DNA from: Candidatus Tumulicola sp.
GTDB taxonomy: Bacteria > Vulcanimicrobiota > Vulcanimicrobiia > Eremiobacterales > Eremiobacteraceae
Assembly (NCBI GenBank): GCA_035601835.1
Contig: DATNNM010000018.1
Coordinates: 62,001-126,000 of the forward strand
Length of the DNA: 64,000 bases
Direction: 5' to 3'
Positions 1 to 64,000 of the stretch are shown piece after piece (within the stretch, counting starts at the first letter, position 1; every line of letters begins with the position of its first letter). Under the pieces are notes generated by a model that saw only the letters and a list, made by a program, of their open reading frames with translations, made no database searches and was not told the DNA's origin. A program made the position numbers and the translations under genes.

Positions 1-335
1 ATGCCGTCGACGCCGGCCGGGCACTCGAAGATCGGCAATCCGGTGTTGATGCAATTGCGGTAAAAAATGCGCGCGAATGATTTGGCGACCACGCCGGAGA
101 CTCCCGCTCCTTTGAGCGCCACCGCCGCCACTTCGCGCGAGGATCCGCACCCGAAATTCGTATCCGCCACGATGAGGTCGCCGAGCTTCACCTTCTTGAC
201 GAAGTTCGCATCGAGATCTTCCAAGGCGTGTTTGCCCAGTTCCACCGGGTCGATCAGGTTGCAATAGCGGCCGGGAATGATGACGTCGGTGTCGACGTTC
301 TTGCCGTATTTGTGCGCGGTGCCCTTGAGTATCAT
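1..335 (-). CDS. leuD: 3-isopropylmalate dehydratase small subunit (partial)
   Basis: Small subunit of isopropylmalate isomerase, which works with LeuC in the cytosol to interconvert 2- and 3-isopropylmalate during leucine synthesis. About 111 codons are present and the C-terminus lies off the left edge. Family hallmarks are the N-terminal [12 protein letters not shown], the substrate-loop motif NFGCGSSRE and the later RNCINTGLP. The ATG start (MILKG) has GGAGG 13 nt upstream. The large subunit gene lies 1.4 kb away, separated by an aquaporin gene on the other strand and a Uma2 gene, so the usual tight leuCD pair is split here. Confidence 0.93.
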
Positions 336-370
336 TGCGGTGACTTATCCTCCGGCCCTTAGGCTTCTCC

Positions 371-384
371 AGCCTCGCGAGGCT
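371..384. promoter_or_regulatory. 14-bp perfect palindrome between leuD and the aquaporin gene
   Basis: AGCCTCGCGAGGCT reads the same on both strands. It sits in the 79-bp gap between the divergently transcribed leuD and the GTG-started aquaporin gene. It could be an operator or part of a dispersed repeat. No function can be shown from this sequence. Confidence 0.3.
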
Positions 385-414
385 CGCCTTGAGTAGCCCG
401 CGAACGTCGCGGAC

Positions 415-1152
415 GTGAACGAGGTCGAACAGCCGGTCCGCCCGGAGCCGGAACGGCGAATCCGCCACCCGCTCCACCGCTGTCTTTTGGCGGAGTGCAC
501 TGGCACCTTCGTGCTGACCACCGTCGCCGCGGGCGGCGACGTCATTGACGTCGTCAGCGGTGGGCAAATCGGACACGTCGGAAAATATCTCGCGTCCGGA
601 CTCATCCTCACCGGGCTCATCTATTCGCTCAGCGGGATGTCGGGCGCTCATTTCAATCCGGCGGTAACGCTGGCGTTTGCGCTGCGTGGCTCATTCCCGT
701 GGGGAAGGGCGGCTGCGTACTGGCTGAGTCAACTCGTCGGCGCGATTCTTGCGGGCGGCCTATTAGCAGCTTTTTTCTCCGTCGCAAATCTTGCGAAAGG
801 CGCGAGCGCGCCCACGCTGCTGTCGCCGCTCGGGATGACGCTGTGGGAGGCGGTGCTCGCGTTCATCTTGGTGTCCGTGATCTTGGCCACGACCGATGAG
901 CGGGCAGTGGTGGGGAAAAACGCCGCCATCGCGATCGGATTCACGATCGCCGTGCTCGGACTGTTCTCAAGTCCGGTGAGCGGAGCGTCCATGAACCCGG
1001 CCCGCTCCTTAGGCCCGATGATCGTCGCCTTTTCTTTCGACCGCTGGTGGTGTTACGTGTTGGGTCCGCTGCTCGGCGCGATTGTAGCGGCCGGTGTAGT
1101 GCGACTGATCCATGGCCAGTCGGCGGAAAACGCAGCATTGCCCGGAGAGTGA
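415..1152 (+). CDS. MIP/aquaporin family channel
   Basis: Inner-membrane channel of the major intrinsic protein family, 245 residues, the usual length. The two half-helix signature motifs are present: HFNPAVT (NPA at residues 81-83) and SMNPARS (NPA at 194-196), each in one of two hydrophobic repeats. About six membrane segments are visible. Water versus glycerol or another small solute cannot be decided by eye. The start is GTG at 415 (MNEVEQ), with a charged N-terminal tail of about 20 residues before the first helix. It is transcribed alone, between leuD and a convergent Uma2 gene 18 bp away. Confidence 0.92.
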   Translation: MNEVEQPVRPEPERRIRHPLHRCLLAECTGTFVLTTVAAGGDVIDVVSGGQIGHVGKYLASGLILTGLIYSLSGMSGAHFNPAVTLAFALRGSFPWGRAAAYWLSQLVGAILAGGLLAAFFSVANLAKGASAPTLLSPLGMTLWEAVLAFILVSVILATTDERAVVGKNAAIAIGFTIAVLGLFSSPVSGASMNPARSLGPMIVAFSFDRWWCYVLGPLLGAIVAAGVVRLIHGQSAENAALPGE

Positions 1153-1170
1153 AGCCAGGCCAAACCGTCG

Positions 1171-1710
1171 TTACCGTTTCGGTCGAAAAAGCGAATCGAC
1201 GGGAAGGCGGAAGCCGGGCAGGGCAGGATGCTCGAACCACTCACCCGCGTGCCATGTCTTTTCGCCGTGCACATCATGCGCTCTGACGAATCGACGCCGC
1301 AGATCGACCTCGACGACGACCTCGCAGCCCGCCGCCAGGTACACGCCGATCTTGTGCTCGACATCCGCACGCAAATCGCCCGGCGATAGAATTTCAACCG
1401 CCGCGTTCGGAGCGCAGCGCGGAAAATCGGTGCGGTCCTGTTCTTCTTGCGACAGTCGCGCGAATGCGAGAAAAGCGACGTCCGGTACCAAGGGCCGCGC
1501 GGCCTCGCCAGGCGGGGCGATTCGAAAATCCCACTCGCTGCCGACATAGCCGAGACCGCTACGCTCAGCCCAAGCGTCCAACGCGACGACGAACTTCGTC
1601 TGCGCGTATGCATGCGCCGTTCGCGGGCTCATCTTTTGGAGCGCGCGGCCACGCACCCATTCGGTGGCGGGCTTGGTTTCGGGAACGGTGATGTCGAGAA
1701 CTTTAGACAT
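1171..1710 (-). CDS. Uma2 family (DUF820) putative endonuclease
   Basis: A 179-residue protein of the Uma2/DUF820 group, which has a PD-(D/E)XK-like nuclease fold but usually no known substrate. Visible core motifs are the central VPDVAFL (the Asp), AVEILSPGD (the Glu) and the following KIGVYLAAGCEVVVEVD, the usual order in this family. It begins 13 bp after the end of leuC on the same strand, so the two are probably co-transcribed. Such genes are abundant in multicellular or accessory-rich bacteria and their role is unknown. The family call is firm; nuclease activity is inferred. Confidence 0.85.
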   Translation of the reverse strand: MSKVLDITVPETKPATEWVRGRALQKMSPRTAHAYAQTKFVVALDAWAERSGLGYVGSEWDFRIAPPGEAARPLVPDVAFLAFARLSQEEQDRTDFPRCAPNAAVEILSPGDLRADVEHKIGVYLAAGCEVVVEVDLRRRFVRAHDVHGEKTWHAGEWFEHPALPGFRLPVDSLFRPKR

Positions 1711-1723
1711 GCGCGTCTAGCGT

Positions 1724-3010
1724 TTAGGCGGGGATCGCCTCGCTGACCTGCTCGGGGCCGCAGATGTAGCCCATGATCGCTGACGATGCCGCGACGTACG
1801 GACCGGTGAGATACACTTCGCTCTTCACGTGGCCCATGCGGCCGCGGAAATTTCTGTTCGTCGTCGAGATGCAGCGCTCGCCGTCGCTGAGCACGCCCAT
1901 GTGTCCGCCGACGCACGGACCGCAGGTGGGCGTCGAGACCACGCAGCCGGCATCGATGAAGATCTCCGCCAATCCCTCGATGATGCACTGCTTGTAGACT
2001 TTCTGACTGCCGGGGATGACGATGCAGCGCACGTCCGGATGCACCTTGCGCCCCTTGAGCACCTCAGCGGCCTGGCGCATGTCCTCGATGCGCCCGTTGG
2101 TGCACGTCCCGATCACCGCCTGATGAATCTTGATGTCGTTGAGCTCCGAAGCGTTCCTGGTGTTCTCCGGCAGCCACGGCAGCGCGACTTGCGGCTCGAT
2201 CTTGCTGACGTCGATCATCACCGTCCGCTCGTACTCGGCGTTTTTGTCGGCGTGATAGACCGTGTAGTCTTTCTTGCCGACCGCCGCGCAATAGGCCTCG
2301 GCGACCGCGTCAACAGGGAAGATGCCGTTCTTCGCGCCCGCTTCGATCGACATGTTGGCCATGGTGAAGCGGCTGCTGATGGGCAGCTCCTTGATGGTCG
2401 GTCCCGTGAACTCCAACGCACCGTAGATGGCGCCGTCCACGCCCAGCTGGCCGACGGTCTGCAAGATGAGATCTTTGCCCTGCACGTACTTGCGCAGGCC
2501 GCCTTCGAAAATCAATTTGATGGTCTGCGGCACGCGCACCCACATCTCGCCGGTGGCGAAGGCCGCAGCGATGTCCGTGCTGCCGACGCCCGTTGCGAAC
2601 GCGCCCAGGCCGCCGTAGGTCGTGGTATGGCTGTCGCCGCCGATGATCGTCATGCCCGGACCGACGAAGCCGTTCTCGGGCAACACCACATGCTCGATGC
2701 CGCCGCGCCCGACTTCGAAGTAGTGCTGGATGCCCTGCTCCTTGGCGAAATCGCGCATCATGGTGGAGAGGGTGGCGGTGGCGATGTCTTTGTTCGGCGT
2801 GAAGTGACTGGGCACGAGCGCGATCTTGTCGGCGTCCCAGACCTTGTCCGCGCCCTTGATCTTGCGGAATTCGGTGATCGCGACCGCAGCCGACAACTCG
2901 TTGGCCATGACGAGGTCGAGGTCGATCGAGATGATGTCGCCGGGCGCGACATCCGCCTTGCCCGCGTGAGCGGCGAGGATCTTCTCGGTGAGAGTCATCG
3001 GGCGTGCCAT
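1724..3010 (-). CDS. leuC: 3-isopropylmalate dehydratase large subunit
   Basis: Large, 4Fe-4S-containing subunit of isopropylmalate isomerase, 428 residues, matching the shorter prokaryotic LeuC/HacA type rather than the ~470-residue enterobacterial form. Aconitase signatures are clear: GGDSHTTTYGGLGAFATGVG, and the cluster ligands GTCTNGR and PTCGPCVGGHMG. The ATG start follows GGAGG by 7 nt. It is followed by a Uma2 gene after 13 bp. A homoaconitase-like or citraconate-type substrate cannot be excluded, but the nearby leuD supports leucine synthesis. Confidence 0.94.
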   Translation of the reverse strand: MARPMTLTEKILAAHAGKADVAPGDIISIDLDLVMANELSAAVAITEFRKIKGADKVWDADKIALVPSHFTPNKDIATATLSTMMRDFAKEQGIQHYFEVGRGGIEHVVLPENGFVGPGMTIIGGDSHTTTYGGLGAFATGVGSTDIAAAFATGEMWVRVPQTIKLIFEGGLRKYVQGKDLILQTVGQLGVDGAIYGALEFTGPTIKELPISSRFTMANMSIEAGAKNGIFPVDAVAEAYCAAVGKKDYTVYHADKNAEYERTVMIDVSKIEPQVALPWLPENTRNASELNDIKIHQAVIGTCTNGRIEDMRQAAEVLKGRKVHPDVRCIVIPGSQKVYKQCIIEGLAEIFIDAGCVVSTPTCGPCVGGHMGVLSDGERCISTTNRNFRGRMGHVKSEVYLTGPYVAASSAIMGYICGPEQVSEAIPA

Positions 3011-3073
3011 GGGAGTGCCTCCGGGTCGGAAAAATCAGCCTAGATAGGTTCTGTACGTGCTCGTTTAGTCCCG

Positions 3074-3811
3074 CTAGAATTTCCCGAAGAAGGACGTGAT
3101 GTCGAAGAGCAGGGAGCGCTTGCTCTTGTCGAGAGCGCACGTCATGTCAAGACGGTCGTATTGTTTGCCGCCGCTCGAGAACAGCGCTTGGTCTCCGATG
3201 TTCCAATCTCCGGCGCATGGCGGGATAGTGTTGGCATAGTAGCGTTCGAAATGGACGCCCTCGTCTTCGCTGCGCGCGTTGATGATGTAGGCTTTCTGGA
3301 TGTTCGAGCCGTCGTGCGGGTCATCTTTGCCCGTGGCCGGGCCCGCCGGCGGCGGCTTGTTGTCGAGCAGGCGGATATAGACGATGACGCCTTTTGAGAA
3401 TTCATAGATCCAGGTGCCGCGCGCGCCTTTATAGATGTACTCCGCCGAGCCACCGGCCGCCGCGGGCACCGAAGGCTCCCCGCGTTTGGCCTTGAGCTGG
3501 CCCACCGTATTTCCGATGGAGACCCCGGACGGATCCGTCAGGCCTGCTCGTGAACCGCCGGCGCGATTGGCGACGGCGCTGATATCCTGAACGATGCCCG
3601 AGCGCGTGCTGATGATCATGTACGCGTCGCGGTTCGGAGCGCGGTTCCACGTCAGCACCGAGCCGTCGGGCAGTTGGCGCGTCAGCAGCGGCTGACCGCT
3701 CGCGGCGACCACGTCCGAAAATGCTTCTTCCGGCCAGACGCCTTGCCACGAATCCGTGTTCGGCGGCGGCGTCGCCGCAATCAAGAACGCCAGCGTAAGC
3801 GACTCGATCAT
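3074..3811 (-). CDS. secreted hypothetical protein
   Basis: A 245-residue protein I do not recognise. It has a short hydrophobic N-terminus (ESLTLAFLIAATPPP) that may be a signal peptide. The middle (GNTVGQLKAKRGEP, then a Tyr/Trp-rich stretch ending GVIVYIRLLD) resembles the small repeat-type periplasmic folds that compare a predicted and a measured ratio, such as SmpA/BLIP-like domains, but this is only a loose likeness. Two Cys (PPCAGDW and MTCALD) could form a disulfide. It lies between the permease gene (15 bp upstream) and leuC (63 bp downstream) on the same strand. Confidence 0.65.
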   Translation of the reverse strand: MIESLTLAFLIAATPPPNTDSWQGVWPEEAFSDVVAASGQPLLTRQLPDGSVLTWNRAPNRDAYMIISTRSGIVQDISAVANRAGGSRAGLTDPSGVSIGNTVGQLKAKRGEPSVPAAAGGSAEYIYKGARGTWIYEFSKGVIVYIRLLDNKPPPAGPATGKDDPHDGSNIQKAYIINARSEDEGVHFERYYANTIPPCAGDWNIGDQALFSSGGKQYDRLDMTCALDKSKRSLLFDITSFFGKF

Positions 3812-3826
3812 CTCAAACCCCTCTGT

Positions 3827-5197
3827 TCAAACCCTTTGTAGTGCCGGGGCTTTAGCCCCGGGTCTTTTTCCCACCAGCGCCGCGATGATGATCCCCACCA
3901 CGACGCAGATCAGCGCGATGACTTGATCCACGAACGACTGGCTGCGGAAATTCACCACGAGCAGGGCCGTCACCGCCAGCGTGCCGAGCGCCGGCAGGAC
4001 GATACGCGTCGCGTCGGTGAGCGGCACGCGGCGCTTGGCGAAATACCAGACGCACGCCGCGCCGGTGAAGATGTAGGTTAAGCCGAGCAAGATCGATGAC
4101 GCGTTCACGACTTCGGACAGCGCCGCCTTGACACTCGGAACGATCGCGATGAGCAGCGTGAGCGCAAGCGCGCCGGCGCTCACCACGACGATACTCCACA
4201 CCGGCGTGCCGAATTTCGGATGGACCGTCGCCAGCGAGGCGGGCAGCGTGCCGTTGCGCGCCGCCGAGAACAACAGACGCGAAAGCCCGAGCTGCGTCGT
4301 CCATAAGGCCGCGCCGGAGGAGGCCAGCACAGTCAGGACCATGAGCCAGCTGCGCCAGCCGCCGCCGAGCTGTAGCGCGACGTAGGCGAGCGTGTCGGTG
4401 GCGTGGTCTGCGATGCCTTGCACCGGCGCGACGCGCATGAATGCGATCGAGCAGAGCACCATCATGCCGACCGTCACCGTCAAGGCGATCAATCCGCCAA
4501 GGCCCGGATTGCGATCCGACCCCGTGTGCTCTTCCGATGTGTAGGTCGAAACCTCCCAGCCGTCGGTGACCCAAATAGCGAGGACCATCGCGGACAGGAA
4601 CCCCGCAAAGCCGCCTGACCCGAGGCCCAAGAGTTGCTTCGGGCTTTGCAGCGACTGCGCAGCCGCCGGATGCGTGAACGCCAGGATCGCGAAGAACAGC
4701 AAGGCGGCGAATTCGAGCGACAGGAACAGCGCGGTCGTGTTGGCGGTCGGGCGCATGCCGGTCATCAGCAGCACGCCCGCTCCGATGACCCACACGCCGC
4801 CGACCAGCGCGACCGCGTGCGTATCGGCAGCCGCTCCAGGCCAGAGCAGGCTCAAGCTGTAGATGCCGGCTGGCACGACCGACGCAACGCTTGCCACGAA
4901 GTACGACAGCACGACGATCCAGCCGGCGAAAAGAGCGAAGCGCGCGCCGAAAGCGATGCGCGTCCAGGCGTAGGTCGAGCCGGCCTCGGGTTGCTCTTCG
5001 CACAGGCGATGGAAGGCGATCGCGATGAAGGCAGCGGGGATGGCGAGCACGACCAGCGCGAGCGGGGCCCCGAAACCGGACGCGGCGACCATCAGACCGA
5101 AGGTCGCCGCTATCGAGTAGGCGGGCGCCATGCTGGCGGACGACAGGACCGAGAGGTCGCCCAGCCCCAAGACCCGCGCGAGCGCTACGCGCTGCAA
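3827..5197 (-). CDS. APC superfamily amino-acid permease
   Basis: Inner-membrane amino acid/polyamine/organocation transporter, 456 residues with about 12 hydrophobic segments. Family features include the N-terminal SASMAPAYSIAATFG unwound-helix region, and the EEQPEAGSTYAWTRIAFG motif typical of the first periplasmic/cytoplasmic loop. The substrate is unknown. The start appears to be TTG, 9 nt after the S53 protease stop, so it is probably co-transcribed with it. The last residues (RPGAKAPALQRV) are encoded by a GTAG-hairpin repeat on the opposite strand, so the native C-terminus was probably altered by repeat insertion. Confidence 0.88.
   Translation of the reverse strand: MQRVALARVLGLGDLSVLSSASMAPAYSIAATFGLMVAASGFGAPLALVVLAIPAAFIAIAFHRLCEEQPEAGSTYAWTRIAFGARFALFAGWIVVLSYFVASVASVVPAGIYSLSLLWPGAAADTHAVALVGGVWVIGAGVLLMTGMRPTANTTALFLSLEFAALLFFAILAFTHPAAAQSLQSPKQLLGLGSGGFAGFLSAMVLAIWVTDGWEVSTYTSEEHTGSDRNPGLGGLIALTVTVGMMVLCSIAFMRVAPVQGIADHATDTLAYVALQLGGGWRSWLMVLTVLASSGAALWTTQLGLSRLLFSAARNGTLPASLATVHPKFGTPVWSIVVVSAGALALTLLIAIVPSVKAALSEVVNASSILLGLTYIFTGAACVWYFAKRRVPLTDATRIVLPALGTLAVTALLVVNFRSQSFVDQVIALICVVVGIIIAALVGKRPGAKAPALQRV
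3837..3862 (+). repeat. GTAG-headed hairpin repeat (REP-like), CCGGGGC stem
   Basis: Head TGTAGTG followed by the stem-loop CCGGGGCTTTAGCCCCGG. It overlaps the 3' end of the permease gene and supplies its last codons in the reverse sense. Same type as copies at 11387, 15379, 44359 and 47753. Confidence 0.85.
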
Positions 5198-5206
5198 CGT
5201 TGCCGG

Positions 5207-6562
5207 CTAGAAGGCGCCTGAGCCGCTGGGCGACCCGTTGCCGGTCGGGCCGTCATAGCCGGCGACCGCGTTGCACAGGTACGTGCCGCAACTGCCGTTG
5301 CTGCCGCCGACGACGTCGAACAGCGAGCTTGTATGGCTGTACGAGAACGAACCGTAGGTCACCGATGACGCGTTGCCGGCAAGGCCGTAGACCGACGCGA
5401 TGATCGGCGACGACACGCTGGTGCTGCCGAACACGAGCCAGCCGCAGCCGCGACGGCAGAAGCTGTCGTACACGGCCACGCCGGTGCTCGGATCGGCGAC
5501 CGCGGACACATCCGCGATGGTGCGATTGGCGCAGCCCGGGTCGGTCTGCCAGCTCGGCTTGGGCTCGAACGCGCTGCAGCCGCTGCCGGCGCCGCTCCAT
5601 GCCGTTTCGGACCAGCCGCGCGAGGTGCCGGCGCTGACCAGACTCGTGCCGCCGACGGCCGTCACGAATTGCGACGCTGCCGGATACTGCGCGCCGAAGC
5701 CGCTATCGCCGGAGCTTGCCGTGATGGCGACGCCGGGATGGTTGTAGTGCGTATCCGACGACAGCTCACCCGAAGACTCGCCGCCGCCGTAGCTGTTGCT
5801 GACCGCGTTGGCTCCCAAGTTTGCCGCCGTATCCACCGAAGCGGCGAGGTCCGCCAGCGAATTTGAATTCGCTTCGACCAGCAGGATGTGGCAATTGGGG
5901 CACGTCGCGGAGACCATGTCGACATCGAGCGAGATCTCTTGGGCCCACGAAGCGTTCGAACTTGGATAACTGCCCTGCGTGCCGCTTTGGTTGACTTTGC
6001 GGAAACAGCCGTTCGCGGTCGTGCACGGCGCGATGCCGAACTGCGCGCGATACACGCCGAGGTCGGCCTCGGCATTGGGGTCGTCAAAGGCGTCGACGAT
6101 CGCGACCGTTTGGCCGCTGCCGGCGCTGGACGGCAGCTTGTACGCCGACTGCAGCGTGCAGGGCGTGTAGCCCGGCGGCGGGTTGGTGCAATTGAAGCCG
6201 GTCGGCGGAGGCGTCGGGGTCGGACCTCCCGTCGGCGTCGGCGTCGGTGTTGGGCCGGGCGTCGGGGTCGCGGTTGGGCCCGGGGTCGGCGTGTGATGCT
6301 TGAGCGGTTGGATGCCCTGCGTCGGGATGTCGATGCGCATGAGCGCGTAGCAGCGGGCGTATCCCGACCCGACGTTAGCGCACGCGTGCGCGGCATTGCC
6401 GCGCACCCCGTTCGCTATATTGGAAGCCAGAATATCGACGTCGGAACTCGCCGCCACGTTAGCGGCCGGCGGAGCGCTCGTCGCCGTGGAGAGGTTCGAA
6501 CACGCGGCTGCGCTCGCAGCTAACGCGAACAAGGTGATGAATCGGAAAAGTTTAGACATCAT
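5207..6562 (-). CDS. secreted S53 (sedolisin/kumamolisin-like) serine protease
   Basis: Exported acid-protease-type S53 peptidase of about 451 residues. The N-terminus (MMSKLFRFITLFALAASAAAC) is a lipoprotein signal with a Cys after ASAAA. A Pro/Thr-rich linker covers roughly residues 90-120. The catalytic domain carries WAQEISLDVD (Glu and Asp of the triad), SSGDSGFG (oxyanion-hole Asp) and the nucleophile region GSTSVSSP, where the usual SGTS Gly is Ser. I use the ATG at 6562 rather than an upstream ATG at 6589, because GGGAG lies 8 nt before it. No large N-terminal propeptide is visible. It is followed by the permease gene and preceded by another secreted protease. Confidence 0.87.
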   Translation of the reverse strand: MMSKLFRFITLFALAASAAACSNLSTATSAPPAANVAASSDVDILASNIANGVRGNAAHACANVGSGYARCYALMRIDIPTQGIQPLKHHTPTPGPTATPTPGPTPTPTPTGGPTPTPPPTGFNCTNPPPGYTPCTLQSAYKLPSSAGSGQTVAIVDAFDDPNAEADLGVYRAQFGIAPCTTANGCFRKVNQSGTQGSYPSSNASWAQEISLDVDMVSATCPNCHILLVEANSNSLADLAASVDTAANLGANAVSNSYGGGESSGELSSDTHYNHPGVAITASSGDSGFGAQYPAASQFVTAVGGTSLVSAGTSRGWSETAWSGAGSGCSAFEPKPSWQTDPGCANRTIADVSAVADPSTGVAVYDSFCRRGCGWLVFGSTSVSSPIIASVYGLAGNASSVTYGSFSYSHTSSLFDVVGGSNGSCGTYLCNAVAGYDGPTGNGSPSGSGAF

Positions 6563-6664
6563 GCATGCTCCCTGCAAATGCAACGACACCCGGATACAAG
6601 CGATCCCGCCCCGCGTTTCGGCGCAGGGACGGCAGCGACCTTGCCTCGACGCGACGCGCTTCGC

Positions 6665-8146
6665 TTACGTATGGTTGAGGGTCGCGAGCGCGTCGATGCG
6701 TCCCTGGCCTTGATGCGCGTCGCCGATGTTGTGAGCCCAGGTCCTTATGGTGATGCGTGCGGTGTTCGGCGAAATCCCCGGCGTCTTCGAGGCCATGAGC
6801 GCGGCGAGACCCGCGACGTGCGGCGTCGCTTGCGACGTGCCGGCGAAAAACGCGCTGTGGAAGCCGGTGCCGCTGAACGCCGTGGTCGAGTAGTTGTTGA
6901 TGACCCACTGGAGATAGTCGCATGCCGGCGAAACTCCGCAGCTCTGCTGGGCAAGTGTCGGATCGCCGCCGGGCGCGACCACGTCAAGCCGCGAACCGAA
7001 GTTCGAATACGACGCTACGTATTCTGTGGGCGAGGACGGAGTCGTGGTGTCGTCAATGGCGCTCGCACCGACCGCGATCACGCCGGTATACGCTGCGGGG
7101 AAGTCGACGATGTTCGCCGAGCCGTTGCCTGAAGCGCCCACCAAGATGACGCCCGCGGTGATCGCCGCGGCCGCAGCCGCCGATTCAGTCGGATCGGAGC
7201 TGGCCGAGCCGTAGCTCATGCTGATGACTTTCGCGCCGTGCGCGACCGCGTAGTTGATCGCCGCGGCCGAGTCCGCCGACGACGCGGTTGGGTTCGGGGT
7301 TCCGCTCGTCGGGTGCGGGAAGATGCGGATCTCCATGAGGCTGACGTTCCAGCCCACGCCGGCCCAGCGCAGCGCGTTGTTGGTCGATCCGGCCGCGATG
7401 CTGCTGACGTTGGTGCCGTGGCCGTCGTTGTCTTGCGCGGTGGCGAGCAGGTCTTGGACGCCGGTTCCGAGATCGAACACCGCGCTGTTCACGACCTTGG
7501 CGCACAAGTCCGCGTTGTTGGCGTCATAGCCCGTGTCGATCATGGCGATGATCACGGACGACGAGCCTGTCGTGATATCCCAAGCGGCGGGCATGTTGGT
7601 GATCCACATGTCCTGCTGCACGTGCGTCGTCTGCGGACCCGTGAGCATCTGACTTGCTGTGCCGAAGCCCGGATCGTTGGGGATCGTCGTCTGGAGATAG
7701 CGCGGCACGACCGGCGCCGCGTCGACGATGCCCGGAGTTCCGCGCAGAGCGGCGGCCGCCGAAGCGGCGTCGCGGCCCTGCGGCAGATCGATGACGGCCC
7801 AGCCTTGCGGATTGACCGGCGCGGACTGCTTGCCGCCGATGCGACCAAGCGCAGCGGTCACAGCGGGTTCTTGGCCCGTTCCCGAATATTTGACTGACAC
7901 GCGCGCGAGCGGCATGCTCGGTTGCTGCTGGCCGCGGTTCACCGGGCGCACGAACGGCGTGTCGGGCACGCCCGCGGTGATGCTCGATGCCCCGCTATTG
8001 CATCCGGCGATACCCGCTGGTGTCGGCGTCGGGGTGGGGCCCCCGCCGCCGCCGGTGCCGCCGCCGCCGCCGCTGCACGCGGCGAGCGCCAAAGCGGCGA
8101 TGATCGAAAGCGCCTTGAGGCGCGGAGCAAGATTGCGAAGCTTCAT
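6665..8146 (-). CDS. secreted S8 subtilisin-like serine protease (lipoprotein)
   Basis: A 493-residue subtilase. The signal peptide ends in LALAAC, a lipobox, followed by poly-Gly and a short PTPTP linker. A propeptide-like region (about 60-150) precedes the catalytic domain. The triad is visible: Asp in IAMIDTGYD, His in DGHGTNVSSIAAG, Ser in FAGTSQATPHVAGLAALMA. It is probably anchored to or released from the outer face of the cell, degrading extracellular protein. The ATG has GGAGG 10 nt upstream. It lies 102 bp upstream of the S53 gene on the same strand, so the two may form one secreted-protease unit. Confidence 0.92.
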   Translation of the reverse strand: MKLRNLAPRLKALSIIAALALAACSGGGGGTGGGGGPTPTPTPAGIAGCNSGASSITAGVPDTPFVRPVNRGQQQPSMPLARVSVKYSGTGQEPAVTAALGRIGGKQSAPVNPQGWAVIDLPQGRDAASAAAALRGTPGIVDAAPVVPRYLQTTIPNDPGFGTASQMLTGPQTTHVQQDMWITNMPAAWDITTGSSSVIIAMIDTGYDANNADLCAKVVNSAVFDLGTGVQDLLATAQDNDGHGTNVSSIAAGSTNNALRWAGVGWNVSLMEIRIFPHPTSGTPNPTASSADSAAAINYAVAHGAKVISMSYGSASSDPTESAAAAAAITAGVILVGASGNGSANIVDFPAAYTGVIAVGASAIDDTTTPSSPTEYVASYSNFGSRLDVVAPGGDPTLAQQSCGVSPACDYLQWVINNYSTTAFSGTGFHSAFFAGTSQATPHVAGLAALMASKTPGISPNTARITIRTWAHNIGDAHQGQGRIDALATLNHT

Positions 8147-8246
8147 TAAGGCAAGGCCTCCAAATTGGGTTAGGTGAGCGCCCCAGGCTCAAACGGAGGG
8201 TTCCGTTTGCGGCGGCCGGCGTCCCGCCGCGTTCCCGAATCATTCA

Positions 8247-8275
8247 TCTATATATAACGACATAATGGCGCACAA
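8247..8275 (-). promoter_or_regulatory. possible sigma70-type promoter for the S8 protease gene
   Basis: On the minus strand TTGTGC, a 17-bp spacer and TATAGA lie about 100 bp before the S8 start. They sit in an AT-rich patch (ATCTATATATAAC) that stands out in this high-GC 180-bp divergent gap. The match is weak (3/6 and 4/6) and the same patch could serve the histidine kinase gene on the other strand. Confidence 0.3.
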
Positions 8276-8326
8276 AGTGCAGTGCCCGCCGGAGGTCCCG
8301 CTCGTCACGGACATAATTGACCGCGC

Positions 8327-9496
8327 ATGGCGGTATCCCGGCGCACCGACGACCTGAGCATCCTTAATGCCATCGCGGAGGAGCTCAATCGCACGGTGGA
8401 TGTCGACGAAGCGCTCGATCGCACGCTCGCCCTCGTCACCAAACTGCTGCGCCTTTCGACCGGCTGGATCTGGCTCCTCGACCCGGAGACCGCGCATTTC
8501 TACAAAGCGGCGGCGCACAATCTGCCGCCGTACTTGCAAGATCCGGTGCGCATGGCGGGCAGCTGGTGCACCTGCACCGAGGAGTTCGGTGAAGGCCATC
8601 TCGCCGCGAAGAACATCGACGTGATCGAGTGCAGCCGTCTCAAGCCCGCGGTGGAGAAAAATCTGACGGACCTGACGCAGGGCTTGCGCTTTCATGCGAG
8701 CATCCCGTTGTATTTCCAAGACAAGCCGCTGGGCATCATGAACCTCACCGGTCCGAAGTGGCGGCGCCTCACCAAAGACGAACTGCGCCTGCTGTCGATG
8801 ATCGGCTATCAGATCGGCATCACGGTCGAACGCGCGCGGTTGGCGGAAGAAAGCGCGCGCCTGGCGCGGGCCGAGGAGCGCACGCGCATCGCGCGCGAGA
8901 TCCACGACACCCTCGCGCAGGGTCTGACGGCGATCGCGCTGCAGATCGAGGCGGCGCTGCAGCGGATCGATGGCTCGGCGGTCGAGGCGCGAGCGCGTTT
9001 GGAGCGCGCGCTCGACGTCGCACGCGAAAATCTCGAAGACGCGCGCCGCTCGGTGCTGGCGTTGCGCTCGTCGCCGCCGCGCGGCCCGCTCGGCGAGGCG
9101 CTGACGGCATTGGCGCGGGGCTTCACGTCCGAAACGGGCGTGCGCGTGCGCGTGCGCCGGAGCGCCGGCGATCTCGCGCTGCCGCCGTCGTTCGAAGATG
9201 AATTGTTCCGCATCGCTCAGGAGTCGCTGGCCAACGTCCGCAAACACGCCGGCGCCACCGAGGTCGTGATGACCCTGCACGCGCGCGCGCGCGCGGTCCG
9301 CCTCACGGTCGCCGATAACGGCCGCGGTTTTCGGATGTCCAAGACGAGCGGCGCCGGCGAAAGCGGGCAAGGCATCCTCGGCATGCGCGAGCGCGCGCGC
9401 TTGCTCGGGGGCGATCTTCGCATCAGCAGCATACCCGGGCGCGGCACCACGGTGACGGCGAGCGCCAAAGTGCCCGCGGTTGGTGCGCGCTCGTGA
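8327..9496 (+). CDS. GAF-domain sensor histidine kinase (NarX/LiaS-type, HisKA_3)
   Basis: Soluble two-component sensor of 389 residues with no membrane helix. A GAF domain (about 15-170) is followed by the dimerisation/phosphoacceptor segment RIAREIHDTLAQGL (His193) and an HATPase domain with NVRKHAGA, DNGRGF and GILGMRERARLLGGDL. The GAF domain contains a Cys cluster (C81 and C83 in WCTCTEE, C102 in ECSR) that could bind a metal, Fe-S cluster or act as a thiol sensor. That is inference. The gene overlaps the response-regulator gene by 4 bp (GTGA), so the pair is translationally coupled and presumably cognate. Confidence 0.93.
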   Translation: MAVSRRTDDLSILNAIAEELNRTVDVDEALDRTLALVTKLLRLSTGWIWLLDPETAHFYKAAAHNLPPYLQDPVRMAGSWCTCTEEFGEGHLAAKNIDVIECSRLKPAVEKNLTDLTQGLRFHASIPLYFQDKPLGIMNLTGPKWRRLTKDELRLLSMIGYQIGITVERARLAEESARLARAEERTRIAREIHDTLAQGLTAIALQIEAALQRIDGSAVEARARLERALDVARENLEDARRSVLALRSSPPRGPLGEALTALARGFTSETGVRVRVRRSAGDLALPPSFEDELFRIAQESLANVRKHAGATEVVMTLHARARAVRLTVADNGRGFRMSKTSGAGESGQGILGMRERARLLGGDLRISSIPGRGTTVTASAKVPAVGARS

Positions 9497-10110
9497 TCAC
9501 GATCGTGTTGGTGGACGACCATCCGGTGGTGCGTGAAGGCCTGAGCGCAGTGTTGGAGCAGGAGGCGGATTTTCGCGTGGTGGGCGCTGTGTCGAGCGGC
9601 GAGGAACTGCTCCGCGTTTTGGAACGCCAGCAGCCGGATGTGATCTTGCTCGATCTCGAATTGCCCGGCATGAGCGGAGTGGAAGCCCTTGGGCGTCTGG
9701 GCCGCTCATCCGCGGCGCGCGTCATCGTCTTCACCGCGTATGGAACCGACGACAAGATCATCCCCGCGATCCGCGCCGGCGCCAAAGGCTATCTGCTCAA
9801 GGGCGCTCCGGCGCAAGAGATCGTGAAGGCCGTGCGCGCCGTGCACGAGGGCGGCACGCATCTCGCGCCGCACGTCGCAGCCAGACTGATGGCCGAGATC
9901 ACGCAGCCCAAGAGCGCCGGCGCGTTGAGTCCTCGAGAAGTCGAAGTGATCCGCCTCGTGAGCGATGGGCGCAGCAACAAGCAGATCGCGAGCGAGTTGG
10001 GCATCACGGAACGCACGGTCAAGTACCACGTGAGTTCGGTGATGAGCAAACTGGGCGCGGACAATCGCGCTCAGGCGGTGGCGCTGGCCTCGCAGCGCGG
10101 CCTGTTGTAA
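9493..10110 (+). CDS. NarL/FixJ-family response regulator with LuxR HTH
   Basis: DNA-binding response regulator, 205 residues. The receiver domain has the acidic pair D8-D9, the phosphoacceptor D54 in ILLDLELPGMSG and Lys in KGYLLKGA. The C-terminal LuxR-type helix-turn-helix is clear (LSPREVEVIRLVSDGRSNKQIA followed by TERTVKYHVSSVMSKLG). GTG start inside the histidine kinase stop region. It is expected to be phosphorylated by the upstream GAF kinase and to control promoters elsewhere. A GTAG-family repeat follows its stop codon directly. Confidence 0.94.
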   Translation: MITIVLVDDHPVVREGLSAVLEQEADFRVVGAVSSGEELLRVLERQQPDVILLDLELPGMSGVEALGRLGRSSAARVIVFTAYGTDDKIIPAIRAGAKGYLLKGAPAQEIVKAVRAVHEGGTHLAPHVAARLMAEITQPKSAGALSPREVEVIRLVSDGRSNKQIASELGITERTVKYHVSSVMSKLGADNRAQAVALASQRGLL

Positions 10111-10113
10111 ATT

Positions 10114-10146
10114 CTCCGAGCTCGCTGCGCTCGCTCGGAACACTAC
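10114..10146 (-). repeat. GTAG-headed hairpin repeat, CCGAGC type
   Basis: Palindromic CCGAGCTCGCTGCGCTCG-type hairpin followed by AACACTACA, i.e. on the minus strand a TGTAGTG head and then the stem. A second copy in the opposite orientation is at 57825. The head matches that of the CCGGGGC-type repeats although the stem is different. Confidence 0.8.
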
Positions 10147-10150
10147 ATTC

Positions 10151-10229
10151 ACGTTCGTCCCCCATATCCACGTTCGTCCCCGTCCCTTCGGACAGGTGAG
10201 GCCCGACCGCAAGCACGGTGTGCCTGTCC
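10151..10229. repeat. direct and inverted repeats upstream of the SDR gene
   Basis: CACGTTCGTCCCC occurs twice within about 35 bp, and GGACAGG (10190-10196) pairs with CCTGTCC (10223-10229) across a 26-nt loop. Together they could be a structured leader or a decayed repeat unit between the response regulator and the SDR gene. Confidence 0.4.
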
Positions 10230-10253
10230 CCCGGCGCGCCGCATACTGTAGGC

Positions 10254-10967
10254 ATGGACATTCGAAATAGGGTCGTCCTGGTCACCGGCGCTTCCCGGGG
10301 CCTGGGCTTCGAGACGGCGCGTCTGCTCGCCCGGCGCGGCGCGCCCCTTGCCATCGTCGCGCGCGACCCGGTTCAGTTGGAAGTGGCTGCGAACCAGCTT
10401 CGCACGTCAACGGAGGTTCTCGCGATCGCGGCCGACGTCTCCGAAAGGGCCGAAGACATCGTCGAGCAGACGTTGCGCCGCTTTGGCCGCTTGGACATCG
10501 TGATCAACAACGCGTCCGAGTTGGGCCCCAGCCCGATGCCCAAACTCGAAGATCTGGATTGGGCCGACTTCGCGCGCATCATGCGCGTCAACGTCATCGC
10601 CCCGCTGCACCTCATCCAGCTCGCGTTGCCTGCGCTGCGCGCGGCGGGGACCGGCGTCATCGTGAACATCACGTCGGATGCCGGCGTGAACGCCTATCCC
10701 GGTTGGGGCGGCTACGGTTCCAGTAAGGCGGCGCTCGAGCACGTCTCGCGCGTTTTGGCCGCGGAGATCGAAGGCAGCGGGATTCGCGTGTACGTCGTGG
10801 ATCCGGGCGACATGAATACCAAGATGCATGAGGACGCCGAACCCGGCGTCGACTTGAGCCATTTGCCGAACCCAAGCTTGGTGGCTCCGGCGCTCCTTGA
10901 GATCATCGAGCGGGAGACCGCACCATTCGGCAGGTTCGAAGCGCAGAAACTCGTCGTGGCGCCGTGA
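10254..10967 (+). CDS. short-chain dehydrogenase/reductase
   Basis: Classical SDR oxidoreductase of about 237 residues. The NAD(P)-binding motif TGASRGLGFETA is at the N-terminus, NNAS follows at the centre, and the catalytic Tyr-Lys is in GGYGSSKAAL with Ser in ITSDAG. The substrate is unknown. I choose ATG 10254 (MDIRNRV) because the upstream in-frame region from 10218 is hairpin/repeat DNA. Its TGA overlaps the GTG of the QueA-like gene (GTGA), so the two are coupled. Confidence 0.9.
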   Translation: MDIRNRVVLVTGASRGLGFETARLLARRGAPLAIVARDPVQLEVAANQLRTSTEVLAIAADVSERAEDIVEQTLRRFGRLDIVINNASELGPSPMPKLEDLDWADFARIMRVNVIAPLHLIQLALPALRAAGTGVIVNITSDAGVNAYPGWGGYGSSKAALEHVSRVLAAEIEGSGIRVYVVDPGDMNTKMHEDAEPGVDLSHLPNPSLVAPALLEIIERETAPFGRFEAQKLVVAP

Positions 10968-12007
10968 TAGACGTTAACAACGGTCTTGCGTTTGAATTCA
11001 CGCTGCCGCCGGAGTTGGAGGCGAGCGAGCCGCCGGAAGCGCGCGGCATCGCGCGCGATCAGGTCCGCATGCTCGTGAGCCGGCTCGACCGCGGCGAGAT
11101 CGTGCACGGACGCTTCCCGCAACTGCCGCTCTTCTTGCGCGCGGGCGACCTGCTTGTCGTCAACGAATCGGCGACGATCCCCGCGGCCTTGAGCGCGCGG
11201 TCTTCGGACGGCGCAACATTTGCGTTGCACGTCTCCACAAAGCTGCCCGGTGGGTTGTGGGTTGTCGAGCCGCGCGAGACGAGCGTGCAGCCTGGCGAAG
11301 CGTTCGCGTTGTTGGGCGGGGGACTCGCGCAGCTGCTCGCGCCGCACCAGGATTCCCGGCGCTTATGGATCGCGCGATTGGAGTTTCCCGGGGCCAAAGC
11401 CCCGGCACTACATGATCCTTACGAGTACTTCGCGCAATGGGGCAAGCCGATCAAATACAAATACGTTCGCGGCGAATGGCCCATCGACGCGTATCAGACG
11501 ATGTTCGCGGCGACCCCCGGATCGGCGGAGATGCCTTCCGCAGCCCGGCCGTTCACGCCCGAGATCGTGCGCGCGGTGCGCGAGCGCGGCGTGGAGATCG
11601 CGCCGATCCTTCTGCACACCGGCGTCGCCAGCCCCGAGCGCGATGAAGTTCCCGGCGAAGAATATTTCAGCGTCTCCGCGGAGACGGCGCAAGCGGTGCG
11701 CCGCGCGAAAGCGGACGGCGGCCGCGTAGTCGCGGTGGGCACGACCGTGGTGCGAGCGCTCGAGAGCGCGCTCGACGGCTCCGGCCGGAGCATCGCCGCG
11801 CAAGGCTGGACCGACCTGGTCATCACGGCGCAACGCGGCCTTCGCGTGGTCGACGGTCTACTGACCGGCTTCCACGAGCCGCGCTCCACGCACTTAGCGA
11901 TGCTCGAAGCGGTCGCCGGCGCGGACACCATCGCTCGCGCCTATCGAGCGGCGCTCGAGGCCCGCTACTTGTGGCACGAGTTCGGGGACGTCCACCTGCT
12001 CATTTGA
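10964..12007 (+). CDS. queA: divergent QueA-like S-adenosylmethionine:tRNA ribosyltransferase-isomerase
   Basis: Related to QueA, which transfers and isomerises the ribosyl of SAM onto preQ1-tRNA to form epoxyqueuosine. At 347 residues it is about normal length and keeps LRAGDLLVVNESATIPA, AYQTMFA and GTTVVRALES. The usual PTAGLHF stretch is PSAARPF (in EMPSAARPF), so this belongs to a divergent clade and the true substrate is uncertain. A GTAG-hairpin repeat is inserted in frame at 11387-11412, encoding about nine extra residues (PGAKAPALH near 142-150) between the N-terminal part and the DPYEYF region. GTG start overlapping the SDR stop. Confidence 0.83.
   Translation: MIDVNNGLAFEFTLPPELEASEPPEARGIARDQVRMLVSRLDRGEIVHGRFPQLPLFLRAGDLLVVNESATIPAALSARSSDGATFALHVSTKLPGGLWVVEPRETSVQPGEAFALLGGGLAQLLAPHQDSRRLWIARLEFPGAKAPALHDPYEYFAQWGKPIKYKYVRGEWPIDAYQTMFAATPGSAEMPSAARPFTPEIVRAVRERGVEIAPILLHTGVASPERDEVPGEEYFSVSAETAQAVRRAKADGGRVVAVGTTVVRALESALDGSGRSIAAQGWTDLVITAQRGLRVVDGLLTGFHEPRSTHLAMLEAVAGADTIARAYRAALEARYLWHEFGDVHLLI
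11387..11412 (-). repeat. GTAG-headed hairpin repeat inside queA
   Basis: CCGGGGCCAAAGCCCCGG followed by CACTACA. The reading frame of queA passes straight through it. One loop base differs from the consensus (CCAAAG in place of CTAAAG). Confidence 0.85.
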
Positions 12008-12011
12008 GGCT

Positions 12012-13112
12012 CTAGCGCCCCGAGAGAATGTAGCTCACTATCGCGGCGGACTGCTTCTTGACGGGCTCCCAGTCTCCGGCGTTAAGACCCGCTAGGTGCT
12101 GGCGCATTGCCGCCATCTTCGGCATGGTCGCATCGAGCGCCGAGTCCTGTGCGATCGTCCCCCGGAAAAAAGAATCAACCCTGGTGTCTTTGGTGAGAGC
12201 GGCGTTATAGCCGGCTTCCTCCGCGTACAGGCCGATGAGGAAAGCGCCTGTTTGGCTTGCAGAAAGCTGATTCGCCACGCTCTGCATCGCTTGAACGAAC
12301 GCCTGACTGCTCCGTTGCCGGTCGAATGAAGCATCGACGACGAGCAGGCTTCGCTGCTGTTTGAGGAAGGTTCGCGCGTTCTCGGTCGGGAGCATTTCCT
12401 CGAAATGCGAAAACCAGTCGTCGATGAAATGCTGCGCATCGGGTTCGGCGAGTGCACGCTGGTCGTCCAGGAACTCGGTCATGCGGCCGGCTCCGATTCC
12501 CGCCTGCGCGAACCCGACGAGGTCGCTTGAGTATTTGATGGGCTTTGTCAGCACGCTCCCGGTGAGCCCGACGACGCCTTCGGGACGCATACTTGTGGCG
12601 TATGCTGACCGGTCCTGAGCCAGCAAAGCGACAAGTGCGTGCCGGTTCTTGTATGGGTCCGAGACGCCAGGTGCTTGCAGCAGATCTCGGTGAGTCGCGT
12701 CGGCGAACATGGACTTCCATCTCGGACCGGCGAGCCCACCGTCCATCGCGACCATGAGCATGGCGGACAATATCTGCGTTGCGATTGAAGGATCGACGGC
12801 GGCGAGATTATCGAGCGCGCGTCGATAGCGTTCGTTCAGCCATACGTTGTAGACTGATTCACCGTTCGGCATCTTCTTGAGTCCAACGTAGTGCGCGATG
12901 GGATCCCACGCGGGCATCTCTCCGGCCGGCGTCAACTCCGTGTACATCGTGAAGTTGTGATCGGTGGCTATCCGCTGATAGCTTCTGATAGCCTCACGCG
13001 CTTCCGCCGGCGTATAATGGTAACCGTTCGAGGTCTCGATGACGGACGGAGATGCGTCGACGACTGCGATGCCGGAGGAGAGCAGGACTAGCGCGACAAC
13101 AAGCGCTCCCAT
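12012..13112 (-). CDS. exported hypothetical protein
   Basis: A 366-residue protein I do not recognise. A signal peptide is likely (GALVVALVLLSSGIAVVDAS). The rest is mostly alpha-helical in appearance, rich in Ala, Leu and charged residues, with no Cys and no obvious enzyme motif. The stop is 4 bp from the end of the convergent queA. The upstream neighbour is a divergent GNAT gene. Confidence 0.65.
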   Translation of the reverse strand: MGALVVALVLLSSGIAVVDASPSVIETSNGYHYTPAEAREAIRSYQRIATDHNFTMYTELTPAGEMPAWDPIAHYVGLKKMPNGESVYNVWLNERYRRALDNLAAVDPSIATQILSAMLMVAMDGGLAGPRWKSMFADATHRDLLQAPGVSDPYKNRHALVALLAQDRSAYATSMRPEGVVGLTGSVLTKPIKYSSDLVGFAQAGIGAGRMTEFLDDQRALAEPDAQHFIDDWFSHFEEMLPTENARTFLKQQRSLLVVDASFDRQRSSQAFVQAMQSVANQLSASQTGAFLIGLYAEEAGYNAALTKDTRVDSFFRGTIAQDSALDATMPKMAAMRQHLAGLNAGDWEPVKKQSAAIVSYILSGR

Positions 13113-13199
13113 ATCCGGTCTTTTCCCTGCGCCCGGGAATGGGGCCTGTTCAAGAGGCGCGAGAACGGTTTAGCCTGTTGCAACGGCGAATCTCGCGGC

Positions 13200-13712
13200 A
13201 TGATCTTAGAGACCAAGCGACTTTTGCTGCGCCCTTTTACGGCCGATGACTTCGAAGCGTACTACGAGCAGATCTACGGCGATGCCGAAGTCAATCGTTT
13301 CTTGCCGACGGGCACGGCCGTGCCGCGCGACCAAGCGCACGAGCGATTTTTCACCCGCTTTCTCGGTCCGATCCCGGAGCCCGAGGGTTTGTGGGCGGTG
13401 ATCGACCGCGACGCTCAGCGGCTCATCGGACACGCCGGCATCAAGGCCCTACCGGAATCGGAGTTCATCGAAGTATTCTATGCGCTCGGCAAGGCTTGGT
13501 GGGGAAAAGGCCTGGCGACGGAAGCGGCGCGCGCCTGCCTCGGCTATGGCTTCAACGAGAAGGAGCTTGGCATGATCGTCGGCATCGCGCTGCCGGCCAA
13601 TATAGGCTCGCGCCGCGTGCTCGAGAAAAGCGGCATGACCTATCACGGTATCAGGAAGTATTACAATTTCGACGTCGCGTTCTACGATCTCAAACGCGAA
13701 GAGTTTAAATGA
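13200..13712 (+). CDS. GNAT acetyltransferase (RimJ/RimL-like)
   Basis: A 170-residue GNAT-fold N-acetyltransferase that uses acetyl-CoA. It begins LETKRLLLRPFTADDFEAY, the typical start of the RimJ/RimL/SpeG branch, and has the acetyl-CoA loop region WWGKGLATEAARACLGYGF and a C-terminal SRRVLEKSGM motif. The acceptor (protein N-terminus, antibiotic or small amine) is unknown. It is similar in layout to the second GNAT at 29611-30120, suggesting paralogues. Its stop is 1 bp from the end of the convergent cinA. Confidence 0.88.
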   Translation: MILETKRLLLRPFTADDFEAYYEQIYGDAEVNRFLPTGTAVPRDQAHERFFTRFLGPIPEPEGLWAVIDRDAQRLIGHAGIKALPESEFIEVFYALGKAWWGKGLATEAARACLGYGFNEKELGMIVGIALPANIGSRRVLEKSGMTYHGIRKYYNFDVAFYDLKREEFK

Positions 13713-13713
13713 A

Positions 13714-14955
13714 CTACCTTGCCGCTTTCCAGAGCAGCGTGAGTGCCGCGAGGGCGGCGCGGCGCTGAATGAATTCGCGGTCGCCCGGCAGCATCAAGCG
13801 CCGGACGTCGACCGCGGCCTCCGGCCCCGCTAACGCGACGTACACCAGGCCTATCGGTTTCTCTTCGCTGCCGCCGCTGGGTCCGGCGACGCCGGTGATG
13901 CCGAGGGCGAGCGTCGAGCGGAATGCGGCTTGCGCTCCCACAGCCATCGCGCTCGCGACCTCTTCGCTCACCGCCCCATGAGCTTCGAGCAGATCGGGCG
14001 CGACGTCGAGCATCGCGATCTTCGAATCCTCGTCGTAGGCCACGACGCAGCCGCGAAAATAATCGGAAGCGCCGGCGACCGACGTCAACATCGCCGCGAC
14101 CAACCCGCCGGTGCACGACTCCGCCGTTGCGACGGACCAGTTCCGGCGGCGCAGACACTCGCCCGCAACCTCCTCGATCGAGCCGCGGTCGACTGCGAAG
14201 ATGCAGTCACCGAGCCGCTGGCGCAACTGCGGCTCGAGCGCATCGAGCATCGCGATCGCCGCCTCGCGCGTCCGCGCCTTAGCTGTGACTTTGACGTCTA
14301 CCGCGCCGGCGTGGGCGAGCACCGCGATGCTTGGGTTGACGCCGGCCCGGAACAGGTCGGCGATGCGCTGGTCGAGGTCGGATTCGCCGACGCCGATGGT
14401 CTTGAGGACGCGCGTCACGATGGTGGCCTGGGGCTGGAAACGCGCGACCAGCCACGGAATGAGCCGCTCTTTCAACATCAGATGCAGCTCGCGCGGCACG
14501 CCCGGCATCGCGGCGACGACCTTACCCTCGCGCTCGACGATGAACCCCGGAGCGGTGCCGAGGGGATTGTCCATGACGCTCGCGCCGCGAGGCATCATCG
14601 CTTGCCGGACGTTGCTGTCGGCCATGCGCCGGCCCAGCCGATCGAACATCGCGCGGATCGCCTGCAAGCTCGGCTCGTGCAATTCGAGCGGGCGATCGAG
14701 CGCGTCGGAGATGCCGTCGCGCGTCATGTCGTCGACCGTCGGACCCAGGCCGCCGGCGCAGATCGCGCAGTCCGCTCGCGCCAGCGCGGCGCGCACCGCT
14801 TCGGCGATCCGCTCGCGGTTGTCGCCGACCGAGGTCTCGAAGTGCACGTCGATCCCCGCGTCGGCCAGCGCTGAAGCGATCACCGCTGTGTTCGAATCCA
14901 CCAGTTGCCCGAGCAAGAGCTCGGTGCCCACCGTGACGATCTCCGCCGTCGGCAC
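13714..14955 (-). CDS. cinA: CinA (competence/damage-inducible) with C-terminal NMN deamidase domain
   Basis: A 413-residue two-domain CinA. The N-terminal MoCF-like (COG1058) domain shows EIVTVGTELLLGQ, GGLGPTVDDMTRD and AMPGVPRELHLML. The C-terminal CinA/PncC domain (about 255-413) shows TAESCTGGLVAAMLTSVAGAS and LGITGVAGPSGG, the nicotinamide mononucleotide deamidase that salvages NMN to NaMN, with the N-terminal domain having ADP-ribose pyrophosphatase activity in studied homologues. GTG start, 3 bp after the stop of the VOC gene. NAD salvage fits with the nadE-type genes nearby but they are not in one operon. Confidence 0.95.
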   Translation of the reverse strand: MPTAEIVTVGTELLLGQLVDSNTAVIASALADAGIDVHFETSVGDNRERIAEAVRAALARADCAICAGGLGPTVDDMTRDGISDALDRPLELHEPSLQAIRAMFDRLGRRMADSNVRQAMMPRGASVMDNPLGTAPGFIVEREGKVVAAMPGVPRELHLMLKERLIPWLVARFQPQATIVTRVLKTIGVGESDLDQRIADLFRAGVNPSIAVLAHAGAVDVKVTAKARTREAAIAMLDALEPQLRQRLGDCIFAVDRGSIEEVAGECLRRRNWSVATAESCTGGLVAAMLTSVAGASDYFRGCVVAYDEDSKIAMLDVAPDLLEAHGAVSEEVASAMAVGAQAAFRSTLALGITGVAGPSGGSEEKPIGLVYVALAGPEAAVDVRRLMLPGDREFIQRRAALAALTLLWKAAR

Positions 14956-14958
14956 GCG

Positions 14959-15354
14959 TTACTTGATGGAACCGGACTTTGGTTCGAGCAGCTCCACGAC
15001 CACGCCGTTGGGATCTTCGACCATGGCGAGCGAGCGCGTGCCGCCGGGCGACTTCTTCGGCTCCTTGACGATCTTCACGCCGCCGGCGCGCAGGCGTTCG
15101 ACGAGCGCCGGCAGATCGCCGTCGACTTCGACCGCGAGATGTTCGTAGCGGTTGCCGACCTCGTACGGCGGATGGGCCTCGAGATCGAAGACCAATTCGA
15201 TGTACGCGTTCCAGTCGCGCCCGACGAATGCCATGTCGGCGTTGCCCGGGTAGTGCGCCTTGTCGAGCAGTTTCAGGCCGAGCTTCTCGGTGTAAAAGGC
15301 GATCGTCTCGTCCATGTCGTTGACGAAGATCGAGGTGTGCAGATATCTGGAAAT
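14959..15354 (-). CDS. VOC superfamily (glyoxalase I-like) protein, probable ATT start
   Basis: A single-domain vicinal-oxygen-chelate protein of about 131 residues. It has the family opening YLHTSIFVNDMDETIAFYTEKLGL, then HLAVEVDGDLPALVERLR and the closing SLAMVEDPNGVVVELLEP (metal-ligand Glu), close to lactoylglutathione lyase. No ATG is available near the expected start. TTG at 15378 abuts the repeat at 15379-15403, but a perfect GGAGGA lies 6 nt before an ATT codon at 15354 (ISRYLHTS). I prefer the rare ATT start. It is followed after 3 bp by cinA. Confidence 0.85.
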   Translation of the reverse strand: MSRYLHTSIFVNDMDETIAFYTEKLGLKLLDKAHYPGNADMAFVGRDWNAYIELVFDLEAHPPYEVGNRYEHLAVEVDGDLPALVERLRAGGVKIVKEPKKSPGGTRSLAMVEDPNGVVVELLEPKSGSIK

Positions 15355-15360
15355 GTTCGT

Positions 15361-15366
15361 TCCTCC
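15361..15366 (-). promoter_or_regulatory. ribosome binding site that points to an ATT start
   Basis: GGAGGA on the minus strand is spaced 6 nt from ATT at 15354-15352. The alternative TTG at 15378 has no usable Shine-Dalgarno because the hairpin repeat lies immediately upstream. Confidence 0.5.
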
Positions 15367-15378
15367 TACCAAACGCAA

Positions 15379-15403
15379 TGTAGTGCCGGGGCTTTAGCCC
15401 CGG
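15379..15403 (+). repeat. GTAG-headed hairpin repeat, CCGGGGC stem
   Basis: Head TGTAGTG plus CCGGGGCTTTAGCCCCGG in the divergent gap between the VOC gene and the DUF5916-like gene. Identical to the core at 3837. Confidence 0.85.
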
Positions 15404-15542
15404 ATGCGGGCTGGTCCCGCCTGAAAAAGCCCTGAAAAGCGCTGCGGGCGGCCGGCGTATCGGACGCGAAACTTTTTCACGGCGTCAGCAGTAGTCAGCG
15501 TTCAAAGGCAGCCGGTGCACGGTCCGCGCTGTTGGGGGTGTC

Positions 15543-17621
15543 ATGCGGGCAGCGAAAGCGTGGACCGGTGCGTTTCTTTCCATTGTGCTCTTCGGCGTTG
15601 TGCCGCAAGCGGTTTACGCCGCGGCCGCGCAGCCGTTCTCTCTTGACGCCGTGCGGGTGGACACGCCGCCGAAGATCGACGGCACGCTTGACGACCCGCT
15701 GTGGCAGAAAGCCGCGCACGCGCAGCTCGAGTGGGATTATTCGTTCCAGCGCCCGGCATCGGAGCAAACCGACGCCTACGTGTTGATGGACGCGCAACAT
15801 GTCTACGTCGCGTTCGTCGCCAAGCAGGCCGAGCCCATCACCGCAACGCTGCGCACGAACAACGTCACGCTTGCGGCAGACGACGTCGTGCGGATCTACC
15901 TATGGCCGGGCGGCGATCACGGTTTCGAGTATGTCTTCGCCGCGACGCCGATCGGCACGCGCAATCAGATCTCGACGGAGAACTCGGCCTTCACGCCCAC
16001 CTGGACCGCCGTGGCCAAGACGACGCCGTCGGGCTACATCGTGACGATGCAGATCCCCCTCAAAGTGATGCGCAGCGACGGCCGCAAGTCGTGGCGCCTA
16101 CAGTTCGATCGGGGCGTACATGCCACGAAGCAGACGTTCGAGTGGAGCCACTCGGGGTCACAGCAGTCGACCGACGACAGCACCGCGATCGGATTTTTCG
16201 AGGGCGTCACGGCGTCTGCGGGAAGCACGCGCACCAAGCCGAGAATCGGCGTGTACGCGCTCGGCCAGGCAGCCTCGCAGCGGGCGGGCGGCTCGACTTC
16301 GCGCATGGGGGCCGATTTCGCATTCCCGATCACGCCGACCGCGTCGTTCATCGGCACCATTCACCCCGATTACTCAAACGTCGAACTGGACCAACAGACG
16401 ATCTCGCCCACCGCGTTCCCGCGGCAGTTCACGGAGATACGTCCTTTCTTCACGCAGGGCTCGAACTTCTATAACAATTTCAACTGCAACGACTGCCCGG
16501 TCTTCCCGCTTTTGTACACGCCGAGCATTCCGACGCCGCGCACCGGATTCGCCGTCGAGGGCGTGCAAGGGCTCCTGAACTTCGCCGGCTTCGCCGCGAT
16601 CGGCAACCAGCGGACCGATGCCGCGCAGGCGATGCGATGGACCAGCGCGGATCACCGCTACAGCCTTATCGCACAGCACCAGACGGTCACCACGCTCGGT
16701 CTGATCGACAACACCATGACCTATCAGGCCAGGGTCGGTAACGCCCACAATTTCAGCGTCTACGAGACGTATTCGCAGGATCGCGGCACGGGCGTCACCG
16801 ATCCGTCGCTCGGCAACATGAACGAGTTCGGCTTGAATCTCTACACGCCGAAATCAGGCTTCTTCCCCGCTTGGCACAACGTGGGCGCAATGTATGCGCC
16901 GGCGGATGCTTTCGTTTCGCTCGCCGACGTCAGGGGGCCGTCGCTGTACACCTTCCGGGAGTTCGACTTCGCGCCGCAGCGCTTTATCCAAAGCGTCACC
17001 GTGTCTGAAGATCTCCAGCGCTACCGTAACCAAGCCGGGCTGCTTGGCTATGCCAACAGCGGATCCGGTCTCACCATCCTGACGCGCAATCAGCTATCGC
17101 TTTCGGCGTCAAGCGGAACGCAATATCTTGTGCTCTTTAACGGCACCGCCGCGACGATCAACCAGAACGGCGCAACCCTCGGGTACGGCACCTCCGGCTC
17201 CCTGCCGAGCACGATCTCGTACAACGTGGGCCGCTTCGGCAACGGCTACCTCCATACGACCACACGCACCTCGAGCATCAAGGCCGGACAGCGCGGCACC
17301 CTCTCGTTCGAGGCGGACGACACCGACTTCTTGCCGGATTCAGGCGTCAGGGAAGTCCAGTGGCTTGAGCGCGCCAGCTATGCGTTTCACTTCTCAGCGG
17401 AATCATCGCTGGCGATCGGCTTGCGCCGCATCATCGGTACGGCGCCGCCGTTGACGCCTGCACCGCGCGTCGTCAACGCCGGGAACGTCACGATGGCGTA
17501 TTACCGCAAGAGCGGCCAAAACGAGCTGTACCTGGCTTATGGAAGTCCGAATACGCTCGCCACGAAGCCCGCGCTCATCCTCAAGCTGATCCGCTACTTC
17601 GGCGCGGAAAAAGGCTCGTAG
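15543..17621 (+). CDS. CBM9/DUF5916-like outer-membrane-type protein
   Basis: An exported 692-residue protein with a signal peptide ending near AVYAAAAQ. Residues about 35-215 form a carbohydrate-binding family 9-like module (PKIDGTLDDPLWQKA, then DAQHVYVAFVAK and DDVVRIYLWPGG). The remainder is rich in alternating aromatic/polar strands (for example RPFFTQGSNFYNN) and resembles the beta-barrel part of DUF5916 proteins. It probably sits in the outer membrane; the ligand is unknown. ATG start with GGGGGT upstream. It is a single-gene unit ending 1 bp before the convergent NAD synthetase gene. Confidence 0.8.
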   Translation: MRAAKAWTGAFLSIVLFGVVPQAVYAAAAQPFSLDAVRVDTPPKIDGTLDDPLWQKAAHAQLEWDYSFQRPASEQTDAYVLMDAQHVYVAFVAKQAEPITATLRTNNVTLAADDVVRIYLWPGGDHGFEYVFAATPIGTRNQISTENSAFTPTWTAVAKTTPSGYIVTMQIPLKVMRSDGRKSWRLQFDRGVHATKQTFEWSHSGSQQSTDDSTAIGFFEGVTASAGSTRTKPRIGVYALGQAASQRAGGSTSRMGADFAFPITPTASFIGTIHPDYSNVELDQQTISPTAFPRQFTEIRPFFTQGSNFYNNFNCNDCPVFPLLYTPSIPTPRTGFAVEGVQGLLNFAGFAAIGNQRTDAAQAMRWTSADHRYSLIAQHQTVTTLGLIDNTMTYQARVGNAHNFSVYETYSQDRGTGVTDPSLGNMNEFGLNLYTPKSGFFPAWHNVGAMYAPADAFVSLADVRGPSLYTFREFDFAPQRFIQSVTVSEDLQRYRNQAGLLGYANSGSGLTILTRNQLSLSASSGTQYLVLFNGTAATINQNGATLGYGTSGSLPSTISYNVGRFGNGYLHTTTRTSSIKAGQRGTLSFEADDTDFLPDSGVREVQWLERASYAFHFSAESSLAIGLRRIIGTAPPLTPAPRVVNAGNVTMAYYRKSGQNELYLAYGSPNTLATKPALILKLIRYFGAEKGS

Positions 17622-17622
17622 T

Positions 17623-18489
17623 CTAGTAATCCACCGGGCGCAGGTAGAATTCGTTGATCGCCGTGCCTGACACCAGCGCAGTGGTGGCGAGATGCCGCTT
17701 CCAGTGCGTCGAGTCCACGCGCCGCTTCACCAGCTCAACGTCGGCTCGTGCAAAGCCTCGGCTCACGATGTCGTCGACCTGGTAGCCCGTGAGCAGCCGG
17801 TGCAGGATGCGGTCGGCTCGCTCGTAGGTGATGCCGAGATCTTCTTCATCCGTTTGACCGCGGATGAGATCCGCGGTGGCCGGCTTGTCGATGATCTCGT
17901 TCGGCACGCCGAGGTGCCGCGCAAGCGCCCACACTTGGGTTTTGAAAAGATCGCCGATCGGGTTGATGGGGGGCGAGTCGTCGCCGTGCCACGTGAAGTA
18001 GCCGAGCATGCGCTCCGATTTGTTGCCCGTGCCGATCGGCAGGCCGCCGCTCTTCGCGGACTGATCGAACAAGACGATCATGCGCATGCGCGCCATCACG
18101 TTGCCGCGGCGTTGACCCGAGGCGGCGGGTTCTTCTTTGAGATAGCCGTCCACGGCTTTGCTGATGTCGACGACCCGCTCGCGGATGCCCGTCTGCGCTA
18201 TGACCAGCCCGCCGTGCGCTGAACTCTCGGGGCTGGACGTCTTGTATGGCATGCGCACGCCGAGCACGTGACCCGGACCGAGCGCGCGCGCGCATAGGTA
18301 CGCCACTACGGCCGAATCGACGCCGCCGGACACCCCGACGACAGCTTCGGTGATGCCGCGTCTGCGCACAAGTTCGTCGTGCAAGAACCCGACGAGCCAG
18401 CGCTCGACCAGAACAGGATCGATGGCGAGTTCGTCTGCCGCTCGCTCCTGTTCGCGGACGATGGGAAACACCGGTGAACGCGGATTCAT
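17623..18489 (-). CDS. nadE: NAD+ synthetase (ammonia-type domain)
   Basis: Converts deamido-NAD to NAD with ATP and ammonia, the last step of NAD synthesis. A 288-residue N-type ATP pyrophosphatase with the P-loop VSGGVDSA (54-59 core), GTGNKSE and LFKTQVW plus the ITYERAD region typical of NadE. It lacks the N-terminal glutaminase domain found in glutamine-dependent enzymes, but the gene directly upstream encodes a stand-alone carbon-nitrogen hydrolase and overlaps it by 4 bp (ATGA). The pair is best read as a split glutamine-dependent NAD synthetase. Confidence 0.93.
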   Translation of the reverse strand: MNPRSPVFPIVREQERAADELAIDPVLVERWLVGFLHDELVRRRGITEAVVGVSGGVDSAVVAYLCARALGPGHVLGVRMPYKTSSPESSAHGGLVIAQTGIRERVVDISKAVDGYLKEEPAASGQRRGNVMARMRMIVLFDQSAKSGGLPIGTGNKSERMLGYFTWHGDDSPPINPIGDLFKTQVWALARHLGVPNEIIDKPATADLIRGQTDEEDLGITYERADRILHRLLTGYQVDDIVSRGFARADVELVKRRVDSTHWKRHLATTALVSGTAINEFYLRPVDY

Positions 18490-19418
18490 CGCTTGGCCCG
18501 CGCTGTGGCCTTGCGCGCGCCGTTTCGGCTCGCTCTTCCATCCAGCGACGCCAAGAGTTCGGGAAGATTGCTTTCGAGATCACCGAGCGCCGGCAGCGCG
18601 GCGCGCGCAACGGCGACGTCATGGAGATTGATGCGCGCGCGCAGGATGGCGGCGCCGTCGAAGGGCGCCTCTACGCGCAGGTCGCCAAACGGTCCGACCA
18701 CGCGCGACGAACCGGTGAAGCCCTTGCCGCCTTCGAATCCGACGAGGCCGGCATACGCGATGAAGACGCCGTGTTCCGACGCTGCGACTCGGATGATGTC
18801 GCGCCACATGCGGACGTTGGACGGTTCGAAAGATTCAAGACCTCGGCCCGGCGATGCGCTAGGGATGTAGATGATCTGCGCGCCGCGCAGCGCGGCGATG
18901 GTGGTCGACAGCGAGTGCACGGCGTCCTCGCAGATCAGGATCGCGGCTCTGCCGTGCGGTGTGTCGAAGGCGCGAACGCCGCGGCCACGCGAAACGAAAC
19001 GCTCTTCGTCGAAAACACCGTAGGTCGGCAGGAATATCTTGCGATGGACGTGGCGCAAACGCGGGCTAGGGCCCAATGTCGCGTAGAGCGCGCTGTTGTA
19101 GAGCACGCCGCCATCGTCTTCATAGAAGCCGAGCACGACGTCGAAGTTCTTCAGCTTCTTCCCGACGCCGCGGCGCGCCGCGGCCTGCAGCCGCGCGAGC
19201 ACTTTTTTGGCCGGCAGCGCGACGTCGCGCACGCCGCCTTCGACGAAGTAGCCGGAGAGCGATGTTTCGGGAAAAACGACGACGTCGGGAAACGCCTCGA
19301 CGTCGCCGGCAAGGCGTTTAAACGCCTTTTCGACGCTTGCAAGATTGTCGTCGACGTCGCCCTTCTTCGGAGCGAATTGCACGAGTGCGAGCGCGACTTC
19401 TTTTGCGGTTTTCGGCAC
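18486..19418 (-). CDS. carbon-nitrogen hydrolase (nitrilase superfamily), likely glutaminase partner of NadE
   Basis: A 310-residue amidase of the nitrilase superfamily with the Glu-Lys-Cys triad visible: E51 in VFPETSLSGYF, K127 in HRKIFLPTYG and C163 in ILICEDAVHS. These sequence contexts match the glutaminase domain of glutamine-dependent NAD synthetases. The 4-bp overlap with nadE supports supply of ammonia from glutamine to NadE. A free-standing omega-amidase or other amidase is the alternative. The start is ATG (MPKTAKEV). Confidence 0.85.
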   Translation of the reverse strand: MPKTAKEVALALVQFAPKKGDVDDNLASVEKAFKRLAGDVEAFPDVVVFPETSLSGYFVEGGVRDVALPAKKVLARLQAAARRGVGKKLKNFDVVLGFYEDDGGVLYNSALYATLGPSPRLRHVHRKIFLPTYGVFDEERFVSRGRGVRAFDTPHGRAAILICEDAVHSLSTTIAALRGAQIIYIPSASPGRGLESFEPSNVRMWRDIIRVAASEHGVFIAYAGLVGFEGGKGFTGSSRVVGPFGDLRVEAPFDGAAILRARINLHDVAVARAALPALGDLESNLPELLASLDGRASRNGARKATARAKR

Positions 19419-19556
19419 GTTTGATTACTTCGCCACACGGCCGGCGCGCACCCCGCCGGAGGGAACTAAGGGCACGCCGCGCTACGTTATAGGGCTGGCA
19501 AGGCACGCTTGTGCCAAGTAGCTTTTAGTAAGTATTTGTATTCCGGGCGTTGCCGG

Positions 19557-20822
19557 ATGATTGGGGCAAAACGGATGAGGAACTGGATGCGCTGGCCGAT
19601 CGTGCTGACGGCTTTGCTGCTGTGCGCGCCGCTCGTGGCGGCTCGAGCAGCCGCTGACGTCACAGCGACGTTCGCGCCGGTGACGCCGTCCTATACCGGC
19701 TCTTGCCCGGCGACCATGAAGTTCAGCGGTTCGATCGTGAATGGCACGGCAGCGGGCGCTTCCGGAACGTACACGTTTACCCATAGCGACGGATCGCCGT
19801 CAGGTCTTTTTCCATTCCATCTGGCAGCGGGCGCGAAGTTGCCCATCACGGATTCGTATGCAGTGGCGGCTTCCGGCACGGGTACGCTCGCCGTGACGTA
19901 TTCGGCTTCGTCGCTCTCCGCCACGATCACGGCTGCGGCGCCCTTCACCGTCACCTGCGCGACTCCGACGCCGACACCGAGCGCAACCCCGACGCACTCT
20001 CCGACGCCGACGCCGACCCCCACGCCCGTTTCGACGCCGACACCGAGCCCCACGCCTACACCTACGCCATCGCCGTCGCCCTCGCCGACGCCGGTTTCGG
20101 GCGGACTCAGGGCGCTGGCAACCGTGATGCCGAGCCCGACACCCACGCCGACGCTCGCCCCCGGATCGTCGCGGCTCATTTTCAAACCGGCGAACTACAC
20201 GACGCGCGTTGCGATATTTTCGAGTCACGCCGAGGTGCAAGGTTGCGACCAGACCGCTCTTCCCGGCTTGCTCGGCTCGACCATGGTCGATGAAGTCCTC
20301 GTAGGCTACGACCTTGAGTATCAGGCGTCCGGCAAGTGCTGGCAGCGCACCGGTCGTTCGGATCGCGGCGCGGTGTGGTTCGGCGATTTCATCAAGGGCA
20401 AGAAAGTGCTCGCAGCGACCCTGTCCTTCCACGTGACGCGCAGCTCTTCGACATCGCAAGGCCATCCCTTGAGCGGCAACGTCTCATGCGCCGGCCAACT
20501 GATGACGGCGCAAACCCCATGGATGAACGAAAGCGGCTCGCCTTCGACATTCGCGGCGACCCCGTTCTTGACGCTGCCGGCCGATCGGCCCGGCGATTCC
20601 GAGAGCTTCGGCGGTTTCAGCATCCTCAACGGCTTGCTCGTCTCGATCGACGTGACGAGGGCGGTGAGCGATTGGTCCCAAGGCGGGCGGCCCAACTACG
20701 GTTTTGTGTTGACCCCGCCCGTGATGGAGAGCAGCGCTCAGGATCGCCGCTGTGCTTCGTACTACGCAGGCTTCACGCTGACGGTAGACGTCGCCAACGC
20801 GACCCCAAAGCCCGGCTACTAA
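19557..20822 (+). CDS. secreted protein with long Pro/Thr/Ser-rich linker, unknown function
   Basis: An exported protein of about 421 residues with a signal peptide ([23 protein letters not shown]). An Ig-like or beta-sandwich N-terminal part (about 40-140) is followed by a low-complexity [10 protein letters not shown] linker of about 60 residues and a C-terminal domain of about 200 residues with [13 protein letters not shown] and [21 protein letters not shown]. The latter resembles the carbohydrate-binding-like beta-sandwich that often follows DNRLRE-type stretches. I do not recognise a catalytic motif. The start could be ATG 19557, 19575 or 19587; none has a strong Shine-Dalgarno. Confidence 0.7.
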
Positions 20823-20906
20823 ACTTCTCCACACGCGGGACGAGCTGGGGATGGTTTCTGCGGAAAACCCCTAGATTGCCCATGCCGTAAGGCTTCGCCG
20901 TTGCAC

Positions 20907-20920
20907 GAACGGCCGTTCGA
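20907..20920. promoter_or_regulatory. 14-bp palindrome just upstream of the nrdJ promoter
   Basis: CGAACGGCCGTTCG is perfectly self-complementary and ends 7 bp before the -35 hexamer of the nrdJ promoter. Its position fits an activator or repressor site. It does not match the AT-rich NrdR box consensus. Confidence 0.35.
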
Positions 20921-20927
20921 ATTTCTC

Positions 20928-20956
20928 TTGAAAACGGCCCTTTTTCGCTATATAAT
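20928..20956 (+). promoter_or_regulatory. sigma70-type promoter of nrdJ
   Basis: TTGAAA (-35), exactly 17 bp, then TATAAT (-10, a perfect match). This is the strongest promoter match I see in the window. Transcription would begin near 20963, giving a leader of about 135 nt before nrdJ. Because only 25 bp separate nrdJ from the CBASS genes, this promoter may also drive them. Confidence 0.75.
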
Positions 20957-21035
20957 GGGGTCCATCAGCCGTTCTGCCACTATAGGTGGTGGGGGCCAAA
21001 CGTTCGTCGAACAGTAGTACGTTATTGCGGCGGTC

Positions 21036-21061
21036 GTAGCCGCGGCCCTTAAGGGCCGCGG
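21036..21061 (+). repeat. GTAG-headed hairpin in the nrdJ leader
   Basis: GTAGC followed by the perfect palindrome CGCGGCCCTTAAGGGCCGCG. It lies 37 bp before the nrdJ ATG, so it is transcribed in the leader and could form a stable stem near the ribosome binding site (GAGAGG, 8 nt before the ATG). Confidence 0.7.
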
Positions 21062-21097
21062 GTCGCCGGGTCCGCTTTTGAGAGAGAGGCTTCACCC

Positions 21098-24000
21098 ATG
21101 AAGATCGAGCGGCGCTTCACCCAGCCAGGCATCGACCCGTTGGATGCCGTCGAGTGGGATCGTCGGGAGTCCGTGATTCGCGAACCCGACGGCACAGTCG
21201 TGTTCGAGATGCGCGACCTCGAGGTCCCCAAGAGCTGGTCGCAAGTCGCCACCGATATTCTGGCCCAGAAATACTTCCGCAAAGCCGGCGTGCCGCAGCC
21301 GGATGGCTCGCTGGGAAAAGAGACGTCAGCGCGCCAGGTGATGCGCCGTTTGGCCGGCTGCTGGACCGACTGGGGACGTCGCTACGGTTATTTCGATACC
21401 GATGACGACGCCGCCGCGTTCGACGCAGAGTTGACCCACATGCTCATCAACCAGATGGCGGCGCCGAATTCACCGCAGTGGTTCAATACCGGCCTCGCGT
21501 ATGCGTACGGGATCAAGGGCACGCCACAAGGACATTATTATGTAGACCCAGCGACGAATGAAGTCCGAGAATCGGAAGATTCCTACTCCCGAATTCAGGG
21601 CCATGCTTGCTTTATCCAATCGGTTGACGATGATCTCGTAAATGCAAACGGCATCATGGACTTATGGGTTCGTGAAGCGCGCATATTTAAAATGGGCTCA
21701 GGTTCAGGAAGTAACTACTCGAATTTGCGCGCTGAGGGCGAAACGCTCGCTGGCGGTGGCACATCGAGTGGGCTAATGTCATTTCTTCGGGTCGGAGATC
21801 GCGCAGCAGGTGCCATCAAGAGCGGCGGCACAACTCGCCGCGCCGCGAAGATGGTCGTGCTCGATATGGATCACCCGGATATCGACAAGTTCATCAATTG
21901 GAAGGTGGACGAGGAGAAAAAGGCGGCAGCTTTGATTGCTGCGGGCTTCGATGGTTCGTACGAGGGCGAGGCTTATCAAACGGTTTCGGGCCAAAACTCC
22001 AACAACTCCGTGCGCGTTCCTGACCGATTCGTTGACGCAGTGCTCAACGACGGAACGTGGGACCTTACTTGGCGGACGAATGGGCAGGTGGCCCGCACGG
22101 TCCGCGCGCGAGATCTCTGGAATCAGATTGCAAGCGCAGCGTGGTCGTGCGCAGATCCTGGAGTCCAATACGATGACATCATTAATTCGTGGCACACATG
22201 CCCAGCTGGTGGACGTATTCGCGCAAGTAATCCCTGCAGCGAGTACCTCCATCTAGATGATACAGGATGCAATCTTGCTAGCCTGAACCTCATGAAATTT
22301 TACGATACCGAACGCAACATATTCGACACTGATGTTTTCAAGCATGCCGTTCGCCTCTGGACAATCGTTCTTGAAATAACAGTAGTCATGGCGCACTTCC
22401 CCAGCGCGAAGATCGCTCGGAATTCGTACGATTATCGTGAACTCGGCCTCGGCTATGCCAATCTCGGTACGCTGCTTATGGTGTCTGGTATCCCATATGA
22501 TTCACCGCGAGCTCTCGCCATTTGCGGCGCAATCACTGCAATGCTGACAGGCGAGTCTTATGCAACATCGGCGGAGATGGCAGCGCAGCTTGGGCCATTC
22601 CCACGATACTCCGAAAACGCTGATGCGATGCTCCGGGTGATCCGCAATCACCGGCGTGTGACTTACAACGCCCCAGCACAGGAATACGAAGGCCTGCGTA
22701 TCCTGCCAATGGGGATCGACCAAACGCTTTGCCCGCCATATCTCCTCGCCGCCGCGCGCGATTGTTGGGATCGTGCGCTGGCTGTTGGCGAGCAACATGG
22801 ATACCGAAACTCGCAAGCCTCGGTACTGGCGCCGACTGGAACTATCGGTCTCCTTATGAGCTGCGATACGACCGGTGTTGAGCCCGACTTCGCGATCGTG
22901 AAATTCAAGAAGTTGTCGGGCGGCGGATATTTCAAGATCGTAAACGAGTCGCTTGTGCTCGCTCTGCGCAACCTACGCTACAAGCAATCGCAGATTGATG
23001 ACATTATTCGATATGTGAATGGAACCGGCACCCTCAATGGAGCGCCTTACATCAATACTGAAACCCTTCGAGCGAGGCGCTTCACTGACGAGGACCTGGC
23101 GAAAATCGAGAAGGCGCTCCCGAGCGCGTTTGAGATAAGCTTCGCTTTCACATCGTGGGCATTGGGCGAAGAGGCGATGAACCGCCTTGGATTCACAACG
23201 GAGCAGTACTCAGTACCTGGTTTTGATCTGCTTCGCGAGCTTGGCTATAGCCGAGAAGAAATAGATGCGGCGAACAATGCAATCTGCGGCGCCATGACCG
23301 TCGAGGGTGCCCCGCACTTGAAGGAGGAGCACTACGCGATCTTCGATTGCGCGAATAAATGCGGCAAGATCGGCAAACGCTTCATTCACCACATGGGTCA
23401 CGTTCGAATGATGGCCGCTGCCCAACCGTTGATCTCAGGCGGGATTTCCAAGACGATCAATATGCCGAACGAAGTCTCCGTAGCGGATGTTCAAGAAGTG
23501 TACATGCGCTCTTGGGAGCTTGGAGTGAAATGCATCGCCCTTTATCGAGACGGTTCTAAGCTCTCGCAACCGCTCTCGAACAAAGGCTCTGATAAGACAA
23601 CCCGGGGCGAAGACGACCGTCAGCTGGCGCTTTCTGAAGACTTTGAACGCCGCATCGAGGAGGCGCGCCATCAACGCGCTGAGGAGTTGCGACCTGATGA
23701 GATCCTTGCCGCAGCGCAACGCATTCTCGCCAACACGACCAACACCGAGTTTCGCCGGAATATTGCCAAAGTCGTCGAGCGCAACCGCCTGCCGGCCAAG
23801 CGCCGCGGCTGGACCCAAAAGGCTAAAATCGCTGGTCATACGGTATTCTTGCGTACCGGCGAGTACGGCGACGGAACGCTCGGTGAGATATTCATCGATC
23901 TCCACAAGGAAGGTGCGTCCTTCCGAAGCCTGACAAACTGTTTTGCGATCGCCATTTCGATCGGCTTGCAATATGGCGTGCCACTGGAAGAGTTCGTCGA

Positions 24001-24508
24001 CAAATTTGTCTTCACGCGCTTTGAGCCGAACGGTTTCGTCGATCATCCGAACATCAAACATTGTACGAGCGTAGTTGACTACATCTTCCGCGTGCTCGGC
24101 ATGGAATATCTAGGACGCACCGATTTCGTCCAGGTCAAACCGGAAGACCGCGATGTCGACTCGACCAACCACGAAGAGCTAGCAGAGGCAGAATTCGAAG
24201 CCCGCGTGGCCGCGCAGCAGGTGGCTGAAGAATCGTCTGCCGGGCGCTTGGCGGATGCCCGATCCCCCCAAGCAAGAGCGCAGAACGGCAATTCCAACCG
24301 CAGGAAAGACTCCAGCCGTGCTAACGTCGGTCAGGGGACGGTCGATCCCGTACTTGCTGATGTCATGGCGGCGATGCGTTCGCGCGAAGCGCAAATGGCC
24401 TCGATGATGGGCGACGCCCCGCTGTGCGACGTCTGCGGCTCGATCACGCGGCGCAACGGCGCATGCTACGTCTGCGACTCGTGTGGTCGGAGCATGGGCT
24501 GCTCCTAA
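21098..24508 (+). CDS. nrdJ: adenosylcobalamin-dependent (class II) ribonucleotide reductase
   Basis: Reduces ribonucleotides to deoxyribonucleotides using adenosylcobalamin, so DNA precursors are made with or without oxygen. At 1136 residues it is a long class II enzyme. The catalytic barrel carries NSPQWFNTG, GHACFIQSV (redox Cys), SNPCSEYLHLDDTGCNLASLNL (Asn-Cys-Glu active site) and APTGTIGLLM. A TSCPD domain follows (about 890-1010, WTQKAKIAGHTVFLR through HPNIKHCTSVVDYIF) and a C-terminal zinc-ribbon/redox tail (LCDVCGS, CYVCDSCGRSMGCS). Start ATG with GAGAGG 8 nt upstream. Codons and GC from about 21540 to 23760 differ from both ends of the gene. CBASS genes follow after 25 bp. Confidence 0.95.
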   Translation: MKIERRFTQPGIDPLDAVEWDRRESVIREPDGTVVFEMRDLEVPKSWSQVATDILAQKYFRKAGVPQPDGSLGKETSARQVMRRLAGCWTDWGRRYGYFDTDDDAAAFDAELTHMLINQMAAPNSPQWFNTGLAYAYGIKGTPQGHYYVDPATNEVRESEDSYSRIQGHACFIQSVDDDLVNANGIMDLWVREARIFKMGSGSGSNYSNLRAEGETLAGGGTSSGLMSFLRVGDRAAGAIKSGGTTRRAAKMVVLDMDHPDIDKFINWKVDEEKKAAALIAAGFDGSYEGEAYQTVSGQNSNNSVRVPDRFVDAVLNDGTWDLTWRTNGQVARTVRARDLWNQIASAAWSCADPGVQYDDIINSWHTCPAGGRIRASNPCSEYLHLDDTGCNLASLNLMKFYDTERNIFDTDVFKHAVRLWTIVLEITVVMAHFPSAKIARNSYDYRELGLGYANLGTLLMVSGIPYDSPRALAICGAITAMLTGESYATSAEMAAQLGPFPRYSENADAMLRVIRNHRRVTYNAPAQEYEGLRILPMGIDQTLCPPYLLAAARDCWDRALAVGEQHGYRNSQASVLAPTGTIGLLMSCDTTGVEPDFAIVKFKKLSGGGYFKIVNESLVLALRNLRYKQSQIDDIIRYVNGTGTLNGAPYINTETLRARRFTDEDLAKIEKALPSAFEISFAFTSWALGEEAMNRLGFTTEQYSVPGFDLLRELGYSREEIDAANNAICGAMTVEGAPHLKEEHYAIFDCANKCGKIGKRFIHHMGHVRMMAAAQPLISGGISKTINMPNEVSVADVQEVYMRSWELGVKCIALYRDGSKLSQPLSNKGSDKTTRGEDDRQLALSEDFERRIEEARHQRAEELRPDEILAAAQRILANTTNTEFRRNIAKVVERNRLPAKRRGWTQKAKIAGHTVFLRTGEYGDGTLGEIFIDLHKEGASFRSLTNCFAIAISIGLQYGVPLEEFVDKFVFTRFEPNGFVDHPNIKHCTSVVDYIFRVLGMEYLGRTDFVQVKPEDRDVDSTNHEELAEAEFEARVAAQQVAEESSAGRLADARSPQARAQNGNSNRRKDSSRANVGQGTVDPVLADVMAAMRSREAQMASMMGDAPLCDVCGSITRRNGACYVCDSCGRSMGCS

Positions 24509-24533
24509 TCGAGCAACTCAAGAAAAGTGCAAA

Positions 24534-25508
24534 ATGTCTACGATACTCTCTCCAAAAATTGGCCACGCTGACATTGTCGCGTTCGCGGAAGAGCGTGTAA
24601 ACCTAAAACGCGACGACGTCAAGGAGGAACGCGCACAGGTACAGCGCTTGCGCGACCGACTCGCTGATCATATCGCGGCAAATCCTGAGTTTGATCTTGT
24701 CAAGATGATCGGGTCGGGCAGCCTTGCTAAAGGTACGTCGCTGAAAACGATCAACGACATCGACGTTGCAGTGTATGTTAAACAAGGCGAGGCGCCTACA
24801 GACGAGTCGGCCCTTCTCGAATGGATAGCCGAACGGTTGCGCGATGCCTACGGTAAGCTCGTGCGCCCGGATCAGATTCAGCCCGGTGTCCACGCCGTTA
24901 CGATTTCGTTCTACGGCACTGGTCTCGACGTCGATGTTGTGCCTATTCTCTACGAAGGTGACGAAGAGCTGTACGGATACCTCATAACGGATACGGGCGA
25001 TCGCGTACTGACGTGCATTCCTCGACATCTTGAGTTTATCCGGACGCGCAAGAAGTCATGGCCAAAGCACTTCAGACAACTGATTCGCCTCACCAAGTGG
25101 TGGGCGAAAACGCAAGGGGAAGCAAACCGGGCTTTTCGATGCAAGAGCTTCATGCTCGAGTTAATCGTCGCAAAAAGTTTCGACGACGGCCTGGACGGGT
25201 CAGACTATCCACGTGCGCTGGAACAAATCTTCTCCTGTATCGTCAAGGGCGGGCTCAAAGAGAAAATCGTCTTCGGCGACTACTACTCTCCGGCAGACGT
25301 GAAGACCGACGGCAGACCCATCCAAATTTACGACCCGGTTAACCCCGTGAACAACGTCGCTGCTCGGTATTCCGACGGGGAGCGCAGCGCAATCGTGGCG
25401 GCGGCCACGGCTGCCCTTGAAGCCATCACATATGCGAGCTACGCTACGACGAAGGCTATTGCGCTCGGACAGTGGCGGAAAGTTTTCGGACCGGAGTTCT
25501 CAGCATGA
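24534..25508 (+). CDS. CBASS CD-NTase (cGAS/DncV-like nucleotide cyclase)
   Basis: Signal-producing enzyme of a CBASS anti-phage system: on infection it joins nucleotides into a cyclic oligonucleotide that activates the effector. A 324-residue protein with the nucleotidyltransferase core GSGSLAKGTSLKTINDIDVAV (Gly-Ser at 60-63, Asp75 and Asp77) and the third carboxylate in LDVDVVPI (Asp134). The C-terminal helical domain ends in the OAS-type motif YDPVNPVNNVA. Association with HORMA and TRIP13 genes suggests clade C or D. I use ATG 24534 (MSTILS); an in-frame ATG at 24483 lies inside nrdJ. Its stop overlaps the HORMA gene (ATGA). Confidence 0.93.
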   Translation: MSTILSPKIGHADIVAFAEERVNLKRDDVKEERAQVQRLRDRLADHIAANPEFDLVKMIGSGSLAKGTSLKTINDIDVAVYVKQGEAPTDESALLEWIAERLRDAYGKLVRPDQIQPGVHAVTISFYGTGLDVDVVPILYEGDEELYGYLITDTGDRVLTCIPRHLEFIRTRKKSWPKHFRQLIRLTKWWAKTQGEANRAFRCKSFMLELIVAKSFDDGLDGSDYPRALEQIFSCIVKGGLKEKIVFGDYYSPADVKTDGRPIQIYDPVNPVNNVAARYSDGERSAIVAAATAALEAITYASYATTKAIALGQWRKVFGPEFSA

Positions 25509-25999
25509 GTTTCACCCAAACAACAACTGCGTCTTTCACGCGCGTCCACGCCCTTTATTTAACTTCGAAGCTGAAGACCGATCTAAAACTCCTGCAAGAC
25601 TTCTATGGTTCCCCTTCGGACAAAGCCATCGAGGACTATGGCGAGGAGATCGCCCTGTACGTCAACGCCATGTACCTGGACCGAGTGTGCTTCGGGTTCA
25701 AGCGGAATGGGCGTTGGATAGCGCCCACAATCGAATATACAGCCGCACAACTCAGCGGAGTTGACCACGATCCCGGACGAATTCGACCGGGGCTCGACAT
25801 CCAAGGGGCGTCCTTCTCAAGCTATCTCTGGCATAGCAGCTACTTTGACAGACTGTCGCAGGCCGAACGCGAGGTCTTCAAGGCTTCGCTGCCAGTGCGG
25901 CGGACGCCGGCCGAAGAGGCCCCCGTGTCCGGCATCTGGACGTCCGACAACACATACTGCGCCGCCGGCCGGGCTCTGCGTCGGAGAACCCTTTCATGA
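25505..25999 (+). CDS. cap7: bacterial HORMA-domain protein (Cap7-type CBASS regulator)
   Basis: A 164-residue HORMA protein. In type III CBASS the closed HORMA, bound to a closure peptide, activates the CD-NTase, and the TRIP13-like ATPase opens it to switch signalling off. The sequence has the bacterial HORMA-1 pattern: SFTRVHALYLTSKLKTDL at the N-terminus, FYGSPSD, MYLDRVCFGFKRNGRWI and PTIEYTA. Only one HORMA gene is present, so this is the single-HORMA subtype. The start at 25505 overlaps the CD-NTase stop (ATGA) and its own stop overlaps the ATPase start (ATGA). The C-terminus is basic (ALRRRTLS). Confidence 0.88.
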   Translation: MSFTQTTTASFTRVHALYLTSKLKTDLKLLQDFYGSPSDKAIEDYGEEIALYVNAMYLDRVCFGFKRNGRWIAPTIEYTAAQLSGVDHDPGRIRPGLDIQGASFSSYLWHSSYFDRLSQAEREVFKASLPVRRTPAEEAPVSGIWTSDNTYCAAGRALRRRTLS

Positions 26000-26928
26000 A
26001 CGGAGAAGTTGCGGTCGAAACGCTAGACGTTTCTTCCTTCCCTGAGATGGATGCGAAACGACGATATGAATCCCTTGTAGGGCTCGAAGATCACAAATCT
26101 CGTCTGGCCAAGCAAATCGCCGTCGTGTTCACGCCGACCTACTTACATTCATGGGTCAAACGGTTCGGAAACGAGAAACTAGCTCAGATCGTCAGGAACC
26201 GTCCACCCCTCTTCATCTTCGCCGGTGATGTTGGTTGCGGAAAAACGGAACTTGCGGAAACGCTTGGAGACGCCGTAGCGCGCAACCTGGATATTGGCGT
26301 CAAGCTCTACCGACTGGCCCTTACGACTAGAGGTAGCGGTTTGGTCGGAGAAATGACCAAGCTGATTTCAACCGCTTTCGCCCGGGTGCGCACTGACGCG
26401 CAATCGTGGCGGGCCGCCAACGGAGATGCACGCGTCGGAGCGATCCTCTTTATTGATGAGGCCGATTCGCTCGGTGAGAGCCGCGAGACTGCGGAAATGC
26501 ACCATGAAGATCGGGTCGGCGTGAACGCGTTGATACGAGGGATTAATGATCTCGCACGTGCCGATCCACCTGTTGTTGTTGTCATGGCAACAAACCGCCC
26601 CGACTCCCTTGACATGGGGATTGTTCGACGTGCTGCTGACATCTTGATCTTCGATCGGCCTGGTGACGCTCATCGCCGACTAGTGCTGAACAATGCGCTC
26701 TGTCCTCCGCTTGACGTGCCGGACATTGATACGCTCGTGCGCGAGACTGGCGTTGTTGGGAATCGACCTTTCGGATACACATATTCCGATCTGACCCAGC
26801 GCTTAATCCCAAACATCGTTATCGCCGCATTGCCAAATAGTCGAATCGACATGCCGCTCGTGCAGCGTATTCTAGAACAAACACCGCCGACAAAGCCATT
26901 TCGGAGTGAAGCGCAACCTGCACGATGA
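25996..26928 (+). CDS. cap6: TRIP13/Pch2-like AAA+ ATPase (Cap6-type CBASS regulator)
   Basis: A 310-residue AAA+ remodeller that is expected to unfold the HORMA N-terminus and so disassemble the active CD-NTase complex, preventing accidental suicide. Walker A is GDVGCGKTE (77-85), Walker B ILFIDEAD (150-157), sensor 1 VMATNRPD (about 196-203) and a pair of Arg (RRAAD, 211-212) fits the Arg finger. The order and length match bacterial TRIP13 homologues. It overlaps both neighbours by 4 bp. Confidence 0.93.
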   Translation: MNGEVAVETLDVSSFPEMDAKRRYESLVGLEDHKSRLAKQIAVVFTPTYLHSWVKRFGNEKLAQIVRNRPPLFIFAGDVGCGKTELAETLGDAVARNLDIGVKLYRLALTTRGSGLVGEMTKLISTAFARVRTDAQSWRAANGDARVGAILFIDEADSLGESRETAEMHHEDRVGVNALIRGINDLARADPPVVVVMATNRPDSLDMGIVRRAADILIFDRPGDAHRRLVLNNALCPPLDVPDIDTLVRETGVVGNRPFGYTYSDLTQRLIPNIVIAALPNSRIDMPLVQRILEQTPPTKPFRSEAQPAR

Positions 26929-28139
26929 CGGATCCTCGAGGCCGGTGGTTCGTTAGCTACAAGCGCGAGAATAGTGATAGAGTCGGCACGCTAGCGTCAG
27001 CGCTTCATGAACATGGTATCCCTACTTGGCTTGACACCGAGAACCTCAAATCCGAACCAACTGATGATGCGACTAGGGCGGCAATCCGCCACGCCGAGAC
27101 TGCCGGCGCAATATTATTCGCGACTGGACTTGTCGCAAGCTCAGACGCCATTCGACTCGTTGAAGCGCCGGAGATACTCGGGCGGTGGCGACGGGATCCA
27201 AGCTTCGGAGTGGTGCCGGTTATTTCAGGTGGCCTGAACTACGAGGATGCTGGTCAAGTATATGGGGACTCAATAGCCGATCATGACCTGTCCCTCTGGA
27301 ACATCTACAAAGCACGTGATGTGAAGTTCTCCGACCTTGACGCTCGGGCTGTTAGTCAACGAATCTTAGAAGCGCGCCTCTCCGCTCTGCACGGCTATCT
27401 TCCTCCCAACGAGCCAATATCGATTGCGCTGTACACACGTGAGCGACCTCATGCTACTCTTGGGCGTTCGCTAAGCATAGACTGGTCCCACTGCTTCGAC
27501 CCGCGTCACTGTTCAGCGCTTGATTGGAGTGATCGGTTGCTGCCAACGCTAGATAATGTGGCTAAGGCTGTGCGAAGGCAGGCGTCCGGACGCACGGTCA
27601 TTGCCGAAGGGCTTCTAGGAATACCGGCAGCCTTTGCTCTTGGTGCTTGCTTCTCCACGACGCGCGGTGTTCGGATTTATTGGCGACAGGGAGCCTCGGA
27701 TACCGCCGACCAATTGTGGGGCCTCGATGCCCCTGCCGTTGCTGCAACCATCCAGGTGAAATCGGAATCTCGTACTCTCGGTGCGAAGGACCTAGCCGTT
27801 CTGGTTTCAGTAACGGGAGATGTTCGAGAAGATTTTGCTCGCACGGTAAAGGCGGTGCCGCCACTGCGATGCATCGTGGATGTGCTCCTCAGTCCGCCGT
27901 CGCGCCGCATAACCGGAGCCGAGGCGGCGATGATCGCACGTGCGACATCTGACGCCGTGCGCGACGCACGAACTACGTATGGCGCAACCGGCAAGGTCCA
28001 CCTCTTTTTTTCTGGTCCCGTCGGACTGGCGATGATGCTGGGCCAATTGTTCAACACATTTCCTCAAATCGCAACCTATGAATATGGTTCGGACCAAGAC
28101 CCACCTTATAGGCCAGCCGCTATAATAATCAATCCGTGA
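26925..28139 (+). CDS. cap12: TIR-SAVED CBASS effector (Cap12-like)
   Basis: Effector of the CBASS operon, 404 residues. The N-terminal TIR domain (about 1-150) has WFVSYKRENSDRV, GIPTWLDTENL and a Glu (E80 in SSDAIRLVEAPE) at the position of the NAD-hydrolysing Glu. The C-terminal half (about 165-404) is a SAVED domain, recognised by ending KVHLFFSGPVGLAMMLGQ and YEYG. In studied TIR-SAVED proteins, cyclic trinucleotide binding makes the protein stack into filaments so that TIR destroys NAD+ and the infected cell dies. It overlaps the ATPase stop by 4 bp (ATGA). Ligand identity here is inferred. Confidence 0.88.
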   Translation: MTDPRGRWFVSYKRENSDRVGTLASALHEHGIPTWLDTENLKSEPTDDATRAAIRHAETAGAILFATGLVASSDAIRLVEAPEILGRWRRDPSFGVVPVISGGLNYEDAGQVYGDSIADHDLSLWNIYKARDVKFSDLDARAVSQRILEARLSALHGYLPPNEPISIALYTRERPHATLGRSLSIDWSHCFDPRHCSALDWSDRLLPTLDNVAKAVRRQASGRTVIAEGLLGIPAAFALGACFSTTRGVRIYWRQGASDTADQLWGLDAPAVAATIQVKSESRTLGAKDLAVLVSVTGDVREDFARTVKAVPPLRCIVDVLLSPPSRRITGAEAAMIARATSDAVRDARTTYGATGKVHLFFSGPVGLAMMLGQLFNTFPQIATYEYGSDQDPPYRPAAIIINP

Positions 28140-28289
28140 AGTTCGAGGCTGTAGCGCGATCAGCATCGAAGTCGGCTCGCTTGGTCGCCCTTTTTCTCAG
28201 GCTATTCAAAACCGGCGCAAGCCATAATTGCCGTGGCATCTTCTTAATTCTTGCCTAATCCCCCAACATAACTCAAGGAGCTCAAAACC
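28140..28289. other. intergenic gap after the CBASS operon
   Basis: A 150-bp region with no ORF of note. It ends with AAGGAG 9 nt before the GTG of the next gene. No terminator, tRNA, attachment-site-like repeat or integrase remnant is visible, and no convincing promoter hexamer pair was found. Confidence 0.5.
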
Positions 28290-29057
28290 GTGACCCACCC
28301 AGTTCGGAACACGGCCCTCGCGGCCGGCATGTTCCTATCATGCCTTATCGCCGTCGCAGCCCAATCAATGGCGGCGGTGCCCTCTGCGCTGCTCCCGCCC
28401 GTGGGAGCATCACAGACGTTCACAGCCTCGATCCACTTCGATCGCCCGAGCGGCGCCGCGTTCAGCCCCAAGCCCGAACCCCAGGAAAGCGGCGGCAACT
28501 CGACCGACAAGAAAGAGACCAACGAGCGCGGCGGTGCCGAGCGCGGCTTCCGTCACGACCAATCCGGCACGCTGACCATCAAGCGTTCCTCGCAGGACGC
28601 GATTCAAGTGAGCAGCGGCGGCGCTCTCGATTCCTTCAACGCCTCGTATCCCGTCAATCCGACTTCAGCGGCCCCGGGCTCAAAGCCGAACCCGTTTGTC
28701 CAGGCCGTCTACAATGCGCTCGCGCTCGCGCCGAACAGCCCGAACCAGCTGCGCGCCGGCGATGAGTGGAACGCATCCATTCCGATCCATGCGGGTCGAA
28801 ATTCGCACGGCGCTCTGCCGATCAAAGTCAAGGTCATCTCGGTGAACGGCAACAGCGCCAAGCTCGAAGGCACTGGCAGCCAAACCCTGACCTTCACCTC
28901 GCCGCGCGGCCAACGACAAGCAGACGTCAGCGCCACGATCGCCATGACCCTCGTCGGCGGCCGTCTCAACGCCTACACCGAAAAGGTCTCGCGAACGATG
29001 CACGGGCAAGCCGGATCGTTCACGACCAGCAACACGACGATGCTGACCTCGCCCTAA
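28290..29057 (+). CDS. exported hypothetical protein
   Basis: A 255-residue protein with a signal peptide (ALAAGMFLSCLIAVAAQSMA). It contains a charged low-complexity stretch (about 60-95, KKETNERGGAERG) and a C-terminal beta-rich part with KVKVISVNGNSAKLEGTGSQTLTF. No family is recognised. GTG start with AAGGAG 9 nt upstream. A strong terminator follows 21 bp after the stop, so it is a monocistronic unit. Confidence 0.7.
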   Translation: MTHPVRNTALAAGMFLSCLIAVAAQSMAAVPSALLPPVGASQTFTASIHFDRPSGAAFSPKPEPQESGGNSTDKKETNERGGAERGFRHDQSGTLTIKRSSQDAIQVSSGGALDSFNASYPVNPTSAAPGSKPNPFVQAVYNALALAPNSPNQLRAGDEWNASIPIHAGRNSHGALPIKVKVISVNGNSAKLEGTGSQTLTFTSPRGQRQADVSATIAMTLVGGRLNAYTEKVSRTMHGQAGSFTTSNTTMLTSP

Positions 29058-29078
29058 GCAGGCGGCTCAAGCTCCAAT

Positions 29079-29118
29079 AAAAGAGCGGCAGCGTCCATCG
29101 CGACGTTGCCGCTCTTTT
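29079..29118 (+). terminator. rho-independent terminator
   Basis: AAAAGAGCGGCA pairs with TGCCGCTCTTTT with an inner extension of about 5 bp and a 6-nt loop, followed by TCTG. A stable GC-rich stem with a T run after the exported-protein gene. The AAAA on the left arm means it could work in both directions. Confidence 0.8.
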
Positions 29119-29168
29119 CTGCGCCCGGGGCAAAGGGCGCTGGTTTTTCAGAGCGAACGAGCGCCTGC

Positions 29169-29621
29169 ATGTGGATCGTGTTCGCCCACGTCGCGATCGT
29201 ATTCGTGGGTTTTGCCCTGACGGTCGGCACCGGAATTTTTCTCACGCAGATCATCCAAGGCGGCGACGTCCGTTCCATTCGAACCGCAGTGAATGCCGCG
29301 ATTCCGGCCCAGACGACGGGTGGCGTTCTGGTGCTGATCTCCGCTATCATCGGCTTTTTCGCGGCGATCAACCTCGGATTCGATCTGCACGCCCGATGGC
29401 TTTCGATCTCGATGGTTCTCGTCGTTATCCTTCTTCTGGAGGGCTTTGGGCGGCGTTATCCCCGCCTCTTACGGCTCGCAAAAGCCGCGAAGGACAGCCC
29501 GGAGGACCAGCCGTCGCCGGAGCTGCGCGCCTTGCTGGTCGACCGCTTCGAGGGACTTGGCAACGCGGTAAGCGGCATTATTTGGCTCAGCCTCCTCGTG
29601 ATGATGATCGTCAAGCCATAG
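29169..29621 (+). CDS. integral membrane protein (DUF2269-like)
   Basis: A 150-residue inner-membrane protein with about four hydrophobic segments (WIVFAHVAIVFVGFALTVG, VLVLISAIIGFFAAIN, LSISMVLVVILLLEG, IIWLSLLVMMIV). The pattern resembles DUF2269 membrane proteins, whose function is unknown. I start it at ATG 29169; the upstream in-frame ATG at 29106 lies within the terminator stem. The stop region overlaps the end of the convergent GNAT gene by 11 bp. Confidence 0.65.
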   Translation: MWIVFAHVAIVFVGFALTVGTGIFLTQIIQGGDVRSIRTAVNAAIPAQTTGGVLVLISAIIGFFAAINLGFDLHARWLSISMVLVVILLLEGFGRRYPRLLRLAKAAKDSPEDQPSPELRALLVDRFEGLGNAVSGIIWLSLLVMMIVKP

Positions 29622-30120
29622 GCCCCTTCTGGATTCGGTAGACCAAGTGCTCGATGCCGCGACGCATGACGATTTTCCAAACAACCATGCCCACCCGTTG
29701 CGCCACGGCGCGTGACGCTTCGTTCGCCGGACGGATGAGCGAGATGAGCTGCGAACGGCCAAGTTCATTGAACCCGTAGTCGCGGCACGCGATCGCGGCC
29801 TCGGTCGCGTAACCCTTGTGCCAGTAGGCGCTCTTCAACAAGTAGCCGATTTCCGTCTCACCTACGCCGTCGACGGTCTGTGCGAGCAAACCAACCTGAC
29901 CTACGAACTCCTGGGAAGAACGCAGCTCCACTGCCCACAAACCGTGGCCGTGCCGCGCGTAGCTCTCGCGCTGCCAGGCCAACCACTCCGCAGTCTCGCT
30001 GCGGTCCTTCAATCCCGGATAGTAGCGCATGACCAGCGGGTCGTTGAACATCGCGTACAACTCGTCGAAGTCGCCGTCCGTGAGTCGGCGAAGCGCAAGC
30101 CTTTGCGTTTCCAGAATCAA
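29611..30120 (-). CDS. GNAT acetyltransferase (RimJ/RimL-like), TTG start
   Basis: A 169-residue acetyl-CoA-dependent N-acetyltransferase. It opens LETQRLALRRLTDGDFDELY and has the acetyl-CoA segment YWHKGYATEAAIACRDYGF and RAVAQRVGM near the end, like the GNAT at 13200-13712. The start is TTG at 30120 overlapping the M48 protease stop (TTGA), so the two are translationally coupled. The longer ORF going up to 30225 is the shadow of the protease gene. Acceptor unknown. Confidence 0.85.
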   Translation of the reverse strand: MILETQRLALRRLTDGDFDELYAMFNDPLVMRYYPGLKDRSETAEWLAWQRESYARHGHGLWAVELRSSQEFVGQVGLLAQTVDGVGETEIGYLLKSAYWHKGYATEAAIACRDYGFNELGRSQLISLIRPANEASRAVAQRVGMVVWKIVMRRGIEHLVYRIQKGPMA

Positions 30121-32042
30121 TGCGCGAGTTTTTGGGGCTCGTCGATGTAGCCCTCGTACACCAAGCCGACGGCGATCTCCAACGACAACCCCAGCATGTG
30201 CTTCTGCAGCGTATAATCCTCGCACGTGCCGCCCGACGCCTGAACGTCTCGGAGCACCGCGTCAACGGGCGCCTTCGTCTCAAACGAGATCCACGACGCG
30301 CACGCGATATCGCCCGGCAGCGCGCCCGACTTGATCGCAGCGGGATAATCCGGAACGACGATGCCGTTGAAGCGATACGCCAGCGCCTTCGCATACGCTG
30401 CATAGCGCTCCGGCGCCGAATACAGGTCCAGCAGCGAGATCTCCGCCGAAAGATTGCGCGTCTGCGACACGTACATGAGCCCGTCGGACGCCTGTGCGTT
30501 GGCCGCGAGGTCATCCCACGTCGAGACCGCGTGATCCACGATGCTCTTCACCGTCGCCATCTTCTGATCCGGGATGTCGCCGGTCTGCGGATCGACCAGG
30601 TGCGTCAGCCCCATCACCGCGCTCACGGAGTTGGCTTCGGTATCGCCCCGCGCGACCGACGCGCGCGCGGCGTCCATAGCCGAGAGCAGCCCCTTGTCCG
30701 AGGTCGACAGATTCGCGATCAAAGATGGATAGTACGTCAGCAGCGTCTGCGTCTTGGGCGTCAGCCGCGGGTCCGCCATGAGATCATCCATCTCGCGCAG
30801 CGTCGCGCGGTTCTCCGCGATGAGGCCGGCAGCCGAGGAAAAGACGTCGCCGTCGAACTCCAGCGTCGCTGTCATGTCGCGCGCGATGCGCTCGAGCGCC
30901 CCCGTGATCGAGTGCAGGTTCGGCTGTTTGCCCTTGCCCGGCCCCGGACCGCTTCCCCCGCTGTCGGTCCCTTCGCTCGTGATGCGCTGCAGGCGCCCAG
31001 CGAGGGCATCGACGTTGCCGAGCCCGTCCCTCGCCTGCTTTTTCGCGGCGGTGAGCGCTGCATCGGTTTCGCCGATGACGGCGCGCAATTTGTTCATCGC
31101 ATCGGCGCGAGCCGAATCACCCGGCAGCGTCAGACTTGCGACGCGCGTATCCGCAGCCGCCCGCGGACCAGATTCACGCAGCGCGATGTCGAGCTGCGAG
31201 AGATGGCTCTGTGCCAGCGGATCACCCGCTGACGCTGCGCCCACCTCATTGAGCCGGGCGCGCGCGTACTGATAGCGGCCTTCTTCCTGATCGTGGATCG
31301 CCTGCGTCACCTGCGCGCCGGTAGAAGGGCGGTCAAGCTCCTGATATCCGAGCAGGTGCGAAACGCGATCGCGGGGATTCGGGTGATCCCGGAACGCTTT
31401 ATCCGCGCGGCTGTCCGGGCCGGGGTCCATCTTGCCAAGCTTCGTCATCATGTCGACGGTCGCGCGTGGATCGTAGCCCGCGGCCGTCATCATGGTGAGC
31501 CCGTAGTGATCGGCCTGCAACTCATCGGCGCGCGAGTAGCGGTCCATCGCGAGTTCGCCGCCCAAACCGCCGAGCAGCCCGACCACCGGCGACACGATCG
31601 AGAGGATGCCGAGCAAAATGCTCATGATCGTGGATTGATTGGCCTGTTTGGTCACGTGGTGCATCTCGACGTGACCCATCTCGTGACCGAGAATTCCAGC
31701 GAGCTCATCGTCTGCCGAGACGAAATTCAAGAGTCCGGTATTGACATGCACGAAGCCGCCCGGCAGCGCGAACGCGTTGATCTGGGGCGTGTCGATGATG
31801 ATGAACTTGTATTGGATGTCGGCGCGCTTGCGATGCTCGGAAAGCCTTTGGCCGATGCGCCCGACCCAGTCCGTCAGGAAAGGATCATTGACCAGCACGC
31901 TTTGCCGGTCGACTTGATCGCTCTCGTCGCGGCCCCTTGCGACCTCTTGCGACGTGCTCATCGCAACGGCCGGACTCACGTTGGACCATAGGAGCAGGGA
32001 GAGGCAGGCGGCGCTTGCCGCTCGCAGGGCCTTTTTGGTCAT
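30117..32042 (-). CDS. M48 family zinc metalloprotease (BepA-like) with long C-terminal region
   Basis: An exported 641-residue protein with signal peptide (MTKKALRAASAACLSLLLWS) and the Zn motif HEMGH (120-124), the third ligand Glu in RADELQADHYG, and the FALPGGFVHV segment typical of M48C. In Gram-negative bacteria this class (BepA/LoiP) works on outer-membrane assembly in the periplasm. BepA has TPR repeats of about 180 residues after the protease; here a longer, mostly helical C-terminal region of about 380 residues follows with no clear TPR. The ATG is preceded by AAGGA. It is divergent from a TPR-protein gene. Confidence 0.88.
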   Translation of the reverse strand: MTKKALRAASAACLSLLLWSNVSPAVAMSTSQEVARGRDESDQVDRQSVLVNDPFLTDWVGRIGQRLSEHRKRADIQYKFIIIDTPQINAFALPGGFVHVNTGLLNFVSADDELAGILGHEMGHVEMHHVTKQANQSTIMSILLGILSIVSPVVGLLGGLGGELAMDRYSRADELQADHYGLTMMTAAGYDPRATVDMMTKLGKMDPGPDSRADKAFRDHPNPRDRVSHLLGYQELDRPSTGAQVTQAIHDQEEGRYQYARARLNEVGAASAGDPLAQSHLSQLDIALRESGPRAAADTRVASLTLPGDSARADAMNKLRAVIGETDAALTAAKKQARDGLGNVDALAGRLQRITSEGTDSGGSGPGPGKGKQPNLHSITGALERIARDMTATLEFDGDVFSSAAGLIAENRATLREMDDLMADPRLTPKTQTLLTYYPSLIANLSTSDKGLLSAMDAARASVARGDTEANSVSAVMGLTHLVDPQTGDIPDQKMATVKSIVDHAVSTWDDLAANAQASDGLMYVSQTRNLSAEISLLDLYSAPERYAAYAKALAYRFNGIVVPDYPAAIKSGALPGDIACASWISFETKAPVDAVLRDVQASGGTCEDYTLQKHMLGLSLEIAVGLVYEGYIDEPQKLAH

Positions 32043-32164
32043 GGAATTCCTTTTGACGAAATAGCGCTGTGACTCAGAATACGACCTTTCGCTGGGACAA
32101 TCCTTAGATTAGATGACAGCCCGCAGTTTTGCGGGAAATCTGCTCGGCAGAACGGAGGACTTCC

Positions 32165-33352
32165 ATGCGACCCCTGTGCGCCGCGCTTCTCCTCGTCGCC
32201 TCGCTCTTCGGCGCGTTCGCCCACCAGAGTCCGGCGGCAAGCGCTGCCGATGCCGGCACGCCCGTCGAATCAGCGCGCGGGCTCTTCGCCAAGGGCGATT
32301 ACTACGGCGCCATCTCGATCCTCGATAAGGCGCTCGCGCTCAATCCGAAAAACGCCGAGGCGCTCGTCCTGCGCGGCGATTGCAAAGACAACGTCGGCGA
32401 CATCAAGGGGGCGATCGCCGACTATACCAAAGCCATCGCCATCCAGCCGGGCTATGCCTACGCGTACGCGACCCGCTGTGATTCGAAGCGCGAACTCGGC
32501 GACTACCAAAGCGCGGTCGCCGATTGCAACAAAGCCATCGCGCTCGATCCCAAGGACGGCTATGCCTTCGACCGCCGGGGCAAACTGCGCGACGATCTCA
32601 ACGACTATCGCGAGGCGATCGCCGACTATGACAAGGCCGTCACCTTGGATCCCACGGACAAGCGCTTTCGCCTTGATCGGGCCAGTTCCAAGCTCAACAT
32701 CGCCGATGCGGACGGCGCGGTCTCCGACACCAGCATCGTCCTCACCGCGGACCCCGCGTCCGCGCGCGCCCATGCGTTGCGCGGTCGGGCGGAATATCTC
32801 AAGAAAGACAGCGCCTCCGCGCTTGAGGATTTGAACCAAGCCATCGCCCTTGACGACCAGTACGCCTACGCATACGTGTCTCGCTGCATCATCCAGCGCT
32901 CGTTGCAGCACTATGATGAAGCGTTGGCCGACTGCGCCAAGGCGCTCTCGGTCGACCCCAAGTACGACGACGCGTTGTACAATCGTGGTCTGGTCTACCG
33001 CAAGATGAAGCGCTACGACGACGCCATCGCCGACCTCACCGGTTACCTCAAACTGCATCCGAAGGATCCCGACACGCTCTTCTATCGCGGCCTCTCCTAT
33101 GCGGACGGCGGCGATTACAACGCCGCCTTGACCGATCTCAACGCGTACGTGCGCCTAGCGCCCAACGATCCCGACGGCTACTACAATCGCGGACGTTTTC
33201 GCGCGAAGCTCGGCGACTCGAAGGGCGCGATCGCCGACCTGCAGCTGGCCGCGAAGCTTTATCGCGCCAACAACGACGCCACCAGCGCCAACGACGCGGA
33301 CGATCTCATCCGCACGCTGCAAAGCGGCGGTCAGATCCTCTCCCGCGCGTGA
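32165..33352 (+). CDS. exported TPR-repeat protein
   Basis: A 395-residue protein with a signal peptide (MRPLCAALLLVASLFGAFAH) and about 9-10 tetratricopeptide repeats, seen as recurring patterns such as ALALNPKNAEALVLRGD, AIADYTKAIAIQPGYAYAY and AIADYDKAVTLDP. TPRs are protein-interaction scaffolds, here presumably in the periplasm. Start ATG 32165 follows GGAGG by 7 nt. Its TGA overlaps the GTG of the following epimerase gene. The divergent M48 protease gene 122 bp away may be functionally linked. Confidence 0.88.
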   Translation: MRPLCAALLLVASLFGAFAHQSPAASAADAGTPVESARGLFAKGDYYGAISILDKALALNPKNAEALVLRGDCKDNVGDIKGAIADYTKAIAIQPGYAYAYATRCDSKRELGDYQSAVADCNKAIALDPKDGYAFDRRGKLRDDLNDYREAIADYDKAVTLDPTDKRFRLDRASSKLNIADADGAVSDTSIVLTADPASARAHALRGRAEYLKKDSASALEDLNQAIALDDQYAYAYVSRCIIQRSLQHYDEALADCAKALSVDPKYDDALYNRGLVYRKMKRYDDAIADLTGYLKLHPKDPDTLFYRGLSYADGGDYNAALTDLNAYVRLAPNDPDGYYNRGRFRAKLGDSKGAIADLQLAAKLYRANNDATSANDADDLIRTLQSGGQILSRA

Positions 33353-34335
33353 AATATTTCGTCACGGGCGCCACCGGCTTCATCGGAGGCCAGGTGGCGC
33401 GGCAACTGGTGGCCGCGGGCCACTCGGTCGTGGCTTTGGCTCGCGATCCGCAAAAGGCGAGCGATCTCCAAACCCTCGGCGTGACCGTCGCACCCGGCGA
33501 CGTCACGGACAAGCCGACACTGCGCGAGCCGATGCGCGGCGTGGACGGCGTCTTCCACCTGGCGGGCTGGTATAAAGTAGGGCGCAAGGACAAACGCCCC
33601 GGCGCCGCGATCAACATCGAGGGGACGCGCAACGTGCTTGAGACGATGCGCGATCTCGGCATCCGCAAAGGCGTCTACACGAGCACGCTGGCGGTCAACT
33701 CGGACACTCGCGGCAAGCTAGTCGATGAATCGTATCGCTACGACGGCCCTCATCTCTCCGAATACGATCGCACGAAATGGGTCGCGCACTACGAGATCGC
33801 CGAGCCCATGATCGCCGCAGGCCTTCCGCTCGTGATCGTGCAGCCGGGAGTCGTCTACGGTCCGGACGACACCAGCTCGATGGGCGACGCACTCATGCGC
33901 TATCTCAAGCGGACGTTGCCGCTCACGCCGCGCTACACCGCGTTTAGTTGGGGGCACGTGGACGACATCGCGCACGCGCATCTGCTCGCGATGGAGCGCG
34001 GCAAGACGGGAGAGACCTACATCATCGCAGGCCCAACGCACACCTTCATCGAGGCGCTGGAGATCGCCGAACGCATCACCGGCATCCGCGCGCCACGCTG
34101 GCACCCGGGGCCCGCGATGACCCGTTTCCTCGCCTTCCAGGCCGATATCGTCGGCGCGGTCTTCCCGCTGCCGGAGGCCTTCGCCGGAGAGAGCATACGC
34201 GTCACCGCGGGCACGACGTACATCGGGAACAACGCCAAAGCCAGGCGCGAGCTCGGCTATGCGCCCCGCGCGCTCGAGCTCGGGCTCAAGGAAACGTTGG
34301 AATACGATTTGGAGCTGCTCCAGCGCAAGGCGTGA
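33349..34335 (+). CDS. NAD(P)-dependent epimerase/dehydratase (extended SDR)
   Basis: A 328-residue extended or atypical SDR with the nucleotide-binding motif VTGATGFIGGQVA at the N-terminus and a catalytic region STLAVNSD, then YDRTKWVAHYE (Tyr-Lys). This pattern is close to dihydroflavonol reductase-like and sugar epimerase-like SDRs. The substrate is unknown. GTG start overlapping the TPR gene stop and a GTGA junction with the following UDG gene, so three genes are chained. Confidence 0.88.
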   Translation: MKYFVTGATGFIGGQVARQLVAAGHSVVALARDPQKASDLQTLGVTVAPGDVTDKPTLREPMRGVDGVFHLAGWYKVGRKDKRPGAAINIEGTRNVLETMRDLGIRKGVYTSTLAVNSDTRGKLVDESYRYDGPHLSEYDRTKWVAHYEIAEPMIAAGLPLVIVQPGVVYGPDDTSSMGDALMRYLKRTLPLTPRYTAFSWGHVDDIAHAHLLAMERGKTGETYIIAGPTHTFIEALEIAERITGIRAPRWHPGPAMTRFLAFQADIVGAVFPLPEAFAGESIRVTAGTTYIGNNAKARRELGYAPRALELGLKETLEYDLELLQRKA

Positions 34336-35042
34336 GGATGCGCTCATTGGTCGAGATCCGCCGGCGCGAGACCCGCTGCACGCGCTGCCCTGAGCTGCGC
34401 CGTTACTGCGCGGACATCGCGCGCACGCGTAAGCGCGAGTTCGCCTCCGAGCGCTACTGGGGTCGCCCGGTGCCGAGTTCCGGCAGCGCGGACGCGCGCG
34501 TGCTTCTCGTCGGCCTTGCACCCGCGGCGCACGGCGGCAACCGGACCGGCCGCATGTTCACGGGGGACGGCTCCGCGACGTGGCTTGCCCGAGCGCTGCA
34601 CAAGGCCGGCTTTGCGACGCAGTCGACGTCGGAGCGGCGCGACGACGGCTTCGAACTTCTCGACGTGTTCATGACGGCCGCGCTGCGCTGTGCTCCGCCC
34701 AAGAACAAACCGACGCCCCGCCAAATCGCCAACTGCGCCGGACACATGCGCGCCGAACTTGCGCTCCTGCGCCGACTGCGCGTGGTGGTGGGTCTGGGGA
34801 AGATCGGATTTGACGTCGCGCTGGCGCGCTTGAAGGAGCGCGGCTTTGCTATTCCGTCCCCAAAACCGCGCTTCGGTCACGGCGCGGAATACGAGTTGGC
34901 GTCCTCTGACGAGACGATCACCCTCGTCGGCTGCTTCCATCCCAGCCGCCAGAACACCAACACGGGAAAACTGACGGCCGCGATGCTCGACGCCGTGTTC
35001 CTGCGCGTCAGGCAGATCGCGCGCGCGCGAAATCCGCGATGA
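34332..35042 (+). CDS. uracil-DNA glycosylase, family 5 (UDGb-like)
   Basis: Removes uracil and possibly other deaminated bases from DNA; about 236 residues. Family 5 enzymes carry a 4Fe-4S cluster. Cys candidates are in RCTRCPELRRYC at the N-terminus plus ALRCAPP and IANCAGH. Other motifs are LLVGLAPAAHGGNRTGRMFTGD and the C-terminal HPSRQNTNTGKL. GTG at 34332 overlaps the previous stop (GTGA); ATG at 34338 is an equally possible start. The last 35 bp overlap the convergent dehydrogenase gene. Confidence 0.9.
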   Translation: MRMRSLVEIRRRETRCTRCPELRRYCADIARTRKREFASERYWGRPVPSSGSADARVLLVGLAPAAHGGNRTGRMFTGDGSATWLARALHKAGFATQSTSERRDDGFELLDVFMTAALRCAPPKNKPTPRQIANCAGHMRAELALLRRLRVVVGLGKIGFDVALARLKERGFAIPSPKPRFGHGAEYELASSDETITLVGCFHPSRQNTNTGKLTAAMLDAVFLRVRQIARARNPR

Positions 35043-36009
35043 CACCGGCGATCTGCTCCAGTTTGCGATCGCGCGCTGGCCGCGTCCAGCCGCTGCAGTG
35101 CGGCGTCATGATCACGTTGTCGAGTTCCCAAAAGGGCAGGTTCGCCGGCAGCACACGGTCGCCCGGGTTCTCCGGGTAGCGGTACCATACGTCGAGCGCC
35201 GCGCCTGCGATGCGCCGCTCGCGCAGCGCCTCGTAGAGGTCGCGCTCCACCGCGATAGGGCCCCGCGCCACGTTCACCAGGACCGCGTCGCGCTTCATCA
35301 GCCCCAGGCGCCGCGCGTCGAGCATGCCGCGCGTGAGCGGCGACAGTTCGCAGCACACGACGACCGCGTCCGACTCGCGCACGAGCGCATCGACCGCGCT
35401 CGAATCCGCTAGCGCTGCGACGGAGGCCGGCGCCTCCGGCATCCGCGGCGCGCGTTCCGGATGCAAAGTCACGGCCCGGCACTGCATGCCGAACGCAGCC
35501 GCGCGCTTGACGATCTCCTTGCCGATGCGGCCAAATCCGATGAGGCCCAGCATAGAGCCATACAGCTCTTCGATGTACGAGCGCGGCTGGTGAAAACCGT
35601 ACGCCCATACGCCTTGCCGCAGGGCGCGGTCCGCCTCCAAGAGATGGTGGCGCAGCGCGATCAGACCGCCTAGCGCGTGCTCCGCGATGGGGATCTCCTG
35701 TCCGGCGCCGCTGACGAAAATGGTGTCGGCCGGGAAGGCTGAACGGTCGATCTCCTCCGTTCCCGCAGCGGGGCACACGATGAGCCCCAGCCTCGGGCAT
35801 TTCGCCGCGAGCGCCGCATCGAAGCTCACGCTGATGAGGACATCGGCGCGAGCGAGCGCGGCATCCCGCTCCTGCGCCGGCAGCGCATCCGCCATGATAA
35901 GCTCCACGCCCGGCGGCAAGCGGCGTTGCAAATCCTCGCGCCACAAGGGCAGCAACGACACCGCGACCACCGCGCCTAATGCCTCCGCAGGACGACGACC
36001 ATCTGCCAT
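35008..36009 (-). CDS. D-isomer specific 2-hydroxyacid dehydrogenase
   Basis: NAD-dependent oxidoreductase of about 333 residues acting on 2-hydroxy acids. The dinucleotide-binding motif is LGLIGFGRIGKEIV, followed by the catalytic Arg region NVARGPIAVERDLYEAL and the His in MTPHCSGW. A phosphoglycerate dehydrogenase, glyoxylate reductase or other 2-hydroxyacid role cannot be told apart. I use ATG 36009, which overlaps the upstream methyltransferase by 34 bp. The longer ORF to 36120 is only the shadow of that gene. Confidence 0.88.
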   Translation of the reverse strand: MADGRRPAEALGAVVAVSLLPLWREDLQRRLPPGVELIMADALPAQERDAALARADVLISVSFDAALAAKCPRLGLIVCPAAGTEEIDRSAFPADTIFVSGAGQEIPIAEHALGGLIALRHHLLEADRALRQGVWAYGFHQPRSYIEELYGSMLGLIGFGRIGKEIVKRAAAFGMQCRAVTLHPERAPRMPEAPASVAALADSSAVDALVRESDAVVVCCELSPLTRGMLDARRLGLMKRDAVLVNVARGPIAVERDLYEALRERRIAGAALDVWYRYPENPGDRVLPANLPFWELDNVIMTPHCSGWTRPARDRKLEQIAGVIADFARARSA

Positions 36010-36800
36010 GCTTCGTCGCTCATATTCAAAGGTACGGCGGGGTTGATGTCGCCGTGCCAGCCGACCGCCTCGAAACAGCCTGAGGCGCGCGCCACGTGTC
36101 TGATCCCGCTGGGCAGCCACATGCGATAGAACAATTGATCCACGATCTTTTTCGGCGGCCGGCCATCGCGATAGCGCGCGTCGATCGTCAGGCTGGGCAC
36201 GTGCGTCTCCGAGATCGGATCCGAGCGCGTGTGCGCGAGATGCGTCGTGACGACGACATCCTCGTACGTTTGGGTCCAGCGCGACACCGCCCGCTTCGGC
36301 TCCTTACCGAAGAAGTCGGCTGGGTGCGTCAACTCGAGGATCAGCAACCCGCCCGATCTGATCGCCGCGCCCGCGGCGCGCAGCGTCGCGATCGCATCCT
36401 CGTCGCTCGCGCAGTGGCAGAACGAGTCGAAGAGGCACATGCCGAAGTCGACCCGCTTGGGCAAGCGAAACGTCCGGATGTCGGCGCGGACGAAATGGAG
36501 CGCGACGCCGTCGCGCTTCGCCAAAGCGGCGGCGTAGGCGAGCATCTCCCGATTGTTGTCGACGCCGTAGGCGCGAAGTCCGCGCCGCGCCAACTCGCGC
36601 AAGTGATTGGCGGGCCCGCAGGCCAGCTCCACGACGCTTGTGGGCGATTCGACGCCATAGCGCCGAGCAAGTGCAAGGATGCCATCGCACTGCGCCTTGA
36701 CGTTGCGGAATCCGAAAGCCAAATCGTACAAGCGAGGGTGTTCGAAGATCTGCTCGCCTGGCGCGCGCCGCTTACGGCCTGACGAGGACGTGCGTTTCAC
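35976..36800 (-). CDS. class I SAM-dependent methyltransferase
   Basis: A 274-residue methyltransferase with the SAM-binding motif VVELACGPANHLRELARRG, the motif II AYGVDNNREML and a following MCLFDSFCHCASD stretch. The acceptor is unknown. It overlaps the upstream flavoprotein disulfide reductase gene by 29 bp and the downstream 2-hydroxyacid dehydrogenase by 34 bp, so three enzymes are packed into one minus-strand unit. Confidence 0.88.
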   Translation of the reverse strand: MKRTSSSGRKRRAPGEQIFEHPRLYDLAFGFRNVKAQCDGILALARRYGVESPTSVVELACGPANHLRELARRGLRAYGVDNNREMLAYAAALAKRDGVALHFVRADIRTFRLPKRVDFGMCLFDSFCHCASDEDAIATLRAAGAAIRSGGLLILELTHPADFFGKEPKRAVSRWTQTYEDVVVTTHLAHTRSDPISETHVPSLTIDARYRDGRPPKKIVDQLFYRMWLPSGIRHVARASGCFEAVGWHGDINPAVPLNMSDEAWQMVVVLRRH

Positions 36801-38175
36801 GTTCGAGCCGTTCGTTGAGCTCTTCCGCAGGGTACGTGATGATCTCCGCCAGCGTCGGATGCAAGTGCGGCATTTCGAGGACGTCGCGCACGTTGGCTTT
36901 GAAGTACAGCAGGGCGATCGCTTCGTGGATCATGTCCGATGCTTCGGCGCCTACTATGGCAACGCCTAAAATGCGGCCATCGCGCGCAGCCAGCATCTTA
37001 ACGAACCCCTCGGTGAGATTCGTGGCGATGCCTTTGCCCAGATCGCTGAAAGGATAGACCGCCTTGGAGTAGGCTATGCCGAGATTCCGGCATTCGCGCT
37101 CCGTGCACCCGGCGATCGCGACCTGCGGGTCGGTGAACACCGCGCGCGCGTACTGCAAATCGTACTCCGCCGCGCGCGCCGTCTCCCCGAACGCGTTGCG
37201 CGCCGCGAGCTGGCCTTCGTACACCGCCACGTGCACCAGTTGGTTCAGACCGTTGCAGTCGCCGGCCGCATAGACGTCAGGATTGGAAGTGCGCAAATAG
37301 CCATCGACCTTGATCCCGTCGCGGTCGTACACCACGCCGGCGGCTTCGAAATCAAAGCCCTCGACCTTCGCCCGGCGCCCGAGCGCGAGGAGGATCTCAT
37401 CCGCGCTTCGCTCCTCCAGGTGGCCGGCGCCCTCGAAGACGACTCGCTTCTTCCCGTCCTTGCGATCCACCGAAGCCAGCTTGGTGCCGGTCACGACCGC
37501 AATGCCCTCCTTCTCGAGCGCCGTTTCCAGCGCTTCGCCCACATCTTCATCCTCGTCCGAGAGCAAGGTCACGCTGCGCTGCACCATCGTGACGTCGGAT
37601 CCGCAGCGAGCCAAGTATTGCGCCAACTCGCACGCGACCGGCCCGCCGCCGAGCACGATGATGCTTTTGGGCAAGCGCTCCAGCTCCAAAACGTCGTCGC
37701 TCGTGAGAAAGCCCGTCTCTTTGAGCCCCGCAATGTCAGGCACGTCGACGATCGAGCCCGTCGCGATCAGGAATTTTTGGGCTCGCAGCACATCCTCGCC
37801 GACCTTGAGTTCGCGCGCGCCGGTGAATCGGGGCGCGCCGCGAAAGAGGGGGAACTTCTCAATGCCCTCGACCCGGTACTCGGCGAAACCCTGGATGATC
37901 CGCCGCTTGCGTTCGATGATCGCCGTCATGTCGGGGCGGACGTCGCGGACGATCACGCCCACCTCCGCCGCCTTGGCGGCAAGATGCGCCACCTCGGCCG
38001 AGCGCAACAGGGTTTTCGAGGGCATGCACCCGCGCAGGATGCACAAGCCCGCGAGCGGTCCCGTGCCGTCCGCCAACGCCACGCTTTTCCCCAGATCTCG
38101 CGCGATGACCGCGGCCGCGTAGCCGGCGCTACCCGCCCCCAAGACGCAGAAATCGAATTCGTGAGTCTTACCCAT
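36772..38175 (-). CDS. FAD-dependent pyridine nucleotide-disulfide oxidoreductase (dihydrolipoyl dehydrogenase/MerA-like)
   Basis: A class I flavoprotein disulfide reductase of about 467 residues. It has the FAD motif CVLGAGSAGYAAA, a redox disulfide CILRGC (CxxxxC, followed by MPSKTLL), the NAD(P) motif IIVLGGGPVACELAQY and VYAAGDCN. The C-terminal dimerisation end has MPHLHPTLAEIITYP, typical of dihydrolipoyl dehydrogenases, with the His-Pro pair. The substrate is not proven, and no lipoyl enzyme genes are nearby. Start ATG 38175 (MGKTHEFD) is preferred over an upstream one because the domain starts directly there. Confidence 0.9.
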   Translation of the reverse strand: MGKTHEFDFCVLGAGSAGYAAAVIARDLGKSVALADGTGPLAGLCILRGCMPSKTLLRSAEVAHLAAKAAEVGVIVRDVRPDMTAIIERKRRIIQGFAEYRVEGIEKFPLFRGAPRFTGARELKVGEDVLRAQKFLIATGSIVDVPDIAGLKETGFLTSDDVLELERLPKSIIVLGGGPVACELAQYLARCGSDVTMVQRSVTLLSDEDEDVGEALETALEKEGIAVVTGTKLASVDRKDGKKRVVFEGAGHLEERSADEILLALGRRAKVEGFDFEAAGVVYDRDGIKVDGYLRTSNPDVYAAGDCNGLNQLVHVAVYEGQLAARNAFGETARAAEYDLQYARAVFTDPQVAIAGCTERECRNLGIAYSKAVYPFSDLGKGIATNLTEGFVKMLAARDGRILGVAIVGAEASDMIHEAIALLYFKANVRDVLEMPHLHPTLAEIITYPAEELNERLERETHVLVRP

Positions 38176-38249
38176 GGCGCCGTACTTACGCGCGTCCGCG
38201 AAGCGCGCCTCTACAGGTCGCACGCATCATCATCGATAAGCGAAAGCGA

Positions 38250-38984
38250 ATGAAGCATGTCCGTTTCAAGACGGCCGACGGTCGCATCGCGCAGGGCACG
38301 CTCGAGGGAGATGACGTCGTCGCCGACGGCGCGCGCCATCCGGCGGCTTCCGTTCAACTGCTTGCGCCGTGCGCGCCGACGAAGATCATCGGCGTCGGCC
38401 GCAACTACGCCGATCACGCCGCTGAGATGGGCAACGCGCCGCCGAAAGAGCCGCTGTTGTTCTTCAAGCCGCCGTCCTCGCTCAATCATACCGGCGGCGA
38501 TATCGCGTATCCGGCGCAGAGCAGCCGCGTGGACTATGAGGGCGAACTGGCCGTCGTCATCGGCAAGCGGTGCCGCAATGCCCCGCGGACGAAGGCGCTC
38601 GATTTCGTCCTTGGCTACACGATCTGCAACGACGTCACCGCGCGCGACCTGCAGGAATCGGACGGCCAGTGGGCTCGCGCGAAGGGCTTTGACACGTTCG
38701 CTCCGCTCGGGCCTTGCATCGTCACCGATCTCGACCCCTCGGCGCTGCGCGTGCAGACGCGCCTCAACGGAGCGCTCGTCCAAGATTGCGCGACGAGCTT
38801 GCTCATCTTCGACGTCCCCGCGCTCGTCGAATACATCTCTGCAGCCTTCACCCTGGAGCCGGGCGACGTGATATCAACCGGCACGCCAAGCGGCGTCGGC
38901 CCGATGAAGCCGGGTGATGTCGTGACCGTTCGGATCGAGGGTATCGGAGAGCTGACGAACCGGGTCGTTAAGGCGCCGCGCTAG
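38250..38984 (+). CDS. fumarylacetoacetate hydrolase family protein
   Basis: A 244-residue FAH-fold enzyme that cleaves or decarboxylates beta-dicarbonyl compounds, or hydrolyses acylpyruvates, using a divalent metal. Core motifs are IIGVGRNYADHAAEMG, FFKPPSSLN, VDYEGELAVVIGK (metal ligand Glu), GYTICNDVTARDLQ and the C-terminal DVISTGTPSGVG. These match acylpyruvase and 2-hydroxyhepta-2,4-diene-1,7-dioate isomerase homologues. It is divergent from the flavoprotein gene with a 74-bp gap. Confidence 0.9.
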   Translation: MKHVRFKTADGRIAQGTLEGDDVVADGARHPAASVQLLAPCAPTKIIGVGRNYADHAAEMGNAPPKEPLLFFKPPSSLNHTGGDIAYPAQSSRVDYEGELAVVIGKRCRNAPRTKALDFVLGYTICNDVTARDLQESDGQWARAKGFDTFAPLGPCIVTDLDPSALRVQTRLNGALVQDCATSLLIFDVPALVEYISAAFTLEPGDVISTGTPSGVGPMKPGDVVTVRIEGIGELTNRVVKAPR

Positions 38985-39618
38985 GCGCGACTCTTGGCCC
39001 CGTGTTCGTGGTCGTCGCCGTCGTCGTCGCGGTCGTGGTCGCCGTCGTCGCGGTCGCGCCTGCCGTCATGAACGCATCCTGCCTCACGGCGATGTGGAAC
39101 GGCGAATGCGCGGCGAGCGTGACGTCCGAGCCCTTGCGCAGGAAATCGAGGATGAAGAGCCCCGGTATCGTCATATCGGCGATCTGCATGATGTCGCCGG
39201 CCATGCCGTTCTTCTCGTTCGCGTCCGCGTACACGCTCGCAGCGGTTATGCCGACGTCGATCTCGGTGCCGTCGTTCAGCACGATCGGATCGAATTCGAG
39301 TTTGAGCCGGCCATCGACGCGTCCGCCGTGCGCCGGGCTGATCGAGACGACCTTGCCCGTGCCTTTGGCGCCCGCGGGAACCGCCACGCGCGATCCAGCC
39401 ATCACGTTGTCGGCGATCTCGTAGTCGAATTTGTCGCCCTTGTGATTGCGTGCCGACGTGACCGTCTGCAGCAAGCGGATGCGGATGAGCGTGCCCGAGC
39501 CGATCAGATTGTCCTTGGTCTCGGCGGTGATCGGGGTTGTGGCGTGGGGAATTGCGAGCACTGCCGCTGGGCTGCAGAGCAGGACGGCGGCGAGGAAGGG
39601 AGCGACACGAATGATCAT
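38968..39618 (-). CDS. exported hypothetical protein with Thr/Ala-repeat tail
   Basis: A protein of about 216 residues. The signal peptide is clear (VAPFLAAVLLCSPAAVLAIP). The mature part has a beta-rich domain with SGTLIRIRLLQTVTSARNHKGD, DNVMAGSRVAVPAGAKGTG and LEFDPIVLNDGT that resembles the small barrel of TrbI/VirB10-like regions seen in many such bacterial proteins. The C-terminus is a Thr/Ala repeat (TTATTTATTTATTT). I prefer ATG 39618; an upstream ATG at 39648 is also in frame. Its end overlaps the convergent FAH gene by 17 bp. Confidence 0.72.
   Translation of the reverse strand: MIIRVAPFLAAVLLCSPAAVLAIPHATTPITAETKDNLIGSGTLIRIRLLQTVTSARNHKGDKFDYEIADNVMAGSRVAVPAGAKGTGKVVSISPAHGGRVDGRLKLEFDPIVLNDGTEIDVGITAASVYADANEKNGMAGDIMQIADMTIPGLFILDFLRKGSDVTLAAHSPFHIAVRQDAFMTAGATATTATTTATTTATTTNTGPRVAPSAAP
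39005..39062. repeat. simple GTC/GCC-rich repeat
   Basis: A run of gtcgtcgc-type units encodes the Thr/Ala tail of the exported protein on the minus strand. Such tracts are prone to slippage and length change. Confidence 0.6.
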
Positions 39619-39648
39619 TTGGGACACATCCCTAAGAAAAGTGGGCAC

Positions 39649-39901
39649 CCTGATGCGTGATACGACGCGCGCCGCGCCCCTGCCTTCGGCGGTTTAAGGC
39701 GCGGCCGTAGGGGGTAGAAGCGCACTAAGCGAGCGCCTGCACGCGTGAGCCCGGTCACCCTCGCCGTCCCACCTGAACGCCCACTGAAAGTTTCTGCTGC
39801 CAGGTGAGGCTCATCATGGAAAAACTCAGCTTGACTGACGATAATGGGACTAGAGCGCGCCGCGGCGGCGTGCCCAGGCCAGATAGATTGTGAGTGATCA
39901 C
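39649..39901. other. intergenic region with no recognised feature
   Basis: About 250 bp between the exported protein and a possible small ORF. It has short inverted motifs (for example GCGCCGCGCC with GGCGCGGC) but no clear gene, tRNA or terminator, and no convincing promoter hexamers. Confidence 0.5.
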
Positions 39902-40042
39902 ATGCGCACCGCGAATTACATGCAAAGCCAAGTACAACCGCATTCAGAGGATCACGGCGCTGCAGCCCTCTTCTATATCCTCTCCGGAGGGTTCGTCTCG
40001 CTGTTCGCCTTCATTCTGTGGTTCTTCCCCCGCCACTTTTAA
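39902..40042 (+). CDS. possible small single-helix membrane protein (46 aa)
   Basis: A short open frame of 46 residues. The N-terminal half is polar (MRTANYMQSQ then HSEDHG) and the C-terminal half is one strongly hydrophobic helix (AALFYILSGGFVSLFAFILWFF) ending PRHF. It overlaps, on the opposite strand, the last 99 bp of the nuclease gene, whose encoded tail is acidic and variable. No good Shine-Dalgarno is seen. It may be real or an antisense coincidence. Confidence 0.3.
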   Translation: MRTANYMQSQVQPHSEDHGAAALFYILSGGFVSLFAFILWFFPRHF

Positions 40043-41761
40043 CGGTTCGCCGTCTAGGATCGCTCCAGCCCACCCGAACGCCTCATCTGCTGCCGGCCCG
40101 CGAGCCGGCAGATCCACATAACAAAGCCCGCCCTTTCGCTCGCGATACCACGAGGCCAGTATGAACAACTGGTCGATTTCTTCTTGGCGCGCGAACGAAC
40201 GGGACTGCTCTTCAGGCTTGTAGTGCTGCGCCAGCATGTGCTCGAGCAAGCGACGAGCTTCGCCGCGCAGCGGAAGGCGCCGCGGAAGCAGGGCCTGCGC
40301 CGCGAGCCGGCCGCCGCAGAACAGAAAACTTTGCTCCATGGAAGGGTCGTCGGACGGAGCGAGGACCAGCACGTTGAGGCACGTCGCGCTCTGCAGGTTC
40401 GCGTGGCGCGCGCGCAGCCGCCGGAGCCGCTCCAGGCGCTGCTCTTCGCGCCCGGCGACGTCGAGCCGCAAACGCGCCGCAGCTTCGTCCCTGCGTCGCG
40501 CGATTGAAAGAAGCACGTCATCCGCATCGCCTTCGAGAAAGGCGACGGCTTCGTCGATGTCCGCTTGGCGGCGACCGGGAGGCAGCGCCGTCGCGGAGCC
40601 GTCCGGTGCGTCGATGCCTCGTAACCCAAGCGCATCTTGCAGGGAAGACACCGCGGCGCGGGCGCCTTCCATGCTGCCGTAAGGGCCGTAGTAGCGCGCG
40701 CCGTCGGCGGCGAGCCGCGTGGTGGCAAGCACCCGCCCCTGCGGCCCCGCCTCGAGTTTGATGAATGCGAATTCTTTGAAATTGCGCAGCCGCTCGTTGA
40801 ACGGCGGGTTGTGGGAGCGCACGAGCGCCGCCTCCAGCAGCAGCGCTTCGAACTCCGAGCCGGCGACCCGGACATCAAAGGAAGCCACCACTCCGCGAAG
40901 CGAGCGGATCTTGGCTCCGGCCGGTTTGCCGCCCGACGCATAGGCGCGCAGGCGCTGGCGCAGATTGCCTGATTTCCCGACGTAGACGACGTTGTCGCCC
41001 GCATCCTTGAGCAGGTACACGCCCGGCTTTGACGGCACGGCGGACAGCTCGTCCATGAGGATCGCCGTCCACACCGGCATCTGAAGCGGCTGGTTTCCGG
41101 CGGCGCTTGAGTCCCGGCACGGCCGGCGCCGTCTCGGCAGCGCGCGCACGCGCATGTATTCGCGCAATGCGCCGTAGGTGAAAACGCCGCAATCCTCCAG
41201 CCTCTTGATGCAATGCACGAGCAGTTCGGCCGTGGCCGTCGCGTCGGCGAGCGCGCGATGGTGCCGCTCGACGTCGATGCCGAGTTCGCGCGTGAGCGTG
41301 CCCAGTTTGTAGTTCGTGACTTCCGCGATGGTGCGCCGCGCAAGCGTCAGCGTGTCGACGGTGGGGTTGAGGAGATCGGGGTATCCGTGAGCGCGCAACT
41401 CGTGGGCCAGAAACGCGGCATCGAAACGGACGTTGTGACCGACGAGGATGCCGTCCCCGATCAACTCGACGACGCTCGGCAGCAAGCGCGCGATCTGCGG
41501 CGCGCCGGCGACCATGCTGTCGGTGATGCCGGTAAGACGTGTGATGAACGGCGGGATCGGCTGGCGCGGGTTCACGAACGAGCGCCAGCGGCGCGCGATC
41601 TGACCCTCGACGACCTGGACCAAAGCGATTTCCGTCAGCGCATCTTTGCCCGCGACGCCGCCCGTGGTCTCGATGTCCACCACGGTGAAAGGGCACGACC
41701 ACAAGTCGACCTTGTCGAGATCCGCCCGTGGGGCGGCCTCGAGGTCGTAGCGTGCGAGCAT
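39944..41761 (-). CDS. DEDDh 3'-5' exonuclease fused to GIY-YIG (UvrC N-terminal-like) nuclease
   Basis: A 605-residue fusion. The N-terminal DnaQ-like exonuclease (about 1-200) has FTVVDIETTGG (Asp29, Glu31), LVGHNVRFDAAFLAHE and ERHHRALADATATAEL (His and Asp). The middle GIY-YIG domain has GVYLLKDAGDNVVYVGKSGNLRQRL and matches the UvrC N-terminus or Cho, with a C-terminal region that lacks the UvrC RNase H-like endonuclease. Such fusions are known in Actinobacteria, probably for DNA repair or processing. The C-terminal 30 residues are acidic and not conserved in appearance. ATG start. Confidence 0.9.
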   Translation of the reverse strand: MLARYDLEAAPRADLDKVDLWSCPFTVVDIETTGGVAGKDALTEIALVQVVEGQIARRWRSFVNPRQPIPPFITRLTGITDSMVAGAPQIARLLPSVVELIGDGILVGHNVRFDAAFLAHELRAHGYPDLLNPTVDTLTLARRTIAEVTNYKLGTLTRELGIDVERHHRALADATATAELLVHCIKRLEDCGVFTYGALREYMRVRALPRRRRPCRDSSAAGNQPLQMPVWTAILMDELSAVPSKPGVYLLKDAGDNVVYVGKSGNLRQRLRAYASGGKPAGAKIRSLRGVVASFDVRVAGSEFEALLLEAALVRSHNPPFNERLRNFKEFAFIKLEAGPQGRVLATTRLAADGARYYGPYGSMEGARAAVSSLQDALGLRGIDAPDGSATALPPGRRQADIDEAVAFLEGDADDVLLSIARRRDEAAARLRLDVAGREEQRLERLRRLRARHANLQSATCLNVLVLAPSDDPSMEQSFLFCGGRLAAQALLPRRLPLRGEARRLLEHMLAQHYKPEEQSRSFARQEEIDQLFILASWYRERKGGLCYVDLPARGPAADEAFGWAGAILDGEPLKVAGEEPQNEGEQRDEPSGEDIEEGCSAVIL

Positions 41762-41815
41762 CGCACGCGCGTTCGGTATCGAACACCCGTTCGCCTGCCC
41801 CCGCGTTAGTTCGAC

Positions 41816-41837
41816 GTAGCAACAGGTCCGTGGCTAC
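41816..41837. repeat. degenerate GTAG-hairpin remnant
   Basis: GTAGC, then a short spacer with AGGTCCGT, then GGCTAC. It looks like the two ends of the GTAGC/CGGACC-type repeat with most of the stem lost, just upstream of the alpha/beta hydrolase gene. Confidence 0.35.
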
Positions 41838-41859
41838 GGCTGGAGGTATGCGCGGCTGC

Positions 41860-42549
41860 ATGGAGCGCTTGTTGTACGTCCATGGATCCGGAGCGACCCA
41901 GGACAGTTTCCAAGCCCAAGTCGACGCCTTTCCCGGATCCGATGCGCTTTCGTTGCCCGGGCACCCGAAGGGCGAAGCGCTGACTTCGGTCGGCGAACTC
42001 GCAGACTGGCTTGAGAAATACATCCGCTGGACCGGCCTTCGCCGCGCGGTGGTCGCCGGGAATTCCTTGGGCGGCGCGATCGCGCTGGAGTGGGCGTTGC
42101 GCTATCCCGCCGATGTCGGAGGCTTGATCCTCATCGGAACGGGCGCACGCTTGCGGGTATCCCCCGAGATATTCGACATGCTGGACAACCAATGGCCGCA
42201 GTGCATCGATAAGTTCGCGGATTGGGAGCTCACAAAGACGGCGCCGGCCGATCTGCGCGCTCGCTTCAAGCAATGGCATTCGCTCGTGGGGCAAAAAAAT
42301 ACGCGGCTGGACTTCGCGACGTGCAGCAGTTTCGACGTCATGGATCGACTCGCCGAAATCGAAGCGCCCACGCTCATCATCGTGGGGACGCAAGACGAGA
42401 TGACGCCGGTCAAGTATTCACGCTATCTCCACGACCACATCAAAGGCAGCGTCCTGCTCGAAGTCGATGGCGCAGGCCATCTCGTCATGGCGGAACGCCC
42501 CGAACCGGTCAACGCGGCGATCAAGAATTTCCTAGCGCGTCTTGCCTGA
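41860..42549 (+). CDS. alpha/beta hydrolase
   Basis: A 229-residue serine hydrolase of the alpha/beta-hydrolase fold. The nucleophile elbow is AGNSLGG (Ser), the oxyanion region VHGSGATQDSF is at the N-terminus, the acid is in TQDEMTP and the His in GAGHLVMAERPE. The substrate is unknown. I start at ATG 41860 (MERLLYVHG), the normal opening of the family, with a GGAGG 13 nt upstream; ATG 41848 is too close to that site. A repeat remnant lies 23 bp upstream of the start. The gene is convergent with the lipoprotein gene. Confidence 0.88.
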   Translation: MERLLYVHGSGATQDSFQAQVDAFPGSDALSLPGHPKGEALTSVGELADWLEKYIRWTGLRRAVVAGNSLGGAIALEWALRYPADVGGLILIGTGARLRVSPEIFDMLDNQWPQCIDKFADWELTKTAPADLRARFKQWHSLVGQKNTRLDFATCSSFDVMDRLAEIEAPTLIIVGTQDEMTPVKYSRYLHDHIKGSVLLEVDGAGHLVMAERPEPVNAAIKNFLARLA

Positions 42550-43017
42550 TCCGCTCGCCGCCGGCGAGGGCGATGGAAGCACCAATTTCGTGTTCTGGAG
42601 CTGGATCAGCGTAATCCCGCGAATCGCAGTGAGCGTGACCTGCCGCTGACCGTCTTTCGCCCAGAATTCAAACGCCGCCGAGCCGCCGCCGCCCATGTGG
42701 AACAAGAACTTCCTGCTCGTGGCCGGCAGCTGCCCCGCATAGAAGGCGACGACTTTGTCGAAATCATCGGTGGTTTCCATGAAGACGAGAAGCACTTCGC
42801 TGCCGCCATAGGGAGTCTGCAAGAGCTGGCGCAGCGCGGGCGCATTGCTCGCCTGTTTCGCCGCCGGGTAGATCGGCAAGCCGATTTCGCGCAGCAGCTC
42901 AGGCGTGACTTGCACTTGCTGCTGCGAGATGACGGGCGCGTTCCGGCCGCAAGCGGTGAGCGCCAACAGCATGACCGCGATGGCGCGCGCCGCGGCGCGA
43001 AGCGTCGTCTTACGCAA
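42532..43017 (-). CDS. lipoprotein of unknown function
   Basis: About 161 residues. After a basic N-terminus comes a helix and a lipobox (LLALTAC) so the mature protein starts at Cys. The mature part (PELLREIGLPIYPAAKQA, then TTDDFDKVVAFYAGQLP) resembles the short domain of proteins that compare paired measurements, with a conserved pattern of the DUF family of outer-membrane-associated lipoproteins, but I do not place it firmly. TTG start at 43017 overlaps the rimM stop by 8 bp. Co-transcription with the ribosome genes upstream is likely. Confidence 0.65.
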   Translation of the reverse strand: MRKTTLRAAARAIAVMLLALTACGRNAPVISQQQVQVTPELLREIGLPIYPAAKQASNAPALRQLLQTPYGGSEVLLVFMETTDDFDKVVAFYAGQLPATSRKFLFHMGGGGSAAFEFWAKDGQRQVTLTAIRGITLIQLQNTKLVLPSPSPAASGSGKTR

Positions 43018-43528
43018 GATCTTCGTACCCCGGCGGGAGGGCCGTCGCAATCGTCCGGGCGCTGCGGTCGATGCGCACCCCGTACGCGGTCAAGAGCGGG
43101 ACCATCAACCGGCGCTGGCCGACCAGCAGCATATCACATGCCGGATACTTCGCGATCTCGACGACCTCTCCCAAATCTCCCATGCTCTCGTCAACTACGG
43201 TCATGCCTACCAATTCGTCGACACGATATTCCAACGGCGCAAGCGCCGGCAGGTCTTCCGGCGCAGCGTACAGCGCGGCGCCGCGGAAGTCTGCTGCGGT
43301 GTCCGCGTCGGCGAGGCCGGCGATCCGCACCAACAGCTGCCGGGCACCCGCGCGCACGGTCTCGACGCGCAGCGCGACGTCGGCCTGTCCTGCGCGCCGC
43401 GCGGTGACGCTCAGGCCGGAACGAAGCTCGTCGGCGCTCGCCGCCACTTTCAGCTCGCCCCGCACGCCGTGGACGCCGATGACGTGCCCGATCAGCACGT
43501 CAGGCTCCGCATGCCGCGATTCCGTCAA
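43010..43528 (-). CDS. rimM: ribosome maturation factor RimM
   Basis: Helps mature the 30S subunit head by binding S19/16S rRNA; 172 residues. Motifs are IGHVIGVHGVRGELKV at the N-terminus and the PRC-barrel part with EYRVDELVGMTVVDE and MVPLLTAYGVRID. TTG start overlapping the KH-protein stop (TTGA). In many bacteria rimM is followed by trmD and rplS; here an unrelated lipoprotein gene follows instead. Confidence 0.93.
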   Translation of the reverse strand: MTESRHAEPDVLIGHVIGVHGVRGELKVAASADELRSGLSVTARRAGQADVALRVETVRAGARQLLVRIAGLADADTAADFRGAALYAAPEDLPALAPLEYRVDELVGMTVVDESMGDLGEVVEIAKYPACDMLLVGQRRLMVPLLTAYGVRIDRSARTIATALPPGYEDLA

Positions 43529-44031
43529 TCGATGATCTCGACGCTGACTTTCTCGCCGGTGCCTACCGTGGCTGCTTTGACGACGGTGCGGATCGCTTGC
43601 ACGATGCGTCCCTGCCTGCCGATGACCTTGCCTCGATCGTCTGCGGCGACGCGCAACAGCAGCACGGGACCACGATCGTCGGTCGTGGCGCCGATCGAGA
43701 TCGCCTCGGGCTCATCGACGATGTTCTCGACGATGTATTTCAGCACCGCAGCGGCGCGGCTGACGCCGTCCCCCGGACGCTCAGGCGTTTCATCGTCCTC
43801 GTATGGCGCAGCGGGCGCGGCTATTTGAGGGCCTGCCCCCTGCTCGAGCTCCTCGTCGCCCTCGTCCTCCTCCCCTTCGACGTCGAGCTCTTCTTCGTCG
43901 TCTTCTTCTTCGAACTCGATCGGGCCGACGTCACCCTCCGGCTGGTCGGCCGGCTGCGCGCTGCGCTCTCGCTCGCTGTCGTCCTCTTCGTCCAGATCCA
44001 CGTCGGTGAATTCCGGTGGTCGCTCGGTCAT
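43525..44031 (-). CDS. khpA: KhpA-like KH-domain RNA-binding protein with acidic N-terminal extension
   Basis: A KH-domain protein of the YlqC/KhpA type, an RNA-binding factor found between rpsP and rimM. The KH core is at about 100-168 ([20 protein letters not shown], then [15 protein letters not shown], the GxxG loop GRQG). Typical KhpA is about 75-80 residues; here a disordered, highly acidic extension of about 95 residues (runs of Asp/Glu) precedes it. It overlaps rpsP by 4 bp (ATGA). Confidence 0.9.
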
Positions 44032-44345
44032 GTCCGAACTCCTTCTGCGGCGCCTTTGCCCTTGCGCGGTTTGCGCGGTTTGCGAATCGGCACTCTCGCC
44101 TTGTCGTAGAGTCCTCTGCTGGCGAGCAGGCGCGCTACGGTGTCAGAGGGTTGGGCGCCGTTACCGAGCCACTTCATGATTTTGTCTTCTTGAAGCACGA
44201 GTTCCGCCGGCTCCCGACGCGGATTGTAATGCCCGACGATCTCAAAGAAGCGGCCGTCGCGCGGCGAGCGCGCCTCGGTCACCACCAAGCGGTACGAGGG
44301 CTGTTTTTTCGCGCCGGTGCGGCGCAAACGGATCTTGACTGCCAT
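44028..44345 (-). CDS. rpsP: 30S ribosomal protein S16
   Basis: A 105-residue S16 with the conserved start [22 protein letters not shown] and [13 protein letters not shown]. It is a structural component of the small subunit. The ATG follows AAGGAGA 7 nt away. A GTAG-hairpin repeat lies just upstream, between ffh and rpsP. Confidence 0.97.
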
Positions 44346-44358
44346 TGGGTCTCCTTTT

Positions 44359-44383
44359 CCGGGGCTAAAGCCCCGGCACTACA
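44359..44383 (-). repeat. GTAG-headed hairpin between ffh and rpsP
   Basis: CCGGGGCTAAAGCCCCGG followed by CACTACA. Located in the 48-bp gap between ffh and rpsP, directly before the rpsP ribosome binding site. Confidence 0.85.
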
Positions 44384-44393
44384 TTATTAGTTG

Positions 44394-45689
44394 TTATTTC
44401 ACGAAACGGCTGAAGGTCTTCATCATTTTTTGCGACGATTCGAAATCACGGATGAGTCTGTTGACGTCTTGTACTTGCGTGCCGCTGCCCGCGGCGATGC
44501 GCCTGCGGCGGCTAGCGTTGAGGATCCGCGGGTCGGCCCGCTCGGCCGGCGTCATCGAGCAGATCACCGCCTCGATGAGCGAGAGCCGGCCTTCATCGAT
44601 CGTCTGGCCGGCCACGAGTTTGCCGACGCCCGGGATCATCTTCATCAGATCTGCGATCGATCCCATGCGGCGGATCTGGCGCATCTGCTCGAGGAAGTCT
44701 TGCAGCGTGAACGCGTTGCGGCGGATTTTGGTCGCTAGTTCTTTGGCCTTGTTCTCGTCGTAGACTTTCTGCGTCTTCTCGATGAGGGTGAGCACGTCGC
44801 CCATGCCGAGGATGCGCGACACCAAGCGGTCGGGATAGAACGGCTCCAGCGCTGACACTTTCTCGCCCGTGCCGATGAACTTCACGGGCACACCGGTGAC
44901 CGCGCGGATCGAGAGCGCGGCGCCGCCGCGGCTATCGCCGTCCATCTTGGTCAGGATCGAGCCGGTCAGTCCCAGCCGCTCGTGAAACGCGCTTGCCACT
45001 TTGACCGCTTCTTGTCCGGTCATGGCGTCGACGACGATCAACGTCTCCAGCGGATCGAGCGTCTTTTTCAGGCGCTCGAGTTCGAGCATCATCGGTTCAT
45101 CGATCTGCAGCCGCCCGGCGGTGTCGAAGATCGCCACGCCGTTGCCGACCTGGCGCGCATGCGCGAGCGCTTGCGTCGCGATGCTGCCCGGATTGAGCGA
45201 ACCTTCCACGCTGAACACCGGCACGCCGATGTCCTTGCCCAGCACCTGCAGCTGCTCGACGGCCGCCGGGCGATACACGTCGCAGGCGACCAGCAACGGC
45301 CGCCGGCCCTGCTCGCGGAATTGCAAGGCCAGCTTCGCGGCTTGCGTCGTCTTGCCGCTGCCCTGCAGACCCACGAGCATGAGCGGCGTGGTGCCCGTCG
45401 GCGCGAACCTGACCGGTGCCGCCTCCGACCCGAGCAGCGCGATCAACCCGTCGCGCACGATCGCGAGCACCGATTGGGCGGGCGTCAGCGACTCCGTGAC
45501 TTCGACGCCCACCGCGCGCTCGCGGATGGACGCGATGAAGTCCTTGACGACCTTCAGGTTCACGTCCGCTTCGAGCAGCGCGATGCGGACCTCCCGGAGC
45601 ACCTCCGAGACGTCGTTTTCGCTCAACTTTCCGCGAGAGCGTAACTGCCGAAAGATCGCCGCAAGGCGATCCGAGAGGGTGGTGAACAT
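44394..45689 (-). CDS. ffh: signal recognition particle protein Ffh
   Basis: SRP54 homologue that binds 4.5S RNA and signal peptides and delivers nascent inner-membrane proteins to FtsY; 431 residues. The NG domain carries LVGLQGSGKTTQAAKLA (P-loop), ACDVYRPAAVEQL, FDTAGRLQIDEPMM, VVDAMTGQ and ILTKMDGDSRGGAAL. The Met-rich M domain is at the C-terminus (SIADLMKMIPG, MKTFSRFVK). It is followed by rpsP. Confidence 0.96.
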   Translation of the reverse strand: MFTTLSDRLAAIFRQLRSRGKLSENDVSEVLREVRIALLEADVNLKVVKDFIASIRERAVGVEVTESLTPAQSVLAIVRDGLIALLGSEAAPVRFAPTGTTPLMLVGLQGSGKTTQAAKLALQFREQGRRPLLVACDVYRPAAVEQLQVLGKDIGVPVFSVEGSLNPGSIATQALAHARQVGNGVAIFDTAGRLQIDEPMMLELERLKKTLDPLETLIVVDAMTGQEAVKVASAFHERLGLTGSILTKMDGDSRGGAALSIRAVTGVPVKFIGTGEKVSALEPFYPDRLVSRILGMGDVLTLIEKTQKVYDENKAKELATKIRRNAFTLQDFLEQMRQIRRMGSIADLMKMIPGVGKLVAGQTIDEGRLSLIEAVICSMTPAERADPRILNASRRRRIAAGSGTQVQDVNRLIRDFESSQKMMKTFSRFVK

Positions 45690-45740
45690 TGCAGTTACTT
45701 CAGCGCGGGTGCGGAGCTTTGGCGGAGCCGCGCGCGATGA

Positions 45741-45983
45741 TCACGTCGTCTTTTCAGAAACCTCTTCGATATAGCGGACCGCGTCGCCCACGGTCTTGAT
45801 CTTCTCGGCTTCTTCGTCAGGGATATCGAGGTTGAATTCCGTCTCCAAGGCCATGACTAGCTCTACCTGATCGAGGGAGTCCGCGCCGAGATCGTCGGTG
45901 ATCGACGCATCGACGGTGACCTCGTCCTCGTCTACGCCGAGCTGCTCAACGATAGTCTTCTTTACCTTCTCGAACACTGACAT
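45741..45983 (-). CDS. acpP: acyl carrier protein
   Basis: An 80-residue carrier for growing acyl chains. It has the 4'-phosphopantetheine attachment Ser in [16 protein letters not shown] and the acidic, four-helix character of ACPs. ATG start; AGGAGG lies 14 nt upstream, longer than usual, spanning the end of fabG. It is the last gene of the fabHDG group. Confidence 0.95.
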
Positions 45984-46001
45984 CTGTATTGTACAAACCT
46001 C

Positions 46002-46745
46002 CTACATATGCAGCCCGCCGTCCACGGCGAGCGTTTGACCCGAGATGTACGCCGACGCGTCGCCGGCTAAGAAAAGCGCTACGCTTGCAACCTCATCGGC
46101 GGTCCCGAACCGGCGGAGCGGCACCCGCCCGAGGTACGTCGCCTTGACGGCGTCGGGCAGTTGCGCCGTCATATCCGTCTCGATGAAGCCGGGCGCGATC
46201 GCGTTGACGCGGACGTTGCGCGACCCGAATTCTTGGGCCAGCGATTTCGTCAGCCCGATTACCCCGGCCTTCGCCGCTACGTACGCGCTTTGTCCGGCGT
46301 TTCCCGTCAGCGCAACGACCGAGGAGACGTTGATGATGGAGCCGCCTTTCTGCCCTATCATGATCTTTCCCGCCGCGCCGCAGGTGTAGAACATGCTTTT
46401 CAGATTAACGGCGAGGGCTTCATCGAGCGCATCCCATTTCATGCGCAGGATCAGCGTGTCATACGGGCGCCCGGCGTTGTTGACCAGGACGTCCAGCCGG
46501 CCGAACTGCGCGACCGCGGCCTCGATAAGGCCCTTCGCCTCAGGCTGGACCGAAACGTCCGCCGGATGCACGACCGCGCTTCCGCCGAGCCCACGGACCT
46601 CCTGCATGACCGCCTCGAGGGGCTCGCGCCGGCGCCCGGAAAGCATCACTTTCGCGCCTGCCCGGGCGAACGCGTGCGCGATGGCCCGTCCGATGCCCGT
46701 GCCCGCGCCGGTGACCACGGCCGACTTGCCTTCTAAGAGCTTCAT
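46002..46745 (-). CDS. fabG: 3-oxoacyl-ACP reductase
   Basis: NADPH-dependent reductase of 3-ketoacyl-ACP in fatty acid synthesis; 247 residues. Motifs are TGAGTGIGRAIAHAFARAGAK, NNAGRPYDTLILRM and the catalytic Ser in NVSSVVAL with YVAAKAGVIGLTKSLAQE (Tyr-Lys). ATG 46745 (MKLLEGKSAVVTG) overlaps the fabD stop (ATGA). The upstream ORF extension to 46895 is fabD in another frame. Confidence 0.95.
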   Translation of the reverse strand: MKLLEGKSAVVTGAGTGIGRAIAHAFARAGAKVMLSGRRREPLEAVMQEVRGLGGSAVVHPADVSVQPEAKGLIEAAVAQFGRLDVLVNNAGRPYDTLILRMKWDALDEALAVNLKSMFYTCGAAGKIMIGQKGGSIINVSSVVALTGNAGQSAYVAAKAGVIGLTKSLAQEFGSRNVRVNAIAPGFIETDMTAQLPDAVKATYLGRVPLRRFGTADEVASVALFLAGDASAYISGQTLAVDGGLHM

Positions 46746-47722
46746 TGTGGTATGCCGGACTTTAGTCCGGCTATCGTGCCGACGAGGCGCGCCAGCCGCT
46801 CCACGCCTTCGGAGTCCGCCACGTGCAGGCAGCGCTCCGCGTTCACATTCGGCAAGCGCCTCATCATGGGGGCAAGCACGCTGCTCGCGCCGCACTCGAC
46901 GATGAAATCAGGCTGTTCGGCTGCCAACGCGACCGACGTCTCGTGCCAGCGAACGCGCGCGCACAGACTCGCGGTCAGACAGCGCCGGATCTGCTCGACG
47001 CTCTCGTAGGGCTTGACTTCGACATTGCTGATGACCTCGAACGCCGGCTTTTGGATCGCGGCCGAAGCGACGAGCGCCGCGAACGCTCGCTCGGCCGGCT
47101 TCATCAGCTCGCTATGCCAGGCGCCCGAAACGTTGAGCATGACCACGCGCTTTGCGCCCGCCGCCTTCGCCACCTCGCACAGCGCGCTCACGCCGGCGAG
47201 GTCACCGGAGACCACGATTTGCACCGGCGCGTTCAAGTTGGCGATGTCCACGCGAGCGCCGCTTTGCTCACGCGCTTGCGCGCACAGCGCTTCCACTTTC
47301 GCTTGGTCGAACCCGATGATGGCCGCCATGCTGCCCGGCGCCGCATCTGCCGCCGCGCCCATGGCTTTGCCTCGCTCGTTGACAAGCCGCACGGCTTCCT
47401 CGAACGCGAGCGCGCCGGCGATGCTGAGCGAGCAGTATTCGGCGAAGGAGTGGCCGGCCGACACGATCGGCTTGAGCCCCACCGATTCAACCGCGCGATA
47501 AATCGCGACGTTGGTGGTGAAGATGGCCGGCTGGCTGACCCGCGTCTCGCGCAGAGCATCTTCGGAGCCGGAGCGGCACAGCGACAGCATGTCGTAGCCT
47601 AACACCGCGGCGGCGCGATCGAAGCACTCGCGCGCTGCGGGAAACTTCTCTGAGACGTCGACACCCATGCCGACTGTCTGCGATGCTTGCCCCGGAAAAA
47701 TGACGCCGAGAGTTGCGGGCAT
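46742..47722 (-). CDS. fabD: malonyl-CoA:ACP transacylase
   Basis: Loads malonyl onto ACP; 326 residues. It shows FPGQASQTVGMG, GHSFAEYCSL around the nucleophile Ser92 (canonical GHSLGE, so two changes), and the His in a later region. The C-terminus (AGLKSGIPQ) is encoded by a GTAG/ATAG-type hairpin repeat at 46750-46774, so the native end has probably been replaced. Starts with ATG 5 bp after fabH's end. Confidence 0.93.
   Translation of the reverse strand: MPATLGVIFPGQASQTVGMGVDVSEKFPAARECFDRAAAVLGYDMLSLCRSGSEDALRETRVSQPAIFTTNVAIYRAVESVGLKPIVSAGHSFAEYCSLSIAGALAFEEAVRLVNERGKAMGAAADAAPGSMAAIIGFDQAKVEALCAQAREQSGARVDIANLNAPVQIVVSGDLAGVSALCEVAKAAGAKRVVMLNVSGAWHSELMKPAERAFAALVASAAIQKPAFEVISNVEVKPYESVEQIRRCLTASLCARVRWHETSVALAAEQPDFIVECGASSVLAPMMRRLPNVNAERCLHVADSEGVERLARLVGTIAGLKSGIPQ
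46750..46774. repeat. hairpin repeat, CCGGAC stem, at fabD 3' end
   Basis: GTATG and GCCGGACTTTAGTCCGGC, with ATAG on the minus-strand side. Same loop (CTTTAG) but a different stem from the GGGGC copies. It codes for the last residues of FabD. Confidence 0.7.
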
Positions 47723-47727
47723 CCGTC

Positions 47728-48810
47728 CTACGCTGTGCCCGCAGCCGAGGTCTGTAGTGCCGGGGCTTGTAGTGCCGGGGCTTTAGCCCCGGAATCCGGA
47801 ACCTTCCCGACTCGTGCTCCCTGCCAACGCCACACCACCGCTCCCCACGACAAGCCCGCGCCGAACGCGACGAAGACGATGATGTTGCCCTTCTTGACGA
47901 GGCCTTCTTGGATCGCGTCGGCCAGCGCGAGCGGGATCGAAGCGGACGACGTGTTGCCGTACTCGGCGATGTTGCAGATGCATTTCTCGGGTGGGAGCTT
48001 CAACATCTTGATGGTGGCATCCACGATGCGCTGGTTGGCCTGATGCGGCACGACGAAGTCGACGTCGGCGGGCGAGAGGCCCGCTTGCTTGAGCGCCGCC
48101 AGGGTGGACGCCGCCATCTGCTGCACCGCGAATTTGAAAACGCTCTGGCCCTGCATGTGGATGAAGCCCAGCGGTCTTAAGTCCACGGAGCCGTTACGGT
48201 TCATGGGATTGCGACTGCCGCCGCCCGGCTGATACAAGACCGTCGGATCGGTGCCGTCGGAGCCGAGGTTGCTGCCCAAAAAGCAATCTTCGTCAGAGCG
48301 CTCCAGCACCACGGCGCCCGCGCCGTCGCCGAACAGCACGCAGGTCGCGCGATCGGTGTAGTCGACGATCTTCGAGAGCGTCTCCGCTCCGATGAGCAGC
48401 ACGCTCTTATAGATGCCGGCGCGGATGAGCGCGGCGCCGGTCGCCAGTGAGTAAGTGAAACCCGAGCAGCCTATCATCAAGTCGAAACTCGGTTTGCCCG
48501 CGACGCCGAGGCGGGCGGCCACGATGCACGCGGTGGCCGGGAACAAGTAGTCGGGCGTGGCGGTGGCGACGATGATGCAATCGATTTCGGCCGGCGTTTT
48601 GCCGGCGGCGTCGAGCGCGCCCAATGCCGCGGGTACTGCGAGATCAGAGGTCGCCTCGTTGGGAGCCGCGATGTGCCGGCGCTTCATGCCGGTGCGCTGC
48701 ACGATCCACTCGTCGGTCGTATCGACGAGCTTCTCAAGATCTTCGTTCGTGAGCACGCCGGAGGGCGCATACGCGCCGACGCCGGTGATCGTCACCCCGT
48801 ACTGCTGCAT
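47728..48810 (-). CDS. fabH: beta-ketoacyl-ACP synthase III
   Basis: Starts fatty acid synthesis by condensing an acyl-CoA with malonyl-ACP; about 360 residues from ATG 48810 (MQQYGVTITG). Catalytic residues are Cys115 (IGCSGFTYS), His in PHQANQRIV and Asn in AEYGNTSSAS. ATG 48810 overlaps the rpmF stop (TGATG). The tail after QGARVGKVP ([21 protein letters not shown]) comes from a partly duplicated GTAG repeat and extends the normal C-terminus by about 20 residues. plsX, normally upstream, is missing. Confidence 0.95.
   Translation of the reverse strand: MQQYGVTITGVGAYAPSGVLTNEDLEKLVDTTDEWIVQRTGMKRRHIAAPNEATSDLAVPAALGALDAAGKTPAEIDCIIVATATPDYLFPATACIVAARLGVAGKPSFDLMIGCSGFTYSLATGAALIRAGIYKSVLLIGAETLSKIVDYTDRATCVLFGDGAGAVVLERSDEDCFLGSNLGSDGTDPTVLYQPGGGSRNPMNRNGSVDLRPLGFIHMQGQSVFKFAVQQMAASTLAALKQAGLSPADVDFVVPHQANQRIVDATIKMLKLPPEKCICNIAEYGNTSSASIPLALADAIQEGLVKKGNIIVFVAFGAGLSWGAVVWRWQGARVGKVPDSGAKAPALQAPALQTSAAGTA
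47753..47792 (+). repeat. partly duplicated GTAG-headed hairpin at the fabH 3' end
   Basis: A truncated copy TGTAGTGCCGGGGCT is followed directly by a full copy with head TGTAGTG and CCGGGGCTTTAGCCCCGG. The break lies exactly at the loop, as expected for strand slippage or repeated insertion at a hairpin. Confidence 0.85.
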
Positions 48811-49013
48811 CAGCCCTGCTTCGCGGTCGCCGTTTCGTCTTTTTGCGCGATCGCGGTGCGGCCGTTGTAGTTGCCGCAATTCGAGCACGCGAAGTGCGGC
48901 CTGCGGGGCTGATGGCACTGCGGACACGTGGTCAGAGCGACCGGGTGTGCTTTCCACGTGGCGCGGCGAATACGCGTATTCGACTTGCTGCGTCTTTGTT
49001 TCGGATTTGCCAT
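48810..49013 (-). CDS. rpmF: 50S ribosomal protein L32
   Basis: A 67-residue L32 with the N-terminal MANPKQRRSKSNTRIRRATWK and the Zn ribbon TCPQCHQPRRPHFACSNCGNYNG (four Cys). The start overlaps the stop of the YceD gene (TAATG), the standard neighbour. The longer ORF to 49139 is a shadow. Confidence 0.96.
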   Translation of the reverse strand: MANPKQRRSKSNTRIRRATWKAHPVALTTCPQCHQPRRPHFACSNCGNYNGRTAIAQKDETATAKQG

Positions 49014-49519
49014 TAGTTCACTCCGGGTTCTTCCATAAATTTGGCCAAGCCTGCCAGGCGTTCGTCGATGACGTGCTCGCTGCACGCGCACTGATCGCGA
49101 TTGCGGTTGATGCCGCATGTCGGACAGATGCCCCGGCAACTTTCACTGCAGATCGCCGCCAACGGCTCGTCCACTTCCAACAATTGCGTCACGAGTTCGC
49201 CGACGTCGATCGCGCGTTCCACGAGCGGCGAGACCTCCGAGAACTGCGCCTCTGCCGGCGCGATCTCTTCGCTATATGCTTCCTCGATCGTCACGCGCGT
49301 GTGGCGTTCGAACGGCTCGAGGCAGCGCACGCAGGTCTCCTCCTCGCGGCCCTCGATGCGACCCTCCACATACGCGCCGCGCGTGATATGGCTGATGTTG
49401 GCCACGATGTGCACCCCCCTGGGGTAGCGCGTCGCGAGATCGCCCTGCAAACGCAAGGCCTGGTCGACCTCGATGGTGTCAGGGTGCGGGCCGAAGAGAC
49501 GTTCAACGGAGATCTTCAA
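49013..49519 (-). CDS. yceD: YceD/DUF177 family protein
   Basis: A 168-residue DUF177 protein, nearly always encoded next to rpmF and thought to act in 23S rRNA or large-subunit maturation. Motifs are ETCVRCLEPFERH and the Cys pairs near the C-terminus (CSESCRGICPTCG, QCACSE) that probably bind Zn. ATG start. A GTAG hairpin sits just upstream. Confidence 0.92.
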   Translation of the reverse strand: MKISVERLFGPHPDTIEVDQALRLQGDLATRYPRGVHIVANISHITRGAYVEGRIEGREEETCVRCLEPFERHTRVTIEEAYSEEIAPAEAQFSEVSPLVERAIDVGELVTQLLEVDEPLAAICSESCRGICPTCGINRNRDQCACSEHVIDERLAGLAKFMEEPGVN

Positions 49520-49542
49520 TGAGGTTCACGCACACACGAGAA

Positions 49543-49568
49543 AACGGACCTGAAGGTCCGTTGCTACA
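49543..49568 (-). repeat. GTAG-headed hairpin, CGGACC stem, upstream of yceD
   Basis: ACGGACCTGAAGGTCCGT followed by TGCTACA, that is GTAGC on the minus strand. The loop is CTGAAG. Located between the Lon-like protease and yceD genes, immediately before the yceD start on its transcription side. Confidence 0.8.
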
Positions 49569-49628
49569 GTTCCTTATTATAGAAAAGCCGACCTGGGCTG
49601 TCAAACGGCTCCTCTTTTGCGGGACAAG

Positions 49629-50615
49629 CTATGTAAGCGCGCGCAACTTGTTGAGAGCGTCCTGGAAGCTCTTGACCGGGATGATGCGGATGCCCGTGAC
49701 ATCCTTGATGTCTTTGTAATCGTGCTCGGGCACCAAGAAAACGGAGGCGCCCTGGTGGCGCGCGGCTTCCACCTTTTCTTTCACGCCGCCCACCGGCGTG
49801 ACTCTGCCGTTGGCCTGCAAGACCCCGGTGCCGGCGATTTTTGCTCCGTTCGCAAGCACCGTGCCGGTCAGCGAGCGGTAGATCTGGAGCGCGAACATCA
49901 GGCCCGCGGACGAGCCGTTGATGTCGCGCACGTGGAACTCCACGTGCACCGGCAAACTGTACGCGCGCGTGATCGGTATGACGGTCATCCCGAAGCGCGG
50001 CTTTCCTTTATACATGACGGTCTTGCACGCGACCGGCACGACCGTGCCCTTACGCAGGATCGAGAGGTGGAAGGTCGAGCCGACCGGCCGCTTCGACGTG
50101 GTCTGGCTGACGAAATCAGAGTCCGACGGCTCCTTGCCTTCCATCTTCAAGATGCGATCGCCGGGGCGAAAACAGCCAGCCGCCGGCAGCCCCTTCACCG
50201 TCGACACGATCGTGATGTCTTCGTGCGCTCCCACTTTATAACCGGCCGCCCGTTCGGCGACCACTTGCGCGACGGTCTGGCTCTCCTTCATCGCGTCGAT
50301 CCACTCTTGATTGATCGCTCTCTCGCTCTTGTCCGGCGGCGCGACGTAACTGCGGGGAACGATCTCAAAACCGGGCAACGTTTTGGCGGCGGCATAAAAG
50401 GCCGGGCGGCCGGGCATGACGGTGACGTCGGTGAGATACAGGTTGCCTGGCGGTGGGGAGTGTTCCGGCACGCTCATCAGTCCGTTGAGGTCTACCGCCG
50501 CACCGGGCCCGAAGATATAAAACGGCAAGGGGATGAAGAACAGCGCGGCGATCACGACGAGCACGATCGCGCCGCCGAAGATCAGCGCCCTAAGACGGCG
50601 CCGCCACCAGGACAC
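49629..50615 (-). CDS. PDZ-domain Lon-type (S16) membrane protease, YlbL-like
   Basis: A 328-residue protein with an N-terminal membrane anchor (ALIFGGAIVLVVIAALFFIP), a PDZ domain (about 120-215, LPAAGCFRPGDRILKMEG) and a C-terminal Lon protease domain with the Ser-Lys dyad (Ser in DINGSSAGLMFAL, Lys in GGVKEKVEAA). It resembles Bacillus YlbL, found with coaD and rsmD. GTG start. It is the last gene of the recG-rsmD-coaD group, 6 bp after the coiled-coil gene. Confidence 0.92.
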   Translation of the reverse strand: MSWWRRRLRALIFGGAIVLVVIAALFFIPLPFYIFGPGAAVDLNGLMSVPEHSPPPGNLYLTDVTVMPGRPAFYAAAKTLPGFEIVPRSYVAPPDKSERAINQEWIDAMKESQTVAQVVAERAAGYKVGAHEDITIVSTVKGLPAAGCFRPGDRILKMEGKEPSDSDFVSQTTSKRPVGSTFHLSILRKGTVVPVACKTVMYKGKPRFGMTVIPITRAYSLPVHVEFHVRDINGSSAGLMFALQIYRSLTGTVLANGAKIAGTGVLQANGRVTPVGGVKEKVEAARHQGASVFLVPEHDYKDIKDVTGIRIIPVKSFQDALNKLRALT

Positions 50616-50621
50616 TCTTAC

Positions 50622-51104
50622 CTACTTCCGCTCGCGCGCTCTCGTGCTGCTCCCGTTGTGAGACAGGCTGTCGGCTAGTTGTTCGCGCCCTTTGTGCACT
50701 GCTGCTAGCGCGGAGGCGAGGCTGGTATCCAGCGAGGAGAGCACCTGCTCCGCGTATTCGTCGGCGCCGCGCCGGACCTCGCGCGCCCGGCTCTCGGCGT
50801 CGCTCATGAGTTCGTCGGCCCTTGTCTGGGCGAGCCGCACGATCTCGGCGTCGGACAACAACTGCGTCTTCGTGGTTGACGCTTCTTCGACGATGGCGGC
50901 GGCTTTGTAGCGCGCGTCTTCGAGCAGCCGATCCTTTTCTTTGGTGACGGCCTTTGCCCGGTTGACCTCGTCGGGCAGACTGGCGCGCAGTTTCTCGACG
51001 AGATCGAGCAACCGATCCATGCTCACGATGCGAGCGCCGAAGGGCAGCCACACGCCCTCCCTGACCGTCGCTTCCAGTTTGTCGATCACTCTATAGACGC
51101 TCAT
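50622..51104 (-). CDS. coiled-coil protein (DivIVA/ATP-synthase b-like in appearance)
   Basis: A 160-residue, charge-rich, mainly alpha-helical protein (long helix from about 30 to 150 with many Ala/Glu/Arg heptads, for example LLEDARYKAAAIVEEAS). No catalytic motif. It could be a cell-division or scaffold protein; I cannot assign it. It overlaps coaD by 14 bp and is followed by the Lon-like protease gene, suggesting a shared role at the membrane. Confidence 0.75.
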   Translation of the reverse strand: MSVYRVIDKLEATVREGVWLPFGARIVSMDRLLDLVEKLRASLPDEVNRAKAVTKEKDRLLEDARYKAAAIVEEASTTKTQLLSDAEIVRLAQTRADELMSDAESRAREVRRGADEYAEQVLSSLDTSLASALAAVHKGREQLADSLSHNGSSTRARERK

Positions 51105-51615
51105 ATTTTTTTGTCCGTCTTTCTTTCATCTTCCGCAGTACGGCTGCCGGCACGAAGTCCGAGATATCGCCGCCCAGCGAGAACACTTCCTTCACCGATG
51201 ACGACGAGACGTACGCATATTCGAGGCTTGCGGGCATGAAAATGGTGTCAACGCCGCTCTCCAGTTTGCGGTTCAACAACGCCATCGAGAACTCGTGCTC
51301 GAAATCGGACACGATGCGCAGCCCTTTGACGATGAGGGCGTTGCCTCGGCCGCGGATGTAATCGACGAGCAGCCCCTCGAACGAATCGATTTCGACGTTG
51401 CGTAATCCGCGGCAAGCTTCGCGCAGCAGCGCGACCCGTTCCTCGAGCGTGAACATCGGCGACTTGCCGGGATTGGCCACGACGGCGACGCTGAGCCGTG
51501 GAAACTGCGCGGCTGCGCGACGGATGATGTCCAGATGGCCGTTCGTCACGGGATCGAAGCTGCCCGGATAGACCACGAGCATGCCGCCGCGCCGCGCGCC
51601 GTTGTCCCTTCTCAT
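51091..51615 (-). CDS. coaD: phosphopantetheine adenylyltransferase
   Basis: Makes dephospho-CoA from 4'-phosphopantetheine and ATP, the penultimate step of CoA synthesis; 174 residues as drawn. Motifs are VYPGSFDPVTNGHLDIIRR (HxGH signature) and ISSSSVKE-like YVSSSSVKEVFSLGGD. ATG 51615 overlaps the rsmD stop (ATGA); an internal ATG at 51582 (MLVVYPGSF) is the more usual family start. Both are possible. Confidence 0.95.
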   Translation of the reverse strand: MRRDNGARRGGMLVVYPGSFDPVTNGHLDIIRRAAAQFPRLSVAVVANPGKSPMFTLEERVALLREACRGLRNVEIDSFEGLLVDYIRGRGNALIVKGLRIVSDFEHEFSMALLNRKLESGVDTIFMPASLEYAYVSSSSVKEVFSLGGDISDFVPAAVLRKMKERRTKKYERL

Positions 51616-52259
51616 CGCTCGTCGCGCCCCCGCGCGTTCTGAGGCCGCATGCGAGCGGCGCGCGCCGAGCCGTGCGCCTCCGCCGCGTCGTCTCCGTCTT
51701 CGCGTACCGCCTCGCCGGCGCCGCGCACCACTGCGAACGTCAATGCGGTATCTCCGTACTTGGCCTTCTTCCAGACGCGCATGGACTCGGGGAGCGCCGC
51801 CTTCTCTCCGCTTGGGTGCTCGACGACCGCGATGCCATCCGGCGCGAGCAGCGCCTTTTGCATGAGCAGTCGCAGTTCATCGGCGGCGCCACGATCGTAC
51901 GGCGGGTCGATCAGCACGACGTCGAACGTGCCGCGCAACGTGCGCAGCGCGCGCATGGCCGGCATCGGCATGATGCGCCAGTTGTCGCCGTCTTGCAGCA
52001 GCCGCACCGCGTTGCGGCGGATCGTCATGACGGCGGAGGCATCGTTGTCGACGAAAACGACCGAGGCTGCGCCGCGCGACATCGCCTCCAGACCCAACGC
52101 GCCCGAGCCGGCGAAGAGATCCAGCACGCGCGCCCCTTGGACCCGCTTGCTCAGAATCGCGAACAGCGCTTCGCGCACCTTGGCGGAGGTGGGCCGAGTT
52201 CGGTTGCCCTTCGGCGCGATGATCGTCTGGCGCGCGCGCGAGCCTCCAGCTAACCGCAT
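51612..52259 (-). CDS. rsmD: 16S rRNA (guanine(966)-N(2))-methyltransferase
   Basis: Methylates G966 of 16S rRNA on the 30S subunit; about 215 residues. Motifs are VLDLFAGSGALGLEAMSRGA (SAM binding), FVDND and the catalytic LIDPPYD. I start at ATG 52259 (MRLAGGSRAR); the ORF goes up to 52289 through a GTAG repeat, which is unlikely to be coding. The C-terminus is Arg/Ala-rich and somewhat longer than usual. Confidence 0.93.
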   Translation of the reverse strand: MRLAGGSRARQTIIAPKGNRTRPTSAKVREALFAILSKRVQGARVLDLFAGSGALGLEAMSRGAASVVFVDNDASAVMTIRRNAVRLLQDGDNWRIMPMPAMRALRTLRGTFDVVLIDPPYDRGAADELRLLMQKALLAPDGIAVVEHPSGEKAALPESMRVWKKAKYGDTALTFAVVRGAGEAVREDGDDAAEAHGSARAARMRPQNARGRDER

Positions 52260-52280
52260 GGGCTGATAATTGGACCCTTT

Positions 52281-52299
52281 GCGGGACAAATCCCCGCGG

Positions 52300-52303
<4 letters not shown>
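52281..52303 (-). repeat. GTAG-headed hairpin, GCGGGGA stem, upstream of rsmD
   Basis: GCGGGACAAATCCCCGC followed by GGCTAC, i.e. GTAGCC on the minus strand. It spans the end of recG and lies before the rsmD start. The stem is imperfect. Confidence 0.6.
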
Positions 52304-54491
<2,188 letters not shown>

Positions 54492-54570
54492 CCGAGCTGA
54501 TCGCCCTCTCCGTCCCTCATGCTAGGGACAATTACGACTTCCATGTTTGCTTCTCATGTATATTTCCCGC

Positions 54571-54598
54571 GTAGCCACGGAGCTTTAGCTCCGTGCAT
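54571..54598 (+). repeat. GTAG-headed hairpin, CACGGAGC stem
   Basis: GTAGC followed by CACGGAGCTTTAGCTCCGTG. Its inverted copy is at 54851, so the pair forms an outward-bounded unit of about 300 bp. Confidence 0.85.
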
Positions 54599-54798
54599 AT
54601 ATCGCGCCGCTGCGCGATCAGTCGCCTGCGCGGGGACGGCGCGAAGAGTCGGGAATATTGAAGCTTCGCGCCTCGGGTCCGGCTGGCTCTCGCCGCCTTC
54701 CACGCCCCGCTTTCGGCGACCGCTCGCCGCAGCGGCTCACGTTGTTGCTCGTGCCTCACGGGAAACGAAGCCCGCAGCGTCAGCGGGGTACACGATTC

Positions 54799-54825
54799 GT
54801 AGCCACGGACCTTTAGGTCCGTGTA
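54799..54825 (+). repeat. GTAG-headed hairpin, CACGGACC stem
   Basis: GTAGC followed by CACGGACCTTTAGGTCCGTG. Relative to the copy at 54571, the stem has a compensating change (GGAGC/GCTCC to GGACC/GGTCC) and the loop is unchanged. Confidence 0.85.
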
Positions 54826-54850
54826 TTGTCCCCGGGGTGTGACGACTGCA

Positions 54851-54877
54851 TGCACGGAGCTAAAGCTCCGTGGCTAC
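54851..54877 (-). repeat. GTAG-headed hairpin, CACGGAGC stem, inverted
   Basis: CACGGAGCTAAAGCTCCGTG followed by GCTAC; the inverse of the copy at 54571, including flanking TGCA. Confidence 0.85.
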
Positions 54878-54948
54878 GTGAGTAGTGGCTGCCTGGCTAC
54901 ATGAAAAATTGGCCCAGGGGCTGGCGGCCGGGCCCAGCGAATGCACAC

Positions 54949-56407
54949 ATGACTATGCCGAACCTTCATGCCGCCGCGGCTGCGCAAGTGCTCGACACCG
55001 CCGCAGCCTCGGGCGCCGAATACGCCGATGTTCAATTCTGGCACGCCCGCGCTGAGCGCATGTTCGTCCGCAACGGCGTCGTGCGCGGCGTCTCGAGCAA
55101 CGCGTCCGACGGTTACGCGGTACGGGCGCTGTATCAGGGAAGCTGGGGCTTTGCGGGAAGCGACCGCTACGACAAACAGGGCCTGGACGCAGCCGCAGCT
55201 CGCGCCGTGTCTATAGCGAAATCGAGCGCGCGCGTGAGCGACCGCATCCGGGCGATCACCCCGACCGACAAATATGTCGACACGTATGCCACCCCCGTGA
55301 CCAAAGACCCCACGACCGTTTCGTTGAGCCAGCGCGCCGACCACCTGCTCGCCGCTGAAAAGAACTTGCACGTCGCCAAGAATGTGGTGGCGGGTTACGC
55401 CTACATGACGTTCTGGGTAACGGACAAAGAGTTCTATTCGAGCGCCGGCAGCGCGATCGCGCAGCGCATCGTGCAATCCGGCGCCGGCTGCGGCGCGACC
55501 GCCATCGGCAAAGACGGCGAAGCCGAAACGCGGGGAGGTCCGGGCGACTTCGGTCTTTTCCAAGCCGGCGGCTATGAGGTCGTCCAGCGCGCCGATCTCC
55601 TGAACAATGCGCCGCGCTACGGCAACGAAGCGGTGCAGCTGTGCGAGGCGCCCGTGCTGCCAACGATGACGACCGACCTCATCCTGCACGGCAACGTGCT
55701 CAATCTGCAGATGCACGAATCCATCGGGCATCCGCTTGAACTCGATCGCTCCCTTGGATGGGAGGCGAATTTCTCCGGCGTTTCCTGGGCCACCGTGGAT
55801 AAAGTCGGTTCGCTCAAGTACGGCAGCGACTTGATGACCGTCTATTGCGACAACACGCTTCCGCTCGGTCTGGCCACCGTGGGCTACGACGACGAGGGCA
55901 CAAAGCCCCAACGCGTCACGCTGATCGAACACGGCATCCTGCGCGCATTTCTCTCGTCGCGCGACACCGCGGCGCAGACGTCGCTGCCGCAGACCGCGTC
56001 GGTGCGCGCTCAGGACTGGGCCAGTGTTCCGATGGTGCGCATGAGCAACATCATGCTTGCACCCGGCGAAGGAAGCCTCGACTCGATCATCGCGGACACC
56101 AAGGCCGGCGTGCTCGTGGAAGGCATCCGCTCCTGGTCGATCGACGACCATCGCCTGAATTTCCAGTTCGGCCCGCAGATCGCGTGGGAGATAAAGGAGG
56201 GCAAGCGCGGCCGAATTCTGCGAAAGCCGACCTATACCGGCATCACGCCGCGCTTCTGGGCGTCGATGGATCGCGTCGCCGGCCCGGAGGAGTTTGTGGC
56301 GTGGGGGACGCCCAACTGCGGCAAAGGCGAGCCGGAGCAGGCCGGACGGACGGCGCACGCGTGCTCGCACGCGCGCTTCGCCGGCGTCAGCGTGGGGGTG
56401 CGCAGCA

Positions 56408-56415
<8 letters not shown>
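54949..56415 (+). CDS. tldD: TldD family metalloprotease
   Basis: Catalytic subunit of the TldD/TldE protease, which degrades unfolded peptides and takes part in maturing microcins or controlling toxins in other bacteria; 488 residues. The Zn motif is MHESIGHPLELD (HExxxH), and a Cys ligand occurs in NCGKGEP. I start at ATG 54949 (MTMPNLHAA); ATG 54901 is also in frame. Its TAG overlaps the ATG of the TldE gene by 8 bp, so the two subunits are made together. Confidence 0.92.
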
Positions 56416-57733
<1,318 letters not shown>

Positions 57734-57750
57734 CCTCGGGGGGACCTCAC

Positions 57751-57945
57751 ATGAAACGCTCGAGCTTCTTGTGGCTATCCGCCGCGTTCGCGGCCTTCGC
57801 CGCACTATGCACGCAGACCAGATATGTAGTGTTCCGAGCGAGCGCAGCGAGCTCGGAACGCCTCGACATCACGCCTGGCCGCTGCGCCTCGGGTCGACGC
57901 CTATCGCGCTGGTCAGGCTACACGCTCGAACAAATGGCGGCGTAG
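57751..57945 (+). pseudogene. broken small exported protein interrupted by a repeat
   Basis: ATG with GGGGGG upstream opens a clean signal peptide (KRSSFLWLSAAFAAFAALC), but within a few codons it runs into a CCGAGC-type GTAG hairpin (57825-57858) and a random-looking tail to a stop at 57945. It is best read as the remains of a secreted or lipoprotein gene cut by repeat insertion. A short functional peptide cannot be excluded. Confidence 0.45.
57825..57858 (+). repeat. GTAG-headed hairpin repeat, CCGAGC type
   Basis: Head TGTAGTG followed by TTCCGAGCGAGCGCAGCG and AGCTCGGAA. Inverted copy at 10114. Confidence 0.8.
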
Positions 57946-57963
57946 CGTCGAGCGTCCCTTCGC

Positions 57964-58860
57964 GTGAAATACCGCGTCCTCGGCCAAACCGGCGAGCGCA
58001 TCTCAATGATCGGCGTCGGTGGCTTCCATTTGAGCAAGCCGGAAGATCCCAAGCTTGCAGTCCGCATCGTGCGCACGGCGCTGGATAACGGCATCAACTT
58101 TCTCGACAACAGCTGGGACTACGCCGAGGGTGAGAGCGAGCGACGCATGGGCAAAGCTCTGCGCGACGGCTACCGCGAGAAGGCGTTCCTGATGACAAAG
58201 ATCGACGGCCGCACCGCCCAGAGCGCCGCGAGCCAGCTCGAGCAGTCGTTGCAGCGCCTTCAGACCGACCACGTGGACCTCTTGCAGTTCCACGAAGTGA
58301 TCCGCATGGACGAGCCCGAGCGCATCTTCGCCGCAGGCGGCGCGTTGGAAGCCGTGCTTAGGGCGCGCGAGCAGGGAAAACTGCGCTATATAGGCTTCAC
58401 CGGCCATAAGAGCCCAGAGATCCACAGGCACATGCTCGAAGTCGCAGACCAGCACGGCTTCCGCTTCGATACGCTGCAAATGCCGCTCAACGTCATGGAC
58501 GCGCATTATCACAGTTTCGAGCAAAGCGTGCTGCCGGTGGCGGTTCAAAAGCAAATGGGGGTTCTCGGCATGAAGCCGATGGGGGATCCATTCATTCTCG
58601 ACAGTGACACGGTCAGCGCGCCGGAATGCTTGCGCTACGCCATGAGTCTGCCGGTGAGCGTGACGATCACGGGGATCGACTCCATGGCGATACTGCAGCA
58701 GGCGCTCGACGTGGTCGACAGCTTCAAGCCATTGACGCCGCAAGAACGTGCGGCGCTACTCGCGAGAACCAGCAAGGCTGCTAAGGATGGCAAATCCGAG
58801 CGCTACAAAGTGAGCCAACATTTCGATAGTACCGAGCTGCATCCCGAATGGCTCGGCTGA
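57964..58860 (+). CDS. aldo/keto reductase
   Basis: A 298-residue NADPH-dependent oxidoreductase of the AKR fold. It shows NFLDNSWDYAEGESERRMGKAL (catalytic Asp/Tyr region), the Lys in FLMTKIDGR and the His in LLQFHEVI, and the cofactor part at PVSVTITGIDS. Substrate unknown. GTG start. It stands alone after the repeat region. Confidence 0.9.
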   Translation: MKYRVLGQTGERISMIGVGGFHLSKPEDPKLAVRIVRTALDNGINFLDNSWDYAEGESERRMGKALRDGYREKAFLMTKIDGRTAQSAASQLEQSLQRLQTDHVDLLQFHEVIRMDEPERIFAAGGALEAVLRAREQGKLRYIGFTGHKSPEIHRHMLEVADQHGFRFDTLQMPLNVMDAHYHSFEQSVLPVAVQKQMGVLGMKPMGDPFILDSDTVSAPECLRYAMSLPVSVTITGIDSMAILQQALDVVDSFKPLTPQERAALLARTSKAAKDGKSERYKVSQHFDSTELHPEWLG

Positions 58861-58866
58861 GCAGAG

Positions 58867-60396
58867 TCATTTCCAGGCTTGTTTGGCTTTTTGAAGCGCC
58901 GGTTCGAGCCGGTGCTCCTTCGCCGTAGCCTTCGTCCAGCTGTCGCCTTTGCCGCGCAGCGCTTTGAGCGCGGTCTTCATGTTGAAGCGCGCGAACTCGT
59001 CGGGCGGATCAGCCACCCGCTTACGCGCCATCGCCTCTACGTCGCGCCAGGAGAGCGGCATCGACACCGGCGCCTTTGGACGCGCCCGAACCACGTACGG
59101 AGGGACGATCGTCTTGCCTTTGCCGACCTGCACCCAGTCGATGTATACGGATCCGCGCCGGCGCTTGCCGACCGCGCGCTCCAGCGTCACATCGTCGCCG
59201 CACACGTTGCGCAGCCGGTTCGCGATCAGTTGCGCGAAGCCGCGCACGGTCTCGTAATCATACTCCGGCGCGAGCCGCAGCATGACGTGCAGCCCGCTGC
59301 CGCCCGACGTCTTCACCGCCGGCTTCATCCCCAAGCCTTCGAGCACGTCGCGCAGCGCGAGCGCGACGCGCGCCAGCGTGCCGAGCGAGCAGCCTTCCCA
59401 TGGGTCGAGATCGAAGAGCGCGTAGTCGGGCGTATCCAGCGCGCCCGTCCGTGACAACCAGGCGTGCAGCGTGATGGCCGCGAGATTCGCCAAATAGGTG
59501 AGCGTCTTCGCGTCGTTGCAGATGACGTACTGGATGAAAGAGCGCTTGCCGCTTTCGGAGGCGATCTTCGCCGTTTTCACCCATGCGGGCGCTCCGCGCG
59601 GCACGTTCTTTTCGAAGAACGATTCCTTGTCGATGCCGTTCGGATAGCGCTGCAGCGTGAGCGGCCGGTCCTGCAAATGGGGCAAGAGCCACTGCGCCAC
59701 GTCGTTGTAGTAGCGGATGAGGTCGCCCTTGGTGATGCCGTCGCGCGGCCAGAGCACCTTGTCGAGGTTGGTGAGCGGCACGCTTGCGCCGTCGGCGGTG
59801 CGGTTCGAAAGCCAGCGCTTTGAGCCCAGATCTTTGGCGACGTCGCGCAGCGTGCGTCCGGTGAGCACCGACTCGTCGTGGTCCTCCACCTTCCAGCGCC
59901 GGTCGGCGCCCTCGTCGTTCTCCTTGATGAGCAGCCAGGCTTTTTCTTCGGAGCGCCTGCCGCCCATGCGGACCAGCGTGAGGATGCCTTTGAGTTTTTT
60001 CCCGAAGATGCGGAACTTGATCTTGCCGGCGGCGATCATCTTCGCGGCGTTGTCGCCCTCCAGCGGCTCGTACGTCCCGGCATCCCACACGATGACTTCG
60101 CCTGCGCCGTAGTTGCCCTTTGGGATGATGCCTTCGAAGTCGTAATAGCTGAGCGGATGGTCCTCGACGTGCATGGCGAGGCGTTTGTCGGCCGGATTCA
60201 GCGACGGCCCTTTTGGTACCGCCCACGACTTGAGCACGCCCTCGGCCTCCAGCCGGAAGTCCCAATGCAGCCTAGTCGCGCGATGCTGCTGGACGACGAA
60301 GCGCAGACGGCCCGCGCGGCGCTTCTCCACTTTTCCCGCCGGTTCGGGCGTCGCCGCGAAGTCGCGCTTGCGCTTGTACTCGCGAAGCGGCGTCAT
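58867..60396 (-). CDS. ligD: LigD-type 3'-phosphoesterase/polymerase fusion (no ligase domain)
   Basis: A 509-residue NHEJ enzyme. The N-terminal 3'-phosphoesterase (about 25-165) has QHRATRLHWDFRLE and DHPLSYYDFEGIIPKGNYGAGEV; the C-terminal archaeo-eukaryotic primase-type polymerase (about 210-480) has LTNLDKVLWP, RYPNGIDKESFFEKN, YALFDLDPW (metal-binding Asp pair) and SGGSGLHVML. It processes broken DNA ends and fills gaps. The ligase is encoded separately directly upstream with a 4-bp ATGA overlap. No Ku gene is in this window. Confidence 0.93.
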   Translation of the reverse strand: MTPLREYKRKRDFAATPEPAGKVEKRRAGRLRFVVQQHRATRLHWDFRLEAEGVLKSWAVPKGPSLNPADKRLAMHVEDHPLSYYDFEGIIPKGNYGAGEVIVWDAGTYEPLEGDNAAKMIAAGKIKFRIFGKKLKGILTLVRMGGRRSEEKAWLLIKENDEGADRRWKVEDHDESVLTGRTLRDVAKDLGSKRWLSNRTADGASVPLTNLDKVLWPRDGITKGDLIRYYNDVAQWLLPHLQDRPLTLQRYPNGIDKESFFEKNVPRGAPAWVKTAKIASESGKRSFIQYVICNDAKTLTYLANLAAITLHAWLSRTGALDTPDYALFDLDPWEGCSLGTLARVALALRDVLEGLGMKPAVKTSGGSGLHVMLRLAPEYDYETVRGFAQLIANRLRNVCGDDVTLERAVGKRRRGSVYIDWVQVGKGKTIVPPYVVRARPKAPVSMPLSWRDVEAMARKRVADPPDEFARFNMKTALKALRGKGDSWTKATAKEHRLEPALQKAKQAWK

Positions 60397-61367
60397 GCAG
60401 GCTCTTCGCGCACGACTTGGCGCGCGTCTTTGTCGATCCGCAATCCCAAGAAAACCGGCGCACGCAGCAATCCGTCATGGGTCCATTCGGCGAACTTCAC
60501 CTGCGCCACGAGCTGCGGTTTCACCCAATGGCTCTTCTTGAGCAATTCTTGCGGAAATTCGGCGAACGGGCAGCGTGACGTCGCCAACGGACGCAACTTC
60601 GCCATTACTTCGCCGAGCGTTTTTTGCGTGAAGCCCGTGCCCACCCCGCCGCAAAAGCGAAGCTTTCCCTTGTCGTACACGCCGGCCAGCAGCGCGCCGA
60701 ACGCGTGACGCGAGCCCTGCGGGTCAGTCCAGCCGCCGATGACGAACTCCTGCTCGTGATGCGTCTTGATCTTCACCCAATCGTGCGAGCGGCGTTCCTG
60801 ATACGGCGAGTCGCGGCGCTTGCCGACGATGCCTTCGAGACCCTGACGCTGCGCGAGCGCGAACAGTTTCTTGCCTTCGCCGATAACGTGTTTGGAGAAC
60901 AGGACGCGCTTGGACTTGGACTTGATGCATGCTTTCAGACGCTTTTTTCGCTGCTCGAGCGGCAGGCTGCGCATATCACGCTTGCCGTCTTTGAGCAGGT
61001 CGAAGACCGAGAACCCGATCGTGCCCGCGTCTTCGCGCTGAGCCTCACCGTCGCGGGCGTGCCCGAAGCGGTTGCGCTCGGTCTTGAACCGCCCTTGCAG
61101 CCGTTGGAACGAAGAATGCCCGGCGGCGTCGAGACTGACGATCTCGCCGTCGACGACGATGGGCGCGCACGTGAATTCGCGCGCCAACCCGTCAAGTTCG
61201 GGAAATTTCGCGACCAGCGACAAGCCGTTGCGCGAAGTCAGCGTGACGCGGCCGTCGCGATCGATGGAGCAGATGGCGCGCACGCCATCCCATTTCAGTT
61301 CGAAAAGCCAGCCGTCGTCGTCAAATGGCTTATCCGCCAGCGTCGGCAGCATCGGGCGCGGGTCCAT
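60393..61367 (-). CDS. ATP-dependent DNA ligase (LigD ligase domain, stand-alone)
   Basis: A 324-residue ATP-dependent ligase. The adenylylation Lys is in FELKWDGVRA, then VVDGEIVSLD, EGIVGKRRDSPYQ and WVKIKT, and the C-terminal OB domain (CGGVGTGFTQ). The same architecture forms the ligase part of LigD in other bacteria, here a separate gene that overlaps the PE-Pol gene by 4 bp. Confidence 0.93.
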   Translation of the reverse strand: MDPRPMLPTLADKPFDDDGWLFELKWDGVRAICSIDRDGRVTLTSRNGLSLVAKFPELDGLAREFTCAPIVVDGEIVSLDAAGHSSFQRLQGRFKTERNRFGHARDGEAQREDAGTIGFSVFDLLKDGKRDMRSLPLEQRKKRLKACIKSKSKRVLFSKHVIGEGKKLFALAQRQGLEGIVGKRRDSPYQERRSHDWVKIKTHHEQEFVIGGWTDPQGSRHAFGALLAGVYDKGKLRFCGGVGTGFTQKTLGEVMAKLRPLATSRCPFAEFPQELLKKSHWVKPQLVAQVKFAEWTHDGLLRAPVFLGLRIDKDARQVVREEPA

Positions 61368-61406
61368 GCGCTCGCGCTTCGCCGCACGGCCGGCCGAATC
61401 CGCGCT

Positions 61407-61772
61407 TTAAGCCGCGAGTGCGCTCTCCACGTCCGCGAACAGCGGTAAGAAGCGGATAAGCCCGGTGATGTCTAAGAGCCGCCGCAGGTTTTGGTTCGTG
61501 CTCACCAAGCGAAGCCAGCCGCCGGCAGCGCGGAATTTTCGCGAGGCGTCTGCGAGCGCGCTCAGGCCGATCGAATCGATGTAACCGACCCTTTGTATGT
61601 CCAGCACCATTTCGCTGATGCCGTCGTCTTGAAGGCTGCGAAACTCTTTGCGAAGTTGCGCGACGGTGTCCAGATCGATCTCGCCTTCAAGCGCGACGAC
61701 TTGCGTGCTGGAAGCATCCTTCACGGGTGACCGCGCTATCGACAAGTGCAAGAGCTGTGATTGCAGGTTCAT
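61407..61772 (-). CDS. STAS-domain anti-sigma factor antagonist
   Basis: A 121-residue STAS protein of the SpoIIAA/RsbV type. It has VALEGEIDLDTVAQLRKEF and YIDSIGLSALADASRKF, where the Ser of DSIGL is the phosphorylation site in this family. Such proteins free a sigma factor from its anti-sigma partner, but no anti-sigma kinase is encoded nearby, so the circuit is unknown. Start ATG 61772. It is divergent from the NRAMP gene, with a 51-bp gap. Confidence 0.88.
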   Translation of the reverse strand: MNLQSQLLHLSIARSPVKDASSTQVVALEGEIDLDTVAQLRKEFRSLQDDGISEMVLDIQRVGYIDSIGLSALADASRKFRAAGGWLRLVSTNQNLRRLLDITGLIRFLPLFADVESALAA

Positions 61773-61823
61773 ACCTTTGGTGTGCCCCGCTTCGGACGCG
61801 GCAAAACGGGGAAGAAAGCTGTA

Positions 61824-63170
61824 ATGAGCAAGGAGAGCAAGCCCGCGCCTAAGGTCCCCGACGTCGTTCCGTCCGCAAAAGTGGGCGTGCGCGAAGCCGC
61901 GCTCAAGAAAGAGCCCAATCCGGTTCGCCGTTTCTTGCGCATACTCGGACCTGGCCTGATCGTGGGCGCTTCCGACGACGATCCGTCCGGCATCGGCACG
62001 TACGCGGTGGCGGGAGCTTCGCTCGGTTATTCGACCCTGTGGATGGCCATCGTCACGCTGCCGATGATGTCGGCGGTGCAGTTCATCTGCGCCAGGATCG
62101 GTTTGCACACCGGCAAGGGCATTTCCACGCTTTTGCGCGAGCACTATGGGCCGTTTGTCGTCTATCCGCTTGTGATGGGCCTGGTCATCGCGAATACGGT
62201 GAACGCCGGAGCCGACATCGGCGCCATCGCAGCGGCGCTCAATCTTCTCATGCCGATACCTGCCGCACTGTTCATCATCCCTATCGGCGCCCTGATCTTG
62301 GCGTTCCAGATCTGGGGCTCGTACCGGCTCAGCGCGAACGTCTTCAAGTGGCTCACGCTCGCGCTGTTCGCATACGTCGCCTCGGCGTTTCTCGCGCGGC
62401 CGGATTGGTGGCAGGTGCTGCGCGGCAGCTTGGTGCCCAGCATTGTGCTCGACGCCGGCCATGTGACGACCATGGTGGCGATCCTCGGCACGACCATCTC
62501 GCCGTATATGTTCTTTTGGCAAGCCATCCAGGAAGTCGAAGAGGACGTGGACGCGGGGCGCCGTTTTTTATGGCAGCGCAAGGGCACGACGGACGCCGAA
62601 CTGCGCTACGCCGCTTTGGATGTCAACGTCGGCATGCTCTTTTCGAACCTCGTGATGTACTTCATCATCCTCGCGACCGCCGCGACGTTGTTCAAGACGG
62701 GCCACACCCACATAGGGTCGGCGGCCGACGCCGCTCGCGCGCTCGAGCCGCTGGCCGGAAAAGCGGCCGAGATCTTGCTGGCCATCGGGCTCATCGGCGC
62801 CGGCTTCCTCGCGGTGCCGATACTCACGGGTTCGTCGGCATACGCGATGGCGAGCGTGTTCGGTTGGAAGTCCGGCCTCAGCACGCAGTTCGGCCGTGCG
62901 CCTCAGTTCTACGGCGTCATCGGGTTGTCCACGCTGGTCGGAATCCTGCTCAACTTCACGCATGTGAGCGCCTTTACCGCGCTGTACTGGACCGCGGTCA
63001 TCAACGGCTGCATCGCTCCGTTCTTGCTCGCGGCGATCATGCTCGTCGCGAACAACAAGAAGATCATGGGCCCGCGCGTCAACGGACTGTGGGGGAATAT
63101 CCTTGGCTGGACGACGACCGCGGCGCTTGGCGCGGCGCTCATCGCGATGCTTGCGTTGTGGGGCCGCTAG
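61824..63170 (+). CDS. NRAMP-like divalent metal transporter
   Basis: A 448-residue inner-membrane protein with about 11 membrane segments. The TM1 motif is DPSG (53-56) in place of the standard DPG(N), and the TM6 motif MPH is replaced by ISPYMFFWQ. These changes mark the divergent NRAMP-related branch, in which Mg2+ or other ions are transported, so Mn/Fe specificity should not be assumed. Start ATG 61824 (MSKESKP). Confidence 0.85.
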   Translation: MSKESKPAPKVPDVVPSAKVGVREAALKKEPNPVRRFLRILGPGLIVGASDDDPSGIGTYAVAGASLGYSTLWMAIVTLPMMSAVQFICARIGLHTGKGISTLLREHYGPFVVYPLVMGLVIANTVNAGADIGAIAAALNLLMPIPAALFIIPIGALILAFQIWGSYRLSANVFKWLTLALFAYVASAFLARPDWWQVLRGSLVPSIVLDAGHVTTMVAILGTTISPYMFFWQAIQEVEEDVDAGRRFLWQRKGTTDAELRYAALDVNVGMLFSNLVMYFIILATAATLFKTGHTHIGSAADAARALEPLAGKAAEILLAIGLIGAGFLAVPILTGSSAYAMASVFGWKSGLSTQFGRAPQFYGVIGLSTLVGILLNFTHVSAFTALYWTAVINGCIAPFLLAAIMLVANNKKIMGPRVNGLWGNILGWTTTAALGAALIAMLALWGR

Positions 63171-63362
63171 TCACTTCTTGGGTCGCGGAACCTTAGCGCC
63201 GCTCTTGCGCGCTTCCGAAAGGCCGATCGCGATCGCCTGCTCGCGGCTCTTCACCGTTTTGCCGGATCTTCCCGAATGCAGCGTGCCGCGCTTCATCTTA
63301 TGCATCGCGCGCTCGACCTTCTGACCCGCTTTCGGACCGTATTTTTTGCGTTTGCGTTTCAT
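63171..63362 (-). CDS. DUF6496-like small basic protein
   Basis: A 63-residue, highly basic protein, rich in Lys/Arg/Gly (GPKAGQKVERAMHKMKRGTLH, then GLSEARKSGAKVPRPKK). It resembles DUF6496 proteins of unknown function, often near DNA repair genes. Its charge suggests nucleic-acid binding. The ATG is at 63362, and it lies between the NRAMP gene and a second LigD polymerase gene. Confidence 0.8.
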   Translation of the reverse strand: MKRKRKKYGPKAGQKVERAMHKMKRGTLHSGRSGKTVKSREQAIAIGLSEARKSGAKVPRPKK

Positions 63363-63382
63363 GATGTATATTTATACCCACC

Positions 63383-64000
63383 TCACACGAATTTGTCGAG
63401 CCGAAAACGCCCTCGCGCGGCGAGCATCGGCTTCCACAGGTCCCCGAGCCGCTTGACGCGCGCCGGCACGTTGTCGAGCCGGAAGTCCTCGATCTCGATG
63501 CCGCGCTCGATCTCACGCCACGTCACAGGGGTGGAAACCGCCGCCTTCGGATGCGGCCGCACCGAGTAGATCGAGGCAAGCGTCTGACCCCAGGCGTTTT
63601 GGTTGTAGTCCATCAGCACGCGGCCGCGCGGTCGCGCTGCCACGCGATACTCGGCCGTGATCAATTTCGGGTACGTCTTCGCAAGCGTGTGGGACAAAGC
63701 TTTGGCGAAGGACCAAACCTGCTTCTGCACCGGACCGCGGACGATCGGCGTGTAGACGTGGATGCCGCGCGAGCCGGTGGTCTTCGCGAACGCCTGCATT
63801 CCGAGCGCTTCAAGCGCGGTGCGCACGACGAGTGCCGTCTCGCGAACGTTTGCGAACGACGCGCCGGGTCCGGGGTCGAGATCGAAGTGCACGTAGTCCG
63901 GGCGGTCGACGTCGTCGCAGCGCGAATACCATTGGTTCAGATCGATGCACCCGAGGTTCACGGTCCACAGGAGCGACGCGATGTTCTGCACCATGGGAAA
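63383..64000 (-). CDS. second LigD-type polymerase domain protein (partial)
   Basis: C-terminal part of an archaeo-eukaryotic primase-type NHEJ polymerase; its N-terminus lies off the right edge. It has VHFDLDPGPGASFANVRE (metal-binding Asp), TGSRGIHVYTPI and TPVTWREIE, and continues through the window end. A different, PE-fused Pol occurs at 58867, so the genome has at least two NHEJ-type polymerases. The ligase and Ku genes, if any, for this copy would lie outside. Confidence 0.9.
   Translation of the reverse strand, partial: FPMVQNIASLLWTVNLGCIDLNQWYSRCDDVDRPDYVHFDLDPGPGASFANVRETALVVRTALEALGMQAFAKTTGSRGIHVYTPIVRGPVQKQVWSFAKALSHTLAKTYPKLITAEYRVAARPRGRVLMDYNQNAWGQTLASIYSVRPHPKAAVSTPVTWREIERGIEIEDFRLDNVPARVKRLGDLWKPMLAARGRFRLDKFV

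Follow-up and report, generated by a model that had tools for sequence, protein, structure and literature searches.

The window, by which we mean the whole 64,000-nucleotide stretch of DNA analysed here, contains a complete CBASS gene set: a CdnC-like CD-NTase, a bacHORMA_1 protein, a TRIP13/Pch2 ATPase and a TIR-SAVED effector. Type III CBASS is defined by HORMA and TRIP13 beside a CD-NTase, and the gene content of this operon fits that definition. With a probability of roughly 0.88, we take it to be a complete and probably functional type III system, in which a HORMA/TRIP13-controlled cyclase would signal, probably through cA3, to a TIR-SAVED NADase.

The four modules of the operon

The four open reading frames run head to tail on the + strand, with an ATGA overlap at every junction:

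24534..25508, + strand: CdnC-like CD-NTase (CBASS_cyclase_a), 324 aa; NF041116, PDLC00808, 6p80
25505..25999, + strand: HORMA protein (bacHORMA_1; Cap7 family), 164 aa; PF18138, 6p8v_H
25996..26928, + strand: TRIP13/Pch2-like AAA+ ATPase (Cap6 family), 310 aa; PDLC00914, 6pb3
26925..28139, + strand: TIR-SAVED effector, 404 aa; TIR at about residues 1-130, SAVED at about 160-404

All four frames are intact, with no stops or frameshifts seen, and the mechanical ORF list gives earlier GTG starts for the first two. The operon occupies positions 86534-90139 of a 244,510-bp contig and is present as a single copy in the 2.57 Mb, 98% complete host genome. An earlier note on this DNA had described four co-directional genes joined by ATGA overlaps, and had called them type III CBASS on the strength of HORMA plus TRIP13; the frames were recovered just as it placed them, and the HMM search of the four proteins that it proposed confirmed all four families. 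By its own account that reading would fall if the 25505-25999 protein lacked a HORMA fold, the 26925-28139 protein a SAVED fold or the cyclase its catalytic carboxylates; the HORMA and SAVED families are matched far above cut-off, and the carboxylates are present in a sequence alignment of the cyclase to the solved 6p80.

Gene identity and order, intact motifs and, as a prediction, the effector fold are the observations on which our reading builds. The cyclase matches NF041116 at 376 bits (cut-off 200) and PDLC00808 at 392 bits, and its best solved relative is E. coli MS115-1 CdnC (PDB 6p80; phmmer E=4e-90). Its proposed GS...DID...D motif is in place, with the GS motif GSLAKGTSLKTINDID at 62 accompanied by D75-I-D77 and followed by LDVDVVP at 131. 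The second gene does encode a single HORMA protein, which matches PF18138 at 144 bits (cut-off 35.6) and 6p8v_H at E=3e-41, is 40-49% identical to proteobacterial partners and has a C-terminus shorter by a few residues. The third product, likewise assigned earlier as TRIP13-like, matches PDLC00914 at 328 bits and 6pb3 at E=1e-82, and has an intact Walker A (GDVGCGKT at 77) and Walker B (ILFIDEAD at 150). Across 18 CdnC-HORMA-TRIP13 operons these Walker motifs are kept, as are the GS...D-x-D and downstream D-V-D (or N-V-D) of the cyclase, and the window is complete for both proteins.

Family and fold matches together support a TIR-SAVED assignment for the fourth product. It matches PDLC02012 at 246 bits, the SAVED family PF18145 at 109 bits, NF033611 at 115 bits and the solved TIR-SAVED protein 7qqk at E=1e-13, and a profile of its family retrieves 7qqk at E=1e-32; the Pfam TIR_2 score alone is 27.9, just below the 28.0 cut-off. 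In an AlphaFold2 model (pLDDT 86.9, pTM 0.87) the predicted fold finds 7qqk, a cA3-bound TIR-SAVED, as its top PDB match over the full 7qqk length (E=5e-19, TM 0.71 and 0.67), well ahead of Cap4; Cap4 and Cap5 SAVED proteins are the next matches. All 18 TIR-SAVED proteins compared conserve residue E80, which aligns in HMMER with E84 of 7qqk, the catalytic residue of that protein. A type II assignment was rejected, as the E1/E2 and JAB genes (Cap2/Cap3) are absent from the four genes and their immediate neighbours.

Proposed mechanism and messenger

In a known type III system, HORMA activates the cyclase and TRIP13 takes apart the active complex (PMC10419184), while NAD+ is hydrolysed by TIR-SAVED filaments that form in response to cA3 (PMC10419184; PMC9704534), with cA3-induced filament formation and NADase activity both known for 7qqk (PMC10419184). 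The activation steps, messenger identity and NADase outcome that we propose for the window all draw on such solved or known relatives. Once infection is sensed, HORMA would bind and switch on the CdnC-like cyclase, which TRIP13 would otherwise hold off by remodelling HORMA. The active cyclase would then produce a cyclic trinucleotide, most likely 3'3'3'-cA3, joining TIR-SAVED subunits into head-to-tail filaments and completing the TIR active sites; these would hydrolyse NAD+, so that the infected cell would halt ahead of phage release.

Two facts make cA3 the probable messenger: cyclases of this family drive NucC, a cA3-activated nuclease (PMC10419184; PMC9704534) carried by some operons of the nearest cyclases, and the solved TIR-SAVED binds cA3. 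The cA3 specificity of the window effector is less than certain, since this protein shares only 21-24% identity with the 7qqk-like proteins and belongs to a clade separate from theirs (100/100). The same system might instead signal with a different cyclic dinucleotide or trinucleotide, such as a trimer that contains G or has a 2'-5' linkage, with which the effector co-evolved: the messenger bound by SAVED varies from protein to protein, to judge from the solved Cap4 and Cap5 ligands, and the window effector groups with haloarchaeal and actinobacterial proteins in a clade separate from that of 7qqk. Set against this are the operons that same-family cyclases share with cA3-sensing NucC, and the cA3 bound by the solved TIR-SAVED, and we regard a different messenger as improbable and cA3 as the probable one.

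Genomic setting behind a ribonucleotide reductase gene

The operon lies directly behind a housekeeping gene, in a region with the following further features:

20928..20956, + strand: promoter-like site TTGAAA-17-TATAAT, 11 of 12, upstream of RNR
21098..24508, + strand: class II (B12-dependent) ribonucleotide reductase (RNR), housekeeping, upstream of and outside the CBASS
24509..24533, + strand: 25-bp gap between RNR stop and CBASS start
24509..29610, no strand assigned: probable inserted segment (RNR and a GNAT gene are adjacent in relative G005)

No promoter-like or terminator-like match was found in the 25-bp gap, and the nearest good candidate promoter for RNR and CBASS would be the site at 20928..20956, promoter-like matches in the whole region being no more numerous than in shuffles. 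Co-transcription of RNR and CBASS is plausible given this short same-strand gap and the lack upstream of HTH/ImmA or WYL genes; in many plasmid relatives that position is filled by a divergent HTH and ImmA pair or a WYL gene, and the window has neither. In two relatives a strong hairpin follows RNR (z about -3). When the surroundings of the operon were scanned with Rfam for RNA elements, the one match was a tRNA located elsewhere.

In the relative G005, RNR directly faces a GNAT gene in convergent orientation, homologous to window 29611-30225 (- strand); as the two genes are adjacent there, about 5.1 kb was probably inserted in the window. Such an insertion could have left a decaying or silent passenger behind the RNR gene, and the 13 other same-family genomes searched yielded no HORMA or clear TIR-SAVED, none of the regions read behind RNR in relatives contains this operon, and the operon has no detected promoter of its own. 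Yet its four ATGA-coupled frames and all catalytic motifs are intact and expression would be possible through RNR read-through, and we think a passenger distinctly unlikely. A place directly behind RNR, on the same strand, might also suit HORMA/TRIP13 signalling that serves some purpose other than defence, such as a response to nucleotide stress through the link to ribonucleotide reductase. The relatives of the operon, however, occur on conjugative plasmids and beside integrases, as is typical of defence genes, and the RNR link is unique to the host genome among the loci seen; we give a non-defence role very little credence and retain a functional type III CBASS as our reading.

Other features of this region are recorded here for completeness. 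Between the CBASS and the GNAT gene, 28290-29057 encodes a protein that looks secreted and matches nothing in Pfam or PADLOC; a 36% identical homologue of it occurs in only one of the 13 family relatives (G009). A longer operon taking in 28290-29621 was rejected on the grounds of a 150-bp gap and no defence-family match, and 28290-29057 further because its homologue is in a relative where HORMA/TIR-SAVED was not found. The RNR of some same-family relatives is interrupted by inteins, with three intein-like insertions in G012 (locus L096, G012:C49:85600-92200) and one in G007 (L097, G007:C54:38100-42800), and with intein splicing and LAGLIDADG domains; the window RNR (21098-24508) has no inteins.

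Distribution, proposed effector exchange and known systems

The earlier note had asked how common TIR-SAVED is alongside HORMA/TRIP13, and the answer is that the combination is rare yet recurring. A TIR-SAVED family scan of 84,980 species genomes gave 41 loci, a lower bound given the limited sensitivity of the pattern search. The order cyclase-HORMA-TRIP13-TIR-SAVED is found at four of them (L025-L028), all actinobacterial: Leifsonia aquatica, Flaviflexus huanghaiensis, Leucobacter tardus and marine actinobacterium PHSC20C1. Of the remaining loci, a few have no type assigned and most represent type II operons, from haloarchaeal and actinobacterial genomes, that include E1/E2/JAB genes. Among plasmids, searches with HORMA and with the cyclase at E<=1e-40 each returned 43 records, with identical genus and mobility counts and the two genes adjacent where inspected. 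None of these 43 records carries TIR-SAVED, plasmid matches to which lie in other records; in the 11 operons inspected (of 43) the effectors are NucC, DUF6602 or nuclease-SAVED. Neither phage records (searched for TIR-SAVED) nor IMG/VR viral contigs (scanned with TIR-SAVED and with HORMA) yielded relatives.

Among 395 actinomycete genomes bacHORMA_1 occurs in only three, one with TIR-SAVED (the centre genome itself), one with nuclease-SAVED and one with a DUF6602 effector; in the host's own phylum it occurs in 2/149 genomes. The second HORMA genome of the phylum, G053, is of the same class; its HORMA/TRIP13 operon is divergent (L083, G053:C190:8000-20000; operon at about 5686-10011, minus strand) and is accompanied by a phosphorylase-SAVED effector, the PNP_UDP_1-SAVED gene lying upstream of the cyclase. 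DUF6602 (PF20247) fills the effector slot in several type III operons (L006, L010, L013, L085, L094, L095), and the phmmer match of the L013 protein to NucC suggests that DUF6602 effectors may be NucC-like nucleases under another name.

The effector and sensor trees are discordant. The tree of TIR-SAVED proteins puts all five effectors of type III operons on one side of a branch that is not strong (87/73), next to the haloarchaeal type II effectors, and both groups are split (100/100) from the 7qqk-like clade, a Mycolicibacterium member of which matches 7qqk at E=3e-127. The concatenated cyclase-HORMA-TRIP13 tree places the window with proteobacterial operons (96/93), on a long branch whose exact place is uncertain, and the actinobacterial TIR-SAVED operons with an actinobacterial DUF6602 operon (100/100). 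A topology in which the window and the TIR-SAVED operons of the actinobacteria form one group is rejected at p-AU 7e-49, assuming an adequate model. As these sensor modules are not sisters, TIR-SAVED has been paired with two separate type III sensor lineages, for which effector exchange would be the simplest reading.

TIR-SAVED is thus not limited to ubiquitin-like CBASS, and since no fewer than two distinct sensor lineages combine it with HORMA/TRIP13, exchange of effectors between CBASS types seems to take place, probably where the types have a messenger in common. A fuller scenario, which we offer tentatively and rather doubt, is a separate type III branch in a poorly sampled phylum, where an effector found mostly in type II joined HORMA/TRIP13 independently of the actinobacteria and the RNR transcript took over expression from the regulators that are usual for CBASS. 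Since every module and the four-gene order are already known elsewhere, these results refine the picture and do not change it; the five natural operons do allow one kind of killing enzyme to be compared under two control mechanisms.

Among known systems, the E. coli MS115-1 type III CBASS (CdnC, HORMA, TRIP13, NucC; PDB 6p80, 6p8v, 6u7b) has sensor proteins homologous to those of the window, which match them in phmmer at E=4e-90 for the cyclase, 3e-41 for HORMA and 2e-76 for TRIP13, but its effector is the NucC nuclease whereas that of the window is TIR-SAVED. The NucC-type plasmid operons share the cyclase/HORMA/TRIP13 order but are often preceded by divergent HTH and ImmA-type genes, which the window lacks. 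The effector most resembles 7qqk (Microbacterium ketosireducens), with TIR followed by SAVED, E80 aligned to E84 and the best fold match, but is about 23% identical to it and of a different clade (100/100), and close relatives of 7qqk occur in type II operons with E1/E2/JAB whereas the window effector is in a type III operon. The actinobacterial operons L025-L028 have an identical four-gene order and a TIR-SAVED that is 30-31% identical and weakly grouped with that of the window (87/73), but their HORMA is just 29-33% identical and their sensor modules are not sister to the window's. Finally, the haloarchaeal type II CBASS (L015, L018-L024, L030) have a TIR-SAVED that is 31-34% identical and in the same larger clade; an E2-like domain, ThiF (E1) and JAB are fused there in one protein beside TIR-SAVED (778 aa in L015), and control is ubiquitin-transfer-like (ThiF, JAB, E2), in contrast to the HORMA/TRIP13 control of the window.
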